A stretch of 64,000 nucleotides of DNA from contig CP126193.1 of the NCBI GenBank assembly GCA_030272155.1, positions 2,232,001-2,296,000 on the forward strand. The letters run 5' to 3'. The DNA is from Tetradesmus obliquus (taxonomy: Eukaryota > Chlorophyta > Chlorophyceae > Sphaeropleales > Scenedesmaceae). Shown piece after piece: positions 1 to 64,000 of this stretch (positions are counted from its first letter, which is position 1; every line of letters starts with the position of its first letter). Under the pieces are notes generated by a model. The model did not search any database. It was not told where the DNA came from and saw nothing but the letters and a program-made list of their open reading frames with translations. The position numbers were made by a program, and so were the translations under genes.

Positions 1-1
1 G

Positions 2-310
2 GAGCTTGCAGACTTTGAGCCGATCAATGCGGCGCAGCTGGCGTCCTGGGGCAGCATTGACACGGGTGCTGGCGAGAATGCTGCGCTGGCTGCTGCTGCG
101 CTGCATGGGCTGGGTGCTGGCACTGCTGCTGCTGATGATGATGTGGCGGCGGCTGGCGTGAATGGTGTGGCTGCGGCGGAGGGTGCTGCGCAGGAGCAGC
201 CGGCGGGCGCTGAGGGTGAGGTGGCTGCTGCTGCTGCTGGCCAGGCGTCTGCTGCTGCTGAGCTGACGGCTGACCTGAAGGGCCTGAGCCTGGGTGCTGG
301 CTTTGAGTGA
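2..310 (+). CDS. C-terminal fragment of an unidentified protein (5' end outside window)
   Basis: An open frame enters from the left edge and ends at TGA 308-310, giving about 102 residues. It is rich in Ala, Gly and Glu, begins with a mixed segment (ELADFEPINAAQLASWGSID) and ends in LKGLSLGAGFE. The GCN/GGN codon use matches the coding exons elsewhere in the window, which is why I accept it as coding. No domain is recognisable, and the fragment is probably the disordered, acidic tail of a larger protein. It could be the last exon or part of one, since the upstream splice context is not visible. The antisense ORF covering the same bases is Gln/His/Pro low complexity and is treated as a shadow. 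Confidence 0.55.
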   Translation, partial: ELADFEPINAAQLASWGSIDTGAGENAALAAAALHGLGAGTAAADDDVAAAGVNGVAAAEGAAQEQPAGAEGEVAAAAAGQASAAAELTADLKGLSLGAGFE

Positions 311-2743
311 GGGCCGGGTGGACGGTGTAGCGCGTTTTGGGGCGTTGTGGGCTCATTGAAGGGTGCGTGTGCGTGCATTAGGTGTGTCTGAGTGAGCAGC
401 CATGGCAGCTGCTATGTGAAGGCGCAGACACTGCTTGCATTGCCTGGGTTTGGGGTTGGGTGGGGTGATGCATTTGTTGACAATCAAGCTGCAGCAGCCG
501 GCTCTTGCCGGTTGGTGCATCATTGCTGTTTGTTGTAGCAAAAGGCTTCCTCGTCGTCTTGGCTTCTTTGACCCTCACGACTCTCTGTGCATTCTGTGTG
601 TTACGCTCTGTATGTGCATGCAGTTGCTGTCAGTGCTCTGTTGCATGTATTTTTGTGTAGGTGGCTGCTGCATCTCTTGGCAGTCTGTAGTAGTGTCTTC
701 AGCCTCTGCTGTGATGTGGCAGTTGGTTTATGTGAGTGCCCTGCTGTCCGAGCAGTGTGTTGGCTGCTGTGTGTGTCAATTTTGTGCGGCTATCGGGCGC
801 TGTGCACCAGCTGCATGGCATGGCATCAGGCCTGTTTTTTTCTCGCACAGCAGGCCAGGCATGCCGACAGCAGCTGTTGCACCATTGGTCGCATGGCATG
901 CACCGCCAGCTATGGCTGCAGCAGGCAGTGCGCCCTGGTGTTATAGTATGGGTGATAGCAAGCATACTGAACAAGAGGGGTGGGCTTTATCTGCTTGTTC
1001 AATGGTTCAAGTGCGTGTTTTGCGTATACGACGGTCTGCTGTGGCGTGCTGTGTTGCACAGTAAGCTGCTTAGGCCCTGCACACATTCGGCAGTCAGCCT
1101 GCTACCTAGTAAGTGGCTCGCCGCCGCCCCCGCGCACAGTGCACATGTGCTGTGCTTGGCATGTATCAGCGCAGCAGTAGGGCGAGGCGCCACTGCTGTG
1201 GCGGTGCTTGGCCCTGCAGCTCACGGGGCGGCGGCTTGAGCAGATTGTGTTTTGTTATATAACAGCATCCTTTCCTTGGCAGCGGCTGCAGGGCTGACAC
1301 AGTGACTGTGCCCTGCTGCTGTTATGCTGCTGCTTGCTTCAAATCCATCTGGTGGTGGCACAGCTCATCCCTGGCAACTGCTTGCGCCATTTGCAAATGC
1401 ATCATATGGAAGTTGGAACCTCCAGCTGTTACCACGTTGCGTTTGTTATGCTGTGAGTGCAGCGGGTTTGGTTGCGGGCTGGCTGTCTGGTGGATGGTGC
1501 GTGTTCAGCAGTGGGTGTACGTGCTGGCACGCACGATGTTATGTTGCGACTGTTGGTGGACATGTCGAGCAGCGTGCCAGTTCTGCGCCTCGGTGCGCAT
1601 GCATGGAACTACGAATGGATGGACCAGCGTCGCTCAAGCACCTGTGAGTGTGTGCACATGCGTGCTGGCTGAGGGCTGTCGGCGTGACTAGCGCTGCGTA
1701 TGTGTGCTTGCAGATCAGAGCAGTTGACATCCCGTGCTGTATTCGTATCAGCAGGCTTTGTGTAGATTCTTGGCAGCAGCATCTTGCTTATTCGCTGCCT
1801 GCAAGATCCTGCCTGTCAAGGTGCAGTGCAGCTGTTGTGTCCTGCGCCATTGCCGTCATTGCTGCCAAGCAGTGTATCTTTGGCTTTCCTGATTGCACGC
1901 CTCTTGTCTGTCTCATTGCAGTGAGGGGCGTGAATGTAAAGGCGTGGTAAGTAATTGAGTGCAGGTGTAGTGTGACGCGCCTCCAGGCAAGTCAAACTTT
2001 GTGCTTGCTTGTGCTTTCGCATGTAGGCCGCTCTGTAGCAGTAGTCGCAGAAGGGACGTGGCGTTGTTTCAGAGTAGCGTGGGACGGCTGCCTTGTTGAG
2101 TGGATCGGCAGCGGCAGCATTCTGTGGTGTGTGCATAACCAACCCAACAAACAGGGGCTGCTGCATGGCTGTGCCAGCCGCACCCTGGGTGGTTGAAGCA
2201 GCCGTATCATATATGCCCTCATATGAACTCTGTCTGGCACATTACTCGTCAGAGCGCTGGGGAGCGGCCCATGGTTGTTGTTGCGCGTATGTATGCATCA
2301 TGATGGGTGCTGTGTGATGCTCAACTTGTGCGGGGGCAGGGCGCCAGCAGCACTGGCACACCCGCCTGCTGCGTTCATGACACACATTTGTTTGGTGCGC
2401 GCCAGCGCACCTTGTGTGCCTGACGGCATGCAGTAGCACTGCGCAAATGCAGTCTGTACACAGCGAACGCTTGCGAAGTGCCGACATTGCATTGGCTTGC
2501 ATGACTAATACATGGCTTTTCAACCCTTTTGACCCTCCCTTGGGGATTGATGCTTTGGCCCCTACCGGGTGTCAAGCCCCCTTGGGTGACTTGCCTGGAC
2601 GTTGTGGATTTGTTGTTGTGGGGGAGGAAGCAGCGCACACATTTTCAGCATCGCTTGACGCTCCTGGCTGGCTGTGACGTGACCGTGCACTGACCTTCAT
2701 TGTCTGACTTGCCTCTCCCATTGGCTGCCTGGATTCCTGGGTA

Positions 2744-2792
2744 GCGCCGGAATCGGTGGATCGAGACCACAGCTATCCCCTGATTCCGGCGC
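2744..2792. repeat. Perfect 11-bp inverted repeat, 27-nt loop
   Basis: GCGCCGGAATC at 2744-2754 is matched by its exact reverse complement at 2782-2792. It lies in non-coding DNA. The stem could form in RNA or single-stranded DNA. I see no tRNA or known structured-RNA signature around it. Confidence 0.5.
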
Positions 2793-4392
2793 GCCCTGAA
2801 GTGATGGCGCCTAGGCATGCATTTGACGCCGCAGGGGTGCAGCGCAGCACGCACACAGGGCAGGCATCCGTGATATTTGGTAGGGCGCTGCCGCCCCGGC
2901 CGGGTCTCGCCTGTTGCGGTGGCAGGCTGCACGTGCATTTCATAGCTTCAGCAGAGCATATGAGCGTGATTGCTGGTCAGGTGTTGTCGTTTGCTTCTTG
3001 TCATGCACACCCTGCATGTGCTAGCCGTCGTCACATCGCTGCTGTTCGCTGAATGCGGCTGGCGTCTTGCCGGCCGGCTGTTGTTGCGCGCAATAAGTAG
3101 TGGGCAAGCGCAGTGCGCTGCTGTTGTGGTGCGCGCTTGGTTTGGCTTTGGGTAGGCATTGCTTTGGTGCTTGCTGGTGTGTATCGTGTTGTGGGCATGC
3201 CATGCAGTTCTGCTGGGTGGGGCCAGTGCACAGGGTGGTGGACCGGCTGGCTGCTGCATTAACAGCACCGTAGGTTGTAGGCACACAGCAGCTGCAAATT
3301 GACGCTGGCTCGGAACGCTTTGGTAGTGTCTGCCTTGCTGCGATAAGCAGCTGCTCTTCTGACAGTGCTTCCCAGCGCTGTCCACAACCGCACAGATTCC
3401 TCACACAGGGTTGGGTTCTCATTGTGTTGTACGCGCCGCGCCCGTTTTGGCATTGTTTGTGAGGGTTTTAGGCAGCGGCGGTACGCTGTGGTGGCGTGCC
3501 GGCATGGCGCGCAGCACTTGCTAGGTTTCTTTGTCACGGTGTCATGGTGTTTTGATCGACGGCGCTCTGGGTGGTGCGCGTGGGTGTTGGCGGGTATTGC
3601 GTTGGTGCCCCACTCAAAAGCACTTGCTGTACATTACATGCGGTGCCTCCACATCAGGAGGCGCCGTAGCTGTGGGACTGGCTGAGGTCACATATTGCAT
3701 TTGCACAGGCCGGTGTGTGCCGCCTGCCTGTGCAGGCCCCGCACTGGCTGCTCCAGCTTTCACTGCGTTGTGTGCTTGGCATGGGTGGCTGCCCTCGCAC
3801 CCACCCTTGTGCACGCTTGGTGCGGCCGGCACAGCGCTGCTTGGACTGACACATTGTGGGTTTTTGCCTGCTTCGGCGATGTACGCATGCACAGCTAGCT
3901 TCTTTTTGCTTGGCGCTGGGCCAAGAACAGGTCTTCATTGCACAAGCACAGGGGTTTGCTGGGTTCTGGCCTAATCAAAGTTATTGCCGTCTGCTGTGCT
4001 GCGGCCGCGGCGGCGACGCGCAGCTCTCCTTGCCTCTGCTGGGACACATTGTTGAGTGGCAGCATGAGCACGTAGGAAGTTTTTACCATGGGTTTGTTTT
4101 CTTCTGTTGAACTCAATGTGAATGGTTTTGCTCGGCACTTGTACCCTACAATGGGCGTCGACCGTTGTTTTGCTTGTAAAATTTGTAACAGTGTTTACCA
4201 TCGTTAGGTCAACTGACCGTCAATGCTGTCAATCATTTCGACATGGGCGGCACATGGCTGGCCAGCTCAGCAGCCCAGCTGTTGCACGGTACAACCAGCA
4301 CACTCACATGACAATTGCCGCACGGCAGCAGCAGTGCTGGCAGCAGCCCGCGCCCAGCCGTGCCCAAAAAATACTGCGCAAAGAGTTGCAGA

Positions 4393-4425
4393 TATACTCT
4401 TCCCTACGGACCATGCCCTGCGAGC
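4393..4425. repeat. Short dispersed repeat, first copy (second at about 4869-4901)
   Basis: A block beginning CTCTTCCCTACGGACCATGC recurs about 475 bp downstream, with the same GCGAGCTT after it. The second copy sits directly before the 143-bp segment (4901-5043) that is repeated at 10918-11060. The shared block may mark the border of one mobile-element family. Confidence 0.5.
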
Positions 4426-4987
4426 TTTTTGCGGGTGTATTCCTGCCATCTGTTAAAGCAAAGACTTGTTATGCGACGTGCATAGTGTATGCGAGTGGGA
4501 TGGGGTGGGGCCCACCTGCCTGCACTGCAGCATCGGCGGCTGGCACGTGCTGTGCTGTGCACCGCTGGCCCACACATGATTGTCTCAAAAAGTCCAAAAA
4601 GCTCGAGTGCAAAAACCAAAGCCTTTCAAGGCCTGCATGCTGTCAAAAGAGTCATCTTGAAAGGAAGAGTTGACGGACATGCCAGCTGCAGTGTGTCGTT
4701 GTGTTCCACTGAACGGCATGGTCATGCCACGTTGGCACCGTCAACTGACAGGGTGCCTGTTTTAGATATCAGGTTCCAGAACTTATGATGCCGTGGGCTG
4801 GAAAAAGCGTACTTTTCGCTGCTTTGTCACGCTCAGAGTGTTTAATCGAAGCAAATCACAGTTATAGGCAACTCTTCCCTACGGACCATGCCCCGCGAGC
4901 TTGTTAAAGCGCCTGTTCATGTTCCTGGACCTGGCATGCACTTAGCAGCAGTCGCGACTGTGTGCAGGCCATTGTTTTGTTTTACAG

Positions 4988-5484
4988 ACATGTCGATTTG
5001 CATCGATTCAGGCCCACCTGGGGTCATTTTGACGTTGCTGAGTATTGCGAGAGACGGGGTCTTCTGTCCTTCCGCACGGTGTGCTAGCACTCGATTGCGA
5101 GCATGCGGCTGCCTGAACGTGACGCACTTGATGTTGAAGAACTACTGGGTATCCATGCGTGCCCGCTCAACCGCTTTGGCGAGCCGGAGGGCTGCAAGCA
5201 CAGTAGACCTGTGGAACTGGGACGAGCTGACTGGTTGCAGTGAGGGATTTGCGAATATGATAATGTAATTAATTGCTGGCTCATCTCTGTTAGATATGTG
5301 TCCGGGTCGCACAGAGCAAGTGCAGACCAACATCGATGTAATCGATGGTCAAGGCAGGATGATTCCCACTGACCCTTGCGCGACATATGCGTGCCACTCT
5401 GGCCCGTAGGTCGTGATATACCGCCTTCTAAGGTACATGCCCGCTGGTCTGGGAAGCGATGCAGCTCAGTCTCGAGACGCGCAG
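4988..5484 (+). pseudogene. Decayed two-exon ORF remnant, probably from a mobile element
   Basis: A polypyrimidine tract and AG (4974-4987) precede a frame that reads like protein (RHVDLHRFRPTWGHFDVAEY). It is stopped by TAG at 5095-5097, continues in the same frame (MRLPERDALDVEELLGIHAC) and ends near a GTGAGG donor around 5240. After a TTAG acceptor (5290-5293) a second open stretch follows (CPGRTEQVQTNIDVIDGQGR), is broken by TAG 5407-5409, and runs on in frame to a CAG/GTGAGA donor at 5484. Two stops inside otherwise protein-like sequence indicate a pseudogene. The family is not recognised. The first 143 bp with their acceptor recur at 10918-11060 inside the transposon island, which suggests a mobile origin. 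Confidence 0.45.
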
Positions 5485-5579
5485 GTGAGAGCGTGTCGGA
5501 GCAATGGGATGTGATGACTGATAGTCACTCAGCAGCCCTATTTGTGGGAAGTCTTAGCATGTCTTGTGCTACAGTTCTC

Positions 5580-8500
5580 TTGCTGATTGTCCAGCTGGCC
5601 TTCCCGGTGGGGTGGGGACTGTCTCCCCAGCATGGCTTGCCTTGCAGTTCTCCTGGTAGCTGCTCAGCTGCCCTGCTTGTGGGGCTGAGGCTGTCGCTGC
5701 ATGGCTGTGTCCTGCAGTGATGAAGACAGCTGCTCAGCTGCCCTGCTTGTGGCGCTCAGGCTGCATGTCACCCTGACTTGTCCTGCTGCTCTCTTGGCTG
5801 CTGCTCAGCTGCCCTGCTTGTGGGGCTGAGGCTGTCGCTGCATGGCTGTGTCCTGCAGTGATGAAGACATCTGCTCAGCTGCCCTGCTTGTGGGGCTCAG
5901 GCTGCATGTCACCCTGACTTGTCCTGCTGCTCTCTTGGCTGCTGCTCAGCTGCCCTGCTTGTGGGGCTGAGGCTGTCGCTGCATGGCTGTGTCCTGCAGT
6001 GATGAAGACAGCTGCTCAGCTGCCCTGCTTGTGGGGCTCAGGCTGCATGTCACCCTGACTTGTCCTGCTGCTCTCTTGGCTGCTGCTCAGCTGCCCTACT
6101 TGTGGGGCTGAGGCTGTCGCTGCATGGCTGTGTCCTGCAGTGATGAAGACAGCTGCTCAGCTGCCCTGCTTGTGGGGCTCAGGCTGCATGTCACCCTGAC
6201 TTGTCCTGCTGCTCTCTTGGCTGCTGCTCAGCTGCCCTGCTTGTGGGGCTGAGGCTGTCGCTGCATGGCTGTGTCCTGCAGTGATGAAGACAGCTGCTCA
6301 GCTGCCCTGCTTGTGGGGCTCAGGCTGCATGTCACCCTGACTTGTCCTGCTGCTCTCTTGGCTGCTGCTCAGCTGCCCTGCTTGTGGGGCTGGGGCTGTC
6401 GCTGCATGGCTGTGTCCTGCAGTGATGAAGACAGCTGCTCAGCTGCCCTGCTTGTGGGGCTCAGGCTGCATATCACCCTGACTTGTCCTGCTGCTTTCTT
6501 GGCTGCTGCTCAGCTGCCCTGCTTGTGGGGCTGAGGCTGTCGCTGCATGGCTGTGTCCTGCAGTGATGAAGACAGCTGCTCAGCTGCCCTGCTTGTGGGG
6601 CTCAGGCTGCATGTCACCCTGACTTGTCCTGCTGCTCTCTTGGCTGCTGCTCAGCTGCCCTGCTTGTGGGGCTGAGGCTGTCGCTGCATGGCTGTGTCCT
6701 GCAGTGATGAAGACAGCTGCTCAGCTGCCCTGCTTGTGGGGCTCAGGCTGCATGTCACCCTGACTTGTCCTGCTGCTCTCTTGGCTGCTGCTCAGCTGCC
6801 CTGCTTGTGGGGCTGAGGCTGTCGCTGCATGGCTGTGTCCTGCAGTGATGAAGACAGCTGCTCAGCTGCCCTGCTTGTGGGGCTCAGGCTGCATGTCACC
6901 CTGACTTGTCCTGCTGCTCTCTTGGCTGCTGCTCAGCTGCCCTGCTTGTGGGGCTGAGGCTGTCGCTGCATGGCTGTGTCCTGCAGTGATGAAGACAGCT
7001 GCTCAGCTGCCCTGCTTGTGGGGCTCAGGCTGCATGTCACCCTGACTTGTCCTGCTGCTCTCTTGGCTGCTGCTCAGCTGCCCTGCTTGTGGGGCTGAGG
7101 CTGTCGCTGCATGGCTGTGTCCTGCAGTGATGAAGACAGCTGCTCAGCTGCCCTGCTTGTGGGGCTCAGGCTGCATGTCACCCTGACTTGTCCTGCTGCT
7201 CTCTTGGCTGCTGCTCAGCTGCCCTGCTTGTGGGGCTGAGGCTGTCGCTGCATGGCTGTGTCCTGCAGTGATGAAGACAGCTGCTCAGCTGCCCTGCTTG
7301 TGGGGCTCAGGCTGCATGTCACCCTGACTTGTCCTGCTGCTCTCTTGGCTGCTGCTCAGCTGCCCTGCTTGTGGGGCTGAGGCTGTCGCTGCATGGCTGT
7401 GTCCTGCAGTGATGAAGACAGCTGCTCAGCTGCCCTGCTTGTGGGGCTCAGGCTGCATGTCACCCTGACTTGTCCTGCTGCTCTCTTGGCTGCTGCTCAG
7501 CTGCCCTGCTTGTGGGGCTGAGGCTGTCGCTGCATGGCTGTGTCCTGCAGTGATGAAGACAGTTGCTCAGTTGCCCTGCTTGTGGGGCTCAGGCTGCATG
7601 TCACCCTGACTTGTCCTGCTGCTCTCTTGGCTGCTGCTCAGCTGCCCTGCTTGTGGGGCTGAGGCTGTCGCTGCATGGCTGTGTCCTGCAGTGATGAAGA
7701 CAGCTGCTCAGCTGCCCGGCTGCCCTTTGCCCTGTAGTTCTCTGGATAGCTGCTCAGCTGCCCTGCTTGTGGGGCTGGGGCTGTCTGTTAACATGCCTGG
7801 TCTTGCAGCTCTTGGGATGACTGCACAGCTGTCCTGCTGACTGCTCAACCTTCCTGCTTGTGGGGCTGTCTGCTAGCATGGCAGGCCATGTGTACCCCTG
7901 TGTATCTGTGCCAGCTGCTCCGTTGTCCTGCTTGTGGAGCCGAGGCTGCCTGTCTTTATGACATTCATTGCTTGTCCTGCTATTCACTTCCCAGCTACTC
8001 AGCTGTCCTGCTTGTGGAGCTGAGGTTTTTGGCTAGCAGATCAGGTCAGCCTTCCTGCTTGTTGGGCCGAAGCCTTCTGCTAGCATGGCATGTCTTGCAG
8101 GTCTCTTGCCAGCTGCTCAGCTGTCCTGCTTGTGGATCTGAGACTGCCTGTCGTCAATGCTTGTCCTGCTGTTCACTTGCCAGCTACTCAGCTGACCTGC
8201 TTGTGGGACTGAGGCGGCCTGTCGTCATTGCTGGTCTTGTTGCTCACTTGCCAGCTCCTCAATTGTCCTGCTAATGGAGCTAAAACTGCATGTCACCATT
8301 GCTTGTCCTGCAATTCTCTTGCCAGCCGCTCGGCTGTCCTGCTTGTGGGCATGAGCTGCAGGTCGTCATTGCTTGTCCTGATGTTACTTGCCAGCTACGC
8401 AGCTGCTATGCCTGTGGAGCTGAGGGTGCCTGTCATCTCTGCTTGTACTGCAGCCTCTTTCCAGCCGCTCAGTTGCCCTGCTTGTGTTGCTGAGGCTGTT

Positions 8501-8720
8501 TGTCGTATTGGCTTGTCTTGCTGTTCCCTTGCAGACTGCTCAGCTGCCCTGCCTGCGGAGCTGGGCCTGCCTGCTAGCATGGCAGGTCTGGCAGCACTTT
8601 TGCCAGCTGTTCAGCTATCTTGCTTGTGCGACTGAGGCTGCCTGCTAGCACGGCTTGCCCTGCAGTTCCCCATACAGTTGCTCAGCTGCCATGCTTTTGA
8701 AGCTGAGGTTGTCTGTCATC
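5580..8720. repeat. Satellite array: about 14 tandem 141-bp units flanked by diverged ~70-bp monomers
   Basis: The marker TGATGAAGAC recurs at 5718, 5859, 6000, 6141 and 6282, and so on to 7692, always 141 bp apart. That is 14 full periods with very few differences. Each unit is a dimer of two related blocks of about 70 bp, both containing GCTCAGCTGCCCTGCTTGTG and differing after the following GGGCT(C/G)AGGCTG. To the right (about 7720-8720) single blocks of about 65-73 bp continue, but strongly diverged from each other. This matches a homogenised dimeric higher-order repeat with older monomers at its edge. 141 is divisible by three, but every frame has a stop in nearly every unit. The short ORF at 6265-6534 exists only because one unit has TGG instead of TGA. 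Non-coding. Confidence 0.9.
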
Positions 8721-9287
8721 ACGTTCTGTACACGTTCTGACCGTAGTGGACTGCAGATAGTTAGCAGCCTGCCACTGCATGGTGTGGCAGAATGGTGCTT
8801 GCCAAGCCTGTCAAGTTGGTGCTGCGCTACTTGAGTGCAGCCAGTGGCGGCTGCCTGTGATGACCTGCTGCATCTACCTACCAGAGGCACAGGGCGGACG
8901 ATAAACTGCAGCTTGATGTGATTCAACATAGTCTGCTGGCGACACATTCATGTCTGGCCAATTCTGGAGGTGTGTTCAGCCTTGCTGATATTGTGTAGAT
9001 GTGCAACCAGGTGACTGGCATGCTTGATTTTGCGCTAGGGATCCCGGTGATATCACTTGTCTAGACAGGGTCACCCTGGCAGTGCCTAGCAGGTGGCCTG
9101 CCTCATGCATGAACCATGCCATGTTGGCTGGTCTAAAAGTCCACTGGTGACATTCTGAGCTATTGACAGTGAGATAGCAGTTTGCAGTGGCTTCAATGTG
9201 TACGTCCTTGAGTAATGCAGTAATCAAACTATTACACTGATGATGATTGCCTGGCTACACACCCGTACCACATTTCTGTGGTTGTGC
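8721..9287. other. Spacer between satellite array and recombinase gene
   Basis: I see no coding sequence or structured element. One stretch (about 9164-9180) resembles TTGACAGT(G/C)AGAT motifs found at about 20735 and 32655. Confidence 0.4.
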
Positions 9288-10394
9288 TTATTGTCTATGC
9301 CGGTGTGGATCCAGATAGGTGGACACCACACTGGGGGTCTCAATGTCTGCTGCTTCTCCAACAGCTTGCAAGCTGGTCCCACATGCATACACTGCATGCT
9401 GCATGGAGCCACGCTTGATGCTGTACAAGGTCTCGCCCTCATACATGTCCAGCCTCTTCAGGTGCCCTATCACACGCTGCCCCATTGCTGATGTGCTCAG
9501 GCCCTGGTCATGCTGCAGATCTTGCCGGTCCTGCTGCAGCGGGCCGAACATGTAGCGTCCTATGCTGTGCCCTGACCGCTGCAGGCATTGCTGGTACTGC
9601 AGCAACAGCTCTGCCAGCTGCTGCCCTGCTGTACCCTGCACGTCAACAGGACGTGGCCGCCTGCTGCCTTGGCTGGCATGGCACATCTTGCTGATGCTGG
9701 GCTGTGCCACTACCTGCCCACCACTGCTGGCGCTGAGGTTCACCTCCACCTGCGTTGCCTGCAGGTTGCCAGTTTCAGCTGGCCTGCGTTTGCTGTCCCA
9801 CAGGTACTGCACCAGGCATGCATCCCTCCTCAGCAATGCCTCTACATGCCATGGCTGCTGCTGCTGCTGTGCTGGTGTGAGCTGCTGGTATGCATCTGCT
9901 TCCTCTTGCAGTGCAGTCACCAGCAGCTGCAGCTTGCTCTCACTGATTGGCTTGGCTGAAGTGGGTTGATACCCAAGCTCCTGCAAGCTGTTAGCATACC
10001 CTCCCTTGAAGGTACGCAGCTCCATGCTGTCACATGGGTTGCCTGTGCATGTTATGCAGTCCCAGGGACCACGCCTGCCTGCAATCTGGAACCTGGTGCT
10101 GAGGTGGGACACAGCTGCACTGACAGTGCTGGGAGCTGGGCACTGGCTGCCATCTGCAGCTGTTTGCCGGCCACGCTGCCTGGTAAAGCTACTTTCTAAA
10201 TACACTATCAAGTCATTTGGTGTACACTGCTCAGCAGGTTTACCTATTTGCTGCCTGCTCCAGCTATCTAGCTGCTCCCACAGGGCATCACGCTGCTGGT
10301 TGGTGGCGGCCTGCCAGTTTCTGGCCATGATGGCATGGCCTCGCTGCAGGGATGCCGCATACTCCTGCTGAGCCTGCCAAGCTGCTGCTGTTGA

Positions 10395-10425
<31 letters not shown>

Positions 10426-10820
10426 AGGTGGCTGTAGCCTGTGGCCACACCAGGGTGTGGTGGCAGCATTGCCAGAGCCTGCTGTGACTGCTGCTGCTGC
10501 AGATTCTGCTGTTGCAGGTGCTGCAGCAGCTGCTGGTGGTGCTGCAACCCTCCCAGCAGTGGCTGCTGCTGAAGCATCCTGAAGCTGCTGCTCAGCTGCA
10601 GGTGTGCCTGGTGTGGCACCTGCTGCTGCTGCTGCTGCTGCCCAAAGGCGTGCAGACCCTGCTGCTGAGGCCTGCTGATAGCTGCCAGCATTGCAGCTGG
10701 CACGGCCACAGTGATGCTTGCTGGCATGGCTACCTGAATGGGGACTCTGAGAAACTGGAAGGTTGGGGGGAGTGGGAGTTGGGCTGGTGGGTACTGCTGC
10801 TGCTGCTGGGTCACCTGCAC
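9288..10820 (-). CDS. Tyrosine recombinase of a Crypton/DIRS-like mobile element
   Basis: An uninterrupted frame of about 510 codons on the minus strand ends at TAA 9288-9290. Residues 1-150 are Gln/Ser-rich (CAG-repeat derived). Residues 165-250 look like a SAM-like core-binding domain, followed by a catalytic half. The expected box-1 arginine is in KRRPAETGNL (about residue 345). Box 2, usually HxxR-G, reads YSIKRG (466-471). The tyrosine nucleophile is Y502 in STYLDP, close to the C-terminus as usual. Such enzymes cut and rejoin DNA through a 3'-phosphotyrosine and move Cryptons and DIRS/Ngaro-type elements. No reverse transcriptase is nearby, which favours a Crypton-like or solo element. 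The His-to-Tyr and Arg-to-Lys changes in box 2 could be lineage-specific or mark loss of activity. The true start is unclear: the frame opens at GTG near a possible splice acceptor (ctgtgcag), so a 5' exon may lie at higher coordinates. Confidence 0.7.
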
Positions 10821-10917
10821 AGGCGGGACGTGAACCCAGCAAGCTTAGGCAGTGTCCATAGCAGTTCCAGCTCTACGCCCCAACCTTCCACAATAGGTTA
10901 CTTTAATAATTGGGTTT
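10782..10917. repeat. Direct repeat, copy 1 of about 137 bp (copy 2 at 11100-11236)
   Basis: The block from GGCTGGTGGGTACTGCTGCT to TTTAATAATTGGGTTT occurs twice almost identically, separated by 182 bp. Copy 1 overlaps the 5' part of the recombinase gene and its upstream region. Copy 2 lies just before the Cys-rich ORF. The pair brackets a segment that is itself repeated elsewhere (4901-5043). Confidence 0.85.
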
Positions 10918-11060
10918 GTTAAAGCGCCTGTTCATGTTCCTGGACCTGGCATGCACTTAGCAGCAGTCGCGACTGTGTGCAGGCCATTGTTTTGTTTTAC
11001 AGACATGTCGATTTGCATCGATTCAGGCCCACCTGGGGTCATTTTGACGTTGCTGAGTAC
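10918..11060. repeat. 143-bp dispersed repeat, second copy of 4901-5043
   Basis: The sequence from TGTTAAAGCGCCTGTTCATG to GACGTTGCTGAGTA matches 4901-5043 almost base for base. It includes an acceptor-like tract (TTTTGTTTTACAG) and the start of the decayed ORF at 4988. It stops matching abruptly at both ends and sits exactly between the two 137-bp direct repeats. Confidence 0.85.
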
Positions 11061-11099
11061 CCTCCCGCCCTCCCTTACAGTTGCTCACCTGAAGCAGGG

Positions 11100-11236
11100 G
11101 GCTGGTGGGTACTGCTGCTGCTGCTGGGTCACCTGCACAGGCGGGACGTGAACCCAGCAAGCTTAGGCAGTGTCCATAGCAGTTCCAGCTCTACGCCCCA
11201 ACCTTCCACAATAGGTTACTTTAATAATTGGGTTTT
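11100..11236. repeat. Direct repeat, copy 2 of about 137 bp
   Basis: This is the second copy of the block at 10782-10917. It ends in TTTAATAATTGGGTTTTTT, six bases before the ATG of the Cys-rich ORF, so it may contain that ORF's promoter or the left end of the replitron-like element. Confidence 0.8.
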
Positions 11237-11242
11237 TTGCAC

Positions 11243-11867
11243 ATGGCGAGTTGCTCGTCGACAGCGTATGATGGTGGAGTTATCTCGTTGAGCGGCACCT
11301 GTGGCTTCTGCAACCTCGCGTTCTCTGTGAGCATCGTGAGTCCCAAAGATACCGCCCAGCGTTGTATCGAGTACAACGGTTGTCCAGGCTGCGTGAAGAA
11401 GTTACAGGATAGGAGTCAGAGGAGGAAGTACAGCATCCGTGATTGGTGCCTGAAGCGCCACTGTGCCACCCTGGGCTGCACCAACGTCTTCCGCTGCAGC
11501 AAAATCCCGGCGTCGGGTGAGCGACACAGATATTGCTTATCTCTTCACGACATGCATTATCCGGGTCGGTAAAACGTATATTCGGAACATGGCAGCGGAT
11601 GTGCACCTGGCATGCATGTCTTGTTAGGGGGTATGTGCCAGCAAACACAGCTATACACGGATTGCACGCAGCGCAGGATACTACACCGTATTTTTTCTAC
11701 GAATGAAATTCTACGTATTTCTGATTGACGCAGGCATCCTGCAGCACATCAACCCGCAGTTGTCTTTCCACTGCCCTGTGTGCTGTGACCGCGCCAGCAC
11801 CACCACCACCTGCAAGACCTGCGTCAACGCGTCACACAGCAGCAGCTGCTGCTGCTGCAATGAGTGA
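11243..11867 (+). CDS. Small Cys/His-rich protein, possible accessory ORF of the replitron-like element
   Basis: Two exons, 11243-11516 and 11734-11867, joined in phase 1 by a GTGAGC donor and a TGACGCAG acceptor, give about 135 residues. There are several paired cysteines: CGFC, CPGC, a C/H cluster (CLKRHCATLGC), CPVCC and CKTC. This pattern suggests two or more zinc-binding modules. The stop overlaps the start of the HUH ORF (ATGAGTGA, 11860-11867), so the two reading frames are adjacent or alternatives of one transcript. No known family is recognised. It may be a DNA-binding protein of the transposon or an upstream exon set whose splice to the transposase I cannot resolve. Confidence 0.4.
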
Positions 11868-13148
11868 GTCCAATGCCACCCATCCATCATCATCACCATT
11901 GCACCCGCCGCCACCACCACCACCACCACTACCGCCGCGTTCAGCACCGGCACAATATCCCACAGCACCACCACGTGCCCGCACTACGGCGCCGCCACAC
12001 CCACGTAGGCGCATGAATCGTGTGGAGCGGTTGTTGGCTGATTTTGACCCAGGTACCAATGCTAGGCCAAAAGTTTATTGGTCTGTCACGATTGGTGCAA
12101 CTGGCACGCATTGCCCTCGCAGCTGGTTGAATATGATGCATAGGTATATGGTGCACTTTGATTTGCGTGGTGCCATTGCACTTGAGAAGGGTGGCAAACA
12201 TTCTATTCAGCATCTGCAAGGTGTCATGGAGGCTGCAGCTCCTGCTAATACTAATGGCAAAGAAGCCTTAAAAGCTCACATCAAGCATTTTGCAGGATGG
12301 GATACAATGCCGCAGCAAGTGAAAATGACAATCAATCCTTTGAGTGAGGGGCAAACAATAGAACACATGTTGGGATGCGTGCAAAAGGATCGAGGTAAGC
12401 CATATTATGCTTTACTAAGCCATAATGTGACAGATGGTGAACTGCAGGCTGGTATCAAAGCATATAATGAAGTTGCTGGTGATTATCGCCTTAATAAGGT
12501 GATTATCACCAAGAAGGGCTTTGTGGGTCGTCTTTGGGCATACTGGCATGCAACTACTGGCCATTTATTGTCCCTGTAGATGTTGTTGTGCTGTGCATGA
12601 TTCGCGGCGGCTCATATGTTGCTGATGCCAGCTGGTGTACATCACCCTTGGGTCATGCCGATGACTTTAGGAGAGATACAGCATGGTGGGTGATGTCCAC
12701 ACGTCCTGCACGAGCAACTCTTGAACAAATACGTTCTGTGTTTTGGGGCTGGGCAGAAGTGCCAGATGGCAAACACTGGAGGTACTTCAGCAGCCGCGAC
12801 TTTCGTGAGAATGCTAATTTGACGTCTGCAGAAGTTGCATGTTGCAACGTATGGTATGATCACTGCACTGAAGTGGATGTTATGTGCACTGTTTGCTTTG
12901 AGCTTCGTAAATTGCTGCAGCGTCGTCACACAGACTTTTCTAGATATGAACTTGTGGATGGCGCTTTCTTGCGCCTCTTCTCCAGTGTTTATGATGATGT
13001 TATTGTGTCTGGCAGCGTGCAAGCTCCTGATCTGCCAGAACACACACATAGGTTTCAGCGTGAGAATGCAGCACATGATGAAGCAATGGAGGTGTTTGAT
13101 GGAGATGATGAGGATGAAAATATGACTGAGGCAGCTGGCATTATGTAA
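11860..13148 (+). pseudogene. Replitron-like HUH (Rep) transposase, frameshifted and lacking the catalytic tyrosine
   Basis: The ORF starts at ATG 11860 with a Pro-rich tail (residues 1-60), then a Rep/HUH domain. Strand 1 is YWSVTIGA (73-80), and the metal-binding motif is HLQG (118-121), an HUQ variant as in small Rep proteins. The segment where the nucleophile is expected reads LGCVQKDRGK (171-180). Families of this kind normally have G-Y-x-x-K-D there, so the tyrosine is replaced by Cys173 (TGC, 12376-12378). The frame stops at 12577-12579. Protein-like sequence continues in another frame from about 12545 to TAA 13146-13148 (PFIVPVDVVV, CTVCFELRKLL), as expected for the C-terminal half, so a frameshift splits it. 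HUH enzymes nick single-stranded DNA through a tyrosine. Replitrons are HUH transposons described in green algae. This copy is probably dead. Lower GC and T-ending codons set it apart from neighbours. Confidence 0.7.
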
Positions 13149-13232
13149 TCATCACCTATTTGCCGTGGCTTACAATGAATCCCATCTTCACCAGCCTGGG
13201 AACAGTCCGTTCACAACACGTCCCCTCACTGA

Positions 13233-13274
13233 CCTTTTTGGCGCTTTTTGCAAAAAGTCAAAAAGCCAAAAGGC
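13233..13274. repeat. Imperfect hairpin downstream of the HUH ORF, candidate transposon 3' end
   Basis: CCTTTTTGGC and GCCAAAAGG bracket a perfect inner 14-nt palindrome (CTTTTTGCAAAAAG), giving a nested stem-loop about 85 bp after the end of the transposase sequence. Elements moved by HUH enzymes often carry a subterminal hairpin that the enzyme recognises. The assignment rests on position and shape only. Confidence 0.45.
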
Positions 13275-13845
13275 GGAGCGTGCTCCACATAGTATACATA
13301 TGGGTGAAGAGCTTGACACACAGAGCACCGCTGACCTATGGCACGTGTTGCAGCGCACAAGGCCAGCACCGATCCGATCCAGTTGATGCACAGCTGACGC
13401 AAGCCACGGCTACTTGCCCAACTGTAATGGTCCAGGGAAATTGCATTGCTGAACGCATGACCCAGCAAGCCCATCGTAATGGTGAGTGCCGTGCCATGGT
13501 ATGTTACCATCACTCCCAAGCCTCCACTGTCCTGCCAGTGCATGAAAACGACAGCGCTGCAGCTGCAGCTGTTGAGCAGGCGCCACTGGTTGGTGGCTAC
13601 CCTGCTGCTGCAGCTTTACGGGCGGACACCGTATCGCCAACGGCTGCTGCAACAACACTCAACAGTCAGGCCAGTGGCGGCTGCCTTGACAGAGCCGAGC
13701 TTGCAGCAGGTTGCTGGTGGGATGTCGGGACAGCGCCGCAACGCACATGGAATACCGAGACTTCCATCGCATCTCATGGACACCACGTTGTGTAGCATGC
13801 CCACGCCCCCTAGCGGCCCATCTGTACACATATCACACCATCACA
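13275..13845. other. Spacer between transposon remnant and QTRT1
   Basis: ORFs of up to 211 codons occur here, but they show no family similarity and overlap each other in several frames. The stretch is likely the QTRT1 3' UTR plus flanking DNA. Confidence 0.4.
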
Positions 13846-14083
13846 CTACACTGCAGGAATGCGCTGCACTGCCTGCACCTCCTCATAGAAGCTGTGTGCA
13901 GGCTTTAGCTTTGCCACACCTTCCAGGGATATGCCAGCCACATCCAGTGCGTCCACCACCCACTGCGGCACGTTGCCTGCGGGGAACATGCCTGTGAGGA
14001 AGGCTCGGGTGAAGTCTGGCAGCCGCTGCTCCTTGATGGCCTGACGGATGCGGCGAGTCAGGCCCTGCAGCAGCAACAGCAGC

Positions 14084-14117
<34 letters not shown>

Positions 14118-16840
14118 GTAGCAGCGGGTGGTGTCACCGACCCCATGCAAGCACATATGAAGCACAGCATCGGGAACTAGGCACAGAGGGGTCAGACCAT
14201 GTTCCTGCAAGCGCATGTGGCGCACAAGCTGCACGAGAACCTGCAGCGCCTCTCAGCAGAAGACAGTTGATAAGGCTCAGGCTGTACCAATGTTGGCAGT
14301 GTGCCACTAAAGCCTGTCAAGCGGCAGTCAGCTGCTGTTCAGCGCACCTGCATGTAAGCCACGTTGTGGTAGGTGACCAGGATGGATGCTGACGAGATGC
14401 CACGGGTGACAACGTGGTGCAGGTACGACCGGGTGTACTGCCTGCACACCAGACGGAGAGGCAGTTCACATAGCACAAGTGAGTTGTATGGCAACTGCGA
14501 GTGCAGCGGCACCAGCGAGCTATCCTGCCCCTCGCTGTCAACACAGACCTCATGCCTTCCATCACAAAGCAGTTCCATCAAGTACCCCTACAGTCAGTCC
14601 GCCCTGGTGCACAAACAAGCAGCTCTCCACCACCTCCCACCTGCACGTCATGCAGCTGCAGCTCTCGTCGATGGGCCGCATATCCTTTGCAAAAGCCGCA
14701 TTCTTCAGCTTCATCACGCCAGTGTCAACCAGCGCCACACCAAAGCGCGCCGTCCTCGTGGGGTACACCGAGTCATACATATCCGCCCCGAGCGCTGAGC
14801 ACACCAGGATGTCTAGCGGATACCCGATGCCCATGACGTAGCGGGGCTTGCCGGGTGGTAAGCCAGCTGCGCACTGCGCCACCACGCGCCAGAACATGTC
14901 TTTTGTTTCGCCGCCGGCGAGGCCGCCGATGGCGTAGCCTGGGGCATTGCGGGCGATGAGCTGCTGCATACTGAGCTGGCGCAGGCCGACGTCAAAGCCG
15001 CCCTGTAACGGAATAACGGAATAAAATTGCGGATTTCAGGTTTTATTGTTAGCAGCAGAAGAGGTTAGGGAGAGGGAAGTTACACAGCAGAAGCTGTGTG
15101 AGGGAAGTTACACAGCAAGAAGGCAGCGTCATGCATGTTTTGCGTGTCGGCCAGGCGGCGAATTGACACGGGCGAGTTTCAAACAAAGCAGTATGGGTGT
15201 AACAAGACTAGGGCAGGCTTGTTACAAGTGGTGCGCTTTATTCAGGCAACTCCCCGCAGCTGGTCGCCACAGCATGGAGTGGCGTGCTCCGCATGCAACT
15301 GCTGCAAGGCAACACACTGTACAACTGTGCATGCTTGCTGCTGGCTGTGGCGGTGTGTCAAGGTGTGGCAAGGCGTGGCAAGCTGTGCTGTGTCGCCCTT
15401 GCGGTGTCACCTGCACGATGGGGAACAGGTTCTGCTCGTGCGGCCGCTTGTTGGCTGCTATGCAGCGGTCTAGCCAGCGCGTGGTGCGGTGCGTGGCCTC
15501 CTCAAAGCGCGCCAGGTCTGAGGCACAGGGCAAGCAAAAGAAAAACGGGAGGGAAATGAGGGTTGCGGGACAAGAATTAGGCGTTCGAGGTGCTTTGTAC
15601 ACGGGGCAGCAGGCGGGAGACATGAAAGGGTAGCCAAAGGGCAGCATCAAGTTGCCCTAGGCGCCCTGCACAAGGGACATGCTTGCACTTGAAGTGCAGC
15701 ATGCCTATTTGTGATAATCGGTGGTTGCTCATCACCACATCTGCTCTGAACGCCGGTCGCGCCAGTCAAGCACACGCACTCCGCAGCTGTGGCAGCAGCG
15801 ACAGCAACCTTCACCCTCACCTGTGTTGGTTGCGGGCACCACATCATCAAGCTGCATCATGATGTCTGCGCCCAGGTCATTCTGGATACCAATGCTCTCC
15901 TCTGGCGTGAGCAGCATACGGCTGCCGTCCACCGGGCTCTGAAAATTAACACCCTCTTCTGTTATATCTGCCAGGTGTAACAATGACACCATCTGGAAGC
16001 CGCCAGAGTCTGTCAGCATGCCCCGGGGCCAGTTTATAAAAAAGTGCAGGCCACCCATTGCTGCCACAAGCTCAGGGCCTGGCCTGTTGCCTAGGTGGTA
16101 GGTGTTACCCAAGATGACATGGCAGTCCAGCTCCTGCATCTGCTCGCTTGTGAGGCCCTTCACCGTGCCTGCAAAGACAAAAGAATGAAGTGGGAGGGAG
16201 CACAGCATGCAGAGTAGGGTGAGAGATGGTTCTTAGCCACCATTTGAGTGTGGACAGGTGGGTACTCTGACTACCAACGCAGTAGCTCACGCCTAAACCG
16301 CACACACCGCACCCCTTTGGTAAAGCAGCTGGCGGCTGCATTGCAGCTAGCTGGCTGCTGCTGCTCACCCTGCGTGCCCACTGGCATGAACATGGGCGTC
16401 TCTGCTGTGTAGTGCGGCAGCTTCATGGTGGCGGTGCGCGCACGGCCCTGCTGCGCCAGCACCTGCAGGAGGCAATGTGCAGCACGCGTGCCGCAGCACA
16501 GCATAAACATACCATCATGCAGAGGTCAGCTGCAACTTGGAAAAACTGAGCAGGGCTGAGCAGGAGCATCAAACTTCAACATAGTGTTGACGGTAGGTTG
16601 ATGTTGCTGGCTGGCATGTATTTAGTTACGGCATGGTCGCTGCACCGGCTGCAACCTGCCGTCCTGCTGCGGCTGCCCTGCACCGGCATCAAAATCGGCT
16701 GGCACCAAAATTGCTGTGCTGACGATGCTTGGCAGGAGCAGCAGCAACAGCAGCAGCTCCGTATGACTGACCTGAAACTGCAGGGCAGGTGAGCTGGAGC
16801 TGGGCAGCTCTGCAGAGGCCCTGAGGCACAAAGGCAGCAC
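13846..16840 (-). CDS. QTRT1: Queuine tRNA-ribosyltransferase catalytic subunit (QTRT1/TGT)
   Basis: Seven exons on the minus strand, in transcript order: 16840-16772, 16462-16369, 16168-15821, 15517-15411, 15002-14641, 14441-14348 and 14064-13846. All junctions are GT-AG and phases agree, giving 430 residues, close to the animal enzyme. The enzyme swaps guanine 34 of tRNAs with GUN anticodons for queuine, together with QTRT2. Visible family motifs: [11 protein letters not shown] near the N-terminus, [30 protein letters not shown], and [17 protein letters not shown], which carries the Asp nucleophile. Zinc ligands are CSCMTC plus the His of VTYHNVAYM. The start is the Met that opens exon 1, whose end ALQFQ joins [10 protein letters not shown] as in homologues; this exon is the least certain. 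The last intron (14065-14347) holds (CAG)n/(CTG)n next to the acceptor. Confidence 0.95.
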
Positions 16841-18156
16841 AACAGAGCAAGAAAGGCAGCAAGCTGAACATCACCATGATGCTGAGCTGGCAACAGGTAG
16901 GTATGGCAGTCTGATTTGCGCTGCTGCAGCAGCTGGGTGACATTGAAGAGTCTGGCTGCACATTGGGCTTTCAGTTGATGGTCTGCGCACATAGTTGATC
17001 AAATGGCAGCTGCTCGACTGGCAGTGCTGAGCGCTGCTGCTGCTGCTGCTGCCACTGCTGCCGCTGCCACTGCCCTGTGTACCTACATGGTGACTATGCC
17101 CCTGCGGCACGCTCTTGATAGCATGCACCAGCTGCCTGCCCAGCTGGTGGGTTGTGCCAAGCTCAGGGTACAATTTTTGCCGGGTCCAAGCTTGAGCAGC
17201 AGTCACAGGGCTGCACACCCCGCTTCTAGGCCGGCACGGCTAGTGACCGTCGATATAGTATTAAAATATAATTTAAAAATGTGTAGAAGCTGCTTTTATC
17301 AGATCAGTTTGCTTTCCTGACTATGCAAGCGACCGAAATGACACCAGAGACGCACATCAGCACAACATAAGTTTGAACAACATTTTACCACACATTTTAA
17401 TCGTTTGAGTAGCACGTTATGCTTGTACGCTGCTCTGAGGTGGTTGCCATGTTGCCACATGTCATTCGAAGCCCCAGTCAGTGGTTACGCTGGGTCACTG
17501 GCGTCGGCACAAGGCGCCAGAGTGAGCGTAACACAATTATTGAATGTTTAACGGCATTGTTGGAGCACGTTCGTGTACCATGTGCTGGCAGCTCCATCAA
17601 ACCACGAACTACGCTTACCATGTACTTGTTTAAGGACTGAATTAACGCCTGGAAAACAGCTACGCAACAGTAGTTGCGCTGCCTACAGCGCTGGCAGGTG
17701 GTTGCTGTCAACAGCAGCAGTTGAGGTGGGTATATCTGCCAGTTGCAGAGTACAGCAAGCACACAAACATTGACAGTGCAGGAGAGTATGGCTATATACG
17801 TCTGGCCATATGTCAGCTGCTTATCTGGCGATATACACTTGCAGCAGCTGAGGAAACAGGCCGGTGATCAGCTTGACAGCAGAAGTTCAGTAGAAGGGCA
17901 TCACCACTTGGTATCTTGCTCACTACGCCATACGGCGTAGCGTGCTGGCCCTTGTGAGAGCAATGGCACCTGCAGCTTCATATATATCTGCATCTGCTCA
18001 GGCAACATTGACCGCTTGGTGGGGAAGGAGAGCCAACAGCACTGCATTATCCTTCTGGCTCCAACCAACCCATGCTCTTCTCTGCTGCTGCTTGCACGTG
18101 ACGTACAACATGCGCATGTAGGCACCACCAGCAGGAGCAGGAGCAGTGCCAGCATC
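16841..18156. other. Divergent intergenic region between QTRT1 and the EFR3-like gene
   Basis: This 1.3-kb stretch separates two genes transcribed away from each other and must hold both promoters. An AT-rich patch (about 17250-17295) stands out from the GC-rich surroundings. ORFs here lack family features. No specific promoter element could be identified. Confidence 0.5.
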
Positions 18157-21100
18157 ATGGTCGGCGTGTGCTGCGGCTGCATCGCCAAGCCGGCGTCTGT
18201 GCAGCCGCGCAAGACATACAACACACTTGTGCCGCAGCTGTTTGCTGGGGAGCCAATTGCCACAGATGAGGCCATCGACTCGTCGATGCGGCGCAAGATT
18301 CAGAAGCTGCAGGAGTATGTGCAGGTCAACCCAGCAAAGATACCTAAGGTGCGTGCAGATGCCATGCCCAGCTGGGTATGGTACTGCAAAGAAGAAGCAG
18401 CTGACATGGCAGGTTGCTGCCCCACCATGGCTGCTGCTGGTTCACCATGGCTGGTGCTAGTGCAAGTTTTTATCGAGCTGCGGACAGTGCTTGGAGCGGT
18501 GGCACCTGGCTCTTGCTCGTTTCGGTACCAGGTGCAGCACGTTCCTGCAAGCCTTTGCGGCTTTTGAGAGCAGCTTTAAGCTTGCAGGCACATGCTGAGG
18601 CCAGCCCAACAAGAGCAATGAGTCAGGTGCAGCAAGCAAGACACGTAGTATGCGTGTGCCTTGTTACTACTCGGCAACCGCAGCAGTGCGAGTGGTATCA
18701 TGCCAATACTCATTCACCACTGCCTGCTGTTGCTGTGGTCAGGTGTCGCGGCGGCTGATGCGCCGCATCAAAGCTACCCTGCTGCGCCCTGGGGACAACC
18801 TGGGGTATGTGAAGGTAGCTGTGCACGCATACATCTACTTGCTGGCGCGGTCAAAAGACGAAGTCAGCAGCTACAGCCCCGGCTTCTTTGCCAGGGAGGT
18901 GGTGTCAGGGGCAGATGCAGTGGTGAGGCAGCAGCGCAAGCGGAGGATGTCTGCTTGTTTGCTCGATGCTTTCTACCATGAAAAGTGGGGTGAAGTAATC
19001 TGTGTTTCACTCTGCTGATGAAACTGCTGTTGCTCTCCACGGCTTTCCCCTCGCGCCTGTGTTGTGACGCCTGTGATCAGGAAGCTAGACGTGTGGCTTG
19101 CTGCAGCTGCCCCGCCAACTTGCTTGCCTGTGTCGCTCGCTGCGCTGTGGCTGTGCTGCAGGTGCCGCTGCTGCTGAAGGACATGCACATAGAGATGCGC
19201 ACGCTGGGCGCAGAGCTGCTGGCAGTGTTCACGCGCGTGCAGTCACAGGTGGACTGCCAGCTGGATGCTATTCAGGTGCACGTGCCACAGGTGCGCTGCA
19301 TCTCCTGCAGGCGCACAGGCTCCTGTGCGGTTACAGCAGTAGCAGTAACCATGCCAGCGGCGGTTGTAGTGTCTGTACGACCTCACCCACTGGCAGCATC
19401 TTTGTCGAGCATCTTTTGTGCTCTTGTGTGCTGCTGTAGCTTTGTTGACTGCCTGCTGCACCTGCTGTCACGCGTCTGCTGTGTTCTGCAGGTGTGCCGC
19501 GCAGCGCAGGCCGCGCTGTCTGCTGACCGCAAGGAGCAGCGCTTGCAGGAAGCTGCTGAGCGGCGGCGCCAGGGCGATAAGCTGGCAGTGCCCAACCCGC
19601 TGGACCTCATGGCGCGGCGGTGAGCAGATGATTGGCAGGTCTGCCAGAAAGCATGCAGGGGCGGAGATATGCAGCACTGCATGGCTGCTGGGCACCTGCT
19701 GACACAGGACCAGACTTCCTTCAGAGTTAGGACTGGCCACCTATGCTGTCAGCACATTGCTGTTGAGCCAGCTATTACTGGTCTTGTAGGACGGAACACT
19801 GGTAACAACATCCATCTACTCAGCCTTGCTGTGCTATTGCTGCTCCCCTTCTTTGCCCTGACCACACGTGGTGTGCAATCCTGCAGTGACCCCGCGCATG
19901 TTGCCGCGCTGGAGGTGGCCTGCCTGCGCTGCCTGAGCGAGCTGGTGGCGCTGTGCAGGCGCAGCAAGGTGCTGCCGCAGCACCTGAGCGACATCCAGGC
20001 AGTCATGCTGGAGAACCTGCGCGTGCGCGATAGGGGTGAGCAGCGTGCGGACACAAATGATGGGCGGCTAGCAGTGCTGCATGGCAGCAGCAGCAGCAGC
20101 GGCAGCATGACTGCATGCTTGGGCATCTTGTCAGGGCTGTGCATGGTGGCTGTACGCACGTGCTGAACTATTTTGGGCCACGCCATCTTGAGGCATGCAC
20201 GTACATACGCCTCCACGCTCGAGATACTCATTGGGCGATTTGGTGGTTGTTTGTTGCAGTCCTGCTACCCAATTCAGGATTTGCATATCACAAGCGCATG
20301 CCGTTGCTGCATCTTCAAATCATCTTCTGCAGGCCCTGGCAGCGGCAGCGAAGTGCTGCAGGCGCCAGACACCCCCACCACACCTGCAGCCTCATCAGCA
20401 GTAGGCGCAGGCCTGGTGGCAGCTGGCTCAGGCTGCGGCTCCCTGTCAGGCTCTGCTGCTGGCGGCTCAACAGCAGGCGGCGCGGCAGCGGGGCCCAGCG
20501 TGGTGGATGTGGCCTTCTATCAGGCAAGCAACAGCTGTTTATATGTAAGCAATTGTGTGCATGTGCATGTGGCGTTACCTGCATCTTCCCACAGCAGCTG
20601 CCCAGGCAGTGGGTGCACATAAGCATTCCATGCCGAGGCGGCCTTGCAGCCTGGGCGAGACATGGCAGCGCATCCCGTGTGCTGCTCATGCACCTCATCA
20701 AAAGCACAGCTGCCTCTAGGGTGGACATAGGTTATTGACAGTGAGATTGTATACTGCGTGTAAGCAGTCGAACAAATGGGTCATAGAGCAATGGGAGTTG
20801 TAATAGGTCAGGTTGCCCGTGTGTGTGTGTGTAATTGTATCTGTGTGCTGCCATGTCCTGCAGGCCTTGGACATCCAGGGTGCGGTGCCATCTGGCAGCC
20901 ACCCCCGCCAACTTGCTGGGCAGCTGCTGTCGCTTATGGGCGCCTTCACGCGTGACATTGCCACTGTGCACAACATCCTGGACTCTTTTTATGAGTACCT
21001 GGATGAGCGGCACAGGTGGCAGGAGCGCGGCATCGTCAAGGTGCGTGGCTGGCTGTGGGTGTGGGTGTGGGTGCAGCAGGTTGCGGCAGACTGAAGTTGT

Positions 21101-24100
21101 GTGCCGATGGCTGCATGAAGATCAAGCAGTTGGGGAGGGATTGCAGGCACATAGCCAAGAATGGGCTGCTGGCTATGGGCAATGAAAGGAGAGTCGTGCT
21201 GAACCCTTAAGGGTGCAACACCCAACAAGTTCGCAACTTGTGTACATGGCACGTGTTATGCTGGGAGATTGGAGCATGGCAAGAAGTGCAGGTTGCAGCT
21301 TCTGTTCTGTACTGATACTGTCAGCACCCTCACTTGCCTGTGATGTCATCCGCTTCTACCTGTTACATGCTGTGGCTGCCGTAGGACCTGCTGGCGATGC
21401 TGAATGCCAGCGGCAGCCAGCACCAGTTCCCCATGTATGCGTCGCTGCTGCGCCATGCCAGCAGCAGGCGCCTGGCGCTGCAGGACTGCGCTGTGGTGCT
21501 CAGCCTCGCTGCCGAGAAGGTGGGCAGCTGCAGATGGTGGAACAGCCAGCCGCAACATTCCTGTGTGTACATGCTTGCTTGTGACTCACAGATGTGTCTG
21601 AAGAGCTCCTTGGACTGCATACACACACCAAGCAGCACCAACAGGTGCACTGGTGCTTGTTGGTCGCCGCATCTGTCAGACCACTTGTGCTGTCATCCCA
21701 GCAACTCCTCATCAAGGTCGGGTCAGGTCCAACTTTGCTTAGATCATGCACCTGATGGACGCATTGCCGCCGCTGGCATGCAGGGCGCAGCGCTGGACGA
21801 GTGCTACAGCCTGGCGGCGCTGGCGCTGGCGCTGCATGAGGTGCCGCGCGCATGGGCGCAGCAGGCGCGGCGCAGCCCCCGCGCCATGCCTCTGCAGGTG
21901 GGAGGCAGCGGGGCAGGCTGGCGCCCACACACAGCAGCTATGTCTGCTTGCAGGAAGTATGTGTCATGCCACGCCAGTCAGCTACATGTAGTGGGTGTAA
22001 CTTGTGCCCTGTTGGCTGCTGGTAGATTGTGCATACGCGCTGTTGGCTTGCAACACACATGCCGTTATGCCTCGCGCTGTTTTGCCGCCGCGCCCAACCT
22101 GCAGGCATTCCTGGACCTGTTGAAGGTGGGGCCTGCAAAGGAATCGCACACGCTGCCAGCTGCTGCCCCAGACACACCGTCAGCGCTTTTTTTGAACGGC
22201 CTCGACGCCCCTGCAACTCCCGGCACCCCTAGGGCATTAGCGCAGAACTCCATCGCCTCAAGCGCAAACGGAGCAGCAGCTGTAGCAGCCGCCAGTGACA
22301 GGGCTGCTGAGAAGGGGGATGCAGCAGCATACAAGCAGCAGCTGGCGCAGCTCAAGGAGGCAATGCTGGGCGCAGTGCGGCTGCTGGCTTGCCGCGTGGG
22401 CACTGCCACAGAGCTGTGTGAGGCAGTAGCTGGAGCACTAGCAGCAGCGGCTGCTGAGCTAGGGCTTGCAGCACCAGGCGCTGGCGGCAGTGCTGCTGCT
22501 GGTGGCGCTGCTGGTGCTGCAGGGCCATTTGCAGGGCTGCTGGCGCTTGTGGGGTCGGGTGCAGGAGTCTCTGCGTCTGGTGCTGGTGCTGCTGGTGGCG
22601 CTGGCAGCGGAGCAGCTGAGGCAGCAGCAGCCAAGCAGGCTGCAGATGCGTCGGAGGCAGCTGCAGCGGTTATGATGCTGCAGTGTGCAGCAGCTGCCAC
22701 GGAGGCGTTTGTGGCGCAGTGCAGCAGCAGCAGCAGCCAGGCCCAGCCAGCCCTGGTGCTTCCAGCAGGTGCACTGCCTGCTGGGCTTGTGCGTGCAGCG
22801 CTGCCGCTGCTGCGCGCTGCACCTGCGCTCGTTCGGCGGCCGGTGCAGCGGGTGCTGCTGGCGCTGCTGCCAGCTGCCGGCAAGGTGCGCCACAGCTGCT
22901 GCTTTGGGGCATAGTTACTGGCTTTCTTACGGCCTTCCTTCTGGAACTTAAAATGCAGCAGACATCAGTCCTGACTGCTTCAGTGTGCCTGCGGCGCTGC
23001 TTGCATCCCCAAATAACAACAGAAGCTGCTGGCTGCACAGCCTGCTTACTTCCAGGTGCTCGCGACACACCATGGATGCGGCCCTTGTCTTCACTGCTAC
23101 CTTTTCCCTGCTGCAGGGCCTGCCGAGTGACAAGCTGTCCGGGCAGGTTGCAGAGGCCACCCTGGCAGACATGAAGCGGCTGCTGCACGCTGACAGCAGC
23201 AGCAGCAGCAGCGCTGCAGCAGCAGAGCTCGCAGCAGAGCCTCGGCAGCTAGAAGAGGGCCTCGCGGCAGTGGATGCGCTGCTGCGGGCATGCCTGGCGG
23301 GGCCCCAGGCACGGCCTACTGCTGCGCTGCTGGTGGGCCGCATGCTGCTGCAGCAGCAGGCGCTGTGGGCGGACTGCGGGTACCATGCGGCGGGCGGCGG
23401 CTGCGGCGTGTGTGGCGCGCATGCGGCGCTGCTGCTGGCCAACAGCCAGATGGCTGCACTTGCAGGTCTGCAGGCTGGGGTGCTTAGGCGCGGCTATGTG
23501 GTGTGTTGCAGTGCTGTGGGTCGGTGGTGCATGCTTTGCAGGGCAGCTGCTTGCTGAAGTTGAGCTGGGCTGCAGGCACCCAGCGTTTACATGGATCTGA
23601 GGCTGCCATGCACCTTCTACATATTGTGCGTGTGTGCCGGGCCATGCGCACGTGCGTTGCTTGTGTTTGCTGAGATGTCAAGTATGTATCTTGATCCTAG
23701 GATGCCTGCTCTGCTGCTGCCGTTGCTGCCACAGATGCCACGGGGTCCCAGGAGCTCCTGCAGCAGCAGCTGCCTCTGGACCCCTGCAGCTGCAGCGCGT
23801 TGCAGCTGCACCCCAGGGGCCTGCTCGTCACCGGTGCTCCTGCTGATGCTGCTGCCAGTGAGGCTGCTGTGGCAGCGCTGGAGCAGCAGCAGCCGGCGAG
23901 TTTGCAGCAGGGACAGGCGCTCAGGCTGGCGCTGGGTCAGGTGGGTGCTATCTGTGGTCCTCTTCGCAGGATGTGCTGTACTATAGGAAAGTGGAATGCT
24001 GTTTCTTGTGTGAAGCGGTGATCTGGCAGCACACCCAGCCGCGCTTGTCACTGCCATCAGCCGCTGCATGCACATCGATGTGTTTGTAAAGCCGCATGTG

Positions 24101-25214
24101 CTGGCACTCTTTCCGTGTTGCAGGCGCCGCGGTTGGTGGCTGAGTACGGAGAGCAGCTACAGCAGCTGCTGGACGAGCAGCTATCCACGCGGCGCAGCGC
24201 GGCAAGCAGCGATGGAGGCAGGGGAGACAAACCGCAGTGAGTTGTAATTAATATGCTGCCTGGTGTCAGGCCTGATTGCGGCTGGGCGCTCATTAGAGCT
24301 GCTGGCTTGTTGCTTGTGCCTAGCTCGGCTTGCTGATAGTCAGGCTGTTGCAAGCAGGGGGCTTGCAAGCAGTGCGCTGTGGTCAAGATAGGGGAGTCGG
24401 CTGCTGTGCAGGTTGTGCTTGCAGCCGTGGGCAGCAACTCTACAAGTCAGCACGCGCTTCGCTTCATACTCCAACATACACAATGTGCACCTACTAATGT
24501 GCCGTGACGCTTCTCTCTTCTTTCTGCTGCTGCCCCGCCAGGCTTGCGGAGAAGGTGAATGCGCTGCTGGTCAAGCGCATGAGCACGCTGCGGCGCGACA
24601 TCGTGCACGTGAGCGAGCTCATGCGCGACAGCATCTCCCGCATCCAAGACATCACGCCAGCAGCGTCACTCGGCGCAGCCGGCAGCAGCCGCCTCAGCGA
24701 CCCCGGCCTGCCACCCTCCCGGCTGTCGCTGTCAGCAGCAGAAGGCGCTGGCGGCAGCAGCAGCAGCGCAGGCGCAGGAGTGGCCGCGCCTGCATCACCA
24801 GCTGTGGCGCCTGCTAGCCGGCTCTCAATAGATCCGACCAGCGGGGTTGGGGTTGGCAGCAGTGCAGCAGACGCAGCAGCAGCGGCAGCGCTGGCAGGTT
24901 TGGAGCTGCCGAGCCCAGTGCCTGCCAGTGAGGGGCTGACTGGCGTGCATGGCATTGCTGGCCTGGCAGAGACAGGCCCCAGCGCCAGCAACAGCCGCGC
25001 CGCTACACCACACCAGCTGCACCCACAGCAGCAGCAGCATGCTGTAGATGCAGATGGCATCCAGCTGCAGCTGATGAAGCAGCAGGCGAGCAGCAAGCAG
25101 CGCGGCAAGCTGTCAGCGGTGGTGTCTGAGGCGCTGCAGCAGCCCATCCCTGCTGGCGCGTTCGTTGTGCGAGACGTGAAGATCAGCAGGCTGGCTGGGG
25201 AGCTGGACATGTGA
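18157..25214 (+). CDS. EFR3-like plasma-membrane scaffold for PI4-kinase
   Basis: Fourteen exons: 18157-18348, 18743-18922, 19162-19290, 19492-19619, 19887-20035, 20333-20544, 20864-21040, 21385-21519, 21727-21897, 22105-22884, 23117-23465, 23735-23940, 24124-24236 and 24542-25214. All phases close, giving 1197 residues. The N-terminus MVGVCCGCIAK has Cys5, Cys6 and Cys8 suited to palmitoylation, as in EFR3. It is followed by the conserved opening RRKIQKLQEYVQVNPAKIPK and helical repeats (GYVKVAVHAYIYLLA, IEMRTLGAELLAVFTRV). EFR3 anchors the PI4KA-TTC7-FAM126 complex at the plasma membrane to make PI4P. The large tenth exon (260 codons) carries a disordered Ala/Gly-rich insert, and the last exon encodes a coiled segment (LAEKVNALLVKRMSTLRRD). 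Exon 6 could end earlier at 20523 with a GC donor (GCAAGC); both choices stay in frame. Exons 10-14 are algal-specific in sequence and rest on splice phase and codon use. Confidence 0.85.
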
Positions 25215-25522
25215 CAGCACAGCAACGAGGGCTGTGGGGACGGTGGCATGTGATGTGGCATGTGACACTAGTGCCAGCCTGGCACCTGCTGTGTCATGTC
25301 ACCGGGCAACTGAATGACGGCACCTGGGTATCCGCGTTTGCCAATTTCAGACCATCAGCTCTATTCCGTACTATTATCGACTTGTCTTGGTATGCGTTGA
25401 AGTTTTGCCCTGCGACCATCGCGACGATTGGCAAACTCTCTTCTGTTTCCTGCTCGCTTCCCGCTCTCACTCGTTCACCGAACAACACTCAGTACTTGCA
25501 TCAAAGCTTCTTAACCTACGTG
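25215..25522. other. Short spacer between EFR3-like gene and secreted-protein gene
   Basis: About 0.3 kb holding the 3' UTR of one gene and the promoter of the next, both on the plus strand. I see no clear TATA box or coding sequence. Confidence 0.4.
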
Positions 25523-28178
25523 ATGAAAGCGATTGCCGTGGTACTGCTGCTGCTGGGTGAGCGCATGTCGGGTGGAGCTGCAGCAGCAGCAGTGAATAGC
25601 AGCACTTGACAGAAGTATCTTTGCAGTGCATTTGAGCGCGATGTAACATGTATCAATCACCATAAGAAGTTTTCAGCACCGTTGAGTACCTAGTTCTCAT
25701 GCGGTGAACATGGTCTTGCAGGGGCTGCAATGCTTGTCCAGGGCCAACCCAGCATCGCCCTGACTGCCAACATGTTCCTCACCACCGCGTATGAGTGGAG
25801 CGTCACCAAAACCGGACCTGACACTTCCATCAGCATACAGCAAGGCTCTGCAGGCACTGCCAGCTACACTGTAGCTTTCACACGCACAGCAACGGACATC
25901 CCAGTCTACACTGTGAGCAGCAGCGGCTGCAGCTGACTAGGCAACTTAGCACAGCAGCGCTGCTTGCACATTTCTAGCATTGGTGCCACCTGCAGCAACC
26001 AGCTGGAGCAGATGCAAGTCTGTGCTGTGTGTAGCACCTCCGCAGTGTCACATGCATGATGCAGCTAGGAGCTGCTGCTGCAGCTGGTGGCAGTGCTGCA
26101 GCTGCTGGCACATCTGAACTGAGGTGCTAACATATCATGTAATTTACTGCTGGCTGCTTCATCGGCCTGCCGCATCCTACTGCAGGTGCAGGGCCAAGTG
26201 ACCGTCACCAACCCCAACAGCATTCAGCTGCAGCTGTCACAGATCCAGGTGCAGGCGCAGTACCCGGCAGCTGCCGCGGGTCCTATCAACGGCAGCGTCA
26301 GCTGCCCGCAGTACGAAACTCTGGACAGCATGCTGCTAGTTGACCCAGCAGTGCCTGGCTCTGGCTACGGCACGTTTGTGTGCAACTACACAGTGCTGCT
26401 GCCAAGTGCCGACGAGGGGTATGTTGTTGCAACGGCCATCCAAACACCGAGCACGGATGAATTTGGCGACCCTGCAATGCCACTGGTCAGTAAGCCGACA
26501 GGCTTTGCAGTAGGTCAGATTGGCGGCGATCAGCCAGTCCTCACGCTGGGCGAATGCGCAACTGTTAATGACACATTTGACCCACTCAGCTTCCAGCACT
26601 TGGGGACGCCACAGACCATTTCAGGCACTAAGCCGCCAGACAGTAACAAGCAACCAGACAAGATCTGCAGCTCTAGCAGCTATTCCTATACCATCCAGTG
26701 GACTGTCACGGACACCAGCAGCTGCGGAGACTATATCGTGTCTAGCACGGCAGTGGTGGCACCGATAGACAGCAGCCAGGGCCCGCAGAGTGCCACTGCG
26801 TACCTGGAGGTGAATGCCTGCAACTATGCGGAGCAAGGGGTGCCTGCGCCTGCGGCAGACCAGCCAGTAGCAGATGATGACACACCACAGGTGAGCCGCT
26901 GGTGGTGGTTGCGTGCTGTTGCCAGTACTGTTTAGAGTTGTGCAATGTTGCTGGGATCCTTGAGTTGTGAATGTTAGAGTTCAATGCACGTGTTGGTATG
27001 TGACACACAACAAATGTTAACTTGACGGCACGCCAGTTTCATGGGCCAGCAGCTGGCGTGTTCTTTTACGTTGACGACTGCAAGATGATGCCATTGACTC
27101 ATTCGCCAGCTGACTCAGCTTGAAGCTGTTGCTGCTGCTACAATGATGGCTGCCTGCTGCTGCAGCTGACCCTCAGCATCTCTGGCATCACAGGCGGCAG
27201 CAGCAGCTTCAGCTGGGGTGCTGCTAACCAGCTGATGAGCCCCAGCAGCCTAACAATCAGCAAAGGCGGCAGCGTGGAAGTAACATACACAACGTCCTTC
27301 ACTCGCTCACAAAACACTCAGCCTGCACCTTACACCATAACCGGCGCGCTGACAGTTACTAATCCAACAGCAGAGACGATGGAGCTTACAGAGGTTGAGG
27401 TCAGCTACAGCAGCTCAGATGGTCAGCAGCAGCAGGTGGACACAGCAGCGAGCTGCCAGACCAGCGTGGGTGGCAGTGTTATTGTCAACCCTGGGGCATA
27501 TGTCATCTGCACCTTCACTGTCATCTATAACAGCCAGGAGAATGGCTACGTTTGGGCATCTGCAGTGACAGCAAACGGCCTGAACAGCCAGTCAGAGCAA
27601 GTGCCGGTGATACTGTCCGATGCAGGGACTGTGACGCCAGGTGCAGTTGCTGGGTGTGCAACTGCGCAGCAGAGCTTCCAATCGGGCTCCCCGGGACTTG
27701 TGCTGCCAGCCAGTTTCACATCTGACAGCCAGCTCCCGCCCAGTAGCAGCAGCCCACAGCAGCTCTTCGACTCGGCGATCTATACGTACACAGCTGTGTT
27801 TGGGCCGTTCACTGCTTGCGGCAAGATGCAGGTGAGTGGGCTTGTGAAAGAGGAGGGGGCAAAAGGAACACACAGGGGCAAGGGGAAGAGAGCAGCATGC
27901 CGCAACCAAGTAATTCACGTGAATCTGTGAATCCGTCTGACTACTTGCAGCAACTGGCTGTACCAGCTGAGGTTGAGCAAAGACAAGAGTGCGCAGGGTG
28001 CTTCTTGCCGCTTTGCAACCATGCCGCCACTATGTTGCTTGCTGCTGTCACCTTCTGCCCCTGCTGCTGCTGCTGCTGTTACAAGCAGGCCGTGAATGTG
28101 GCATCCGTGAACCCCACTGGCGGCCAGCAGTCTACACAGTCTGCTGCCATCACAGTGGCCTTCACCGTCTTGTGCTGA
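25523..28178 (+). CDS. Secreted repeat protein with beta-sandwich-like domains, likely extracellular matrix or cell wall
   Basis: Five exons (25523-25556, 25722-25912, 26186-26890, 27166-27831, 28089-28178) splice in frame to 561 residues. The start is the Met opening a signal peptide (MKAIAVVLLLLGAAMLVQG), itself interrupted by an intron in phase 1. Two or more copies of one module follow. Each has a W/Y-rich start with SIxxGxSxxxxYTVxFTR-type strands, then (V/L)TVTNPN or TVTNPT, then a Cys pair around a Thr/Val-rich strand (GTFVCNYTV, YVICTFTV) and a Gly-Tyr-Val turn (EGYVVATAI, NGYVWASAV). This looks like a beta-sandwich adhesin repeat. There is no membrane anchor. The gene lies next to another secreted structural protein on the same strand. 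No named family is assigned; the role in wall or matrix is inferred. Confidence 0.8.
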
Positions 28179-28184
28179 GCAGCA

Positions 28185-28219
<35 letters not shown>

Positions 28220-29866
28220 CATAAGCAGACGCTGGTTTGAGCAGCGCAAGGCAAGGCATTTCCTAAATCAGCTGGCTTGGACTACAGCAGCTGCTTTGCA
28301 CTGGCCCTCGAGCTCCTGCTCCACCAAACGGGCTGCCAATACCTGCCCACGGCCCCTGCGGTTACACGCAAGGTGCTGTTTTGCACGCCACCCCGCCCCA
28401 TTGGCCGCCCCCACTCCTTCACCTGCTTCACGCCTGCTTCAACCTCCGACAACTCAATGGCGCTCATGTGACGCGGCAGGGACCATTGCCCTCATATGAA
28501 GCCAACAGCAGGCTCATCAGTCAGCTGCCTCATTGCATCACCTTGCAGGGGCGCCCGATGCGGCATCGTCAAATGCTGCATACTATGGCAAGTGGGGTGC
28601 CTGGGAGCGTGCACGCGGCCATATCAACCAAAGTTCGTGCACAGCTGCACTATAGGTGAGGAGATCCAGATGTTACAGTTGCAGCTGCCATGCATTTTCA
28701 CACTCGTAATGCAGCTTGAGCTTGTTTGTGCATGGCGTTGTGAAGCGAGCAAGCGCAGCGGCACTGCATGAATCTCCACCGCGCTTGCTGTGAGCTGTCT
28801 TCCCTGCTGCGAGAAGTTTGGGGCATCTCTTGCAGTCATCAGCGTGCATTGTTCCTGCTGCCACAGCACAGGCAGGGGACCCATCAGCCATGCTCGTGAC
28901 TTGTAAAAGGTGACCTTCTGCTGGACGTTCCTTCACTTCACTGAGCTGTTGTCGCTGTTGCTATGCAGCTTGCTGCACTATTTGCTGCAACTCCAGCTGG
29001 GAAAGGTGGTGCCTATATGTGATGGTTTTTACAAAGAGCACAACCGCAGCAGCAGGGCTTGCTGCAAAGGATTACCTTGCAGTGGGTCACCACTGCTGCA
29101 GTAACCACAGTGCAGGTGACCGGTGATTGATGACGTTGCTGGGCAGCTCGGCCGTGGCCAATGACGCTAGAGCTTGTTTTTGTATATTCTGGTTTTGTTG
29201 AAGAGTTTGGATCAATGTGGCTTTGCTGGTGGTCACTGCTGTTCCTCCGTGCTGCAGCGTCGCTTGCCGGTAGCAGCCCAGAACATGCAAAACCAGCTGT
29301 GCAGCTCGTTGACTAGTCTTGTCGGGTGATAAGTTACTAGATGATGATGCGACTGCGGTGTGGTGCAGGCATCGAGTAAGTACAAGTACCACCTTCCACC
29401 AGCTGTTTATAACATGTTCCCGCCAGCTGCGTAATCCAGTGAACTGTGCTGCTCGCAGCTCTTATAGGTAGCGTTGAAGCTTACGAAGGACAGCCTTTAA
29501 GCTAACCCATTTGCGCCACAGTTTTGCGAAGCAGTTGATCAAACACACTGAGCAGAAAGCTGAAGCGACCGATCATTCCTAGCTGACAGTTCTTGTACAA
29601 ACATTGAAGAAGTAATAGAAAATAAAAACCTCAAGCGCTGCCGTCGACACTGTTTGCAGAGCACAGGGTGAGGAAATGCCCGGTCAAGCCTGTCTGCTTT
29701 AGTGGTGGGCGCCTGGGCCGAATGATCAGCAATCTGCGTGGGTAAAATTCAATACTAATCAGTATGCGCTTAATGAATGCGGGCAACATGGTGCATGGAC
29801 ATGGCAACAGGTCGAACTGACTCTTGGTGCGCTGCTGTTCTGTTGTCTCGCAGTTGAGCGTAAAGT
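28179..29866. other. Intergenic region after the secreted-protein gene
   Basis: A (CAG)n run at about 28184-28220 follows the stop directly and is part of the 3' UTR. A TGTAA signal, the usual green-algal polyadenylation motif, lies at about 28903. The remainder up to 29866 has no convincing ORF and should contain the promoter of the next gene. Confidence 0.45.
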
Positions 29867-32083
29867 ATGGCCAGGACAACGATATACATCCTACTGATAT
29901 GCACATTTGTTGCAGCAGGTGAGATCTCAGTCGCGCCGGCTGTTCAAACAGGCATTCTTGTTTGCAGCTTGCAAGTGACGCCAGCTGCAGCTGCAGCATC
30001 GATGTGCAGCTGCTGGCTGGTCACCTTGCTCAGGCCAGGCTGTTGTGAAGCAACGCAGCTGACCTGCTTGTATTACGTTGCCCAGTTTTGTTTACTTGGC
30101 AGCTTCCTTGGCTCATAGCTCTAGGCTCACTCAACAGAACCGGCAGCTGCTGGCCCGCTCAAGTGGCAGTGGTACAGCGGGGACAGCAACTAATGTTGCA
30201 TGCTGGCATGGCACAGGGGATGCCAGCCGTCACGAACCTTAGTCAAACTGCATGTCGTAAACACTCCATTGCTTTTTGTGCTGACCCCTCTTGCTGCCCT
30301 GCCCAATTTCCTGCAGCCCACGCTGCGCGCCCACTCCTATCACCCACAGCAGACAGGAGCTCAGCACGCCAGCTGCAGCAATGGAATAACAACGGCTGGG
30401 GCAACCGCGGCGGCGGCTACGCCAACAGTTTTGGCAATGCCTGGGGCGGCGGTGGCCGCGGCGGCGGCGGCTGCCCGAGTCCGTCAACCATCGGCTTTGG
30501 AAAAGCCAAAGCCCTTGGTATTGTCGGCAAGGGCCTTGTTGCAGGCAACGTGCTGCTATTCAATAAGGGTCCACGCCCTTTCGCAATGCGCGGCGCTGGC
30601 TTCCGGCTGGCAGGCGGCAACAGGCTCAACCCCATCAACGGCAACCTGCGCTGCCCTAACACGCTGATCCCTGCCGGCGGCTCACTGAATTGCGGCTTCC
30701 TGGCGCACGCACAGAACCCCCTGGCGTACAATGCATTCGCGCCCTATTTCATCCCTGATATCGGCGGTGCCAGCCCTTGCTTCTGCCAGCAGCCTTTCCC
30801 AGTGCAGCCCTTCTACGGCGCCGGCGGTCCCTCTCGCTCCGTGTCTAATGCACAGGCTGTCACGCAGTCTGGTGTTGCTAAGGGACTGGCAGAGGCGCTG
30901 TCTCAGGCTTGGGGCGGTCCTGCATACAGTGAAGCTGTTTCAAATGCCAAGTCATTCAATGGTGATGCATATGGGCTTGCAGATGCAGTTGCGGATGCAG
31001 TGTATGGTCCTGCAGAGGCTAATGCTGCCTCCACTGCCGAGACGCAATTTGGCGCCGCAAACGCAAACTCCAAGGCCGCCGCATCATCAATTGGAGGCCC
31101 GGCAACGGCCAACGGTCTCGCGCGCGGCACTGCCTGGAACGGCGCCGCAACTGCCAACTCACTGGCGAATGGCCAGGCATGGGGAGGTCCAGCGTTTGTG
31201 AACAACGCTGCTATTGCGCAGGGCCGTTGGGGTGCCCAGTCAAACGCAGCAGGCCGCGGCCAAGCCTGGGGCGGGCCTGCTGTTACACAGTCATCTGCCT
31301 CCAGTGATGCACTTCAGGGGCCTAGCCTGGCAAGCAATCAAGCCCAGTCTGCATCCAACCAAGCAGCGCTTGCGGCTGGCAGTGCGCAGGCAAAGACCGG
31401 CAGCGGACCGGCTGCTGCCAAGTCGTCATCTGGTGCAATTGTGTCTGGCGGCAATGGCGGCATTGCAGCTGCCACTGACAGGGCTGATGCGCTAAGTGGC
31501 TTTGGGCCGGCACAAGCTCAGGTCGGTTGTGCAGTTGGTGTTTGGGATGGTGTTGTGTGCCTGCGGAGTGACTTTCAGGTTGTGCTGATGTCATGAAGTG
31601 CGCTAAGCTTGCTGTGCTGTGCATGCTGTGCTGTACTGGAGCGCTTACTGATGGAGTACAGCGGCTGCCCTTCATGCATGGCTATGGCTGGACATTTTGT
31701 GTTGACGTCTCATGATGCGTGCTGCTGCATGTACACTGCTGTGACAGCAAAAGAGACAAAGGATGAACCACTGACCGTCATCCTGCTGCTACTGCTGCTG
31801 CTCCTGTTTTGACTTCCTGCAGTCTGACTCTTCAGCAGTCAACCTGAACGGCGGCCCTGCGCTGTCTCAGAGTGAGGCCAATGCAGCAGGCAACGGCCCA
31901 ACTGCAAGCAACAGCAGAGCCACATCTGTTGCTGCCGGCGGCCCTGCAGTTGCTGTTGCAAGGTCTTCGTCAAGCTCTGGTGGAGGCGGTGGTGGTTTCT
32001 ACAGCATGCCTGGCGGTGCTGCGTCTAACGCTGCTGCCAGCGCCAACGCAGACTCTGCTGGCGACTATGGTTTTGGGAAGTAA
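29867..32083 (+). CDS. Secreted silk-like Ala/Gly/Asn-rich structural protein
   Basis: Three exons (29867-29918, 30317-31521, 31823-32083) join in phases 1 and 0 to give 505 residues. The signal peptide MARTTIYILLICTFVAA is split by the first intron, and the mature part begins after AHA. Next come a Gly/Asn/Trp-rich stretch (WNNNGWGNRGGGYANSFG), a compact Cys-containing domain of about 110 residues (GFGKAKALGIVGKGLVAGN, ending CFCQQPFPVQPF), then about 300 residues of low-complexity repeat. There Ala alternates with Ser, Asn, Gln or Gly, with recurring AWGGPA, GGPAxA, NGxAxG and SNAxA units. The composition resembles silk- or chorion-type fibrous proteins and algal wall glycoproteins. Its neighbour at 25.5 kb is also secreted and oriented the same way, so the two may serve one matrix. 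No named family is recognised. Confidence 0.8.
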
Positions 32084-33663
32084 TTGCCGTAGGGTACTAT
32101 GTCGTTGTGTATAAAAGGGTTGGGTAATACTACAGTAGCAAGATGCTATAGCACAAACTAGCAGTTGTTAGGTACAATGGTTTGTTGATGGTTGGGCCAG
32201 GAAGGATTTGGCAGGCAACTGGGAAGGCAGTAGCTGCAGGATGGGTTGAGAGAGTCGCATGGCTGTGATTTCTGGGCTGATGTGCTGTTGGCTGGCACTT
32301 TGTGATGCTTTGCAATCATGTATCTGCAGCTGTTGTGACGGCGGCATGCAGGATGCACTGCACAACTGCTGTTGTGCATTGCCACAGCTGCAACAAGCTG
32401 TGCAGCTGTTTTTCATCAAATCTAGGCAATTACACCAACCAACTATTGATTTACATAGGGCTGGGCAGCAGTGCCTTGAGCGTAGCATACAGTATGCTAA
32501 GCCTCATTGCAGTGGGTGTTTAGGAAGGCTGCATGCTCCCAACCAGCCAATATGTTGCTGTCACAACTGCACGGTGGAACAAGCTAATCATGCACCAGTG
32601 TCACCTACCCACACTTCGTCCTTTATAAGCGCATGTAGGCAGCAGACATGACTGTTGACAGTCAGATTGCGTCCCGTATGTAAGCGCTTTGGGGCAAGGA
32701 AGCTTCTGCCGAGCATGCACATAGGCTGCGTCTCTCATTGGCAAGTGAGTCACTTGGTGGATGGTTCGTTAAGGGTGTAAGCATAAGAATGCTTGTTACA
32801 GTTGGTGTCAGGCAAAGGCATAGGGGGGGGGGGCGGGGTGGATGGTTCGTTCTGTGTTGCAGCCACTGCTGACATATGCACAGTCTGTCATGACTTGGTG
32901 ACTTGTGATTCCTTTGCAGTGGGCGTTGCCAGTACCTTACATGTCATGGGCACAGTGCTGAGAGACTTGCGCCACGGTAACACAGTGACAAACCTCCTAC
33001 CATCCACCGCTGATCTGGCATCGTGCACTATGATGGTACTGGCTGCTACATGTACCGCACGGACAATCTTCCTCTGTACAGGCGACTGCATTGGTTGCCC
33101 GCCACATTGGACAAAACATCGTTTTTCATGGACTGCAGCAGTATTACTGACATAGCATGCATGTCAACTGCTGCTGAAATGCAACCAAGGCGCCTGACAG
33201 ATCATTGCAGTGTTGCGTTTGGAGCAAGATGGGCCAAATGATGGCACTGTGCAGTGACAGTCAAAAACGTTTGATTACGCATGTCAAGCTGGAGCGTCAC
33301 ACCTCCCTGCCATGCAGTGTGCGCATTTTGCCATTCCAGTACCTGTTTGGCATGCCATACACGGTGCACGCCACCGTCACACAGTAGCCACTTGTGACAG
33401 CTGCAGCTGTACATCTGAGTTGACAGGGCTGGCGGTTGTGTAGGTCCTGCCGTACTGCTCGACTGGCCCGGAAAACATCAGCCGCACAAATGAGTTTAAT
33501 TTTTCTATCATGCGATCGTTGAATGCTAGGGCTTCGTGTGCGGCTCGGAGTACTGATGTTTCCAATGTTCTGAGGTGTGACGCATGTGGCGCATGAGGTT
33601 GAGGAGCGGTTGCCACACTAAAGTTGTTCTGCCTGCTTATGTTGGTAAATAAAGTTTAGACCG
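32084..33663. other. Intergenic region downstream of the silk-like gene
   Basis: No supported gene in 1.6 kb. A TGTAA signal at about 32776 could end the silk-like transcript. A run of G bases lies near 32825. A segment at about 32653 resembles one in an EFR3 intron (about 20735): TTGACAGT, then AGATTG, then a GTAAGC-like end. Confidence 0.45.
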
Positions 33664-35638
33664 ATGTTGGCCTATGCAACCTGCCAACACGTGCACGTTC
33701 GGCTTCGCGCACCGCTGCACTCGGCTTCTGTTTTTAGGGGCCAGCGACATGCTTCGCATATAGCACGATACAAGGAGCCTGACTCAGGCATGGACTCAGA
33801 AATCAAACCAGACAGCGCGCGCCAAGATGCGCCGGCAGGGCCTGATACGCACAGCAGCAGAGACCAACCCTCAGGCCTCAAAGGTGCTCTCACGCCTGCA
33901 CACTCCGCTGTGGGACCCACCGGGGGCCTCTTTGAGAAGACAGTAGAGCTGCTGCAGCGCTTTGAAGACACACCAGGCGACAGCTTCAAGGAGAGGTGTG
34001 CAAGCATGCCTGCTAAGCTGCTGCCGCAGTTTGTGGCAAATGCACGTGCATATGCATCTACTGCATTACGGGCTCGGCCTGCACCTGATGTCAGCTGCCT
34101 GGCACCAGTAAGCCACACCTAGTGCTGCAAGCCCAACCGACAGCAGAGTGCTTCTGGACTACCTCAGGCCCCTTGCAACAGCTGGCCTGAGCAGGCTGGC
34201 CCCTGGAAGTCATGCCCTCCCTGCATTGCATTGCATAATGGTGCGTGATCACCTGGTGTATGCGCATTGCAGGCTGGACACATGGTTCACCACGCGTGCT
34301 GACGAGAATGCAGCCGACACTGGAGTGACCTGGCCCAGTGCACGCATCACCAAGATGTGGAAGTTCTTCTTCAAGGTGCAGTGCAGCTGCAGTGCATGTA
34401 CGCGCACATACGCAGTGCGCATTCACAGGCACAGCTGTGCACCGTTAACAGCACATTGGCCAGCTGGCAACCATACACGTTCTTCTTCAAGGTGCCACTG
34501 CAGCTGCTGCACTGTGCCTGCCTGTGCAGTCATGCATGTGCATGTGTAGACCAATCCTGCACCAGGAGACACACACAGTGTGCTGCATGTCGCGTTGTGC
34601 GCTGCAGGCGGGCCAGGGCACCACTGACCGCTACGGCTTCTGCATCAAGATGGGGCCAATGGACTCGGTGAGGGTCAGCTTTTAGTCTTCAATGATGCAA
34701 TTTGTGATTGTGGCTGTTCAGAGTTAGTAGTTTTGGCTACTTGTTTTGGCCTAGGATACCTTCCAAGCAGGTTGCTTCTGAAGGCAGATGCGCTGCGGTG
34801 GCAGCTCGTGCGCTTTCAGATGCATATGCAGCCTGCCATGGAGGCTGGCATGCTGTGCCTTGCTGTGAGGCAGGCCCGTATTGTGCAGATTTGTGCGGCT
34901 GGCGGTGGGCCTAACAATGGTGAACAGCATCTGGTGTAGTAATGTCATGGCCGCGCTACGCATGGTTTAAATCAAACAGTCAAGTGAATGAAGTTGCTGT
35001 CCAGGACGGCTTCTGCTGCTGCTCAGCCTGTTGGCTGCGTGGCGGTTGTCAGAGAGGGGGCACTTGTTACTGGGTGCTCCTCTTTAACAGCCGCAACACG
35101 ACCAACAAGGGAGGCACCCTTGTAGCAGCAGATAGCAAGCTTCCAAGGTGATGGCGGAGGCGCGGCACAATTGCCGCGGCCAGAACATGATCATGCTGGC
35201 AGCGCAGGGTTTTGTGAAGGGCATAAGCGATGCTGACATGATCAAGCTGGCAGCGCAGAGCAACAACTGTACTTTGTTGGAGTTGATTGCATTGCGCAGT
35301 GAGTCGTGAACATCCACGCATCTACTGTGCAACACACTCAACTCCAACAAATCAAACTTATTTTCAGCCCTCTTATCTCTCTCACCTGAGCCAAAAGAAA
35401 CCAGTGTGCAATGCCACAGAATCAGCACTCCAATTATCGTTAGTATTCTGCGTGCCATCCGCGCTGCATGTGTCGTTGCCGCTGCCGCTGCCACCCTCAC
35501 ACCACGCAGCGCACCGAGGCTGAGCGTGCGTCTGCCCGCAGCCGCAGCGCAGCCAGCTTGGTCAACATCGACCCACAGGAGCGCACCCGGCGCACTACGC
35601 TGGGCCTGACGCTGGTGGTGAGTAGCTTGCTGCTGCTG

Positions 35639-35675
<37 letters not shown>

Positions 35676-36361
35676 GGCTGCTGCTGGTTGGGGTATCCTG
35701 CGCTGACACGTGCCACGTGCATTGACTGCACACCAGCTTGAATGCGGTCTTGTGGCTTTTGCCAACAGCGGTGGATGCTATTGATTGCAATGCCTTGACG
35801 TGACCAACACATGCTATTCATGCACCATTCCTGCCAGCATACCTTACCAAGGCATCCAGCTTCTTCCTGTTGCTGCTGCCACTGGCCTGCAACTACCCGT
35901 TATCGTTCCCACCGCACCTTTCTACATCCCCCAGGCCATGGCAGTGCTGGTGGCTGCAGCACTGGTGGCAGCCGCCCCTGAAGTCAGCAGCCTGGCTGAC
36001 GCCGTGCCACCCCCAGGCAGCCTAGGCCCTGCAGCCACAGCAGCAGCAGCAGCCGGCGCTGACGCTGCCTGGCTGGGCCGGCTGCTGCTGAAGCTGGCGC
36101 TGGTGCCGCCCTTTGCATTTGGCGCGCTGCTGGCTGCCTCTGGCGCCTTGGGCCTCTGATCCATTGGACTGGTGGGTGGGGCACTGCTGGCAGCACACAC
36201 AGTAGCAGCAACGTTGCCCCTGATTGTCAGGCTGTTCTGAGCCCTCCGGGCTCAGATTGGGAATGAACTGCGCTGCTGAGATGACCGGTGAGTGTCCTGC
36301 AGCATGCCACAGCCTCATGTGCCTAGGTCGTGCAGCACTGTAAAATGCACGCACATATCGT

Positions 36362-36430
<69 letters not shown>

Positions 36431-37031
36431 GAAACATGCACTAACATGCTGCTGGAACTGTACTTCCACCTGCACAACGGGTCGCAAGCAGGAGGCATTG
36501 ACACCCGCTATCAACAAACGCATGTCAGAAGCCTGCTGTGTGTTACTGCTGTGCTGCGCTGACTGCTGCGCAGGCCAGCGTCTGGGACGTTGACGGCTCC
36601 GGCATGCAGCAGGTGCCCGATGCTGGCCTAGACCTGGCCCTGAGGAAGGTGAGGGGCCGTGCTGCAGAAAGTACTGTTGCTGCTCCAACAGCAGGCGGCC
36701 AGCTGACAATCGGTGCTCGTGTGAATCTGCATGTGGTTAGTCCACAGCATGCATGCTGCATGTTCGTCTGACATCAAATCCGAAGCATGCATGCTGCATG
36801 TTCGTCTGACATCAAAGGCCTTGGCTTGCACCCCAGAGTCTGCATGCATACTGTGCGAGCGCAAAGCGAGCTGCACGTCCGTGCTAGCAGGCTGACATGT
36901 TGCTTTACTACATGTACGCTGGTCCCTACAACTGCTGTCTGCGGTGTGCTGTGCAGAAGATCATCTACACCTTCAGCCCCATCAGCGCAGTGGTGTTTGG
37001 GCTGGCAGCTGCCTACGTGGTGCTGGGCTAA
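33664..37031 (+). CDS. Predicted organelle-targeted membrane protein with one in-frame TGA
   Basis: Seven exons fit by phase: 33664-33995, 34273-34375, 34608-34667, 35510-35617, 35935-36171, 36574-36648 and 36957-37031, totalling 330 codons. The N-terminus is rich in His/Arg/Ser/Ala and looks like a transit peptide. It is followed by a helical segment (LFEKTVELLQRFEDTPGD), a basic-aromatic one (WPSARITKMWKFFFK), then hydrophobic helices (TLGLTLVAMAVLVAAALVAA; LLLKLALVPPFAFGALLAAS; SPISAVVFGLAAAYVVLG at the end). No family is recognised. The fifth exon contains TGA at 36157-36159, directly before the codons SIGL and a GTGGGT donor. If TGA is taken as the end, the protein stops there. If it is read through, spliced out by an isoform I did not find, or an error, the last two exons follow in perfect phase. 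The first exon may instead extend to 34107, but that choice breaks the phase. Confidence 0.55.
36361..36431. repeat. (CTGT)n microsatellite, about 17 units
   Basis: A pure tetranucleotide run inside an intron of the membrane-protein gene, flanked by unique sequence. Confidence 0.95.
36746..36816. repeat. Tandem duplication of 33 bp, offset 38 bp
   Basis: A block starting AGCATGCATGCTGCATGTTC is repeated exactly 38 bp later in the last intron of the membrane-protein gene. The start of the block is itself palindromic (GCATGCATGC). Confidence 0.85.
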
Positions 37032-38733
<1,702 letters not shown>

Positions 38734-41700
38734 TCACACATCAGCTCCCAGCGGTACGCCTCGATGCCGCCAGAAGCCTCCTGTAGCCACATCCAGCAAG
38801 CTTCTTCGTCGCTGCGCCCTGCGACGAGCCACAATCTTGGCGTTTGTCTGTGTCCAGTTCTTTGCCCAGACTACGCCATCCTCCATGTTTTGCCACATGG
38901 TCCATGCCTCAGTCATGTTGAGGGGCACACCCCACAGCGGGTGCTTTGGGGCGTTCCAACCACCTGGCAGGCCGGCAGACGATGGGCGTTGCAGAGATGT
39001 GGTGTGATGGTGCAGTTGCAGGAACAGCAGAGTCAGCAGAGGGTGGCGGAGCTGGTGTGATGGTGGTGAGGTGATGGTGGAGTGCAAGCTGAAGCACCTT
39101 GAGCAGTTGCTATCAACAAGATTGCTGCCTGCTCCGGTTGTAAGAGGAAAGCCAATAAGCTACATACAAGCTGTAGCCCGGTGCAGACCTCTGTCAGCAA
39201 TGTGCTGCCTGCAGCAAGCAGCTTACTTGCTTGCTTGCCTACAAGGAGCATCCTCACACCACTGCACGCTGCCTCCCATGCAACACAGCAATCACAAAAT
39301 GTGAGGCGCCATGTGCAGCTGCAGCAGCTGCATGCGTCTGCACCTCACACTCACCGTTGACTTTGTTGTCCCAGTCAGCGTTGATTGCTATCCGCAGCGG
39401 GTGCTCCATCAGGCCAGCGTTGCGGATCATGTTGGCTGCAGTGGGACCATACTCCGCATCGAGCACGCCTGCACAGTGCTTCTCAAGCGTGGTGTTCCTG
39501 CAAGATACAACACAACAACGACACAGCAGTGCACCATAGCACCATGGCGAGGAGCTTGCAGAAGAGCAGGCAGGCCTAGTTGTCTGCTTGCAGCTAGCAC
39601 AATACCTTCAGCAAGCGGCAGCATACAATCAGGTTGTTTTTGCTGCAGTCAAAACAACTCGTCAAGGACATACACACACATGCAGACAACTTGGCACACC
39701 CCACATACACTCTTCTTCATGCTCTCTGTGCTGCTTTGGGCGCATCTGCTGCGACATGCCACACCAGAGCTCTGAGCACCAGTGTCTTCATCCAAAGCTT
39801 GGGCACCCTGCAACAGACAAGCTGCTCACCTGACTGTAGGTATGCCGTGCGTGCGCAGCGTCCAATAGGCATTCCAGGCAGCCAGCGGGCAGACCTGATT
39901 GGGCAAAGCTGTGCCCATGAAGTATGTTATGTTGTAGTTTACCACATCAATGCTGCGCTGCAACTCCTTCTCCGGCCCATAGCCCATGTACCACATGCTC
40001 CAGGAGTGAGGGATGGGCGGCGTGATGATCTCGTCCTGCAAGTCACAAATGACAAGCGACAGCAACAACAGTAGCAGCAACGGCAGACATGTCAGCCACA
40101 TGCTGTTTGACTGGGGGATGCGTGGATTGGTGACCTTGTTCTGCAAGCGACGCGCTGCAGTCAAATAACATAGACTTGCATTCAATAGGCCCTGCACGGC
40201 AGAGCAGCCAAGCACACGTCTCCTGCCACCCCTTGTTGCCAACCATACACTCATGCAGCCTTGAAACAGCACCCAATATCGCAAACACTATCAGCCCAGT
40301 CCCCCACCCCCCACCTGGCCCCCCACTCACCCTGGGCGCGTGTCCTGCAGGCACGTGCACCTCGCCCGTCACCCTGTGCAGCAGCAGCACCTCTCCCTGG
40401 TAGTCGTAGTGCACCAGGCCCTGCAGCCACCAGTTGCCCTGCTTCTTCATCTGGCCATCCCGCGGGTTCCAGCCCAGGTGCGCCAGGTTGGTGAACACAC
40501 CGCCTGCAATGGCAAACAGCAGGCAGGGCGCAGACGCAGAGCAGCACAAAGCCAGCACTTGCATGGGCTAGCAAGACAAGGAATACCATAACAGGCTGAA
40601 GAGCAAATGCAGCCAAGGTGCGCCAGGCTGGTAAGCACACCGCCTGGCAGTGAGGAAGCAGGCAGGTGCAGTAGCACAGCGGAACAAAGTCAGCAGCCGC
40701 ATGAGCACATACGAGCAGCTGCAAGAAGGTGTCGAAGGGCAGGTCCTTCATATTAAAAGAGGCTGCAGGGCAGTTCTGGTCCCCAGCCTGCACACTTCAG
40801 CTGCATGCTGCACCCAGCAGCACCCCCCTGCAGCATCCTCAAGTGCCATTTGCTACACAGCAGAATCTCAGCGCACACGCAGACAGAACGGTCAAGCGCT
40901 GGCGTGGTGTTCGACTTGCTGCCAGAGTTGGGCGGGGCTGCTGAGGCTTTCGTTGACTTCCTTGAACATGTGACATATCTCCCCTCACCTGGTGGCACGT
41001 TGATGTGTTGGTACATGTGCGCCTTGCCTGCCAGCCCGAAGGCCACCCCGAAGGTGTCCTTGTCGCCGTACATGAAGTCGTAGATGTGCTTCTCGCTGAA
41101 GCTGTTGAGGAACCACGCCCACTCCAGCACGTCTGGCAGTTTGAGAGGTGCAGCGGCAGAAAGAACATAACAGCAGCGCAGAGATGCAATACTGGTGAAG
41201 GAGCAGAGTACCCGAGCTTGAAAGGTACGCGATGCGCACACAGAGGGCAGGGTGCAGTGACAATGCCCATGCGCACTAGTCCTGGTTTGCATGCACGCTC
41301 CCTGGTGTTACAGCACTCTTGTGATCTGGCTTGCATGACCCCTGCTCGCGTCGTTGCTATGTGTCTGCAGTGCAAAGTGCTAATACGGCCACTCACCCAA
41401 GTGCATGGCACGGTTGATCATGACCTGGCCACTCTCTGCATATCTGTTGAAGTCCGACTTGCCCTCGTTTAACGCATCACGCACAGTCATGTTCAAACCT
41501 GCAGTTGAGCAGCAAGGCGGCCAGCCAATGAGTGCGAGGCTACAGAGTGTGGCAGGATGGCAGGTCGCAGGTGTGTTATGGGGTGTGGCACGTGGCAGGT
41601 GTGTATTGTTGCCGCAGCAAAGACCTTCAAACCATTCACAGCAGGGGCACCTCCCCACCCAGTCCGAGCAGCAAGCAGTGGCAGCCCATCCTGCGTCTGT

Positions 41701-43944
41701 GTTTGCCGTTTTCTGGCCTCCAGGTAAGTGTTGTCTAACACAGGGAATCACAGCCACAGCTTGCATGCAGATTTCAAAACCATCTGATAACATCAGCAGC
41801 TCACCAACATAAGGGAAGACCTCGTCTTTGACCATGCCCGTGCCGTAGATGTCGCCCCAGAAATAGTTGCCGCGCTCGCGGAACAGCGGCGCATCAAACA
41901 TGAAGGCCGGGTCGCGCCGCAAGATGACGTCGCAGTCCAGCAGGAACGCCTCCTTGAACCTGCCAGTGTGCAGCAGTTGCGGCAGCAGGTGTTGCGGGGT
42001 CAGCTGGTGGTTGTCAGGCGTTGTACAACGCTGCATATATGTCAACTGGGGCAGCAGCCAAGGTGGCTACTATCATAGTATTGCTATGTGTGGCGCCGTG
42101 CAGGCATGTGTTCCAGCTTGCAGGAGACGAGAGCACATGACAGGATGCACAGCTGGCTGGCTAGACGCGCCGGGCACTATGCCTGCAGAACAAGCTGCAT
42201 CCCCTCACTTGCTCTGCAGCAGCGCCCAAGGCTTCATAGGGAAGCCCTTGAGCTTTGCGCCAGGCAGGTGGTGCTTGGGGTAGGGCAGCTTACTGGCATC
42301 ATAGCCCTCAAGAGGGCCAAACTCGGCCTTGAGGGCCTGCAGGAAAACACAAGCCGTACACAATAAACCAATACGCGCACGGGAAACAGTAGGGGTGAGC
42401 ATATCGCAGACAAGCCAGCCAGGCAGCCAGGCAGGCTTGCAGGAGTGTAAGGTAGGGGGGAATAGCAGCGCAGGTAAGACTTGCAGGAGGGCTGTTACTT
42501 TGCTGCAGCAGCAGTGGCGGTGGCAGGCATGGCTGATGCTGCACATGCATGTGCCCTACTGCTGCATCAGCTGCATCTATGCAACCGCTGCTGCTGGAGT
42601 AAACCAGCAGCAGTAAGCAGCAGTAGCATGGCCTCTCACCGCAAGAGTGGTGTTATCCATCTCGTCATCTCCATGCCAGAAGATCTCCACAGGCAGCTTG
42701 CTGCGGTGCTTGTAGCGCAGGATGCGCAGCAGCACAATGGCCTGCGGCAGGTAGTAGCGGCCTCCCGCGCTCATCACGATGCCTCGCTCGTGTGTGGTCT
42801 GCAGGCAGGAGCCAGGGCGTTAGGCCAGAAGCAGAGGCACAGGCAGCAGCAGTGGAGGCGCGAGCAGTTGCGCTGACTGATGCAGCTCAACGGAAGCGAG
42901 TGCAAACTGCCAACACAAGAATACAGGGTGACTACCTGTATCGAGGGTATCTGCAACAAGTGAACCTGCAGTTGCTGCTGCTGCATATGTAAAACGCCTT
43001 CCGCTGACTGCACTGCCAGTATCCTTGCACTGCTACTCTGTAGCCGGCTGCTACATCACTGCTGAACGGCAGTGCATGCAGACTGTACAACAGCACATTG
43101 GAAGCACAGACAAACAAGACAACATATCGCCTGCCTTCCTGCAATCATTCCTGCAAGGTGGTGAGCTGAGCTGGCTTCTGCCCACATCTGTGCAATCACT
43201 TGCAGTTGCTACCAAGCTGCTGCTAATCCCGCAAGCCATTCCCTGCATATCCCGCAGGCTTTTTCCGTAAACATACCGCTGCTGCAACACTGGCTGCTTC
43301 CAGAACCACTGACCTGCTGTTTCAGCGCGTCCCAGCGCTGCTTGAACTCTGTTGAGTTCAGATAAGCAGCAACCTTGCTGCGGTAGTCCCTGAAAGTCTG
43401 GTTCTTAGCGCCCGCCTCAGGCAGCCAGTAGTTCTCCACAGGCTTGCGCGGCAAGCGTGTCTTGTCGTAAAAGACAGCTCGCTGCAGGTACCTTACTGCT
43501 GCATGCTCGTCCGGGGCGTCAGCTGCTGCTGCTGCCGCTGCTGCTGCTGGGCTGCTGTTTGTTGCAGCAGCAGCAGTTGAGATGCTTGCTGCTGCTGTTA
43601 TGTTGTCTGATGGCAACACTAATCGATTGAACCTCGGATGATCACACCCAGAGCCGTCTGCAAGAGGGCAACAGAACAGCAGCAGCATGAGTCACTTGCT
43701 GCTGCTACTGCCGTTGCTGCTGCTGCACTGTGCATGCCCAACAGGTCATGCAGTGGAGCACATATAGACTAGGCAGCGCACCTAGGCGGTTGGCATGTAG
43801 TTGTTGCATTATCCTTGTGTGTGTGCTGAGGAAATAGACCAGGTTGACGCAGATGAGGCCAGCCAGCACAGCTGTGAACACCAGCGTGGTCCTGGTATGA
43901 GCTGCATGAGGCCCTGACAGGGCCCCAGCTTCCGACTTCTTCAT
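38734..43944 (-). CDS. GT71-family (MNN1-type) alpha-mannosyltransferase, Golgi type II membrane protein
   Basis: Eleven exons, transcript order: 43944-43782, 43657-43314, 42798-42640, 42336-42209, 41959-41805, 41498-41397, 41132-40989, 40503-40331, 40035-39830, 39497-39355 and 38963-38734. All phases agree, giving 648 residues. A short cytosolic tail is followed by one membrane segment (TLVFTAVLAGLICVNLVYFL, about residues 20-40), then an Ala/Ser-rich stem. Catalytic-domain marks are GIVMSAGGRYYLPQAIVLLR, LPVEIFWHGDDE, GFPMKPWALLQSKFKEAFLLDCD and RDPAFMFDAPLF. The DCD triplet is the DxD motif that binds the metal and nucleotide sugar. The order and spacing match the alpha-1,3-mannosyltransferase family of fungi and algae, so transfer of mannose from GDP-mannose to glycoproteins or wall glycans is likely. 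The acceptor cannot be told. Introns 7 and 8 contain partial copies of the following exon edges (see findings). Confidence 0.85.
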
Positions 43945-44777
43945 TGTATCCCTAGAAAAGTCCTATACTACGCTAACGAGCCTGTTGTGGGGCTCCTGCA
44001 TCCATACGCTGCTGCCTCGGTCCGCCAAGAAAAGCCACGAGGCAGTGCCTCGGTGAACGAACGATCGTAGCACGTTTGACCAATTTATAGCTTTATTAAA
44101 GTGCTGGTAGTTTTAAGCAAGATGCAGAGCTGTCCCAGTTCAAAGGCCGTGCTAAAGACGAGGAGATCACGGTTGCCTAGAAGATGTCGTCGACTTCAAC
44201 AATGACAATCGTCACAATTGTATATCACTTTATATGTACCGGAGCTCTCTGGGGTGCCAGTTATGTCACCTTGGACTAGGGTCCCAGAGTGCAGAGACCA
44301 GGGTGTCCCAGGCGGCCTCGGCCAGGCTTTGCCTAGGACGACAGGCGCAGAGCAGCTAAGCACGAGAAGTTTGACTGATGCGATATATTACTGCCACTGC
44401 TACCGTGTATGCTGGTGCAACACGCAAACACGTCCGTAAGCAGGGAATCTGTACAATTGATGAGCCTAACAATTGACAAGCTTTGCAGGAAGGCCATCCT
44501 GTGGCTCAGCCATCCCAGTTCCGGCAGGGATGCGAAAGGTTATTACTTTACCCAACTGGGAGGACATGCAACCCCATGAACACCAGCACAACTCTTGTTC
44601 AGTGAGCAGGCTCTGCTGTTGCGTGTGCCACCACCCTAGGTGTTTCATAACTGCAGCCGCTTGCATCTACCACGGCCCCAAAGACTGCAGGCTCTCCATC
44701 AAGTGGCCGTTGTGCCAACCACCAGCTCTCGCTCTTCATGAAGTGGCCGTTGTGCCAACCACTGAGACACCACCGCA
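43945..44777. other. Region between NME7 3' end and GT71 5' end
   Basis: Both genes run on the minus strand, so this holds the GT71 promoter and the NME7 3' UTR. No supported ORF. A 22-bp direct repeat (44701-44762) lies just outside the NME7 stop codon. Confidence 0.45.
44701..44762. repeat. Two copies of a 22-bp block, 40-bp period
   Basis: AAGTGGCCGTTGTGCCAACC followed by AC occurs at 44701 and again at 44741, in the presumed 3' UTR of NME7. Confidence 0.85.
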
Positions 44778-47403
44778 TCATGCTGCTTGCAGGATCCTGA
44801 AGAAGTAGCTCGTCTCCAACTGCCCATCCTCCTGCAGGTCTGTGCAGTGGATGCCGTTGCGCACCCTGCTCACGCCAAACCTTGCTCGCAAGCTGTGCGG
44901 CCGCAGCACGCGGCCCAGCTCAGGGTCCAGCGGCCCACACAGCTGCCTAAAGGGCTCCACTGCCTCGCCGCCCTCCCTGTCAGCAACCTGTAGCAGCCAG
45001 TTGCAAGGACAGCAGCAAACAAGTTTGATAACCCAGCAGGGACCCTGGTGCACCTGGCACGTGTAGGATTTGCTCATGCAAACACAGTGGCAGCACTGAC
45101 GTACTGCTCTGCCATGTCATTGCATCGCTGATGGTATCAAGGCAGCTGTCTCAGGCTTCCAGAGTTAACAAGGACCAACAAAATTCACCAAGCGCATACC
45201 TGCAAGGCACGGAAGCTGCACACACAAACTAGTCTCTCACCTCCACTGCTATGCATGGCCCTGCAACCAGCTCGTCCACCATGGCACTGAAATCTCCCGG
45301 TGCCACCACGCCTTTGTACACCTCCACGAACTCTGCTGCAGCAGGCTTGTCCAAGGCGAACAGCTGCAGCCCTGTCACATCAAACACCTCCTGTATGCAG
45401 TCCAGCATCATGCCTGCAGCCAGGTGCAGAAGCCAAATTGTTGCAGGGGCAGTGCGTAGGTGGCACAAGCACGCACACCACTGCAAAGATATTGTCTGCA
45501 ATGGGTGTGGTGTGAAACTTATTGCTTGCAGGACCAAACACTGCACATTTGTTGGCAATGTGGAGGTCCTCTGGGTAGGGCAATTATTGATGCCTGCAGC
45601 TTGCGCGAGCCTGCTGTTTTCACAGTCCCTTGTTTGCTCGAGTCAGCTGCGCCAATGTTGGGCGCAGCTCACTGTTGCTCACCTGCTAAGCCATCCTTGA
45701 CAGCGTGAGGCTTGATGAGGCCTAGTGTGGTGCCGCTGCATCGTGCACAGCGCCCAACGCTGCTGCCCTTGCCAAAGAAGAAGGACAGCTCTGCAGCTGC
45801 GTTGGCTGGGCTGTCTGACCCGTGTGCTGCATTGCGCGTGCCATCACTGCCAAACAGTCCACGGATGCTGTTTGGTGCCTGCTGCCGCGCTGTGCTGCTG
45901 TCAGTCGGCCCTGCAGGATGCACACATAGGTAGCGTGAACGGCACAGTTGGCATCATCCACTTCGCTGCTTACACACATTGATTAATGGTGGCTGATGCG
46001 CAGGCCACCACCGGGTTCCTTGTTTGCAGTTGCCTTCACAGTATCTGCGCCATTAATCTGCATGCGGCTAGGACGTGGCAGCCACACTGCCTGTGATTTG
46101 TATTTGTATTCCTGCAGGATGATGCGTTGCTGGTGTGCATGTCATTCATCATGTGGCAAGTGACTGGATATGTTGCTATGGGGCATGTGCTACTGGGCTC
46201 ACCCAGCAGGTCCCTCCATTTTGTTATGCTGCTGGCTGCCATCAGCTCCAGCGCCACGATTGGCCCGCTGGTCATGAAGCTGCACAGGGTGTTGAAGAAG
46301 GGCCGGCCAGCATGCACTGCATAGAAGGCCTCCGCATCTGCTCTGCTGAGCTGACACATGCGCATGTTGCTGCAGCAGCATGCGGCAAACAAGGTACCAG
46401 GCAAGCAGGCGGCACAAGTTGCTTACTGACGTGATGTGGCAGCTCATTGCTGCATGCGACCGGGGGCCTCCCCCGCCTTGGCCAAAGTAGACTACTACAT
46501 CACCTGTTATGCGGCAGAACAGTGCTGCTGCATCCATTAATTTGGCTGTCAGGTTGTGGCCCAAGCATATTCTGCATACTCACTAACTGCACACCTAAAG
46601 TCACATGTGAAAAGGATGTAAGCCTGCTGTAATACTGCTACTCTGCCAGAATGGTGACGGCGAGCGTCTGCTGCTTGCACCATGCTCACGTGATGCTGAA
46701 GCCGCTTGTTGTGATTGCATTGATAATCTTGCCCATATGCTTGACAGCGTCCGGCTTTATGAGCGCCAGTGTCCTGCAGCCAGCATGTACAGAAGTGGCA
46801 TAGGCAATATTGTACTTCTGCCATGGTGATCATCTGTCAGTGTGCTGGCCATACATCTTGCAGAATGACAGCTGTGCTACTGGCTGGCTAGAGAGCATGC
46901 CCACAGGGTCCAACTTGGACGATGCTCTGAAATGCCTTGGCTAGTTGCATATCAGACTATGAATCTGCTAGCAGTGTGAGGGTTACACTTGAGTTGCTCA
47001 CTTTTCTGCACGGGCCTCAATGCTCTGCCTGGTGAAATCATCGCCGTACTCGATGAGCCGCAGCTGCCGTGCATACACCACAATGGTGGAGCCTATGTAC
47101 AGCTGCTGCAGTGTGACTCCATCATACTTGATGCGCTTGAGGAAGTGCCGTCTGTTCTTGATGTCAAACTGTGGGCAGCAGGCAACACCATGCATGGTGT
47201 TGGGCACGCCTTCACTTGCTGACACACTCATTCATACCTGTTCTCACTATATGCAATGAGATGCAGGCGTCTTCATGCGATTCGTTACTGTCTCTCACCA
47301 TCTCCAGCTCATTGGTGTCCTTGTAGTAAAAGAGCTGATAACGCCACAGCACGCCCGAGTTCGGGTCCAGCCACTCGGCAACAAACGCATATCGTTGTGA
47401 CAT
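44778..47403 (-). CDS. NME7: NME7-type nucleoside diphosphate kinase with DM10 domain (ciliary, FAP67-like)
   Basis: Seven exons, transcript order: 47403-47299, 47168-47002, 46773-46690, 46369-46203, 45910-45683, 45413-45241 and 44987-44778. They splice in frame to 377 residues, practically the length of animal NME7. The DM10 domain covers about residues 1-90 (MSQRYAFVAEWLDPNSGVLW, then VYARQLRLIEYGDDF). Two NDK domains follow. The first opens with TLALIKPDAVKHMG and has its active-site His in RNAAHGSDS. The second contains GLIKPHAVKDG and its His in NGIHCTDL. NME7 is a luminal protein of ciliary doublet microtubules and also binds the gamma-tubulin ring complex in animals. Both His residues are present, so catalysis is possible. 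The start is chosen at the Met aligned with homologues; an upstream in-frame Met (47490) would add 29 residues without similarity. It suggests that the organism makes, or recently made, cilia. Confidence 0.95.
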
Positions 47404-49500
47404 GGTGTATTGATGTGTCTTTGCCTGTCGAGGTTGCTTCTCAGGCCATCGGTCGTCAAGTGCGAAGCAAACGTCCAACAAGCTCTGCAATCGTTCCTAC
47501 AGACCCAATACAAATATCGTTGCTTCAATATGCGGTGAAACAGCGTCTCTAACTATTTTTTCGTCAGGTCCGCTGTTAAAACATCGCTTCAGCATAACAG
47601 TTTGACTGATGGTCAACAAGCAGCCTTCAAGACGCACAGCCGCTGGTATACCACGCTGTGGCAGTGTGCCATGCATGGCACACTGCATACGGTCTGCTGC
47701 TGTTCTTTGCTGCAGGTGTTGATCCTGCAGATGTGCATGCAAGTCAGTGTCTCAGGCTCAGCCTGAAGTTCAGGCTGAGCCTGAGAACAGGGCTGCTCCG
47801 ATCTGACAGCAGCACGCAGTGACAGCAACAATGACAGTGCCAACAAGTATATCTTGCGGATGGCATTGGCAGTGCTGGCTTCTGGAAACGGTCGACAAAG
47901 TGTTGTTGTCATGCTGCAAGCCCACGGTACGCGCATGTCATGCTCAAAATGCGCTACTCCAATGATTGACACCTTGGCTGATTATGAAAGCCACTGCAAG
48001 CACTGCGCAGTTATTGCAGGATTGTTGTACCAGTGTGATGCCATCATGACGAGCACACCACGGAAAGACACACCATTTTATGCTATGATAAGATGAGCAC
48101 CCTCAACAAACATTTGCTCAGCAAAATTTGCTGGCATGCATGTGCAGTCACACCAATGAAATAAGACTTCCTGGACATAAGCGCAGGCAGCACGGCGTGC
48201 CAGTGCGATCATAAACTATAATTTTTAATGCATATACCACATGCTAGCAGCTGCAAACCATGCTAGTTCGCACGTTCACAAAACAACAGAAGCAACAGCA
48301 TAACAACACCAGCATGAAGGCGAGTGATCTGCCAGGCTGGCACAAGCAAGCAAGCTGTACCATTTAAGAGCAGCTGCAGGGAGGCAGCATGCAAATTTGC
48401 ACCGTGGCATGGTGGCCATCTGCAGAGCATATGGCTGGGTTTAGGATATGGTCTGTGCCCAGTACATGTGAAAGGTCCAGCACAAAGCAGATGATGCCCC
48501 AGGCAGCATGACCATCTTTCATCACATGCTCGAGAGCTGAACCATGGATGTGTGGACCACCCATGTATCACAGTACGTGCGCGTGCTGCTTGCAAATGAG
48601 CAGGAAATTCTTGCAATGCTGTGACAACCTCTTGCTGAAATGTTTGCTGGGCGTGTAGTTGATGCTGTGCTGTACTGGTGCTGCGTGAACAAGCATATTG
48701 CTTGGCAATGATTCGTTAGTAGAGTGCTGCATTCTGGTGAGCTGTCTACTCTATGCCTCTGCGTGAATGTGACCCATCATTTGCACATGTTCTGGTGGGC
48801 AGCCCTGTGTGCAAGGCTGCTGTCAGCTGCCATATCATCATGTTCAGCTGGCATGCAGCCATCACCAGGTTGAGTGAACACATGCAGAATGTACATTGAT
48901 TTCATTGCGCAGCAAAACCTGAGAAGTTGTCAACCTTGCAACTGCGGACACAGAGATGTATGCTGGGTGTTGTGCATCTGTGCGGAGGGCCCACCGTACC
49001 TTCTTACCTGCTGCCACAGCCAAAGCTCCAAGTCCATGTGCGATCTATCCTGACTACAGGGCCCTTTGATGGTTGGACATGCCTGGCACGGCTGCATGTG
49101 TACAGCATGCCCTGCTACTGGTTGCTGCTCAGCACTGTGCATATCCCCCATCTGCACTCCCAGCAACTACGGCAATGCACAAGCAGCGCTTTGTGAGCGG
49201 AACCAGGCAATCAACGGCAAAGTGGTGTCAGCTCCGGCCTCTGCAGCTGCACACACCAGCAGAGCTGCCGTCGGCGGGCACACGATGGTGACTTTTCCAC
49301 CCATAGCAGCTGCAGGCACCCCACAAAAAGTTAGAGGGAGCTGAAAAATTACTTATTTCCAGCGATCAAGCATGTAAGGGTCGCATCGAAAAACCTGCAG
49401 GCCGGGGTTCAGGCACTCAAGCCAAGCTTTCTGCTCGCGCAGCAGCTCGGTGCGCCCTCTTTCCAGGCTGTCCTGTTGGGTTGAGACAGGAGGAGCAATC
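47404..49500. other. Divergent intergenic region between NME7 and RPL26
   Basis: These 2.1 kb carry both promoters. The clearest element is the perfect palindrome at 47751-47785. ORFs on either strand (for instance 47854-48096 on plus, with CSKC and HCKHC) lack splice or family support. No rRNA- or tRNA-like sequence was seen. Confidence 0.45.
47751..47785. repeat. Perfect 35-bp palindrome (17-bp arms, 1-nt centre)
   Basis: CTCAGGCTCAGCCTGAA is followed by one G and then its exact reverse complement. Each arm is itself nearly palindromic (CAGGCTCAGCCTG), so the site can form a hairpin or cruciform or bind a dimeric factor. It lies about 350 bp upstream of the NME7 start. Confidence 0.9.
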
Positions 49501-51470
49501 ATGAAGTACGCTGCAAACGTCAGCTCCTCTAGGCGGAAGAGCCGAAAGGTGAGCAGCCACCACTTACACACTGACAGCAAAGGCTGCATAGACGGGCTTA
49601 TGCAAAACTGGACTGGATGCCTCGTCACAAGACATGCGTGTTCCGCGCTGGAGCCGTCTTGAGACAGCAGACTCGACGATGGATACAAGTTTGCAAGCCT
49701 GCTGCTGACTTGAGCTATCTTTTCTCTGCAGGCTCACTTCACCGCACCCTCCAATGAGAGGAGGAAGCTGATGAGCGCGTCTCTGTCCACAGAGCTGCGC
49801 CAGAAGCACCAGGCAAGCATCACCAGTAGCAGCAGCAGCGCTGCTGCCACACTGCAGGCAGCATGATCTTGATGGAGCAGTCAGCTGACGTCTCGTTGCT
49901 GCTTGCAGGTTCGTGCAGTGCCTGTCAGGAAGGACGACGAGGTGCAAATTGTCCGCGGCACCTTCAAGGTGCGCTACTGCAGATGCGACTGCAGGGCAGC
50001 TTGCGGTGGCAGCAGGACCAGCAGCAGTCACGGCAGTGGCGGGCCAGCAGCTGCAGCATAGCAGGAGCCACCACCACCACCACCGGCAGCAGCAGCAGGT
50101 TTCTCAAATGCAGTGTCAACGGCAGTGTTGGAGACAGCAAGCTGTGGTATGCCTGGTCAGCTGCTCGAGGCTGGAGCAGCAGCACCTGCAAACAGCCTGT
50201 CAGCTGCAGTGCTGCGCCGCACACCACAGCTGCAGGCAGTGGCCGTTTGATCGCCTAGCCAGCTCCTGTGCTCGTGCGCAAGCCACAGTCCAGCACGTGT
50301 ATCTCCTGCAGCAGCTGGTGCAGCTGCTCAGGCGCACCCCAGCTGTGGTGTGACCGGCTTGCCTTGCACCAGCCTTTCCTCAAGCTGTTCTCAAAAGGGC
50401 GTCTTGTCTGGCTCTATAGGCATGTGTTTCTGACTGCTACATATCTGCCACCGCTGCGCTGCCTGCTGCAGGGCCGTGAGGGCAAGGTGACTCAGGTGTA
50501 CCGCAAGAAGTGGGTGATCCACATCGAGCGCATCACCCGCGAGAAGGTCAACGGTGAGCAGCACGCCTGCAGCTGCCGGGGAGACAGTGGGCGCGGCAGC
50601 AGCAGCAGACAGCAGCAGCAGGCCTTTTGAGGGCAGTACGGCAACCGCTTTGCAGCAGCATCTGCAGCTGCGCAATGGCAGCAGAAGAAGAGTCACAGCG
50701 TGATAGCAGCAGCAGCAGCAGCAGTTGGGTCGTTGCAGTTGGGTTGGTTGCAACTGTTTTCAGCATATGCGGCGATGATGGGCAGAGGCAAGCAGGTCAC
50801 AGGGCGGAAAGTGACACCTGCAGCGGTGGACGCTTGTGAGCAGCACCATCTCATCGTCAGCAGCAGCAGCAACAGCAGGGACGTTGACTAGGCGGCCTTT
50901 ACTTGGCTTCTGTACGCTGGATCATTCTGGCGGAAACAGGCAGTGGCAGTGCACGGCAGCAGCAGGCCAGGATCTTCCCTGTACGCGTTGTGCAGTTGAA
51001 GTTTCTTTTAGAAGCCCATACACTGACTGATCAGTAGTAGGCACAATCAGAGCTATGGTGACCTTCCAGATGTCGTCAGCTGCCTGCGGCATATGGCTTG
51101 TCTAGCTGACCATGTAGTCCTGTGCACACGCTGGATTTCACCGCAGCCAAAACTGGCAGGCGCATTGCTGCAGCTCGCCATGTCTACGATGCTCCTCTTT
51201 CCCATATGCTGCATTTGCTGATGCATGTTCTGACCAAGAGCATCGCTGCTGCTGCTGGTGCTGCTGCTGCCGCTGCTGCTGTCCACAACCGCACCCGCAG
51301 GCGCCACTGTGTCTGTGGGCATCGACCCCAGCAAGTGCGTCATTACCAAGCTGAAGATGGACAAGGACCGCCGCGCGCTGCTGGACCGCAAGGCAGCAGG
51401 CAAGGCCGCAGACAAGGGCAAGGGCAAGTTCACCGAGCAGGAGGTGCAGGCCATGGCCGAGGTCGACTAA
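49501..51470 (+). CDS. RPL26: 60S ribosomal protein L26 (uL24)
   Basis: Five exons: 49501-49548, 49732-49812, 49909-49968, 50472-50553 and 51301-51470, giving 146 residues, the usual length. The start [16 protein letters not shown] is the conserved N-terminus, and the KOW motif is in exon 4 ([20 protein letters not shown]). Conserved stretches [19 protein letters not shown] and [20 protein letters not shown] complete the family pattern. The protein sits near the peptide exit tunnel of the large subunit. The second intron starts with GC (GCAAGC after CAG at 49812), a GC-AG intron fixed by the conserved protein sequence. The fourth intron (50554-51300) is much longer than the others. TGTAA at 51662-51666 is a plausible polyadenylation signal. 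Confidence 0.97.
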
Positions 51471-52276
51471 ACCGCTGCTGACAACCACCACGCATGCCGC
51501 GCCAGCTGCAGCTAGTATGCAGGTGGCGGCAGCAGCTGCTGCTGCTGTGTTTGCAGGCTGGCAGGCAGTGCAGCGGCGGCTGCAGGCTGTGGTGGGCTCC
51601 TTGTGTGTGCTCCGATCTAGGTTGCGCTGGCGGCCAGGCGTGCTGGTCGTTCTGGAGCTGGTGTAACTTCCTATATGACTATATAACTGTGTATTTTACT
51701 GCTTGGTATCGCAGCGGGGTGAAGGGGTGCAGCAGCTTATGAGTCGGGGCACAGAGCACTCATACATCGGCAGACAGAGTGAGCAGCAGACTGTACTGTC
51801 ACTGATCAGTGTTGTGTCCCCTACGTGGTGCGCTCTGTCGGACAGCCAGCCTGTGACCGCAAAGGCCTGGCTACTCTATGCACACAGGATGCAGTAACTT
51901 TTCATGATGATGCAGTGACTAGGGTTCTTGGTAGTGAAGTTTTACTCAACGCTGTCATGGAGCAGCCATGCCAAGTAAGCTTCAGCTGCCCTTGCAGCAT
52001 CAGAAGCACCAGTAGTAGCAACTTCAGCAATGATTGAGCTCGGCACGCGCCAAACTGCTGCCCAAGCAGCCTCTTGACGGCTGACCTTCCACTTTAGACC
52101 CTACTGCAGTTCCAGGGTTCTGAACGTAACGGGGCAACAGCTGAAAGCGTGGCGAACTGGAAGTTATAAGAACAAGCTTTTAACCCTACATTATTGCTTT
52201 CTTCAACGTCCCCGTGGTGATGTGCTAGCGTTTTGCTTTGCAAGAGTGGGAACGCCACCTTCTGCTGTTGTCGAGC
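51471..52276. other. RPL26 3' UTR and upstream region of the exonuclease gene
   Basis: Both neighbours are on the plus strand. TGTAA at 51662-51666 lies about 190 nt after the RPL26 stop. The rest (about 0.6 kb) has no supported ORF and should contain the promoter of the next gene. Confidence 0.45.
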
Positions 52277-52799
52277 ATGGCTGCATCAGATGTCGAAGAC
52301 GGCGAGATAGTAGGCGAGGTGAACGAAAACTACGAGCAGTGCATCAGCGCTCCCGAACCACATGCCGCCAAGCACGGAGCAGCAGCAACATCAGCAGCAG
52401 CAGCACACAAGCAGCAGCTACCAGGCTGGGAGGACGAACAGCAACCTGCAGGGCATGTGAAGCGAAAGCCTAAGAAAGAGAGGAAAAAGAAGCATAAGGA
52501 TGCAGCTGGCGGTCCTGCAGAAGCTGGTGATGGCCATGATGCAGCAGATGCGCCAGACAGCCAAGGCCAGCAGGCAACCTACGTAAACGTCTATGGCAGT
52601 AATGTGAGTGGCACACCGTTGAATCCTGCCACACAAATTCGTCTCCCTTGTCTCATCCTGCAGGACAGTCTCTTTCCCATTGGTGTTGTTGGTGCTGTGC
52701 TGCAGCGTGGTTGGTACCGTGCCGCAACAATCAGCAGCACGTAGTGTACATGCAGCAGTATCAAGCGCCGCGCTCTGGACTGGGCGCTCTTACACCTGC

Positions 52800-52840
<41 letters not shown>

Positions 52841-52963
52841 AGGCTGCTGCTGACGTGGAGATCAAGGCTGTGCAGCCCATCCACCTGAGGGACGTGCAGC
52901 AGCTGGTGCTGTGGGTGCTGGGCGATGCAGTGGCGCCACGCTGGGTCTTCACAAAGGTGGGAC

Positions 52964-53020
<57 letters not shown>

Positions 53021-54690
53021 ATAGCAGCAGCAAAAGGAGGCCTGGCAGACAGCAGAAGCAACAAGTTTGGTAAGGTGCTGCGCTTGCAGGCCACAGCTGG
53101 GACTTTGTTGCAGATGCAGCACCTGCCTGCATGGTGCAGATACATGCAAACAGCTTTGGCGCATCACACCCGCAGCAAGCCCAAAGGGGACAGCACGCGA
53201 CAACCTTTGTTATACATTGCTGAGTAATGGTTGTGTTGCCTGCTGCTTGGTGTGCTTTTCACTTGCAGAACAAGCCGCTGATTCCTCAGGTGGTGCTGCT
53301 GCTAGCCGGAGGGCTCACTGAGCACGTGTTCAACCAGCATAAGGTGTGCACCTGCTGCTGCTGCTGCTACTGCTGTCGGCAGAAAAATGTCGGCTGCATG
53401 CAGCATGTGCAATGTCCCAAACATATTCTGCAGCAGTGAGTCTGATTGTGACTGTTGTGTTATCAGGTTCCAGGTGCTGCTGCCAGCCAGCAGGCTGCCT
53501 CTCTGTTTCAGCATTCCATCAGCTATCAGCATGTCTGCTTCCTCGTATCCCATGCTAAGCAACAGGCTCTGGTCGTGCATCAACCCTGCTGCTGCTGCTG
53601 TTCTGACTTGCTCCACTGCTGCTGCTGCTGCTGCTGCTGCAGGCCATCATGCCCACACTGGCCAGCTTCCAGGCACCTGCTGTCGCCCTGGCACTCAACA
53701 GCAACGTCAGGCCAGGTGCGCTGCTGCTGCTGCTGCTGCTGCTGCTGATGTGTGCACTTCCTGACACCTTCTCTCATATGCACTGTGATAGCACACACAA
53801 GATGGAGCATAGTGTGGATGGTGTGTGCTTTTCTACGCATCTCGTTGTGGTGCCCTGCCACCCCTGGGCAATTCCAGCTGCAGAAATACATGTACCTTTT
53901 ACATGTATCCTCGGACTGGCCGCACTCGGTCAAGTATGTCATTCCAACGTTTGCGCTTTTGCACATCTGCAGGCCACAGCCTGGGGGCGCTGCTGGGCGT
54001 GCCGCAGATTATCTGTCTATACTTGCACTGGCCACGCTCGGTCAAGTATGTCACTCCAACTCTTGCGCAACTGTTTGTTTGCTGCAGGCCATAGCGTGGG
54101 GGCGCTGCTGGGCGTGCCGCAGAACCTGTGTATCTGCACTCGCAGCTGCTCAGTTGATCGTGTCATTGTCATTCCCACTCTTCGCACTTCTGCCTGCAGG
54201 CCACAGCGTGGGGGCGCTGCTGGGCGTGCCGCAGAACCGCAAGCGCAAGCGGGAGGCACAGGCAGAGGCTGAGTCAGCTAAAGAGGCACGAGCAGGCCAG
54301 CCGCCGTTCCTGCCGGAGCATTATGTGCTGACGCTGCGGGAGATGCAGCAGCTTGAGTACCCAGTGCCTACTTTGGGTGATGATGGTATGCTGCACTGCC
54401 CGCCAGGCTTTGTGTCGACTGCTGGCCGCGCTGCTGGCAGCAGCAGTGGTAGCAGCAGCAGTGACAGCAGCGGCAGCGAGGATGGCGGGGCACAGCGGCA
54501 GCAGCAGCAGCAGCAGGCGAACGGGTGCACGGAGCACACCAGCAATGGTGATTCAGCGGCGGCGGCAGCAGCAGCCGCAGGTGCCGACAACAGCACACAG
54601 CTGCAGCCTTGTAAGCGCCAGAAAACAACCACAGCAGCCGCACCAGCAGACACAGCAGCAGGCGTTCCACCACCACCGCAACAGCACAGC

Positions 54691-54737
<47 letters not shown>

Positions 54738-57700
54738 CAATAGCAGCAGCAGCAGCACAGCACCGGCCTGGGCACACAACATGGTGGGACTGGACTGTGA
54801 GATGTGCATCACTGCTGAAGGCTTTGAGCTCACCCGCTGCACGCTGGTTGATGCGGCTGGCAGCGTGCTGCTGGATGAGCTGGTGGTGCCGCATAATCCC
54901 ATCACGGATTACAACACGCGCTACAGCGGGATTACTGCGGCTATGCTGGAGGGCGTCACCACGCGGCTGGAGGATGTGCAGGTGAGTGAGCATTATCTTG
55001 CGTTGTGCTTTTGCAAAGTGTGCTTCCTGCACTCTTTACAGAGGTGGGGCGACTGCGGCACTGTGTGGACAGCGTGTGTGCCACGAAGTAACCGAGATCC
55101 CTCAACACCTTTGTAAGGCCGGTGCAGCTTTTTCAGTAGTCACCTGTGTGGTTAAGCAGGCATGTGTGCGCTGGACAGAAATTGCACAACACTTTGCTCC
55201 TTATTTTTGTGGACGAGCTGCAGCATAGCCAGTTGTCCCTTTGTGTGGTTGAGCTGCATTGCGGGACTGGCGGTGCTGCAGGCACGAGCGGCTCTTATGG
55301 CATGTCGAGGCCAAGGCCTCGGCGGAATGTCATTGCTGCAACTTTCTACTGGCTGCTTACTATCAGACAAACATCTCCTGCTGCTGTGCTGTGCTGTTCT
55401 GCGCTGTGCTGTGCTGCGTTTGTTTTGTTGTGCTGCAGCGCATGGTGAAGCGCCATGTGAAGCCGCACACTCTGCTGGTGGGTCACTCCCTGGACAATGA
55501 CCTGGCAGCACTCAAGGTGCGAAATTCGCTGGGAGCTGCACACTGCTGGCATTGTATGGAGGGTTGCGCTGTGCACTCTGCACCACACAAGGTCGACCTT
55601 GCATGTACCAGGGTGCATGTGTTTCCATCTCTTTGTGCAGCAGCTGAATCTGAGTTGCATTTTTCTTGCCGGAGTTGTCATGCAGTTGGCACCACACGCT
55701 GCTGCCTTTCATCCACTGCATTTTGTGACACCAATCAGTCTCTTGCTTGACGTGCATCTGCCCATGCAGATGTGTCACCGCCGCGTGCTGGACACCGTGG
55801 CGCTGTTAACTCTCATATCCTGAATCACCTGCTACACACATGCTGACACTCACAACTACCTTCACAATTATCTTCACAACTATCCGCATCTGCACATGCA
55901 GATGTGCCACTGCCGCGTGCTGGACACCGTCGCGCTGTTCCCGCACCCCCGCGGCCCCCCTTACAAGAGCAGCCTGCGCTACCTGGCCTCCAAGTACCTG
56001 CAGCGGGCCATTCAGGAGGGAGAGCACGACAGTGCGGTGGATGCACGCGCAGCGATGGATCTGACGCTGCTCAAGATAGAGAAGGGTGAGGCACAGCTGG
56101 GATGCGGCTGCAACGACTGTTGCAACACTTGACCGCAACACTTGACCGCAACACTTGACCGCAACACTTGACGGCAAGCGGGCGCTGTGTCATCGAAGCA
56201 TCTGGTCATCTTTGCCACGTAGTTGTGCCGCAACCAGTGCATTATGCACGTTAGTGTGATGTTCACGCGGCATGCGGTAACTCCTTGCTGTGCGTGACAT
56301 CATATTCGCTGTGACAGACCGTGGCAGTCACTGCTTTCATCAGCTTCCTGCCATTGCTGCTGCCGCTGCTGCTGCTGCCATGCAGGCCCCTCATACGGCA
56401 GCAACGAGGCGCAGGGTGTGGACAAGCTGCCTGATGTGCTGGCTGCTACTGGGCGGGGCAGCAAGTGCTGCCTCGTGGACCGCCAGGAGACGCTCACCAA
56501 GCACGCCACAGGTGCGGCAGCAGCAGCAGCAGCAGCGGCAGTGCAATCTCGGGCCATTGAAGGGTTGTGCAGGTTGCAATAGTGCTGTGGGCAGTGTGTC
56601 TTGGTGAGATCTGCCTGCGCCAGCTGCGGTATGGTTGCGGTACTCGTGAGAGAAGGAAGGCGCTCTGGAAGGGTCCACACAGTAGCCAGCTGATGGTCAG
56701 GGTGCCTGGTAAGCTGTGCCTTCCAGTGCTGGCAGGTGCAGAATGCCTCAGTCAGTACCATGCAGGCATGCAGATTCAGCAGCAAGCAGGGTTGGCTGCC
56801 AGTGCCACGCTGCTGCTGTCACATCATGTATTGCATCCCTTGCTTTGCTGCAAGCTATACACCAGACACAAGCCCCTTTCTTCTGCTGCTGTGGCTGTTG
56901 CTGCTGCTGGCTGCCCCTGCAGGCCACGCTAGTGCCATCCTGGTCACCTCTGACAGCCAGGCTGCTGAGGTGGCGGCAAGGCAGGTGAAGAACAGCAGCT
57001 GGGGCTTTGTGTGGAGCCAGCTGCAGGAGCTGTCCAACTTCCACTTTGAGCGGTGAGCAGCTGGGGTTGATATGGTGTGTGTGTGTTTGGGTGGCTGCGT
57101 GCAATCGTATGCTGCGGGCAAGGCGTTTACTGTGGGCAGCGCCAAGGACAATCTCTGCTGCCAGTGTTGCAACCAGTGTTGCAACGATTAGAGTGCCTGT
57201 CATTGCTTTGCATACTCGTCAGCCATACAATCTGCCCTCAAATTTACTGGCAGGTATGGTGGAAACAGCAAGGGTGCAGTTTGAGCAGCAAGCTGAGCGT
57301 GCCTCCTCGTGCGCTGGCCTGGCATGTTGTGTTGCAGGTGCAAGGCGCGCCGGCGGCTGTGGACCGCGCAGCAGCTGCAGGAGCTGCAGCAGCAGGAGCA
57401 GCGGCTCAAGCAGGAGCGGCGGCAGCAGCAGCAAACCATGCAGCAGCAGGCAAAGCAGAGTGGCGTAACAGCCCACAAGCAGCAGCAGCAGCAGCAGCAG
57501 GCGTTCAATGCGGAACTTGACGCAGATGACGCAGCAGATGCGCAGGAAGCAGCCGAGGCAGTACACAAGGCAGAGCAGCTGCTGCAGCAGCAGTACAGCC
57601 AGCAGCAGATGCAGAGCAAGCTGGCAGCACTGGATCAGCACATAGGCAGCATCTATGCAGCACTGCCGCAGAATGCATTGCTGATTGTGGCCACAGGGCA

Positions 57701-57860
57701 TGGAGATATGCCAGAGCTGAGGTGGCAGCAGGAGCTGAAGTACAAGCGGGAGCAGCGGCTGGATGGCTTGAGCCCCTGGAGCACTGCAGATGAGGAGGCG
57801 TTCTGTGCACTGACTGAGCAGCAGCTGCGGGCGCTGTGCTTCTGTGCTGTCAAGCGATAG
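52277..57860 (+). CDS. REX1/SDN5-type DEDDh 3'-5' RNA exonuclease
   Basis: Ten exons: 52277-52603, 52843-52956, 53269-53343, 53643-53715, 54200-54981, 55439-55516, 55902-56085, 56386-56511, 56923-57052 and 57338-57860, with phases closing to 803 residues. The N-terminus has a Lys-rich basic patch ([14 protein letters not shown]), probably a nuclear signal. A Ser/Gln-rich linker with a polyQ run precedes the nuclease. Catalytic residues are visible: D and E in [10 protein letters not shown] in [11 protein letters not shown], and the final D with its His nearby in [14 protein letters not shown]. Family marks are [11 protein letters not shown] and [20 protein letters not shown]. The C-terminus has a Gln-rich coiled region and IVATGHGD, as in the plant SDN5/REXO group. 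It should trim structured or small RNAs. The join between exons 5 and 6 may miss a few residues, so a micro-exon is possible. Introns carry duplicated exon edges. Confidence 0.88.
53968..54240 (+). repeat. Three tandem copies of an intron end plus exon-5 start (REX1-like gene)
   Basis: GGGGGCGCTGCTGGGCGTGC, preceded by a CTGCAG acceptor and GGCCA(C/T)AGC, occurs at about 53968, 54083 and 54193. Only the last is followed by the long exon. The unit is about 113-116 bp and includes related intron sequence (CGGTCAAGTATGTCA(T/C)TCCAAC in the first two). Each copy keeps a usable AG. Confidence 0.85.
55760..55945 (+). repeat. Two copies of the intron end plus exon-7 start (REX1-like gene)
   Basis: CATGCAGATGTG(T/C)CAC followed by the codons for [10 protein letters not shown] occurs at about 55763 and 55895. 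The first copy breaks off after about 40 nt. The second continues as the real exon. Confidence 0.85.
56122..56172. repeat. Four tandem copies of GCAACACTTGACC (13 bp)
   Basis: An exact short tandem array in the intron after exon 7 of the REX1-like gene. The last unit ends in GACGG. Confidence 0.9.
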
Positions 57861-59638
57861 CAACATGAGATGGAGCTGCTTCTCGCGAGGTACTACCTGG
57901 TAGCATCTGTGGCAGTTGGCAGGGAGGCATTGATGCAAGCGGGGTGGCGTCTTTTTGAGCATGCAGTCTTGGTGGTGTGCTCTTCCAGAGTGTGCAGCAT
58001 GTGTGAGGTGGAGTTGCGCATGCGCATCTGCTTTTATCTGGCGCCAGATGGAGGTCTGCCAGAGTCCTTGATCTGTGGAAACCACTCGTGATTGTACTTG
58101 CTGGTCAACGTGTTTTTTTTTCACTGCTGGTCAACGTGGACGCAAATCTGCTTGCATATGACGGCACAGGCAGCGTTACAGATCGGCAGCTGCTGTGTTG
58201 CAACACTGGCAGCACGTGGCGCAACTGGCAGCACGTGGCACAACTGGCAGCAGTATCGGCACGAGCCCACAGCATGCATTGCATCTGCTGTACCTTGCAC
58301 TGCCCGGAGACGACCGTCCTGCAGTGTGTGCTCGGGAAACAGTTGCGTATGAGCCTGTACACTCTTCAAGGAGCATGCGACTTGCGCAGTACACTGCATA
58401 CATTGCAAAGTAAACGTGGTGCAACATGCATGTGCCGCTGTCAGCGGCTGCCTGATTTTGCAGGCCACTGAACCCAGGACAGCTCCACTCTACATACAAA
58501 GCAACTAGCAGGCACTCCTGTGCCCATGCCAACTGCCATCAGCAGACACAAATATCATGTCTGCAAGAGATGCATGTGTTGCAGCATGTGTTGCATACAC
58601 ACCTGGTGCAACCAGACACTATAGACACAACTGGAACGCACCCCAGGCTGGCCAGGCACCCTCATACAGCAGCCCATGATGCCAGCACTGCACTGCATGC
58701 TGTTTGCGCCTACAACTCTACAGCCACAAATGTCAAGAGACTCTGGACGTTTTTTATGCAGCCATAGACCACAGCAGCCACGGCTGTTGGCAAATCAAAG
58801 CAAAAGGGCATGCTTCTATCAAGCAATACAAACAGTGCTGCACCAGCTAAAGTACTTTGCAAGCGCAACCAACCGTCCGTCTTTGTCGCATTCAGAACAT
58901 GAACTGCAATCTGCGCTTCCACCTCCCGCCTGATGTTACGGGTCCATATACGCATGAAGACAGCATGCGCAGCTGCGCAATGCAACACGCCAGCAGCCCA
59001 CGGCACCTCACAAGAGCGCTCTTGCTAGCAGGTGCGGGGTTGCTCCTCACAATTTCCTGCAGCAGCAGGACAGACACATGCAGTCTGTGTCCTGACCACA
59101 CACCTGCACAGCTACGCTGAGTGCATCCGCACCCAAGTCGCAGCGAACATCTGCACCAGGCCCACCCCAACCCTGCAACCACACAATAACAGTTCGCACC
59201 CCCACGCCTGCAGTATCTGCAAAACATCCCCCGCCCATCACCCAACAGCAGCCTCAGCAACAAGTGCACATCGCTCTGCAGTACCCAACTCTCGCCATGG
59301 CCTCACTGCACTTGGGAGCCGCGCCTGCAGTCTCCTGCAAACACCCCTCGCCCACCACCCAACCAACCATGACCATGCACCACCACCCACGCCATGGACT
59401 CGCTGCAGCTGAAGGGCTTCCATCTTTACCAGCTGCCCCATAACTGCATGTCCAGCAGCCGCACGCCTGCAGCCTCCTGCAAACATCCACCACCCAGCAG
59501 CAACCCCCGCAAATGACCACACGCCACTCACGCCATGGCCTCGCTGCTCTTGGAGGGCTACATTGCAGTGTCCTGCAAGCACCCCTCGCCCACCACCCAC
59601 CCAGCAGCAGAGCCAGCAAACATCCTAACACACGCCAC
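57861..59638. other. Convergent intergenic region, includes the G6PD 3' UTR with repeated terminal-exon pieces
   Basis: No supported gene. Between about 58.9 and 59.6 kb the plus strand is CA-rich, as expected for the 3' UTR of the minus-strand G6PD gene. Three decaying copies of the end of the last G6PD exon lie at about 59521-59562, 59385-59425 and 59289-59320. A short tandem of GGCAGCACGTGGC-like units is at about 58208-58250. Confidence 0.5.
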
Positions 59639-60874
59639 TCACGCCATGGCCTCGCTGCTCTTGGAGGGCTTCCATGTGTAGCGCGCCGTGCGCTTGTAGC
59701 CTGCAGCCGCAAGGAACGCGTCCTGGCTGGGCGGCCCCCTGCTGCCATACTCGTAGGGCTCCGGCTGCACCTCGCCGCGGTCGATGGCGTGCAGCACGGG
59801 CGTGAAGATGGACCAGGCCGCGCGCAGCTCATCGCGGCGCACAAAGTGCTGCTGGTCGCCCCTGCAAGGGTTGGCACAGAGTTGCGGCAGCAGTATGTGT
59901 CGTCACGGCAGGTGCATGGCATGAGCATTGCCTTTGGAGGAAGAGGGTGGCTGGGCGCAGGTGCTTGCGTGACACTGGCGCAGGCAGTTGCACGCGGCGC
60001 ACAAAGTGCTGCTGGTCGCCCCTGCAGGAATGTTTGTAAAGGATTGCAGCAGCGGGTGGGGCGCAGCAGGTGAATGAACGTGAGCAGGGAGGTGGGTGGG
60101 TGCAGATGGGTTTGTGTGACACTGGTGTAGGCAGCTCGTTGCGGCGCACAAAGTGCTGCTGGTCGCCGCTGCGGCATTGGCAACAGCAGGGGGTGCATTT
60201 ATGCCGTGGTCAGCTGGTGCCTGCGTATGTGGAAGGAGAATGGAGGCGGCTGCAAAGCGCGGGGGCCCAAGATGCAGCCGCACTCGGCGCAGCGGCAGCC
60301 GCCGCACCCATGTGCACGCCTGGCACTACCACAGCACCTCACATCAAAAGGCATTGCTGTGAGCATACTGCTTGCCACCCTCCACCCTGTCTGCGCAGCA
60401 GGGTGCCGCATTACTGTATCAGGCTTCCGGCTTCAGCCCCGTCTCACCAGCACACCCGCCCACCGGATGCAGTCCAGGATTAGTCGCTCGTATGAGTCGG
60501 GGATCATCAGGATTCAAACCTGTTGGCTGCGTTGCACTCTGCCTGCGCTGCAAAATGCGCTACGGGCTCTGCACCGTCAGGCATCAGCCCCCAACAGCCG
60601 CGCTGCATGCAGTCCAGGAGGGGTTGCTTGCTGCCCCAACACTGCTTGTTGCACCCCAACGCTGCGCCACATACGCATTGGCCCCATCCCACCCAGCACA
60701 CCAGCACACCCTCTCACCGGATGCAGTCCAGGATGAGTCGCTCGTATGCGTCGGGGATCTTCACGTCTGCGTAGCGCTCGCCGTAGCTGAGGTCCAGCTC
60801 GCTCATCTCAGTGTCCATCTCCAGCCCGGGCTTCTTGACCACCATCTTGGCGTAGATGGCCTCGCCTGGAGGAT

Positions 60875-60917
<43 letters not shown>

Positions 60918-63900
60918 GTCAGCAGGTGTCCATCTCCAGCCCGGGCTTCTTGACCACCATCTTGGCATAGATGGCCTCGCCTGGCAGCAGCAGCAGCAGC
61001 AGCAGCAAGACAGCAGCAGCAAGTCAGTAGGTGTCCATCTCCAGCCCAGGCTTCTTGACCACCATAATGGCATAGATGGCCTCGCCTGGTGGCGGCAGCA
61101 GCAGCCGCAGTGGGGGCAGCAGCACGTTGAGCTTCATTGTCGACTGCACGGTTGTAGGCAGCCAGCGGCAGTGGAACTCGACAAGCACCCGTGGCCTGTC
61201 GCAGCAGCCAAACGCCATGGCAACAGCAGTGATTGCAATCCAGCTGCTACAACCAGAGTTCTATCCGCGTCAGCTACTTGCACCGCACCAACATTACTCG
61301 CTTCATGACTTTACGGACCCGGTGAAATGCAAGGCTTTCACACGGCGCCCTTCGCTGATCATGAACCCTGCCTGCTGCTCACCAGGCTGCAGCCGCATCA
61401 CAAACTCGTTGCGCATATTCTGGTGCGTGCCGTGCGGCCCAAACAGCGGCACGGGGTTCTCATGCAGCTGCATGCGCACCACCACGCTGCGCTCATTCAG
61501 CGCTTTGCCCGCGCGCAGCACGAAGGGCACACCCGCCCAGCGCTCGTTGTTGATGGCCAGGCGGCAGGCGGCGTAGGTGGGGGCGCGGGAGCCCTCGGGG
61601 ACTGTGGGGTCCTCCAGGTAGCCTGGCTGGTCGTTGCCTGCGGTTGAAATAGTAGGGGAAATTGTTTTGGATGTGAAGTGCAGCAGCAGCAGGCGTACAG
61701 GTATAATAGGGTGTCAGATGACGGCGGGAGCCCTCGGGGACTGTGGGGTCTTCCAGATAGCCCGGCTGGTCATTGCCTGCGGTTTGAATAGTTAGGAAAC
61801 AATATTCAACTTAGGAAGTGCGGCGGCAGCAAATGTAGAGGTGTGATAGGGTGTCAGATGACGGCAGGAGCCCTCGGGGACTGTGGGGTCTTCCAGGTAG
61901 CCCGGCTGGTCGTTGCCTGCAATTCATAACAGAAAGGGGTGGAGCAGGAATTGCGGCAGCAGCAGGGGCATGGTTGTGATGGGACAGCGCCAGTGTCCTA
62001 GGTAGTCTGGCTGCCCAACGCCTGCCGTTAGCAGTGCAACAGGCAGGTGTGCAACAGCAGGCGGCATACGTGTTTGTCAGGCCCTCCACATATCCCAACT
62101 GACCAATGCCTGGCACCTGTACACAACACCATGTGCATTAGAACGTAGACCCGCATGTTCACAAGGCCTCAGCTTTCATAAAGTCACCCACCTGCCACGT
62201 ACTGGCCCAGCACCACGTCCTGCAGGTTGAGTGGCGCAATGCAGCGCAGCACCAACATGGACACACAGGCAATACATACAAACAGCCCAGCCAGATTTGC
62301 ACCTGCCACTTACTGCCCCAACACCATGTCCTGCAGCCCCAGCGTAGCAACGCAACACAGAATGTGCTCAAATTGCACTAAACACAGCACCAAACATAGG
62401 CGCACTCATCTGCAACAGTGTGTTGCCCACCTGCCACGTACTGTCCCAGCACCACGTCCTGCAGGTTGAGCGGCGCGATGCAGCGCAGCACCTTGCACTT
62501 CTCGTCGCGGATGTCGTCGGGGTGGTTGCTCACGGGGCACTCCATGGCGATCAGCGCCAGCAGCTGCGCAGCACAGCATGCACACAAGCAGGCAGCAAAC
62601 AAGCAGGCAGGAACGCAGTTGTGAAGCATGGCAATTGGGGCGCTCCATGGCGATCAGCGCCAGCAGCTGCGCAGCACAGCCAGAGACAAGTAGGCCACAG
62701 ACAAGCAGGCCGCAATGCAGTTGTAAAGCATGGCACTCGACGCACTCCATGGCGATTAGAGCAAGCAGCTGCGCAGCACAGCAGGCAGCAGTGCAGTGCG
62801 TAACACGGCAGAGGTTACACGCACACGCCACGCACGAGCCGCGCCGTCAAAGTCAGCGACACCCAGCACTGAGTCTACCGCCCCCGCACCTGTGTGAGGT
62901 GGTTCTGGATGACGTCCCTGATGATGCCGTAACTGTCAAAGTAGCCGCCACGCCCCTGGCAACAGCAGCAGCAGCAGCAGCAAGCACCACACGGTCCATA
63001 ACTCAGCATCCACCACTACAGCTACAAGGCAACCACAATGCAGGCACAACTCCTGCATTTTCTACTGTGGAATCACTGACTGCTCAGTTTCCTGTGCAGC
63101 GTGACTGCAGCCGAGGACAGCGTCTGCTTGTAAAATAGCAAGATGTAACAAGTTGTAACTGTTTTAACGTGCTGCACCTGTGTGCCAAAGTCCTCCTTGA
63201 AGCTGATCTGTACGTTGTTCACGTAGTGCCTGTTCCACCAGGCGCCAAAGATGGGGTTGGCCCAGCGCATGACCAGCAGGTTCTGTTGACAAAGAGCAAC
63301 AAAGCAGGCACACAGCAGCATGGTGAGCCAGGGTGCTCAAGACAGTGCCATGATGCAGGGTTTGCGCGGAGCTTGCTGGAGTGTGGGATGTGATGCAATG
63401 CGCAAGGGATACGTCACAGCACGCAACTATTGCAGTCGGCTTGCACTCAAACAGCTGCGGCCGCGCCATTTAACAGCCGCAGCAGCTGACTGCCCATCTT
63501 GTCCTTGCGGGGATTATCGCGTCTGTACATACATACACAGATTGACGGGAGGCGTTTCGTTGGCCCTTCCTGCTGCGAGTAGCAATGAGCAGCGCCAGTG
63601 ACATACTTCACAACCCAACTGCCACATCACACTGCAACGGGTGACACATACCCCATCCCGCCGTCTGCCGCACCTGGCTCAGCTCCTTGCCCAGGAAGTG
63701 GTCAGCTGCAGCAGCACAGCCAAACCAATGCCGCAACCACACATCACACATCACACATATCAACAGCGACACAACAGCACAACAGCAAATAACACAACCT
63801 TTGACGGCAATACCTCTGTCAACCACACACCAACAACAGCGCAACAGTAACAACAGCAACATATCCCCGCCAAGCTGCCGCACCTGGCTCAGCTCCTTGC

Positions 63901-64000
63901 CCAGGTAGTGGTCGATGCGGTACAGCTGGTTCTCCGGGAACAGCGCGCCCAGCTGCTCACACAGCGCCTCGCTGCTCTCCAGGTCGTTGCCAAAGGGCTT
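59639..64000 (-). CDS. G6PD: Glucose-6-phosphate 1-dehydrogenase, C-terminal 348 residues (N-terminus outside window)
   Basis: Seven exons, transcript order: 64000-63884 (cut by the window edge), 63282-63178, 62955-62890, 62563-62431, 61637-61383, 60865-60718 and 59861-59639. Phases agree throughout. The active-site motif [12 protein letters not shown] ends the first visible exon and includes the catalytic His. Then come [77 protein letters not shown] and the near-invariant [20 protein letters not shown]. The enzyme oxidises glucose 6-phosphate with NADP+, opening the oxidative pentose phosphate pathway. Whether it is plastidic or cytosolic cannot be judged without the N-terminus. Nearly every exon edge has partial copies in the neighbouring intron (see findings). 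Confidence 0.96.
59834..60173 (-). repeat. Three copies of the last G6PD exon's 5' edge
   Basis: GCGGCGCACAAAGTGCTGCT plus GGTCGCC(C/G)CTGC lies at 59834-59867 (real exon edge), 59994-60027 and 60140-60173. The copies include the AG acceptor region on the minus strand, and neighbouring intron sequence (GTGACACTGG(C/T)G(C/T)AGGCAG) is repeated too. Confidence 0.9.
60461..60765 (-). repeat. Two copies of the sixth visible G6PD exon's 3' edge
   Basis: CACCGGATGCAGTCCAGGAT followed by (G/T)AGTCGCTCGTATG occurs at about 60712-60765 (real) and 60461-60508 (copy in the downstream intron). The copy keeps the donor-side CCGG/GTG junction. Confidence 0.88.
60811..61090 (-). repeat. Three copies of the sixth visible G6PD exon's 5' edge
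   Basis: GTGTCCATCTCCAGCCC(G/A)GG with the rest of a 60-bp block lies at 60811-60870 (real exon and acceptor), 60926-60984 and 61031-61090. The copies are separated by (CAG)n runs. Confidence 0.92.
61587..61920 (-). repeat. Three clear copies of the fifth visible G6PD exon's 5' edge
   Basis: GGAGCCCTCGGGGACTGTGG with about 60 bp around it lies at 61587-61653 (real), 61723-61793 and 61861-61920. The two copies share intron flanks (ATAGGGTGTCAGATGACGGC). Two more decayed versions may lie at about 61990-62035 and 62080-62117. Confidence 0.9.
62187..62487 (-). repeat. Copies of the fourth visible G6PD exon's 3' edge
   Basis: The block around CACCTGCCACGTACTG and CAGCACCACGTCCTGCAGGT lies at 62423-62487 (real exon and donor) and 62187-62254 (about 68 bp, few differences). 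A weaker version is at 62300-62340. Confidence 0.9.
62537..62782 (-). repeat. Three copies of the fourth visible G6PD exon's 5' edge
   Basis: CTCCATGGCGAT(C/T)AG(C/A)GC followed by CAGCTGCGCAGCACAGC lies at 62537-62577 (real), 62641-62680 and 62741-62782, with a period close to 103 bp. Confidence 0.9.
63665..63913 (-). repeat. Two copies of the first visible G6PD exon's 3' edge
   Basis: CTGCCGCACCTGGCTCAGCT with the following CCTTGCCCAGG(A/T)AGTGGTC lies at 63875-63913 (real exon and donor) and 63665-63703, offset by 210 bp. The copy would encode the end of the active-site motif. Confidence 0.9.

What the first reader, a model, noticed from the sequence alone, without database searches (positions are those of the whole stretch)
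59280..63920. Exon-edge duplications at almost every junction of the G6PD gene
At least seven exon edges (first visible exon 3'; fourth 5' and 3'; fifth 5'; sixth 5' and 3'; seventh 5') and the end of the coding region have one to three partial copies in the adjacent intron or 3' UTR. Each copy spans the splice site plus about 30-70 nt of exon and is graded in decay with distance. Exon middles are not copied. This looks like repeated local tandem duplication focused on exon-intron borders, leaving arrays of decoy splice sites. I know of no standard element that explains it. It could serve alternative splicing, or be a by-product of how this genome repairs or replicates such borders.
Basis: seen in the sequence. 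Interest (0 to 1): 0.8.

Follow-up and report, generated by a model that had tools for sequence, protein, structure and literature searches.

The report
Exon-edge copies inside algal introns
In the green alga Tetradesmus obliquus many introns hold short, decaying tandem copies of the edge of the neighbouring exon, splice site included; this looks like a widespread habit of local DNA duplication that lengthens introns rather than a working device.

Summary
In the G6PD gene 7 of the 12 splice edges inside the window (9 of 18 in the gene) and the stop-codon end have partial copies beside them; reversed introns gave none. 'Almost every junction' and 'graded in decay with distance' are overstated. 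The genome matches Tetradesmus obliquus. The pattern is widespread but patchy: 66 of 300 splice edges in loci at fixed positions, 5 of 116 in the window's other genes, 0 of 22 to 15 of 18 in single chaperonin genes. Copies are direct, lie almost only in the adjacent intron on the matching side, and mostly 100-150 bp apart: tandem duplications across the border that lengthen introns. In six verified genes 54 of 58 duplication clusters include exon sequence. Splice dinucleotides survive about as often as neutral decay predicts; no sign of use was found, and one known protein lacks its copy.

Plain duplication and decay leave one result unexplained: in several verified genes exon and copy differ about three times more at third codon positions than at the others. 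Base-flux analysis suggests that the excess arose in real exons, so copies may come from diverged homologous chromosomes. Random loci do not show this excess.

The parts
59639..59861 (-). G6PD exon 10 (stop codon at 59639-59641)
60718..60865 (-). G6PD exon 9
61383..61637 (-). G6PD exon 8
62431..62563 (-). G6PD exon 7
62890..62955 (-). G6PD exon 6 (no edge copies found)
63178..63282 (-). G6PD exon 5 (no edge copies found)
63884..64000 (-). G6PD exon 4 (continues to 64081 beyond the window)
63674..63703 (-). copy of exon 4 3' (donor) edge, 97%, GT kept
62637..62666 (-). copy of exon 7 5' (acceptor) edge, 97%, AG kept
62733..62768 (-). second copy of exon 7 5' edge, 81%, AG kept
62303..62360 (-). 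copy of exon 7 3' (donor) edge, 76%, GT kept
62192..62253 (-). second copy of exon 7 3' edge, 95%, GT kept; the farther one is the better preserved
61724..61776 (-). copy of exon 8 5' (acceptor) edge, 92%, AG kept
61864..61916 (-). second copy of exon 8 5' edge, 94%, AG kept
60926..60980 (-). copy of exon 9 5' (acceptor) edge, 98%, AG kept
61031..61085 (-). second copy of exon 9 5' edge, 93%, AG kept
60464..60509 (-). copy of exon 9 3' (donor) edge, 93%, GT kept
59979..60021 (-). copy of exon 10 5' (acceptor) edge, 86%, AG kept
60131..60167 (-). second copy of exon 10 5' edge, 95%, AG kept
59518..59559 (-). copy of the stop-codon end of the coding region (42 nt, identical to 59629-59670)
59377..59418 (-). 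second copy of the stop-codon end (74%)
59280..59321 (-). third copy of the stop-codon end (71%)

Best explanation
Shown: segments of roughly 100-150 bp that straddle an exon border are duplicated head to tail in this genome. The copy that stays joined to the exon remains the working edge; the other, with its splice site and some 20-90 nt of exon, lies in the intron (or 3' UTR), makes the intron longer and diverges. Inferred: the copies have no function, and duplications inside exons are mostly removed by selection. Inferred, less sure: many arise in repair of breaks near an exon edge, in which the end is extended on the homologous chromosome past the exon into a diverged intron, finds no homology to rejoin, and is end-joined, leaving the old edge in the intron and a new edge from the other haplotype on the exon. 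That would explain why borders are favoured and why copies differ from the exon mostly at silent sites.
For: Edge copies: 58 of 96 edges in G6PD and five chaperonin genes (at least three of them picked because repeats were visible, so a high figure); 8 of 54 in three further chaperonin genes and 7 of 14 in the rest of one already sampled; 66 of 300 in 19 loci that gave edges, of 20 at fixed positions; reversed-intron control 0 each time. 5' edges match the upstream intron in 33 of 48 cases (downstream 2 of 48, other introns 0 of 356), 3' edges the downstream one in 25 of 48 (upstream 2 of 48, others 0 of 356); one inverted hit in 904 minus-strand searches. 103 of 111 copies reach within 3 nt of the edge. 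70 of 103 spacings are 100-150 bp, median 135; local repeats in random loci peak at 100-160 bp and again at 220-280. Introns without copies have median 304 nt (148), with one 429 (35), with two or more 606 (25). Splice dinucleotides kept in 94 of 103 copies against 0.887 expected from their divergence. Gaps in copies are of 1 or 2 nt, none of 3 (24 gaps). For the homologous-chromosome step: third-position differences 18.7% against 5.8% elsewhere, ratio 3.2 (95% 2.5-4.1; simulated neutral model 1.62) over 132 copies; the copies' own third-position rate is like that of positions 1-2 (0.88, 0.35-1.47), the rest being a balanced GC/AT exchange typical of codon-biased exons.
Against: The third-position excess is absent from ab initio genes in random loci (ratio 1.62), weak or absent in some verified genes (C9 1.6, first part of C14 0.7; C8 and C3 about 1.5-1.7 from the rates), and strong in others (C16 5.2, C12 3.8, C15 3.2; rest of C14 about 4). 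Only two haplotypes exist in a diploid, yet some arrays hold three or four distinct silent versions. No second haplotype or strain could be examined. Intron flanks of copies match those of the exon clearly in only 52 of 103 cases (control 57 of 300). Premature stops are fewer than expected (4 against about 10). In predicted exons of random loci 15% of interior points are spanned by local duplications (some are copies miscalled as exons or repeat-rich proteins), so absence of duplications inside exons is shown only for G6PD (3 of 490 points).
Confidence: 0.55

Rival explanations
1. Plain random tandem duplication plus selection: units of about 120 bp arise anywhere; those inside exons are purged, those in introns or across borders are neutral, and exon-derived parts stay recognisable longer. 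No special border mechanism and no exchange between haplotypes.
For: Local duplications are also common in intergenic DNA (0.15 of points against 0.19-0.20 at edges); with short introns 41-72% of random units would cross a border; random loci show a codon-position ratio near the neutral one (1.62).
Against: 54 of 58 clusters in verified genes include exon sequence, more than that expectation; the third-position excess in verified genes exceeds what one exon lineage and neutral copies can give.
Confidence: 0.25
2. The copies are used: they are alternative exon edges kept by selection for their amino-acid sequence and splice sites.
For: Exon-copy and copy-copy differences are mostly silent in several genes; 30 of 106 copies have no change at codon positions 1-2; few stops; splice dinucleotides kept in 94 of 103 and 23 of 24 copies.
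Against: 21 of 106 copies carry frameshifting gaps and no gap has three bases; 27 copies already dead by frameshift, stop or lost site still show the pattern (ratio 2.6); the copies' own third-position rate is not raised; no consistent donor was seen at the inner end of acceptor copies (read by eye); 35 of 103 spacings are multiples of three, as by chance; in random loci only 51 of 82 copies keep the dinucleotide; the known D1 protease protein lacks its copy.
Confidence: 0.15
3. Assembly artefact from collapsed or mis-joined alleles.
For: One S. obliquus assembly is about twice the size of another (PMC5552973, whole text, no reason given there), and a related strain is called likely diploid with separated alleles (PMC7955037, passages).
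Against: Copies differ from each other and from the exon to many degrees, lie on the matching side, and occur on 16 of the 17 contigs (the one locus on C17 gave no edges to test).
Confidence: 0.03
4. A mobile element or introner family.
For: Repeated units in introns.
Against: Copies match their own exon only: a DNA search with 201 bases around exon 9 listed four places, all in this gene (one unit tested), and edges do not match other introns of the same gene (0 of 356 for each edge type).
Confidence: 0.02

Closest known systems
Tandem duplication across an intron-exon boundary in a potato RdRp gene (Ma et al. 2016, PMC4974935; outline and abstract seen)
   Same: A tandem duplication that crosses an intron-exon border and leaves an old exonic piece in intron sequence.
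   Different: One event that made a new intron; here many events per gene that lengthen introns. Whether any intron here is new was not tested, for lack of relatives.
[quoted passage not shown] review PMC3443670, passages seen)
   Same: Tandem duplication multiplies splice signals.
   Different: That model duplicates an exonic AGGT to create an intron; here a splice site already in use is copied with part of its intron.
Tandem exon duplication and mutually exclusive exons (recalled, no call)
   Same: Exon sequence repeated in a neighbouring intron.
   Different: Whole exons with both splice sites there; here partial edges with one splice site.
Templated or microhomology-mediated tandem duplication in break repair (recalled, no call)
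   Same: Short local direct duplications with arbitrary ends.
   Different: As far as recalled, not centred on exon borders; the link to diverged homologous chromosomes is a proposal here.

Membership tests
Local tandem duplication | Direct orientation, next to the source | tested here: met
   Adjacent intron on the matching side in 33 of 48 and 25 of 48 cases; other side 2 of 48 each; other introns 0 of 356 each; one inverted hit in 904 minus-strand searches
Local tandem duplication | The whole unit, intron part included, is homologous between copies | tested here: inconclusive
   Intron-side flanks match (z>3) in 52 of 103 copies against 57 of 300 unrelated intron ends; spacers are mostly little better than shuffled; some arrays are whole-unit repeats, e.g. 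96% over 176 bp in L029
[quoted passage not shown]
   All G6PD copies lie between the used donor and acceptor of an intron and the protein is uninterrupted; no relatives to tell new introns from old
Functional alternative splice sites | Use in RNA | not testable with these tools
   No transcripts available; one known protein lacks the copy
Functional alternative splice sites | Splice dinucleotides kept beyond neutral expectation | tested here: not met
   94 of 103 (0.913) against 0.887 expected in the first set; 23 of 24 in the second (no expectation computed); 51 of 82 in random loci
Introner or mobile element | Same sequence in unrelated genes | tested here: not met
   One unit searched in the whole genome, four places listed, all in this gene

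The most novel reading that the evidence does not exclude
In a diploid or hybridising alga with deeply diverged haplotypes, exons are islands of homology in unalignable introns. Repair that starts in an exon on the homologous chromosome runs off the island, cannot rejoin, and leaves a tandem exon edge. Introns would then be archives of exon edges of past haplotypes, and border-centred duplication a general signature of recombination between diverged homologues.
Probability: 0.3. Interest if true: 0.8.

Novelty: new variant of a known kind. Interest (0 to 1): 0.6.

Why it matters
If the sample is representative, about a fifth of splice edges in this alga sit next to recognisable copies of themselves (66 of 300). 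That offers a natural experiment on how the spliceosome picks the right site, a measurable route by which introns grow, and a warning for gene prediction, which readily calls such copies exons (it did here). The silent-site signature, if confirmed, would give a record of recombination between haplotypes.

Tried and rejected
Ab initio gene finding: two versions drifted to many tiny exons. A version trained on codon-biased segments got 18 of 20 G6PD exon ends right with the G6PD region held out of coding training, though its splice-site model came from G6PD, and 18-19 of 20 when not held out; it was used for random loci and the window, where annotation errors remain. There, 22 predicted exons were dropped as likely copies, introns outside 60-3000 nt were left out and low-complexity matches were filtered. 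One edge family of gene C14 was left out of codon counts for an uncertain frame. A global alignment of spacers was uninformative because shuffled spacers scored almost as well. Ungapped comparison of intron flanks exaggerated their divergence and was redone with gaps. Gene conversion from the cell's own exon, and a slower mutation rate in introns, were considered for the silent-site excess: the first should not raise the codon-position ratio above about 1.75, the second conflicts with fast-diverging spacers (reasoning). Indirect selection through conversion was dropped because it would homogenise silent sites. Breakpoint motifs were looked at by eye (ends often at TGC) but not tested. Literature: ten searches listed, apart from the potato case, no title or abstract on such copies; only open-licence papers are held and most hits were seen as listings.

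Full report
What was checked. The window is C3:2232001-2296000 of a 104,662,953-base assembly in 17 contigs. Size and contig number match the entry Tetradesmus obliquus GCA_030272155.1 (104.70 Mb, 17) in a table of PMC12571836 (passages seen), and all 179 typed residues of a D1 protease predicted from it are identical to PDB chains 1fc6/1fc7 (that these come from Scenedesmus obliquus, an older name, is recalled). G6PD was modelled by hand with 10 exons and verified by profile and by PDB match.

The observation. The 14 G6PD splice-edge copies hold 23-62 nt of exon, and all 14 keep GT or AG. Reversed introns gave no hit. Exons 5 and 6 have no copy, and decay with distance is only a tendency.

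How general it is. PF00118 (chaperonin) hits in the genome showed overlapping profile ranges in neighbouring introns. For five chaperonin genes, some in part, plus G6PD, 58 of 96 edges had 111 copies; at least three of these genes were taken because repeats were visible, so this is a high figure. Three further chaperonin genes gave 8 of 54 edges (0 of 22, 4 of 12, 4 of 20), and the rest of one already sampled gave 7 of 14. In loci at fixed positions, with ab initio models, 66 of 300 edges had copies; 19 of the 20 loci gave edges and 16 had a copy. In the window's other genes 5 of 116 edges had one. Pieces of those genes match Pfam TGT, NDK and RNase_T above cut-off; an EFR3 match was below it. 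Differences between nine verified genes are far beyond chance (chi-square 40, 8 d.f., p 3e-6). Introns with copies are longer.

What the copies are. 5' edges match the upstream intron and 3' edges the downstream one, on the direct strand, apart from two cross-matches of each kind and one inverted match; no other intron of the same gene matched in 356 searches for each edge type. Of 103 spacings between successive edges 70 are 100-150 bp, median 135, and local repeats in the random loci peak at 100-160 bp with a second peak near double. This is head-to-tail duplication across the border. Of 58 duplication clusters in the six first genes, 54 include at least 12 nt of exon and four lie wholly in introns; uniform placement of 90-150 nt units in introns of 250-350 nt would give 41-72%. 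Against a strict border focus stands: in random loci the share of points spanned by a local duplication was 0.19-0.20 at edges, 0.15 in intergenic DNA, 0.15 in predicted exon interiors and 0.09 in intron interiors. Exon-middle stretches matched in 2 of 15 searches of adjacent introns, probably as extensions of long edge copies.

Age and constraint. In 106 copies of the first set, exon and copy differ at 5.6%, 6.0% and 19.3% of codon positions 1, 2 and 3. With the second set (132 copies, 72 edges) the ratio of third to other positions is 3.2 (95% 2.5-4.1 over edges; 2.1-4.1 over eight genes), against 1.62 (99.9% limit 2.11) in a simulation in which the exon changes only silently and the copy freely for the same time. 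Copy-copy pairs show the same. Genes differ: C16 5.2, C12 3.8, C15 3.2, G6PD 2.4, C9 1.6, first part of C14 0.7. Selection on the copies would give such an excess, but the frameshifts (23 in 21 of 106 copies), the persistence of the pattern in 27 dead copies (ratio 2.6) and the lack of three-base gaps speak against it, while the shortage of stops (4 against about 10) speaks for it. A flux argument helps: at positions 1 and 2 the copies lose and gain GC at like rates, as noncoding DNA would; at position 3 the net loss of GC gives an own-lineage rate 0.88 (0.35-1.47) of that at positions 1-2, while the remaining differences are balanced between GC and AT, as expected for exons under codon bias. 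So the copies' own changes look neutral and the excess silent changes look exonic, older than the copy. One lineage cannot give that; exon edges from another haplotype could. One S. obliquus assembly is about twice the size of another and a related strain is called likely diploid with separated alleles; the divergence of haplotypes in this species was not found in print or tested. The argument assumes a stationary base composition in exons. In random loci the ratio is 1.62, which is neutral or diluted by wrong exons.

Function. Splice dinucleotides persist in 94 of 103 copies, near the 0.887 expected from the copies' own divergence, in 23 of 24 of the second set and in 51 of 82 in random loci, where divergence is higher. 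In the D1 protease gene an acceptor copy with AG intact lies 94 bp before the exon that encodes VNVARMLVDRGD, and the known protein has the exon's residues, not the copy's. No transcript data were available.

Verdict. A real, widespread but patchy pattern of border-spanning tandem duplication that lengthens introns and leaves decaying decoy splice sites; the duplication is shown, lack of function is inferred, and the use of diverged homologous chromosomes as template is a proposal with a clear test.

Noticed in passing
window 5659-7721: Tandem array of a 141-bp unit, 14.6 copies, 99% matches, with a similar-looking, more decayed 71-bp array at 8084-8721.
   Followed up: no
window 53915-54238: 112-bp unit, 2.9 copies, with a CAG acceptor followed by coding-like sequence, in a gene with an exonuclease domain: probably another exon-edge array.
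   Followed up: partly
L026-L033, introns of chaperonin genes: Sequence before donor copies looks rich in G and T, that after acceptor copies richer in A and C (read by eye); the two intron halves could pair as RNA.
   Followed up: no
L037 against L026+L030: Two chaperonin genes of the same family differ from 0 of 22 to 15 of 18 edges with copies; the cause of hot and cold genes is unknown.
   Followed up: partly
L009 1-1146: About six copies of a unit of about 191 bp, 84-91% alike, outside predicted exons.
   Followed up: no
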